16,918 nucleotides of DNA from an uncultured Senegalimassilia sp. (GTDB taxonomy: Bacteria; Actinomycetota; Coriobacteriia; Coriobacteriales; Eggerthellaceae), in NCBI GenBank assembly GCA_937925385.1, contig CALEWN010000154.1, positions 1 through 16,918 on the forward strand, given 5' to 3'. The position numbers were made by a program, and so were the translations under genes. The notes beneath the pieces are model-generated. The model did not search any database and was not told where the DNA came from. It saw nothing but the letters and a program-made list of their open reading frames with translations. How positions within the stretch are numbered: position 1 is the first letter of the stretch; each line of letters begins with the position of its first letter. Below are positions 1 through 16,918 of this stretch, in pieces.

Positions 1-1149
1 GTAGGCCTGGAGGTTTTGCTCGCCATAACCGCCGGCCAGCGTCTCGCCATTGGCGACGAAGCGGTGGCTTGCCTTGAAGGCATCCAAGTCTGCGGTCTTG
101 ATTTTGACGGGAACGTATTTGAGGCCGGTAACCTCATGACCGGTCATGGTGTACACCGTGCCGTCAGCTGCCGTTACGGTTTTGGCCTTGCTGTCGATGG
201 AGAAGGTGTTGCCGTCAACATCGACGAAGGACTTGCTGTCGGGATAGTACGAGGGGTAGATATCCTTGCCCTCGGCAGTCTTGATCACGTCGGTGCATTG
301 GTAGCTGCCGCGATGCAGGCCGTGGTTAAAGGTTGCACGGGTAACGGCATCGAATGCGCCCTTGTCGGCCTCGCTGCGAGAGTCAAGATCGCTGGAAGAC
401 GCCGCAGACCCTGCCGCCTGAACTCCCTCTGCCGCCCAATACTCTGCCCAGGTCAATCCCGCATATCCGTAGGTGTACTCGCTTTCAGCCGGCTTTGCGT
501 TCTGCTCGTCGTAAGCTGTCTGCAGCGCGTTATCGACCGCGGTCTTGATGGCGTTCGAGGAAATCGTCGCCGTGGTGACGGCGTCGATGTTGCTGGTGTT
601 GCCGGCTTTCTCGATCTGGCCGACAACGCCCTCGTAAGACGTTCCCTTTTTGCTATAGCCGTTAACGGCCTTGTCCATGCGATCCCAGTCGTTGTCGCCA
701 AGAGAGCTGTAGTCGGCAACCTCGACTTTCGCGATCTTGGAATCAGTAACGGTTACCGTCACCGAGACGTCGTAGCTCTCGTCATCCCACTCGTCGCCCT
801 TGTTCAGGGGGTCTTTGGAATCGGCTACGGCCTTGCCCTGGTATTCGCCGTTTGCGATTTTGGTCAAATCATAGGATGCTTCTTGCGCGGAAACGGGATT
901 TTCGCCCCCCGACAAGGTATAATCCTCGATTGAGCTCGAAGACGTTTCCGCGTCTTCGCTCGTTAGCGGGGCAGCCGTTTCAGTGTTGGTAGCATCGGAG
1001 CCGGCTGCCCCTTCTATTTCGCTGCCGTCGGTTTGGGCAAGTGCCGTCACCGGGGTTAGCGACAACGTGAGCGCCATGGCCATCACGCCTTTGGAAGCAT
1101 TGCCTCCTGCCGTGGCCAGGACCCGTCGAATCGCGTTGCGTTCGATCAT
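1..1149 (-). CDS. Secreted FMN-binding domain + Tp47-domain protein (C-terminus cut by window edge)
   Basis: The reading frame is open from ATG at 1149 to the left edge, giving 383 residues without a stop, so the C-terminus is missing. The start is supported by AAAGGA about 7 nt upstream. Residues 1-38 form a signal peptide (basic N-region, hydrophobic core, cleavage after ALA). Residues 40-100 are acidic, Ser/Thr-rich linker. Residues about 124-206 match the FMN-binding domain family (NqrC/RnfG-like): the motif DAVTTATISSNAIK at 189-202 corresponds to the D-x-[ST]-[GT]-A-T flavinylation motif, Thr195 being the likely FMN-linked residue. From about residue 225 the sequence (YGYAGLTWAEYW, then FDAVTRATFNHG at 266-277) resembles the N-terminal part of Treponema pallidum Tp47, a penicillin-binding lipoprotein. 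No lipobox Cys is seen, so it is exported rather than lipidated, unless another anchor lies in the missing part. A role in extracellular flavin redox chemistry or cell-wall metabolism is inferred; the substrate is unknown. Confidence 0.85.
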   Translation of the reverse strand, partial: MIERNAIRRVLATAGGNASKGVMAMALTLSLTPVTALAQTDGSEIEGAAGSDATNTETAAPLTSEDAETSSSSIEDYTLSGGENPVSAQEASYDLTKIANGEYQGKAVADSKDPLNKGDEWDDESYDVSVTVTVTDSKIAKVEVADYSSLGDNDWDRMDKAVNGYSKKGTSYEGVVGQIEKAGNTSNIDAVTTATISSNAIKTAVDNALQTAYDEQNAKPAESEYTYGYAGLTWAEYWAAEGVQAAGSAASSSDLDSRSEADKGAFDAVTRATFNHGLHRGSYQCTDVIKTAEGKDIYPSYYPDSKSFVDVDGNTFSIDSKAKTVTAADGTVYTMTGHEVTGLKYVPVKIKTADLDAFKASHRFVANGETLAGGYGEQNLQAY

Positions 1150-1575
1150 CCCGTTTCCTTTCTTCGATTGTCCGTGCGGATGCGTTTCCTCGCGCCTATA
1201 CCATTTGGGGTTCGCTGGAGCGAAGCTGCGGACAGGGCCCCTGTTCCAGCTGCGATGACCGGCGATGATGTATGCGCAGGTTAACTAAATGGCAATGATA
1301 ACCCATAGCTAACTATGTTTGCCATATAAAACATAGTTCTCCTACATAGCTTTCAGCTTCATTCCTGGAAACTGCTCGAGCTTGGTTTTCGCTCGGGTCT
1401 TCCATTCGCCGAGGCGGCGTGCTCGGGCCCCGCAGCCTCAAGCCCACACGGAAGCCTGCGCCTTCACGCCCTCTGCCTGCAACTTCCGTCAGCTCGCGAT
1501 GCGCGCGCCGCCTCCTGCCTACGCAGGTCCTCGCTAGCCGGCGGCTCGCTCGCAACCCCCCCGCCCCACGCAAAA
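1150..1575. other. Intergenic region, leader of the FMN/Tp47 gene
   Basis: No convincing gene lies here; open frames on both strands are Arg/Ala/Pro-rich shadows without ribosome-binding sites. Positions about 1261-1350 are markedly AT-rich compared with the rest of the window and hold palindromic boxes (listed separately), so the promoter for the minus-strand gene at 1149 probably lies there, giving a 5' leader of roughly 120-170 nt. I could not pick one -35/-10 pair with confidence. Positions 1380-1570 are GC-rich and show nothing recognisable. Confidence 0.5.
1304..1349 (-). promoter_or_regulatory. Palindromic CATAG/CTATG operator-like cluster
   Basis: Four copies of one pentamer occur in 46 bp: CATAG (1304-1308), CTATG (1313-1317), CATAG (1332-1336) and CATAG (1345-1349). 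The central pair forms a perfect 10-bp inverted repeat, AACTATGTTT (1311-1320) and AAACATAGTT (1329-1338), 8 bp apart. A shorter palindrome, CATAG-ctaa-CTATG, overlaps it. Position, AT-richness and symmetry suggest a binding site for a dimeric regulator controlling the minus-strand gene that starts at 1149. The regulator is not identifiable from sequence. Confidence 0.5.
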
Positions 1576-1595
1576 GGCCCCGCGTTCGCGGGGCC
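1572..1595 (-). terminator. Rho-independent terminator of the anchored ectodomain gene
   Basis: A perfect 9-bp stem, GGCCCCGCG (1576-1584) with CGCGGGGCC (1587-1595), has a 2-nt apex. On the minus strand it is followed by TTTT (complement of 1572-1575). It lies 12 bp past the stop codon of the minus-strand gene ending at 1608, so that gene and the FMN/Tp47 gene downstream are probably separate transcripts. Confidence 0.85.
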
Positions 1596-1607
1596 CTCAA
1601 CCTGCGG

Positions 1608-3263
1608 TTATTTCGTTTTCCATACCTTCACGCGGCAGCAGTTCACGGCTTCGCCGCCGATGGGCGTGTAGTCGATGTTGGAGTACGTGACCACCGTGTC
1701 GTTCTGGCCGCTTGAGGCCAGCCACTCGCCGTAGTCGTCGGCTCCGTTCTCCGCGGACAGCGCGAAGTAGCGCTTGCCCTGCAGGTCGACGCCGCACACG
1801 GCGCTTGTGGACTTCACCATCAGCCAGTTGCCGCACCATGCCGGCGCGGTGGTGGGCGTGCGGTCGAAGCGTAGCCACTTCTGCGCGCTGTAGCCGCCGC
1901 TGCCCGGCGACTCGGCGGGGGCGTACGTGCCCAGGTTGGCGATGCCGTCGCCGTAGCTGTACGTGGCATCGAACGCGAACGTGAAGCCGGTCTTGCCGTA
2001 GCCCGCCTCGAGCGGTTTCATGGATGCGGGAAGCGTTAGCGTGTCGGTGACGTCGCCGTTCTCGCTCACGCGCGTGAGCTGGTAATACGATGAAGTGCCG
2101 GTGACGCGCGGCGTGATGACCACGCCGTCGCCCGCCGCGTACACGGCTGTTGCCATGCGGCCGGCCGATTCGTACACCACGTTGGCGTCGGAGCTGCCCA
2201 TGGAGGCGCTTTTGAGCTGCGCGATCAGCGACGCCGCGACGACGGTGCTGTCGGGCTGCGGCATGACCTGCCAAAACGCGTGCTCGCCCACGGCGGCGAT
2301 GGTGGGGGTCTCGGACTGATCGGTGGAGCCCTCGTCGAGCTGCTGTATGTTGGAAAGCGCGTCGCCGTTGGAGTTCAGCTTCCCGGCGAAGATCCGCCAG
2401 GTGCCGTCCATGATGTTCGCCTCGGTCCACACCACGCCCTGCGAGGTGCAGCGCGCGTCGTAGATCTCGAAACCCTCGTCCTGCCCGCGCGCCTTGTCCA
2501 GCACCACGGCCGACGTGCCCGACGACAGGGCCAGCGTGGCCACCTGCGCCAGCGGCTTGGCCTTTTCCGTGGGAATCAGGCAGCAGGCGAACTTCGAATC
2601 GTTGCACCAAACCAGGGAGCCGTAGGGCAGGTCGTAGGAGCCCTGCTGCTCCGCGCAATCGTCGGTGTTCTCCACCTGCGACAGGTCGGAGATGGTGAAG
2701 ACGGCGTCGGTGGGCACCTTCAGCGTTTGGATGTCGGGCGTGGAAGAGTCCTTGCCGCCCGCGACCGCGGCGACGCCGGCGCCCGCAGCGGCCAGCACGC
2801 CCACGCCGAGCGCGCCCAACAGCAGGCCGCGGCGCGTGATGGGCGTTTGCCCGCCGTCGCCGACGGCAGGCCGCGGGGTGCCGCGGCCGGTGGGGGAGCC
2901 GCCGGAGATCCCGATGCCGCCCAGACCCGGCGTGCCGGAGAGCGGGGTGGGGGTGGCGGCGCCTACGTAGGTGCCGGTATCGCGGCGCGCGCGACCGGCC
3001 GCCGCGCGCTGGGCGCGCACCTGCGTGCGCTGCGCGGTACGTGCCGCAGGGGCGCTTGCCTTAGCCGCCGCCCGGGGTGCGGAAGCGGCGCGCGGGGCCG
3101 CGCTTTTCACCTTCCCATGTGCGGAAACGCCGCGACCGGCGGTACGCGGGCGTGCGGAGGCGCCGCGCAAGGGGCGGGCCGGCTGCGCGGCTCGTCTGCT
3201 CGTGCGGGTTGCTCGGGAGGGTTGGCGGCCTGCGCCGCCCTGTGGTGTCCTTTGGGTTGCCAT
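1608..3263 (-). CDS. Membrane-anchored ectodomain protein with long basic cytoplasmic tail (function unknown)
   Basis: 551 residues from ATG at 3263; the frame continues upstream to a GTG at 3335, but ATG 3263 is chosen because an extended -10 element sits 7 nt before it. Residues 1-115 are low-complexity Ala/Arg/Pro and strongly basic; 115-140 are Gly/Pro-rich. Residues 142-170 (ITRRGLLLGALG then an Ala/Gly-rich hydrophobic stretch) form one membrane segment preceded by a twin-arginine-like TRRGLLLG, so it is either a Tat-type signal anchor with an unusually long N-region or an ordinary type II anchor. The remaining ~380 residues are beta-rich, with repeated aromatic strands (VVWTEANI, GTWRIFAG, HAFWQV, YYQLTRV) and at least nine Cys (including ACC and NCC); this looks like a beta-propeller-type extracellular fold, but I do not recognise a named family. 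No partner gene is obvious. Real coding is supported by codon bias and the terminator just after the stop. Confidence 0.75.
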   Translation of the reverse strand: MATQRTPQGGAGRQPSRATRTSRRAAQPARPLRGASARPRTAGRGVSAHGKVKSAAPRAASAPRAAAKASAPAARTAQRTQVRAQRAAAGRARRDTGTYVGAATPTPLSGTPGLGGIGISGGSPTGRGTPRPAVGDGGQTPITRRGLLLGALGVGVLAAAGAGVAAVAGGKDSSTPDIQTLKVPTDAVFTISDLSQVENTDDCAEQQGSYDLPYGSLVWCNDSKFACCLIPTEKAKPLAQVATLALSSGTSAVVLDKARGQDEGFEIYDARCTSQGVVWTEANIMDGTWRIFAGKLNSNGDALSNIQQLDEGSTDQSETPTIAAVGEHAFWQVMPQPDSTVVAASLIAQLKSASMGSSDANVVYESAGRMATAVYAAGDGVVITPRVTGTSSYYQLTRVSENGDVTDTLTLPASMKPLEAGYGKTGFTFAFDATYSYGDGIANLGTYAPAESPGSGGYSAQKWLRFDRTPTTAPAWCGNWLMVKSTSAVCGVDLQGKRYFALSAENGADDYGEWLASSGQNDTVVTYSNIDYTPIGGEAVNCCRVKVWKTK

Positions 3264-3270
3264 GGCGGTA

Positions 3271-3279
3271 ATTATGTCA
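3271..3279 (-). promoter_or_regulatory. Extended -10 promoter, apparently leaderless
   Basis: On the minus strand the sequence TGACATAAT (complement of 3271-3279) matches the extended -10 form TGnTATAAT with one mismatch. Only 7 nt separate it from the ATG at 3263, so transcription would start at or next to the start codon. This agrees with the absence of any Shine-Dalgarno sequence before that ATG. No good -35 is visible, which is acceptable for an extended -10 promoter. Confidence 0.5.
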
Positions 3280-3303
3280 TTTCGCCTACAGGCGCGAGGG
3301 GGT

Positions 3304-3323
3304 TTGACTTGACTTGTTACAAT
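3304..3323 (+). promoter_or_regulatory. Extended -10 promoter for the two-component operon, with TTGAC direct repeats
   Basis: TGTTACAAT (3315-3323) matches the extended -10 pattern TGnTATAAT and would start transcription near 3330, giving a leader of about 85 nt for the response-regulator gene at 3416. Immediately upstream TTGACTTGACTTG (3304-3316) is a 5-bp tandem direct repeat overlapping the promoter, a possible site for an OmpR-type regulator, perhaps autoregulation (inference). The promoter is divergent from the one at 3271-3279, about 40 bp away. Confidence 0.45.
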
Positions 3324-3386
3324 AAACCCAAACACCCTTCACCCGCACGGCCGCGCAAGGGGACGTGCGTGCGAGGTGATGAAAGC

Positions 3387-3419
3387 ATGGACAACAGCTT
3401 CCTAAGGAGTGAACCATGA
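3387..3419 (+). CDS. Possible 10-codon leader ORF coupled to the response regulator
   Basis: A short ORF, MDNSFLRSEP, starts at ATG 3387 and stops at TGA 3417-3419, overlapping the regulator start codon in an ATGA arrangement. GAGG at 3373-3376 lies about 10 nt upstream of the ATG. It contains the Shine-Dalgarno sequence of the regulator gene inside its own codons, so its translation could influence regulator initiation. An ORF this short can arise by chance. Confidence 0.25.
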   Translation: MDNSFLRSEP

Positions 3420-4126
3420 GCAACGAAACTAGGCGCATCCTGCTGGTGGAGGACGAGAAGGCCATCCGCGATGCCGTAACCGCATATCTTGAGCGCGAGA
3501 ACTACTGGGTAACCGCCGTCGGCGACGGCCAGGAGGCGCTGGAGGAGTTCTCCAAGCATCACTTCGACCTGGTCATCCTCGACCTTATGCTCCCGCGCGT
3601 CCCCGGCGAGCGCGTTTGCCGCGCCATCCGCGACAATTCCGACGTGCCCATCATCATGCTCACCGCCAAGGGCGAGGTCGAGGACCGCATCATCGGCCTG
3701 GAGCTGGGCGCCGACGACTATCTGGTCAAGCCGTTCAGCCCGCGCGAGCTGGTCGCCCGCGCCCGCGCGCTGCTGCGCCGCGTGCATGCCGATTCCGAGC
3801 CTCAGCGCGAGGTGCTCGAGTTCGGCGAGCTCACCATCGACGTGTCCGGCCACAAGGTCATGGTCTCCGGCAAGGAGATCGACCTCACGGCCAGCGAGTT
3901 CAAGCTGCTCACCACGCTGTCCCGCTACCCGGGCCGCGTGTACTCGCGCATGGAGCTGGTCGAGAAGGTGCTCGGCTACGACTTCGAGGGCTACGAGCGC
4001 ACCATCGACTCCCACGTGAAGAACCTGCGTGCCAAGATCGGCGACAACCCGCGCAACCCCAAGTGGCTGCACACCGTGCATGGCGTGGGCTATCGTTTCG
4101 AAGACCCCACCAAGCAGGGTCAGTAA
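3416..4126 (+). CDS. OmpR/PhoB-family DNA-binding response regulator
   Basis: 236 residues, the usual length for the family. It would accept a phosphoryl group from the adjacent histidine kinase and bind DNA. The receiver domain (about 5-122) has the acidic pair Glu12/Asp13, phospho-acceptor Asp56 (in LVILDLMLP), Thr83 and Lys105 (in YLVKPFSP), all the expected catalytic residues. The C-terminal winged helix (about 133-230) shows typical LTASEFKLL, the recognition-helix region YERTIDSHVKNLRAKIG and the HTVHGVGYRFE wing. The start is set by AAGGAG 6 nt upstream of ATG 3416. It is followed after 67 bp by the kinase gene on the same strand, so the two form a two-component operon. Target genes cannot be read from this window; the resemblance is to MtrA/BaeR-like regulators, without enough detail to assign a symbol. 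Confidence 0.95.
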   Translation: MSNETRRILLVEDEKAIRDAVTAYLERENYWVTAVGDGQEALEEFSKHHFDLVILDLMLPRVPGERVCRAIRDNSDVPIIMLTAKGEVEDRIIGLELGADDYLVKPFSPRELVARARALLRRVHADSEPQREVLEFGELTIDVSGHKVMVSGKEIDLTASEFKLLTTLSRYPGRVYSRMELVEKVLGYDFEGYERTIDSHVKNLRAKIGDNPRNPKWLHTVHGVGYRFEDPTKQGQ

Positions 4127-4136
4127 GCTAGCAAGT

Positions 4137-4162
4137 GCGCGGCCGCAAGCGCGCGGCCGCGC
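4137..4162 (+). repeat. GC-rich 10-bp hairpin between regulator and kinase genes
   Basis: GCGCGGCCGC (4137-4146) and GCGGCCGCGC (4153-4162) form a perfect 10-bp stem with a 6-nt loop. No T-run follows, so it is not a standard terminator. It lies about 10 nt downstream of the regulator stop and just before the kinase ribosome-binding region (GAAGAAAGG, 4172-4180). It may stabilise upstream mRNA or lower kinase translation relative to the regulator. Confidence 0.6.
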
Positions 4163-4193
4163 CTCCTTCCTGGAAGAAAGGCCGCGAGCCCAC

Positions 4194-5939
4194 GTGGATA
4201 CCGATACCAATACAACGCAAGAAGCTCCTTCGACCGGCTCCGCCACCACGGGGCCGGTCGTGGTTGAGCGCCCCTCCGAGGAAAAGAAAAGGCGCAAGCC
4301 GTACCAGGGCGTGGTGAACTGGTGGAACAGTCTGACGTACACCACGCGCATGACCATGGCGTTCGCCCTGATCGCCGCCATGACCGCCATGGTGGCCATC
4401 GGCGTGCTGTCGTTCGTGTGGCAGCAACACTTCCACACCTACACGCAGGAGAACATGAAATCGCTTGCGGAAAGCACGGCAACGCGCATCGAGGAGGTGT
4501 ACAGCACCTCCCACACCCTGCATGATCCGCAGGTGGAGGCCGTGGCGAAGTATGCCGAAAGCCTGAACAGCGGCGTGGGCGTGGCAGTCATCGATAACAC
4601 CACGGGCAAGGCCGTGTACGACTCGTCGGCGGTCACCATCGACGACGGGTCGGGGTCGTCCCGAAGCGAATCGGGCGCAGGCATGTCGTCGAACTCGGAC
4701 AGCGGGCGCACGTTGGCGCCGCCGGTCAGCGCCAGCCAGCAGTTCACCAGCGCGCCCATCGAGTACGGCGGCGCGGCCGTGGGCTCCGTGCGCGTCTGGG
4801 TCTACGGAAGCGAAACCCTGCTCACGCAAGCCGACGAGCAATTCTCCAACAACTCCTACCAGGCCATGGTCTTCGCCACGGTGCTGGCCATCGTGCTGGC
4901 GTCGTGCATCGGCTTCCTGTTCGCGCGCACCCTGGTGCGCCCCGTCAACACCATGGCGCAGACCGCCCGCGCCATCAAGGAAGGCGACCTGTCGGCGCGC
5001 ACGGGCATCCGCGGCGAGGACGAGATCGCGCGCTTGGGCATGACCTTTGACGAGATGGCCGACTCCATCGAGCGCGACCGCAAGCTTGAGCGCCGCCTCA
5101 CCACCGACGTCGCACATGAGCTGCGCACGCCGCTCATGGCCATCCAGGCAACGGTCGAGGCCATGGTCGACGGCGTCTTCGATGCCGACGAGGAGCGCCT
5201 TGAAACGGTGAACGGCGAGGTCAAACGCCTAAGCCGCCTGGTCGACGCCATCCTGAAGCTCTCGCGCCTGGAGAATCGCAGCACGCCCATGAAGAAGGAA
5301 GTGCTCGAAGTAGGCGATCTGATCAGCAGCATCATCTCCACGCACGAGGCCTACGTGTCCGACTCGGGCCTCAAGCTCATCTACGAGGTGGAGCGCGGCG
5401 TGCGCGTGCGCGGCGACGCGGACATGATCCGCCAGGCTACGGCCAACCTCATCTCCAACGCGGTGCGCTACACGCCCGAGGGCGGCACCATCACCGTCAG
5501 CGTTTCCAGCCACGAGGGCATGTGCGCCATCGCCGTGCGCGACACGGGCATCGGCCTTTCGCCCGACGAGGCGAAGATGGTGTTCTCGCGCTTCTGGCGC
5601 GCGGACGCCGGCCGCACGCGCGAGAGCGGTGGCCTGGGCATCGGCCTTTCCGTGGTGAAGGAGATCGTCGACCGCCACAACGGCTACGTGGACGTCGAGG
5701 GCGAGAAGGGCGTGGGCGCCTGCTTCACCATCAACCTGCCGCTGTACTACGAGGGCGACGAGCAGCGCGAGCAGCGCCAGCAGCAGCGACAGCAGCAACA
5801 GCAGCAGCGCGAGCAGCAGCAACAGCAACGCCAGCAGCAGCGCGAGGCGCAGCGCCACCAGAAGGAGCAGCAGCGCGCCCAGCAACATGCGCAGAAAACG
5901 GGGATACCGTTCGGACGGTCGCACGACAACGGAAAATAG
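4194..5939 (+). CDS. HAMP-domain sensor histidine kinase with Gln/Arg-rich C-terminal tail
   Basis: 581 residues if GTG 4194 is the start (GAAGAAAGG 13 nt upstream). The frame is open further upstream but overlaps the regulator gene; ATG 4350 would remove the charged residues before TM1. Order: charged cytoplasmic N-terminus (1-50), TM1 (about 52-76), extracellular sensor (77-222, with a Ser/Gly-rich insert near 150-172), TM2 (223-244), HAMP (245-295), HisKA with phospho-acceptor His308 in AHELRTP, then HATPase_c with N-box Asn418/Asn422, G1 DTGIGL (450-455) and G2 GGLGIGLS. The catalytic set is complete, so it should autophosphorylate and pass phosphate to the regulator encoded 67 bp upstream. 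Residues 518-581 are unusual: a charged, Gln-dominated tail (REQ/RQQQ repeats) after the normal end of the ATPase domain, ending in a basic segment. The sensed signal is unknown. Confidence 0.93.
   Translation: MDTDTNTTQEAPSTGSATTGPVVVERPSEEKKRRKPYQGVVNWWNSLTYTTRMTMAFALIAAMTAMVAIGVLSFVWQQHFHTYTQENMKSLAESTATRIEEVYSTSHTLHDPQVEAVAKYAESLNSGVGVAVIDNTTGKAVYDSSAVTIDDGSGSSRSESGAGMSSNSDSGRTLAPPVSASQQFTSAPIEYGGAAVGSVRVWVYGSETLLTQADEQFSNNSYQAMVFATVLAIVLASCIGFLFARTLVRPVNTMAQTARAIKEGDLSARTGIRGEDEIARLGMTFDEMADSIERDRKLERRLTTDVAHELRTPLMAIQATVEAMVDGVFDADEERLETVNGEVKRLSRLVDAILKLSRLENRSTPMKKEVLEVGDLISSIISTHEAYVSDSGLKLIYEVERGVRVRGDADMIRQATANLISNAVRYTPEGGTITVSVSSHEGMCAIAVRDTGIGLSPDEAKMVFSRFWRADAGRTRESGGLGIGLSVVKEIVDRHNGYVDVEGEKGVGACFTINLPLYYEGDEQREQRQQQRQQQQQQREQQQQQRQQQREAQRHQKEQQRAQQHAQKTGIPFGRSHDNGK
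5758..5892 (+). repeat. CAG-rich low-complexity tract coding for the kinase Gln tail
   Basis: Imperfect CAG/CAA/CGC triplet repeats run in frame through the 3' end of the kinase gene, coding runs of up to six Gln broken by Arg and Glu. CAA interruptions are scattered through the CAG runs, so the repeats are degenerate and selection seems to be on the protein rather than the DNA. Such tracts can change length by slippage, but any triplet change keeps the frame. Confidence 0.8.
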
Positions 5940-5988
5940 ACGATAATGGCAACGTTACAGTCACGCCGAAAACGGCGCGCAAATGCCG

Positions 5989-6011
5989 GCCGGGCGCCGA
6001 TCGCGCCCGGC
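5989..6011 (+). terminator. Hairpin between the kinase gene and purC (possible terminator)
   Basis: GCCGGGCGC (5989-5997) and GCGCCCGGC (6003-6011) form a perfect 9-bp stem with a 5-nt loop, about 50 nt after the kinase stop and 30 nt before purC. The following bases (GCAACTCTC) are not a U-tract, so termination would be weak or factor-dependent. It may separate the signalling operon from the purine genes. Confidence 0.45.
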
Positions 6012-6041
6012 GCAACTCTCATGGGGAAAGGATAAGCAGGC

Positions 6042-6914
6042 ATGAGCGGAATCGATATCAAGCCGGACGCACAGGGCAAGGTGCGCGACATCTACGACCT
6101 GGGCGACAAGCTGTTGATGGTGGCCACCGACCGCATCTCGGCGTTCGATTACATCCTGGAGGACGAGATCCCGCACAAGGGCGCGGTGCTCACGCAGATC
6201 TCGCTGTTCTGGCTCGAGCAGCTCAAGGACGTCATCGGCAACCATCTGATCAGCGCCGACGTGGCCGACCTGCCCGAGCAGTTCAAGCCCTACGCCGACT
6301 ATCTGCGCGGCCGCTTCATGCTGGTGAAGAAGGCCGAGATGTTCCCCGTCGAGTGCATCGTGCGCGGCTACCTTGCCGGCAGCGGCCTGAAGGAGTACCA
6401 GCAGCAGGGCACCGTGTGCGGCATCCAGCTGCCTGAGGGCCTGGTGAACTCCTCCAAGCTTCCTGAGCCCATCTTCACGCCCTCCACGAAGGCCGAGATC
6501 GGTGACCACGATGAGAACATCAGCTTCGAGCGCTGCGCGGAAATCCTCGGCGAGGACGCCGCCACGCAGCTGCGCGACCTGGCCATCAAGGTGTACTCCG
6601 TCGCCCGCGACCATGCCGCCGAGAACGGCATCATCATCGCCGACACGAAGTTCGAGTTCGGCGTCATCGACGGCGAAATCATCCTGGCCGACGAGGTGCT
6701 CACGCCCGACTCCAGCCGCTTCTGGCCGGGCGACGCCTACGAGCCGGGCCGCGACCAGGCCAGCTTCGACAAGCAGTATGTGCGCGATTGGCTCAACGCC
6801 AACTGGGATCGCCAGGGCAACCCGCCGCATCTGCCTCAGGAGGTCATCGAGCGCACCAGCCAGAAGTACATCGCGGCTTACGAGAAGATCTCCGGCAGGA
6901 AGTTCGACTTCTAA
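6042..6914 (+). CDS. purC: Phosphoribosylaminoimidazole-succinocarboxamide synthase (SAICAR synthetase)
   Basis: 290 residues. The enzyme joins CAIR and aspartate with ATP to give SAICAR in cytosolic de novo purine synthesis. Family motifs are complete: GKVRDIYDLG near residue 12 (nucleotide-binding loop), DRISAFDYIL near 30, the SAICAR synthetase signature VECIVRGYLAGSGLKEY near 105-121 with the Arg and Gly-Ser, and IIADTKFEFG near 200. The length suits the longer bacterial/yeast-like form. GAAAGGA lies 9 nt before ATG 6042. No PurR-like operator or purine riboswitch is recognisable upstream. purL follows about 930 bp downstream on the same strand, with one unrelated membrane-protein gene between them. 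Confidence 0.97.
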   Translation: MSGIDIKPDAQGKVRDIYDLGDKLLMVATDRISAFDYILEDEIPHKGAVLTQISLFWLEQLKDVIGNHLISADVADLPEQFKPYADYLRGRFMLVKKAEMFPVECIVRGYLAGSGLKEYQQQGTVCGIQLPEGLVNSSKLPEPIFTPSTKAEIGDHDENISFERCAEILGEDAATQLRDLAIKVYSVARDHAAENGIIIADTKFEFGVIDGEIILADEVLTPDSSRFWPGDAYEPGRDQASFDKQYVRDWLNANWDRQGNPPHLPQEVIERTSQKYIAAYEKISGRKFDF

Positions 6915-7099
6915 GCCCCAGGCCCGGCAGGGCCGCATAAGCAGTAAAGGTTCGCAAGGGCGCATGCGGCGTTCCGGATCGGCCCCAGGCAAGCGACGCC
7001 GGCATCAGGCCGGCACGCGCGCCGAAGGAGATGCGGGGCGCCGCACGCGACCGCAGCAGGAGTAGGTTCGCTTGCCGGCAGGCGGGCGAAGGAGTGAGA
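6915..7099 (+). other. Short intergenic region between purC and the membrane-protein gene
   Basis: 185 bp of GC-rich sequence without a credible gene. It holds a small hairpin, GCCGGC-atcag-GCCGGC, near 7000-7016, with no T-run. Nothing identifies a promoter clearly; the downstream gene could be read from purC. Confidence 0.4.
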
Positions 7100-7678
7100 A
7101 TGACACAACGCAACCCCATGAACGAGCGCTACCAATCCGAGGACCGCAAGGGCGCCACGCGCAAATCGGCCGCTTCCGCGAAGCCGGTTTCGAAGGCCGC
7201 ATCCTCGGTGCGCATCGAGTCCACGAAGAAGACGCCTCAGCAGAAGAAGGCCGAGCGCAAGCAGCAGCGCGCCAAAACCGCCGAGCGCGACCGCCAGTTC
7301 TACAATCCGCCCACCCCTGAATACAAGCGCCTGCGCAAAATCTGGTGGGCTTGCCTGATCCTGGCCATCATCCTGACCATAACCAGCTTCGCCGGCAACA
7401 ACTTCGGCATGCCCGCGCCCATCATGTACGTCACCTTGGGCCTGGCTTACGTGTTCATCATCGCCGCCCTGTACATCGACATGGGCAAATGCCGCAAGTT
7501 GCGCCAGAAGTACGCCGACGAGGTGCTCAGCCACCCCACCAAGGAGATGCGCGCGGCCGAGAAGAAGGCCAAGGCGCAGCAGCGTGCCGCCGAGAAGCAG
7601 GCGGCCGAGCAGCCCGCCGAGCCCGAGCCCAAGAAGAAGGGCCTGTTCGGCTTTGGCAAAAAGAAGAAGGACGAGTAG
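7100..7678 (+). CDS. Basic two-TM membrane protein, unknown function
   Basis: 192 residues from ATG 7100, chosen because GAAGGAG lies 4-5 nt upstream; the open frame extends to 7031 but without a usable ribosome-binding site. Residues 1-80 are hydrophilic and strongly basic (many Lys, Arg, Gln), ending in FYNPPTPEYKRLRKIWW. TM1 spans about 81-98 and TM2 about 105-127, joined by a very short loop (AGNNFGMPAP), so both ends should be cytoplasmic. Residues 128-192 are Ala/Glu/Lys-rich, probably helical or coiled, ending in a Lys-rich GLFGFGKKKKDE tail. I do not recognise a named family. Its place between purC and purL may only reflect co-transcription; no catalytic motif points to a purine role. 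A strong hairpin follows the stop. Confidence 0.8.
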   Translation: MTQRNPMNERYQSEDRKGATRKSAASAKPVSKAASSVRIESTKKTPQQKKAERKQQRAKTAERDRQFYNPPTPEYKRLRKIWWACLILAIILTITSFAGNNFGMPAPIMYVTLGLAYVFIIAALYIDMGKCRKLRQKYADEVLSHPTKEMRAAEKKAKAQQRAAEKQAAEQPAEPEPKKKGLFGFGKKKKDE

Positions 7679-7731
7679 GCGCGGCCAAGCAGGCCGTCAG
7701 CCCGTCTCGGCCCAGCAAGACGGAAAACAAA

Positions 7732-7762
7732 CGGGTGCCCGCGTGGTGCCCGCTTGCATTTT
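7732..7762 (+). terminator. Probable terminator after the two-TM protein gene
   Basis: As RNA, CGGGUGCC (7732-7739) pairs with GGUGCCCG (7745-7752), an 8-bp stem with two G-U pairs and a 5-nt loop. It is preceded by an A-rich stretch and followed by CTTGCATTTT. The DNA also shows the 9-mer GGTGCCCGC repeated directly at 7734-7742 and 7745-7753. It lies about 55 bp past the stop and 90 bp before purL, so purL may have its own promoter. Confidence 0.6.
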
Positions 7763-7848
7763 AGGAAGGAAGCGGGGCAGGGCCGTCGCCCTTGCCCGCC
7801 CGATCGCGGATGGCCCGCCATCCGCATAGACGACTAGGAAGGACGTCC

Positions 7849-10800
7849 ATGGTTTCCCGCATCTATGTGGAGAAGAAGCCCGGCTTCGACGTTGAGGCCC
7901 AGCAGCTGGCGCATGAGCTGCGCAGCATCCTGGGCATCACCTCGCTCGAGGGTTTGCGTCTGGTGAACCGCTACGACGTGGAGGGCATCTCGCAGGAGCT
8001 GTTCGATCAGTGCGTTCCCACCGTGTTCAGCGAGCCCCAGGTCGATGTGGCGTCGGCCGAGCTGCCCCAGGCCGACGGCGCGCAGGTGTTCGCCGTGGAG
8101 TTCCTGCCCGGCCAGTTCGACCAGCGCGCAGCGTCGGCAAGCGAGTGCATCCAGCTCATCAGCCAGGGCGAGCGCCCCGAGGTCCGCAGCGCGAAGGTGT
8201 ATCTGCTGTCCGGCCCGCTGTCCGATCAGGACGTCCAGGCCATCAAGCATTACGTCATCAACCCCATCGAGGCTCGCGAGGCTTCGCTTGAGCAGCGCGA
8301 CACGCTGGCCATGGCGCAGCCCCAGCCCGAGCCGGTCGAGGTGCTCGAGGGCTTCCTCGACCTTGACGCCGCGGGCCTGGCGCAGTTCATCGCCGACCGC
8401 GAGCTGGCCATGGACGAGGCAGACCTGGCGTTTTGCCAGCAGTACTTCCAGAGCGAAGGCCGTTGCCCCACCATCACCGAAATCAAGATGATCGACACCT
8501 ACTGGTCCGATCACTGCCGCCACACCACGTTCGGCACCGAGATGACCGATGTGGCTATCGACGACCCGCGCGTGCAGGCAGCCTTCGACCAGTATATGGA
8601 CATGCGCAACGAGCTGGGTCGCCAGGCCAAGCCCGTCTGCCTGATGGACATGGGCACCATCGGCGCGAAGTGGCTCAAGTCCAAGGGCGTGCTCACGGGC
8701 TTGGACGAGTCCGAGGAGATCAACGCCTGCACGGTGAAGTGCAAGGTGGACGTCGACGGTGAGGAGCAGGACTGGCTGTACCTGTTCAAGAACGAGACGC
8801 ACAACCATCCCACGGAGATCGAGCCGTTCGGCGGCGCGGCAACGTGCCTGGGCGGCGCCATCCGCGACCCCTTGTCGGGCCGCAGCTACGTGTACCAGGC
8901 CATGCGCGTCACCGGTGCCGCCAACCCGCTGGCGCCCGTGTCCGAGACGCTGCCCGGCAAGCTGCCGCAACGCAAGCTGGTCACCACGGCTGCTGCCGGC
9001 TATTCCAGCTACGGCAACCAGATCGGCCTGGCAACCGGCCAGGTCAACGAGCTGTATCACCCCGGCTACGTGGCCAAGCGCATGGAGATCGGCGCCGTTG
9101 TGGCCGCAACGCCGGCCGACCATGTGCGCCGCGAAACGCCCGAGGCGGGCGACGTGGTGGTGCTGCTGGGCGGCCGCACCGGGCGTGACGGCATCGGCGG
9201 CGCCACGGGCAGCTCCAAGGAGCACAACCTGGAGTCGCTGGAGCATTGCGGCGCCGAGGTGCAGAAGGGCAACCCGCCCGAGGAGCGCAAGATCCAGCGC
9301 CTGTTCCGCCGCGGCGAGGCCACGCGCCTCATCAAGCGCTGCAACGACTTCGGCGCGGGCGGCGTGTCCGTGGCCATCGGCGAGCTGGCCGACGGCCTGC
9401 GCATCAACCTGAACAAGGTGCCGAAGAAGTACGAGGGCCTGGACGGCACCGAGCTGGCCATCTCCGAGTCGCAGGAGCGCATGGCCTGCGCCATCGCCGC
9501 CTCCGACGTCGACGAGTTCCTGCGCTACGCGCGTGAGGAGAACCTCGAGGCCACCGTGGTCGCCGAGGTCACCGACGATGCGCGCGTGCGCGTCATGTGG
9601 AACGACAACGCCATCATCGACCTCAGCCGCGAGTTCCTGGCAAGCAACGGCGCGCCGAAGCAGCAGGCCGTGCATGTGGGCCAGGCGGGCGCCTACGAGC
9701 GCACGTGGGAAGGCGATACCCTTGCGCAGCGCATGAATGCCCTGGTCACCGACCTGAACGTATGCTCGAACAAGGGCTTGTCCGAGCGCTTCGACTCCAC
9801 CATCGGCGCGGCCACGGTGCTCATGCCCTTCGGCGGCAAGAACCAGCTGACGCCGGCGCAGGCCATGGTGGCCAAGCTGCCCGTGGGCGGCGAGACCACC
9901 ACGTGCAGCGGCATGGCCTGGGGCTTCAACCCTTACCTCACCGAGGCCGACCAGTTCACCGGCTCCTACGTTGCCGTGGTGGAATCGGTCGCGCGCCTGG
10001 TGGCGGCAGGCTTCAATCGTCAGGACATGTACCTGACGTTCCAGGAGTACTTCGAAAGCCTGCGCGGCGACGCGAACCGCTGGGGCAAGCCCACGGCAGC
10101 CGTGTTGGGCGCGCTCATGGCACAGGTCGATCTGGGCATCGGCTCCATCGGCGGCAAGGACTCCATGTCCGGCAGCTTCGAGCAGCTTGACGTGCCGCCC
10201 ACGCTCGTGTCCTTTGCCACGGCGGTGGGCAAGGTCGGCCGCGTGATGTCCCCCGAGTTCAAGGGCGCCGGCCATCGCGTGGCGCTGGTGGCGCCGCGCT
10301 GCTACGACGCCGAGGGCATCGCGCCCGCGGCCGAGGACGCGCTGGCGGCAATGGACGCCGTGCAGGAGCTCATCGGCAGCGGCGCCGCGCTGGCGGTCTG
10401 CACGCCGGGCTACGGCTGCATGGCCGAGTCGCTGTTCAAGATGTGCGTGGGCAACGGCCTGGGCGTGAAGCTCGACGACGTCGATGCCGACGCGCTGTTC
10501 GCTCCCGCGTACGGCAGCTTCCTGGTGGAGTTGGCCGATAACGCGCAGCTGCCTGCCGCAACCGACAACCTGGACGTGGTCGTGCTGGGCACCACCACTG
10601 AGGACTATCGCTTCATCGCCGCGGGCGAGGAGCTCGACATGGCCGCGCTGCAGGAGGCATGGGAGGGCGCCATCGAGAGCGTGTACCCGTACCGCCAGCA
10701 GGGCCAGGCCGTGAAGCAGGTGACGGTGGACAACCGCTTGCCGCTCACCTACAACGGCACCATCGCGCGCCCGCGTGTGATCATCCCCGTGTTCCCGGGC

Positions 10801-11568
10801 ACGAACTGCGAGTACGATTCCGCCCGCGCGTTCGAGCAGGCGGGTGCCGTGGCCGACACGCTGGTCATCAACAACCTCACGCCCTCGGCCGTTGCCGAGA
10901 GCACGAAGGCGCTGGTGGAGGCCATCAAGAACAGCCAGATCATCATGCTGCCCGGCGGCTTCTCCGGCGGCGACGAGCCCGACGGTTCGGCGAAGTTCAT
11001 CACGGCCTTCTTCCGCGCCCCCGAGGTCACCGAGGCCGTGCGCGACCTGCTGTTCAACCGCGACGGCCTGATGCTGGGCATCTGCAACGGCTTCCAGGCG
11101 CTCGTGAAGCTGGGCCTGGTGCCGTACGGCGACATCCGCCCCATGGACGACGAGTGCCCCACGCTCACGTTCAACACCATCGGTCGCCATCAGAGCCGCC
11201 TGGTGCGCACGCGCGTGGCCAGCAACCTGAGCCCCTGGCTGTCCCAGTGCGAGCCCGGCGACATCCACACCGTGGCCATCAGCCACGGCGAGGGCCGCTT
11301 CGTGTGCAGCCCCGAGTTGCAGCACCAGCTCGAGGTCACGGGCCGCATCGCCACGCAGTACGTTGACGAGGCCGGCCAGCCCAGCATGGATTGGGACGTC
11401 AACCCCAACGGCTCCGTCATGGCCATCGAGGGCATCACCAGCCCCGACGGCCGCGTGCTCGGCAAGATGGGCCACGTGGAGCGCCGCGGCGACGGTCTGT
11501 ACAAGAACGTCCCGGGTAACAAGTTCATGCCCCTGTTCGAAAGCGGCGTGAAGTACTTCACGGACTAG
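7849..11568 (+). CDS. purL: Phosphoribosylformylglycinamidine synthase, single-chain clade II
   Basis: 1239 residues; ATG 7849 has AGGAAGGA 5 nt upstream. The enzyme converts FGAR, ATP and glutamine to FGAM, the fourth step of purine synthesis. An N-terminal PurS-like region (about 1-155) is followed by a linker and the ATP/FGAR-binding core (DTYWSDHCRHTTF near 217, NETHNHPTEIEPFGG near 315). The C-terminal glutaminase (PurQ-like) domain starts around 975: FPGTNCEYDSARAF, LPGGFSGGDEPDG, nucleophile Cys1079 in GICNGFQ, and His1146/Glu1148 in SHGEGRF. All three catalytic residues are present, so ammonia can be made and channelled within one chain. Length and N-terminal sequence fit the clade II form known from Firmicutes and related groups, not the E. 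coli form nor the separate PurS/PurQ/PurL set usual in many actinobacteria. No break or internal stop is seen. Confidence 0.97.
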   Translation: MVSRIYVEKKPGFDVEAQQLAHELRSILGITSLEGLRLVNRYDVEGISQELFDQCVPTVFSEPQVDVASAELPQADGAQVFAVEFLPGQFDQRAASASECIQLISQGERPEVRSAKVYLLSGPLSDQDVQAIKHYVINPIEAREASLEQRDTLAMAQPQPEPVEVLEGFLDLDAAGLAQFIADRELAMDEADLAFCQQYFQSEGRCPTITEIKMIDTYWSDHCRHTTFGTEMTDVAIDDPRVQAAFDQYMDMRNELGRQAKPVCLMDMGTIGAKWLKSKGVLTGLDESEEINACTVKCKVDVDGEEQDWLYLFKNETHNHPTEIEPFGGAATCLGGAIRDPLSGRSYVYQAMRVTGAANPLAPVSETLPGKLPQRKLVTTAAAGYSSYGNQIGLATGQVNELYHPGYVAKRMEIGAVVAATPADHVRRETPEAGDVVVLLGGRTGRDGIGGATGSSKEHNLESLEHCGAEVQKGNPPEERKIQRLFRRGEATRLIKRCNDFGAGGVSVAIGELADGLRINLNKVPKKYEGLDGTELAISESQERMACAIAASDVDEFLRYAREENLEATVVAEVTDDARVRVMWNDNAIIDLSREFLASNGAPKQQAVHVGQAGAYERTWEGDTLAQRMNALVTDLNVCSNKGLSERFDSTIGAATVLMPFGGKNQLTPAQAMVAKLPVGGETTTCSGMAWGFNPYLTEADQFTGSYVAVVESVARLVAAGFNRQDMYLTFQEYFESLRGDANRWGKPTAAVLGALMAQVDLGIGSIGGKDSMSGSFEQLDVPPTLVSFATAVGKVGRVMSPEFKGAGHRVALVAPRCYDAEGIAPAAEDALAAMDAVQELIGSGAALAVCTPGYGCMAESLFKMCVGNGLGVKLDDVDADALFAPAYGSFLVELADNAQLPAATDNLDVVVLGTTTEDYRFIAAGEELDMAALQEAWEGAIESVYPYRQQGQAVKQVTVDNRLPLTYNGTIARPRVIIPVFPGTNCEYDSARAFEQAGAVADTLVINNLTPSAVAESTKALVEAIKNSQIIMLPGGFSGGDEPDGSAKFITAFFRAPEVTEAVRDLLFNRDGLMLGICNGFQALVKLGLVPYGDIRPMDDECPTLTFNTIGRHQSRLVRTRVASNLSPWLSQCEPGDIHTVAISHGEGRFVCSPELQHQLEVTGRIATQYVDEAGQPSMDWDVNPNGSVMAIEGITSPDGRVLGKMGHVERRGDGLYKNVPGNKFMPLFESGVKYFTD

Positions 11569-11618
11569 AACGCGAATACGCCGGCCATTCGTCCGGCGCA
11601 GCGTTTGAAGATCGATAG

Positions 11619-11650
11619 CGCCCTGTCGGCGAAAGCCGGCGGGGCGTTTT
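11619..11650 (+). terminator. Strong rho-independent terminator of purL
   Basis: CGCCCTGTCGGC (11619-11630) pairs with GCCGGCGGGGCG (11635-11646) over 12 bp with two G-T (wobble) positions, closed by a GAAA tetraloop and followed by TTTT (11647-11650). It lies 50 bp after the purL stop. A smaller hairpin, CGCCGG/CCGGCG, sits just upstream at about 11580-11598. Confidence 0.92.
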
Positions 11651-11689
11651 GGGTTGCGGGCCCCGCCGGCTTCTTTCGCTGGTAGATCT

Positions 11690-11740
11690 TTTCGCGAATC
11701 GCTGGACCTGCATGCTGGTCAGCCGTAACTTTCGCGAATC
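11690..11740. repeat. 11-bp direct repeat containing TTCGCGAA palindromes
   Basis: TTTCGCGAATC occurs at 11690-11700 and again at 11730-11740, 40 bp apart start to start. Each copy contains the 8-bp palindrome TTCGCGAA. TCGCTGG also repeats at 11676-11682 and 11699-11705. These could be binding subsites for a dimeric protein, such as the downstream resolvase, or part of the transcript ended by the adjacent hairpin. Confidence 0.5.
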
Positions 11741-11747
11741 AGCGAGA

Positions 11748-11800
11748 AACCTCCCGTTCCCGGCTTCTGACGAAGCATGGGAGCGGGAGGTTTTGCTTTT
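11748..11800 (+). terminator. Very strong orphan terminator with nested hairpin
   Basis: AACCTCCCGTTCCC (11748-11761) pairs with GGGAGCGGGAGGTT (11779-11792) over 14 bp with one G-T pair. The loop contains a second stem, GCTTC-tgac-GAAGC. A T-rich run follows (TTGCTTTTT). No gene precedes it after the purL terminator at 11650, so it ends either read-through from purL or an unannotated short transcript. Confidence 0.85.
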
Positions 11801-12149
11801 TCCAGCCCGCTTGAGGCGGGCCGAACGTCGGCTCATGTGCGCCGGTATACTGGGCGCTTCTCATACGTCTTTTTTGCGGACTTGGCGATGCCCGCGTCCT
11901 TTCGCCGTCGCAAAGGCGCGTAGGCGGTATGCGCAGAGCTGGGTGCTCCTTGGGAATATTAGAGCCGGGATACACTCAAAGCGTCACGTAGTTGCGGTGG
12001 GCGGGTTGGTCCTGGCATCACGATTTAAGTTCGAATCATCAACCGTTCCGCAACATGCGCGAAACCCGCTTGCATCCGGACGCAATATCGATAGACTGAC
12101 CGATGCCGACCGTTCTTGGTGCGCTTTCGGGCGCAGAAAGGAGCGAGTC

Positions 12150-12782
12150 ATGACCATGTATGGATACGCAAGGGTATCAAGCAAGGATCAAAACCTGAAC
12201 AGGCAGCTCGATGCCCTGTCTGCCATTGGCGTTTCAGGGGAATCCGTGTTCGTCGATTATCTGAGCGGGCGTAACTTCGATCGTCCTGGGTATCAATCGC
12301 TGCTCGAACGTCTGCAACCTGGCGACGTGCTCGTGGTGAAGAGCATCGACCGCCTTGGCCGTAACTACGACGAGATACTCGGCCAGTGGCGGTTGCTTAC
12401 CAAACAGAGGGGCGTCGATATCGTGGTGCTGGACATGCCGTTGCTCGACACGCGCTCGACGTCCGGCCACGGGGTGACGGGGAAGTTGATTGCCGACATC
12501 GTGCTGGAGCTGCTCAGCTACGTGGCGCATGTGGAGCGCGATAACATTCGCCAGCGACAAGCGGAGGGGATCGCGGCAGCGCGGGCGCGAGGCGTGAAGC
12601 TGGGGCGGCCAGCGCTGGCCGTGCCCGAAGAGTTCGACGCGGTGCACCGCAAGTGGAAAGATGGCTGCTTGAACAGCCGACAAGCGGCGGAGTCGTTGGG
12701 GGTTTCGCATACGACGTTTCTGAAATGGGCAAAGCAACAGCCCTTTGACATCACAACCCCACACAAAACGATGCGTTCATAG
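12150..12782 (+). CDS. Serine recombinase (resolvase/invertase family)
   Basis: 210 residues from ATG 12150, with AAAGGAG 6 nt upstream; ATG 12156 is possible. It cuts and rejoins DNA at specific sites through a phosphoserine link. The N-terminal catalytic domain begins MYGYARVSSKDQNLNRQLD, with nucleophile Ser10 in the same place as in gamma-delta resolvase, followed by the conserved VKSIDRLGRNYDEI segment. The long E helix runs through LSYVAHVERDNIRQRQAEGIAAARARGVKLGRP. The C-terminal helix-turn-helix (NSRQAAESLGVSHTTFLKWAK, about 175-198) would read the DNA site. Length and order match small Tn3-type resolvases and Hin/Gin-type invertases. No transposase or inverted-repeat-bounded transposon is seen nearby, so it is either a remnant or a resident recombinase acting on a local site; it stands next to a pilus locus. 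Confidence 0.93.
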   Translation: MTMYGYARVSSKDQNLNRQLDALSAIGVSGESVFVDYLSGRNFDRPGYQSLLERLQPGDVLVVKSIDRLGRNYDEILGQWRLLTKQRGVDIVVLDMPLLDTRSTSGHGVTGKLIADIVLELLSYVAHVERDNIRQRQAEGIAAARARGVKLGRPALAVPEEFDAVHRKWKDGCLNSRQAAESLGVSHTTFLKWAKQQPFDITTPHKTMRS

Positions 12783-12796
12783 CAAGATTCGCATCG

Positions 12797-12827
12797 TTTG
12801 CCAATACCGATTTCGGATGCTGGCAAA
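12797..12827. repeat. Imperfect palindrome downstream of the resolvase
   Basis: TTTGCCA (12797-12803) and TGGCAAA (12821-12827) are a perfect 7-bp inverted repeat enclosing an inner CCGA/TCGG pair. It lies just after the resolvase stop and just before the -35 of the next promoter. No T-run follows, so an operator or recombinase site is as likely as a terminator. Confidence 0.4.
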
Positions 12828-12832
12828 TAATC

Positions 12833-12861
12833 TAGACATTACTTGAGTGGTCGGCTATAGT
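12833..12861 (+). promoter_or_regulatory. Sigma70-type promoter for the pilus regulator/operon
   Basis: TAGACA (12833-12838) and TATAGT (12856-12861) are separated by 17 bp; each differs from the consensus by one base (TTGACA) or one to two bases (TATAAT). Transcription would begin near 12868, inside the palindrome at 12864-12882, giving a leader of about 140 nt before the regulator gene. Confidence 0.65.
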
Positions 12862-12863
12862 GA

Positions 12864-12882
12864 TTTCACTGATTGAGTGAAA
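12864..12882. promoter_or_regulatory. Operator-like palindrome at the predicted transcription start
   Basis: TTTCACT (12864-12870) and AGTGAAA (12876-12882) form a perfect 7-bp inverted repeat around GATTG. It covers the predicted start site of the promoter at 12833-12861, where a bound repressor would block initiation. The winged-helix protein encoded 125 bp downstream is an obvious candidate ligand (autoregulation, inference). Confidence 0.5.
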
Positions 12883-12887
12883 AGAAA

Positions 12888-12939
12888 CGGCCTGATAAAG
12901 CGCTATGCACTCCGAAACGAGTCGCGCTTTATCAGGCCG
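12888..12939 (+). repeat. 16-bp perfect inverted repeat in the regulator leader
   Basis: CGGCCTGATAAAGCGC (12888-12903) and GCGCTTTATCAGGCCG (12924-12939) are exact reverse complements with a 20-nt loop. In the mRNA this would be a very stable hairpin about 20 nt from the predicted 5' end. No T-run follows. It could protect the mRNA, bind a protein, or be a DNA site for the neighbouring recombinase. Confidence 0.85.
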
Positions 12940-12947
12940 AGAAGGCT

Positions 12948-12973
12948 GTAAGCAAACGTCTGCATTTGCTTAC
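12948..12973 (+). repeat. Second leader hairpin, 9-bp perfect inverted repeat
   Basis: GTAAGCAAA (12948-12956) and TTTGCTTAC (12965-12973) form a perfect 9-bp stem with an 8-nt loop, 8 bp after the 16-bp repeat and 21 bp before the regulator ribosome-binding site. Together with the first hairpin it gives a structured 5' leader. Confidence 0.75.
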
Positions 12974-13006
12974 GCCCATATACAACGTATGCGCGGAAAG
13001 GCAGAT

Positions 13007-13264
13007 ATGCGCAAGTTACATGAGGGTGATATTTCGCTAACTCCCACGCAGGAGCGTTTGCTCGGCTATATCGCCGCGCAAACGACCATGTCCGGTGCGG
13101 CGCGGGCAACGAAAAAGGAGTTGTCGCAGCTGATGGGCTGCAGCGTCAAGACCATCGACCGCGCCATCACGCGCATGAGTCGGGAAGGGCTTATCAAAGT
13201 CGAGCCATGCCATTCCGAAAACGGAGGGCAGCTTTCTAATACGTACAGCGTTGTAAATAGCTGA
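13007..13264 (+). CDS. Small winged-helix DNA-binding regulator
   Basis: 85 residues from ATG 13007, chosen because GGAAAGG lies 5 nt upstream. The frame is open to ATG 12905, but that start lies inside the leader hairpin and lacks a ribosome-binding site. After a first helix (LTPTQERLLGYIAAQ), residues about 33-62 (ATKKELSQLMGCSVKTIDRA) form a helix-turn-helix, followed by ITRMSREGLIKVEP and a short beta-wing (NGGQLSNTYSVV), as in MarR- or replication-initiator-like winged helices. There is no ligand or dimerisation domain, so it is essentially one DNA-binding module. It is the first gene behind the promoter at 12833-12861, 90 bp before the pilin gene on the same strand, so it probably controls the pilus operon and perhaps its own promoter (inference). 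Confidence 0.8.
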   Translation: MRKLHEGDISLTPTQERLLGYIAAQTTMSGAARATKKELSQLMGCSVKTIDRAITRMSREGLIKVEPCHSENGGQLSNTYSVVNS

Positions 13265-13286
13265 TCGGGGCTCTTACGACCCGGTC
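13263..13286 (+). other. Small hairpin after the regulator gene
   Basis: GATCGGG (13263-13269) can pair with CCCGGTC (13280-13286), 7 bp with one G-U pair, overlapping the regulator stop codon and followed by CTTTCG. It might act as a weak attenuator between regulator and pilin genes. Confidence 0.3.
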
Positions 13287-13354
13287 CTTTCGTGATTGCG
13301 AACCAGACGATAAACGAGCAACGCAAGGCGATAACGGGAAAGGGAAGAGGAGAG

Positions 13355-14869
13355 ATGAAAGCGAAAAAAGCAGCGTTAAGGCTATTGGTGTCCGCGATGC
13401 TCGTCGTGGGGTTGCTCCCCGTGGCGGCGTTGGCGGCCGATGGCGAGCAAGCGGGAGACGTAGAGGTCCCCGCGCAGGCGCAGGTGGGGGAGTCTGCCCA
13501 GGACCAGGCGCAGGCAAGCGCCGGCGATCAGGCGCAGGCCGATGGTGACCAGGCCGCAGCCCCTGCCGAAATAGCGGAAGCTACCGAGCCGACAACGGAC
13601 CAGGTCAACCCTGCCGTTGTAGCCGCAGCCGATGCTGCGGACGAGCCGACGACGGTGGCTTTCGGGACGGAAGATCTGTACTGGTATGCGCTTATACCGG
13701 GCAAGACGATGGATAGCGGGGAGGACCCTGATCAAACCTGGTTCGGTCTTGGCGTGAGCACGATCTCCGGCGTATACAGCCCGGGTATTTATAGTTCAGG
13801 CAAGGTGATCACGCAATATGGGAGCATCTCCGAAGTAGCCAACGACTCGAGCAAGCCGCTGTATCCGGACATCACGTTCGAGGGAACGACGTACAAATAC
13901 GCCAAAGCGGGTACCCCCGAAGCTTCGATGCAGGGCTATTACACGCTGTCGCCAGTTCGAGTGACGGTGGCCTCTGGTGCGAACGCCGGAAACAACAACT
14001 ACAACAGCACCAAGGGCTCTCTGGTCAAAACGTACCATTACGATCATGTCATGGTGCTGAATGAAAAAGACTACTACACCGTCAACTATGAGGTTCAGTA
14101 CGCCGGAGAATCCGAGTGGGTCGCATTAAAGGACTACGCTCAGCGTGTGGAAAACGGCTACAGCGAGTCCAGGCTTAAGAAGCCTGCGCGCGACAGCGAA
14201 GAGACCCCCGAAACTCAAACCGTCGATGGCGTGACGTATCAGTTCGATGGCTGGTACAAGGACGATGCTTGCACGCAGAAGGCGAACTTCGACGGCACCA
14301 TCACGCAGAACACCACCTACTACGCTCATTATATCCCGCAGTCGGGGAGCCTTTCCGTTTCGAAGAGCGTGACAGGAAGCGCTGCGAACGTCGACCAATC
14401 GTTCACGTTCGAACTGTCGTGCGCGGCTCTTGCGGGCAAGGCGTTCACCGCTGAAGGTGCTGTCAATTCTGTGGCATTCAACGATCAAGGCGTGGCAACG
14501 GTCCAGCTCAAGCATGGTCAGTCCGTCACGCTGACCAAGGTTCCCGCTGGCTCGCAGGTCGCCGTTCGTGAAACGGGCCTTTCCGGTAACGCTAGGACTT
14601 CTTCCACGGTTTCGGTCAACAACGAACCTTCCGAGATCGTTGCAACCGACGGCCAGACGGCTACGACGCCTAGGACGGCGACCATCGTCTCCAATCAAAC
14701 GCAAACGCTTGCATTCACCAACTCGGCCGAGGCGGTCTCGGCGACGGGGGTCTCGCTTGGCGCGGGCCCGATGGCGGGGCTGTTCGCAGCTGCCGCTGCG
14801 GGCGCGGGCGCTCTGGCCGCAAGCGGCTACAAGCGCAGGAAGCGTGAGCAGGGTGCTTGGAAGGAGTAG
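13355..14869 (+). CDS. Secreted, wall-anchored pilin/adhesin subunit (minor pilin candidate)
   Basis: 504 residues from ATG 13355 (GGAAGAGG upstream; the start begins a classic signal peptide, cleavage near ALA|AD at 27). Residues 30-100 are an Ala/Gln/Asp-rich linker with repeated DQAQA-type units. Residues about 101-285 are a distinct domain I do not recognise (tip or adhesin candidate). Residues about 289-327 (VDGVTYQFDGWYKDDAC and ITQNTTYYAHY) fit an InlB/Flg_new beta-repeat. Residues about 331-458 form an isopeptide-type pilin domain: Lys337 in SLSVSKSV, Glu406 in VAVRE and Asn456 in LAFTN are in the expected order. The C-terminus has VSATG (461-465) as a sorting-like motif, a hydrophobic segment (470-490) and a basic KRRKR tail. 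The motif departs from LPXTG. It shares KHGQS with the major pilin downstream, so it probably co-assembles with it. Confidence 0.85.
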   Translation: MKAKKAALRLLVSAMLVVGLLPVAALAADGEQAGDVEVPAQAQVGESAQDQAQASAGDQAQADGDQAAAPAEIAEATEPTTDQVNPAVVAAADAADEPTTVAFGTEDLYWYALIPGKTMDSGEDPDQTWFGLGVSTISGVYSPGIYSSGKVITQYGSISEVANDSSKPLYPDITFEGTTYKYAKAGTPEASMQGYYTLSPVRVTVASGANAGNNNYNSTKGSLVKTYHYDHVMVLNEKDYYTVNYEVQYAGESEWVALKDYAQRVENGYSESRLKKPARDSEETPETQTVDGVTYQFDGWYKDDACTQKANFDGTITQNTTYYAHYIPQSGSLSVSKSVTGSAANVDQSFTFELSCAALAGKAFTAEGAVNSVAFNDQGVATVQLKHGQSVTLTKVPAGSQVAVRETGLSGNARTSSTVSVNNEPSEIVATDGQTATTPRTATIVSNQTQTLAFTNSAEAVSATGVSLGAGPMAGLFAAAAAGAGALAASGYKRRKREQGAWKE

Positions 14870-15227
14870 AAAACGCGTTCCTCAAAGTATCCAGGAAGAT
14901 CGGCCGGTCTCGCTGCAGCTGATCGCCGACAAGCTGCAGCGTCTGGTATGGCGCCGACGCCTGTGGGGAATCGACGAGCGCCAGGCGTGGCATGTGGTGC
15001 ATCGCTTGGACGAGATGTACCGCCAGCTCTACCGGGAGCAGCAGATCCGCTACGAGGCCCTGCTGGAGCAGGCCCGCGCGGAGCAGCCGGTGCAACCAAA
15101 GCCCCAGGCTTCGAGAGCGCAGGCTTTGCAGGTGCCGCCGGTTCCCCAGCAGCCGATCCGTGTGCAGCAGCTGGTGGACCCCAAACATCACCGGCGCAAG
15201 AGGCCGAAGGGTTCGCACGGGAAGTAG
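14853..15227 (+). CDS. Coiled-coil, DivIVA-like short protein, possibly the N-terminal part of the signal-peptidase-like protein
   Basis: 124 residues if GTG 14853 is the start, overlapping the pilin gene by 17 bp; AGGAAG lies 10 nt before it, so initiation is uncertain and no ATG is available before residue 55. Codon use is clearly that of a real gene. Residues 21-75 (LQLIADKLQRLVWRRRLWG, then DERQAWHVVHRLDEMYRQLY) are helical and recall the DivIVA N-terminal pattern, in which a G-[YI]-D-E motif precedes a coiled coil. Residues 78-124 are Pro/Gln-rich, ending in a basic tail. There is no signal peptide or membrane segment, so on its own it would be cytoplasmic. The signal-peptidase-like frame continues in -1 register across its stop codon, suggesting that both may be one protein. 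A role at the membrane in pilus assembly is inference. Confidence 0.6.
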   Translation: MLGRSRKRVPQSIQEDRPVSLQLIADKLQRLVWRRRLWGIDERQAWHVVHRLDEMYRQLYREQQIRYEALLEQARAEQPVQPKPQASRAQALQVPPVPQQPIRVQQLVDPKHHRRKRPKGSHGK

Positions 15228-15229
15228 CG

Positions 15230-15766
15230 CAGGCGCCTGAGGCGCGCGTCATCGAGCGACGCGCCCAAGGCGCCGAGGCGCGAAGACGTGCGGGCGCCGC
15301 GGCGGCGAAGACGATTTGCGCGATCGGCGTGGCTGCGATCTTGCTGCAGACGGTGTTCGGGCTTGCGATCGTTCGCGGCGGCGGCATGTCGCCCGCATCG
15401 GGCGACGGCGATGTCGCGCTGACGTATCGGCTCGAGCAAACGTATTCAGCAAACGACGTGATCGTATACCGCGCCCAATCCGGGCAGCAGCTCATCGGCC
15501 GTGTGGTGGCGTTGCCCGGCGACGTGGTCGAGGTCACCGAAGACGGCACGTTCAAGGTCAACGGGAGCGCGCAGCCTTCGTCGAACGGTCAATCCACCGC
15601 GCCGGCTGAAAGCGGTCCGGCATATCCGTTAACGCTTGGCGAAGGGCAGTACTTCGTATTGGGCGACGATCGTATGCAGGCGGTCGATAGCCGCGAAGTT
15701 GGTGCAATAGGTATCAACGTGGTTGAGGGCAAGGTTGTGGCCCTGCTGCGACTGCGTGGGATATAG
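15230..15766 (+). CDS. Signal-peptidase-I-like protein lacking both catalytic residues (SipA-like pilus assembly factor); 5' end undefined
   Basis: The S26 signal-peptidase fold is clear: one N-terminal membrane segment (coded 15311-15373), then GGGMSPASGDGD, RVVALPGDVVEV and GDDRMQAVDSREVG. In the first box the residue before Met, normally the catalytic Ser, is Gly (codon 15383-15385). In the second, the Lys normally before RVV is also Gly (LIGRVVALPGD, codon 15497-15499). It should therefore be inactive as a protease. Streptococcal SipA, a pilus assembly factor encoded beside the FctA-type pilin, also lacks both residues, and the gene order here is the same. The coordinates begin just after the stop of the preceding ORF: in this frame there is no ATG, GTG or TTG between 14990 and 15329, and GTG 15329 would start inside the membrane segment. 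Starts at 14948-14987 would mean ~240-280 bp of overlap with the coiled-coil gene. It lies 27 bp before the major pilin gene. Confidence 0.82.
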   Translation, partial: QAPEARVIERRAQGAEARRRAGAAAAKTICAIGVAAILLQTVFGLAIVRGGGMSPASGDGDVALTYRLEQTYSANDVIVYRAQSGQQLIGRVVALPGDVVEVTEDGTFKVNGSAQPSSNGQSTAPAESGPAYPLTLGEGQYFVLGDDRMQAVDSREVGAIGINVVEGKVVALLRLRGI

Positions 15767-15793
15767 GAAACGAGACGGGAGAAAGGAAAGGCT

Positions 15794-16819
15794 ATGGTTA
15801 TGTCTCGCTTGAAGAAGAATGTGGTTGCGGCGGCACTTGCTGGTTCCATGGTGATCGCTCTTCCGGGCGCTGCGTTTGCAACGACGGTTGAGGATAACGG
15901 TTTCACCGTTGACAAGACCTGGACTGCGGCGTCGAACACGCAGCTGAACAACACGGAAGCGTTTACGTTCGAGGTTCAGTTCACGGGCGCAACCGCGCAG
16001 GGTACCTGGACGCCCGCCGACCTGTCTACGGATAAGGTCGTGCGCACGCTGACGGCGGACTGGAAAACCCTTGCTGGCGCTGGCGCTTCAGCGAATGCCC
16101 GCCTGACGGCGAAGACCCTGTTTGCAGGCTATGATTTCACGGCACCTGGCACCTATAACTTCACCGTGAAGGAGATCGCCGGCTCGAACCCCAACATCGT
16201 GTATGACGGTACCGTCTACAACGTCGAAGTCGTCGTGTCCATGCCGGACAACTATCCTGCAAGCGACACGCCGGTTATCAAGGAGATCAAGGCGAAGGTT
16301 GCCAATGGCGATAAGGCTGACAAGGCCGCATTCGCCAACACCGCCAAGGCAAACGACAGCCTGAAGGTGTTCAAGAAGGTCGCCGGCACCGCTGCGAACA
16401 CGCAGGACGAGTTCAGCTACACGCTGAAGATCGAGGGCGCTCAGGGTTCCTACGACTACGTGCTGAACGATGTCGCCGGCACCTTTGATGCCAAGGACAC
16501 CCTTACCTTCAAGATGAAGCATGGTCAGTCCATCGAGATCAAGAACCTGCCCGAGGGTGCAACCTATACGGTGACCGAGGCCGACACGGATTACACCGAG
16601 AATTTCGCCGTTGATGACGGCCAAGCTCAGGCTGGTAAGGTTGCTACCGGTACCATCCACAAGGACAGCACGGTCGTCTACACCAACGAGAAGGGCTTCG
16701 CTCCGGCGACGGGCGTTAACTCCGACACCATGCCCTTCGTCTTCGGCGGCCTGGTGGTCGTCGCCGGCGCCGGCGCTCTGCTGATCTCCCGCAAGCGTCG
16801 CGCGAGCGAGGAATTCTAA
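15794..16819 (+). CDS. Major pilin, FctA/Spy0128-type with isopeptide-bond domains
   Basis: 341 residues; ATG 15794 or 15800 (AAAGGAAAGG just upstream serves both). It is exported (signal peptide to about residue 29, GAAFA|TT), polymerised by a pilus sortase and attached to the wall. Residues 35-185 match the FctA / streptococcal pilin isopeptide-linkage domain (PGTYNFTVKEIAGS at 118-131, IVYDGTVYNVEV at 135-146), with candidate bond residues Lys41, Glu127 and Asn182. Residues 188-300 form a second such domain: Lys194 in LKVFKKV, Glu262 in YTVTEAD, Asn298 in VVYTNEK. These intramolecular Lys-Asn bonds give pili mechanical and protease stability. The C-terminus has APATG (303-307) as a variant sorting motif, a hydrophobic stretch (314-331) and an RKRR tail. 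It is the last gene seen; a class C/B sortase is expected just downstream, outside the window. Confidence 0.95.
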   Translation: MVMSRLKKNVVAAALAGSMVIALPGAAFATTVEDNGFTVDKTWTAASNTQLNNTEAFTFEVQFTGATAQGTWTPADLSTDKVVRTLTADWKTLAGAGASANARLTAKTLFAGYDFTAPGTYNFTVKEIAGSNPNIVYDGTVYNVEVVVSMPDNYPASDTPVIKEIKAKVANGDKADKAAFANTAKANDSLKVFKKVAGTAANTQDEFSYTLKIEGAQGSYDYVLNDVAGTFDAKDTLTFKMKHGQSIEIKNLPEGATYTVTEADTDYTENFAVDDGQAQAGKVATGTIHKDSTVVYTNEKGFAPATGVNSDTMPFVFGGLVVVAGAGALLISRKRRASEEF

Positions 16820-16827
16820 TTGCGGCT

Positions 16828-16897
16828 AGCTGCTGACAGCTTCGGCAGCTATGGAGCGCGCAAGCCCACCCGCGCCCTGCGGGGGGGTTGCGCGCTC
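16828..16897 (+). terminator. Tandem hairpins after the major pilin gene (attenuator or terminator)
   Basis: A small stem, AGCTGC (16828-16833) with GCAGCT (16845-16850), is followed by a long one: GAGCGCGCAA (16854-16863) with TTGCGCGCTC (16888-16897), a perfect 10-bp stem extended by C-rich/G-rich pairing toward the loop. No T-run follows, so it may stabilise the pilin mRNA or partly terminate, lowering expression of downstream genes relative to the abundant pilin. Confidence 0.6.
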
Positions 16898-16918
16898 GAC
16901 CGTGCGGTCGTCTGGGCG

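Follow-up and report, generated by a model that had tools for sequence, protein, structure and literature searches.

The window, the whole 16,918-nucleotide stretch of DNA that was analysed, has Senegalimassilia anaerobia JC110 as its nearest named genome (98% identity over the query). JC110 belongs to the class Coriobacteriia of the phylum Actinomycetota, in agreement with a first-pass annotation that had called the source of this DNA an apparent actinobacterium. In order, the window carries genes for a serine recombinase, a small helix-turn-helix (HTH) protein, a tip-type pilin, a small open reading frame (ORF), a SipA-like protein of the signal peptidase family S26 and an FctA-type pilin, followed by the 5' end of a sortase gene (Table 1).

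Table 1. Coordinates of the features discussed, as positions in the window, with the evidence for each.
Feature	Position	Strand	Basis
Serine recombinase gene, resolvase/invertase type	12150..12782	+	PF00239, E 3.5e-33
Promoter-like site TAGACA-17-TATAGT; its first base lies outside the inverted segment	12833..12861	+	10/12 consensus matches
Segment of 128 bp, inverted in JC110 relative to colinear flanks	12834..12961	.	Alignment; L001 5541-5669
Gene for a small helix-turn-helix protein; uncertain whether it starts at 12905 or 13007	13007..13264	+	ORF
Pilin of tip/ancillary type; sorting signal at its C-terminus identified by eye	13355..14869	+	Above cut-off for PF24547 and PF19407
Small ORF between tip pilin and SipA, overlapping the SipA frame	14853..15227	+	Two predicted helices
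SipA-like S26 protein, membrane helix and signal-peptidase-like domain	15228..15766	+	PF10502, 4n31, Foldseek
Gly codon at the catalytic Ser position	15383-15385	+	Alignment
Gly codon at the catalytic Lys position	15497-15499	+	Alignment
FctA-type major pilin, sorting signal APATG	15794..16819	+	PF12892, TIGR01167
Class B sortase gene, 5' end (99 bases), cut by the end of the window	16820..16918	+	Alignment with JC110 (L001)

The genes around the S26 protein are those of a sortase-assembled pilus. The tip-type pilin scores 37.1 bits against NF033396 (pilus ancillary protein 1), far under the cut-off of 600. A major pilin of the streptococcal type had been proposed beside the S26 gene, and the FctA model PF12892 bears this out (36.2 bits; cut-off 22.1). 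The LPXTG anchor model TIGR01167 is also matched (20.5 bits; cut-off 15.9). The YPKN motif is absent from this pilin as read, and excerpts of Young et al. (2014; PMC4049620) describe GAS FctA as likewise lacking it. The 33 sortase residues inside the window matched no NCBIfam model by themselves, and gene order was compared using the window up to the FctA-type pilin and the sortase 5' end, with the corresponding JC110 stretch (L001) supplying the remainder. In JC110, the sortase ORF (9600-10388 of L001) scores 153.0 bits against TIGR03064, just under the cut-off of 153.75, and is followed by a small basal-type pilin with a streptococcal isopeptide-linkage domain (TIGR03786, 44.5 bits). The JC110 order is GAS-like in full, running from tip-type pilin through small ORF, SipA, FctA-type pilin and class B sortase to basal-type pilin, and its match to streptococcal SipA pili is complete except for the interposed small ORF.

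The region upstream of the pilus operon differs in orientation between the two genomes. A segment between the serine recombinase gene and the HTH gene with the pilus operon has 116 of 129 columns identical when aligned inverted, versus 60 of 160 in the same orientation; its 200-bp flanks are identical at 169/200 and 190/200 positions. The segment contains a perfect 16-bp hairpin. At E 1e-5, a serine recombinase is matched only in the window and JC110 among 80 sequences (the window, L001 and 78 fetched stretches), and the product of the small HTH gene hits numerous HTH models in Pfam, none of which reaches its cut-off. The promoter-like site is weak, since one such site was found in the region where shuffling predicts 0.6. 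It faces the pilus operon in the window, while the like site of JC110 (9/12) lies on the - strand and faces away. Judged from the DNA sequence, the arrangement is suggestive of a phase-variable promoter element, that is, an ON/OFF pilus switch whose state would be ON in the window's orientation and OFF in that of JC110.

The SipA reading frame is open from 14870 and reaches its stop at 15766 on the + strand. The two S26 boxes in this frame, GGGMSP from 15377 and GRVVALPGD from 15497, lie where the first-pass annotation had placed them. That annotation had also claimed that Gly replaces both residues of the Ser-Lys catalytic dyad of active type I signal peptidases, and HMMER and MAFFT alignments both return Gly/Gly rather than Ser and Lys; the dyad is thus absent from the window protein. 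The S26 boxes flanking the lost residues are retained, and by its sequence the protein is a true S26 homologue, matching Pfam PF10502 (Peptidase_S26; E 7.5e-20, 72 bits, cut-off 22.9) and NCBIfam TIGR02227 (signal peptidase I; 88.7 bits, cut-off 47). A chance match of the motifs is ruled out by these family matches together with structure matches to 4n31. A sequence or assembly error as the source of the Gly codons was also rejected, as JC110 has the same codons in the same frame layout, with 0 gaps over 1001 bp.

The closest solved structure is 4n31, SipA of Streptococcus pyogenes, both by sequence (E 8.2e-27) and when the predicted model is searched with Foldseek (E 1e-11), in each case ahead of active signal peptidases. 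The likeness to streptococcal SipA that had been proposed, with a structural comparison as its check, therefore stands for the fold. It does not extend to the exact residues, which in streptococcal SipA are Asp and Gly, not Gly and Gly (4n31 alignment; excerpts of PMC4049620). The model has an N-terminal membrane helix at residues 2-38, and its pLDDT is lowest (<50) at residues 47-53, the loop that bears the Ser position, on which any view of the peptide-binding cleft would depend.

Both dyad positions vary among relatives. Across 61 rows (60 database relatives and the query), the residues at the Ser and Lys positions are Gly/Gly in 29 (query included), Asp/Gly in 10 and Ala/Gly in nine; seven rows that begin after the Ser position have a gap and Gly; and Ser/Gly, Ser/Val, Ser/Lys, Arg/Gly, Asp/Ala and Gly/Ala occur once each. 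The sole relative with Ser and Lys (P0044) groups, in a 77-row tree, with the Ser/Lys homologue L097, whose 13-kb stretch contains no matching sortase. In the Gly/Ala row (P0059), the start of SipA seems to run straight into part of an FctA-type pilin, which could be a deletion variant or an assembly artefact. A search of genome contigs with the query returned three loci, two of them distant Acidobacteriaceae homologues. Among family-scan matches that were read, 24 of 28 are Ser/Lys, the rest being Asp/Gly (L008), Ser/Arg (L011), Ser/Ser (L013, with one stop) and Asp/Ser (L014). In the first locus set, eight S26 homologues have Ser and Lys; in every case the fetched stretch has no sortase, in the sense that nothing in it matches the JC110 sortase. 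One stretch of 13 kb (L105, in G172) holds three S26 homologues with Ser and Lys, two of them adjacent.

The first locus sets were picked by S26 score and consequently favour homologues without Lys. A sortase-first search was chosen to avoid selection by S26 similarity, and gave 64 places at E 1e-25 or better in 297 genomes of the order; the counts that follow use only these places. An S26 homologue lies within 7 kb of 40 of the 44 close class B sortases (>120 bits). Three of the other four (L114, L124 and L125) are near a contig end, and the fourth, in G329, has a Ser/Gly homologue about 8 kb upstream (L081). Sortase and S26 gene share a strand in 39 of the 40 pairs and are on opposite strands in one (G039). 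By contrast, the 20 sortases below 120 bits all lack an S26 homologue in their vicinity. JC110 itself has one of them that is also class B by TIGR03064 (L145, 164.4 bits), indicating that SipA tracks one group of class B sortases and not the whole class.

None of these neighbours has an intact dyad, which would have told against the first-pass annotation. Lys is present at its position in none of the 40, where Gly (19), Arg (19), Ser (1) and Ala (1) are found, while the Ser position holds Ser in 16, Asp in 10, Gly in six, Glu in four, Ala in three and Thr in one. The 40 are spread over 20 genus codes but are not 40 independent events, as some are closely related (one genus code, for instance, contributes four Glu/Gly copies). 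A large sortase-linked group keeps Ser and has Arg in place of Lys (L112, L113, L092, L095, L096, L100 and kin).

These counts bear on whether the protein might still be a pilus-specific peptidase that cuts with other residues. Retention of the S26 boxes round the lost residues would suit such an enzyme, as would the Ser kept in 16 sortase-linked relatives. It is nevertheless very unlikely, because Lys is missing from all 40 and the Ser position ranges over six residues, unlike a catalytic one. In addition, according to excerpts of PMC4049620, streptococcal SipA is without activity, and mutations of its Asp and of a nearby Lys are tolerated.

The history of the two positions was examined in a tree of 104 rows, from which both dyad columns were removed (one of 105 rows, L013, was dropped for an internal stop). 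All rows lacking Lys fall on one side of one branch (bootstrap/SH-aLRT 84/86), although this support is moderate, the streptococcal 4n31 row sits on a long branch and long branches were flagged as meeting among the rows of this tree. The state at the Lys position requires one change, as it does in 88% of 200 bootstrap trees, and that at the Ser position six. A quick tree gave one change for Lys and seven for Ser (77 rows, from 79 after identical or short ones were removed). The simplest reading is a single loss of Lys, at the time when the homologue took on its part in the pilus, with variation of Ser afterwards. This would agree with the report, in excerpts of Young et al. (PMC4049620), that mutating the Asp at the Ser site of S. 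pyogenes SipA has no effect on polymerisation. Outside Coriobacteriia, dyad loss is apparently not universal among such homologues, as the same excerpts mention that S. suis and S. agalactiae have a SipA homologue whose dyad is apparently intact.

Comparison of the window with JC110 indicates that the gene is maintained. In the SipA frame, 24 of 27 changes are synonymous in 15331-15763 and eight of nine in 15228-15330, which argues for a maintained gene under purifying selection. This is pertinent to the idea that the gene is a decaying copy of the housekeeping signal peptidase, which the loss of the dyad and of a recognisable start codon in both genomes might suggest. Decay is extremely unlikely given the synonymous changes in 15331-15763, the occurrence, in 20 genus codes, of homologues without Lys next to this group of sortases, and the presence in JC110 (G001) of another S26 protein, L005, that has both Ser and Lys. 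Since JC110 has this separate homologue, cleavage of signal peptides does not necessarily require SipA.

The start of the protein is less straightforward. In the window and JC110, the SipA frame has no ATG, GTG or TTG from 14987 to a codon inside the membrane helix at 15329; some database relatives have a predicted start a few codons ahead of that helix. A homologue of the small ORF is present in 10 of 42 sequences scanned (the window, L001 and L067-L074), and at eight of these 10 loci SipA follows in the -1 frame. Four of the eight, which represent three lineages (the window, JC110, L068 and L071), have no canonical start at 33 to 80 codons ahead of the Ser position, and the remaining four have a usable start. 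The far starts of L068 (110 codons) and L071 (115 and 128) lie inside the small ORF. Among all 59 S26 frames of fetched loci, 10 have no canonical start in that stretch. Of the six further cases, L117 and L118 are cut by a contig end, L077, L089 and L103 have starts further up (81 to 149 codons) and L084 has starts only at 132 and 30.

Selection also appears to shift from one frame to the other. Between the window and JC110, seven of nine changes in 14988-15105 are synonymous in the small-ORF frame, and only five of 13 are synonymous in either frame in 15106-15224, a linker that is constrained in neither. The L071/L072 pair has a similar shift, with a less clear change-over. In one database protein (P0002, a single sequence, from a short contig), the small ORF and SipA are fused in frame. 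The -1 layout, the missing starts, the shift in selection and this fusion keep open the reading that SipA in this clade might be made as the C-terminal portion of a larger protein whose translation begins in the small helical ORF, via a -1 frame change in the overlap (or a non-standard start). If so, a cytoplasmic helical piece would be tied to the assembly factor. The reading is doubtful in view of the four loci with usable starts and of the slippery sites. A programmed -1 frameshift at a classical slippery heptamer was rejected, as none occurs in 14860-15225 of the window or JC110. Only weaker tetramers are found there, such as A_AAG at 15098-15101, which is kept in both, and no such tetramer occurs in frame between the conserved motif and the stop in L068, or in L067. 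The small ORF itself matched no Pfam family above cut-off, and its predicted model is of low confidence (pLDDT 62). Kinship with DivIVA is not supported, as the Pfam DivIVA model matched one of 10 members, at E 0.038.

Sequence, predicted structure and analogy with streptococcal pili make it probable that the window protein serves a class B sortase pilus as an assembly factor of the SipA type, helping the sortase to build pili rather than cutting. The grounds are a membrane helix joined to a signal-peptidase-like domain without the dyad, the streptococcal SipA gene order and the single loss of Lys on the tree. By analogy with streptococcal work, SipA would not cut and would be positioned in the membrane beside the class B sortase. 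Its inherited peptide-binding cleft might hold a stretch of newly secreted pilin (the end of the signal peptide or the sorting signal), allowing the sortase to join pilins. Against an assembly factor stand the S. suis and S. agalactiae homologue with an apparent dyad, S. pyogenes pull-downs in which SipA binding to pilin or sortase was not found (excerpts of PMC7900414), the low-pLDDT loop, the moderate support for one Lys loss and the long branch of 4n31.

A protein with the predicted signal-peptidase fold could also act as a holder of the signal peptides of the tip and major pilins, delaying their processing by the housekeeping signal peptidase without being a partner of the sortase. In L. 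lactis with the S. pyogenes operon, sipA deletion leaves most pilin in the membrane and cytoplasm (stated as data not shown in excerpts of PMC4049620), as such a holder might predict. This role is unlikely, because the gene tracks a particular class B sortase group, being found beside 40 of 44 close sortases versus 0 of 20 more distant ones.

In the features that could be tested, namely sequence, predicted fold and gene order, the protein is SipA-like, as first proposed, and the phylum is new for SipA. A literature search found no publication on SipA-like proteins in Coriobacteriia among the matches listed. Gly at a site that is already functionally silent in streptococci (excerpts of PMC4049620) is a differing residue in a known kind of protein. 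Assignment to an assembly factor would extend the range of SipA from streptococci to gut Coriobacteriia, with a sharp rule in 40 cases: the S26 proteins encoded near this group of class B sortases all lack Lys, and Ser is variable. This suggests a single abandonment of catalysis when the pilus partner arose, and a Ser site whose residue is without function. A specialist might not expect the Lys rule or the start problem, and the dozens of natural variants could be used to map residues needed in the partnership with the sortase.

The protein can be placed among known systems by what it shares with each. With bacterial type I signal peptidases (LepB, SpsB), it has in common the S26 fold and boxes, but it lacks the catalytic Ser and Lys and is associated with a pilus sortase. 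The S. agalactiae PI-2b and S. pneumoniae PI-2 homologues of SipA resemble it, by description, as signal-peptidase homologues in a pilus island, and excerpts of PMC7900414 describe them as needed for pilus assembly. It differs from S. pyogenes SipA in having Gly, not Asp, at the Ser position, in its Actinomycetota host, in the additional small ORF between tip pilin and SipA, in lacking a recognisable start codon and in having a recombinase and an inverted segment upstream. It is nonetheless like SipA/LepA of the S. pyogenes FCT-2, -3 and -4 pili (PDB 4n31, 4k8w) in its signal-peptidase fold and membrane helix, in the missing Ser/Lys dyad with Gly at the Lys position, and in a gene order shared with an FctA-type pilin and a class B sortase.
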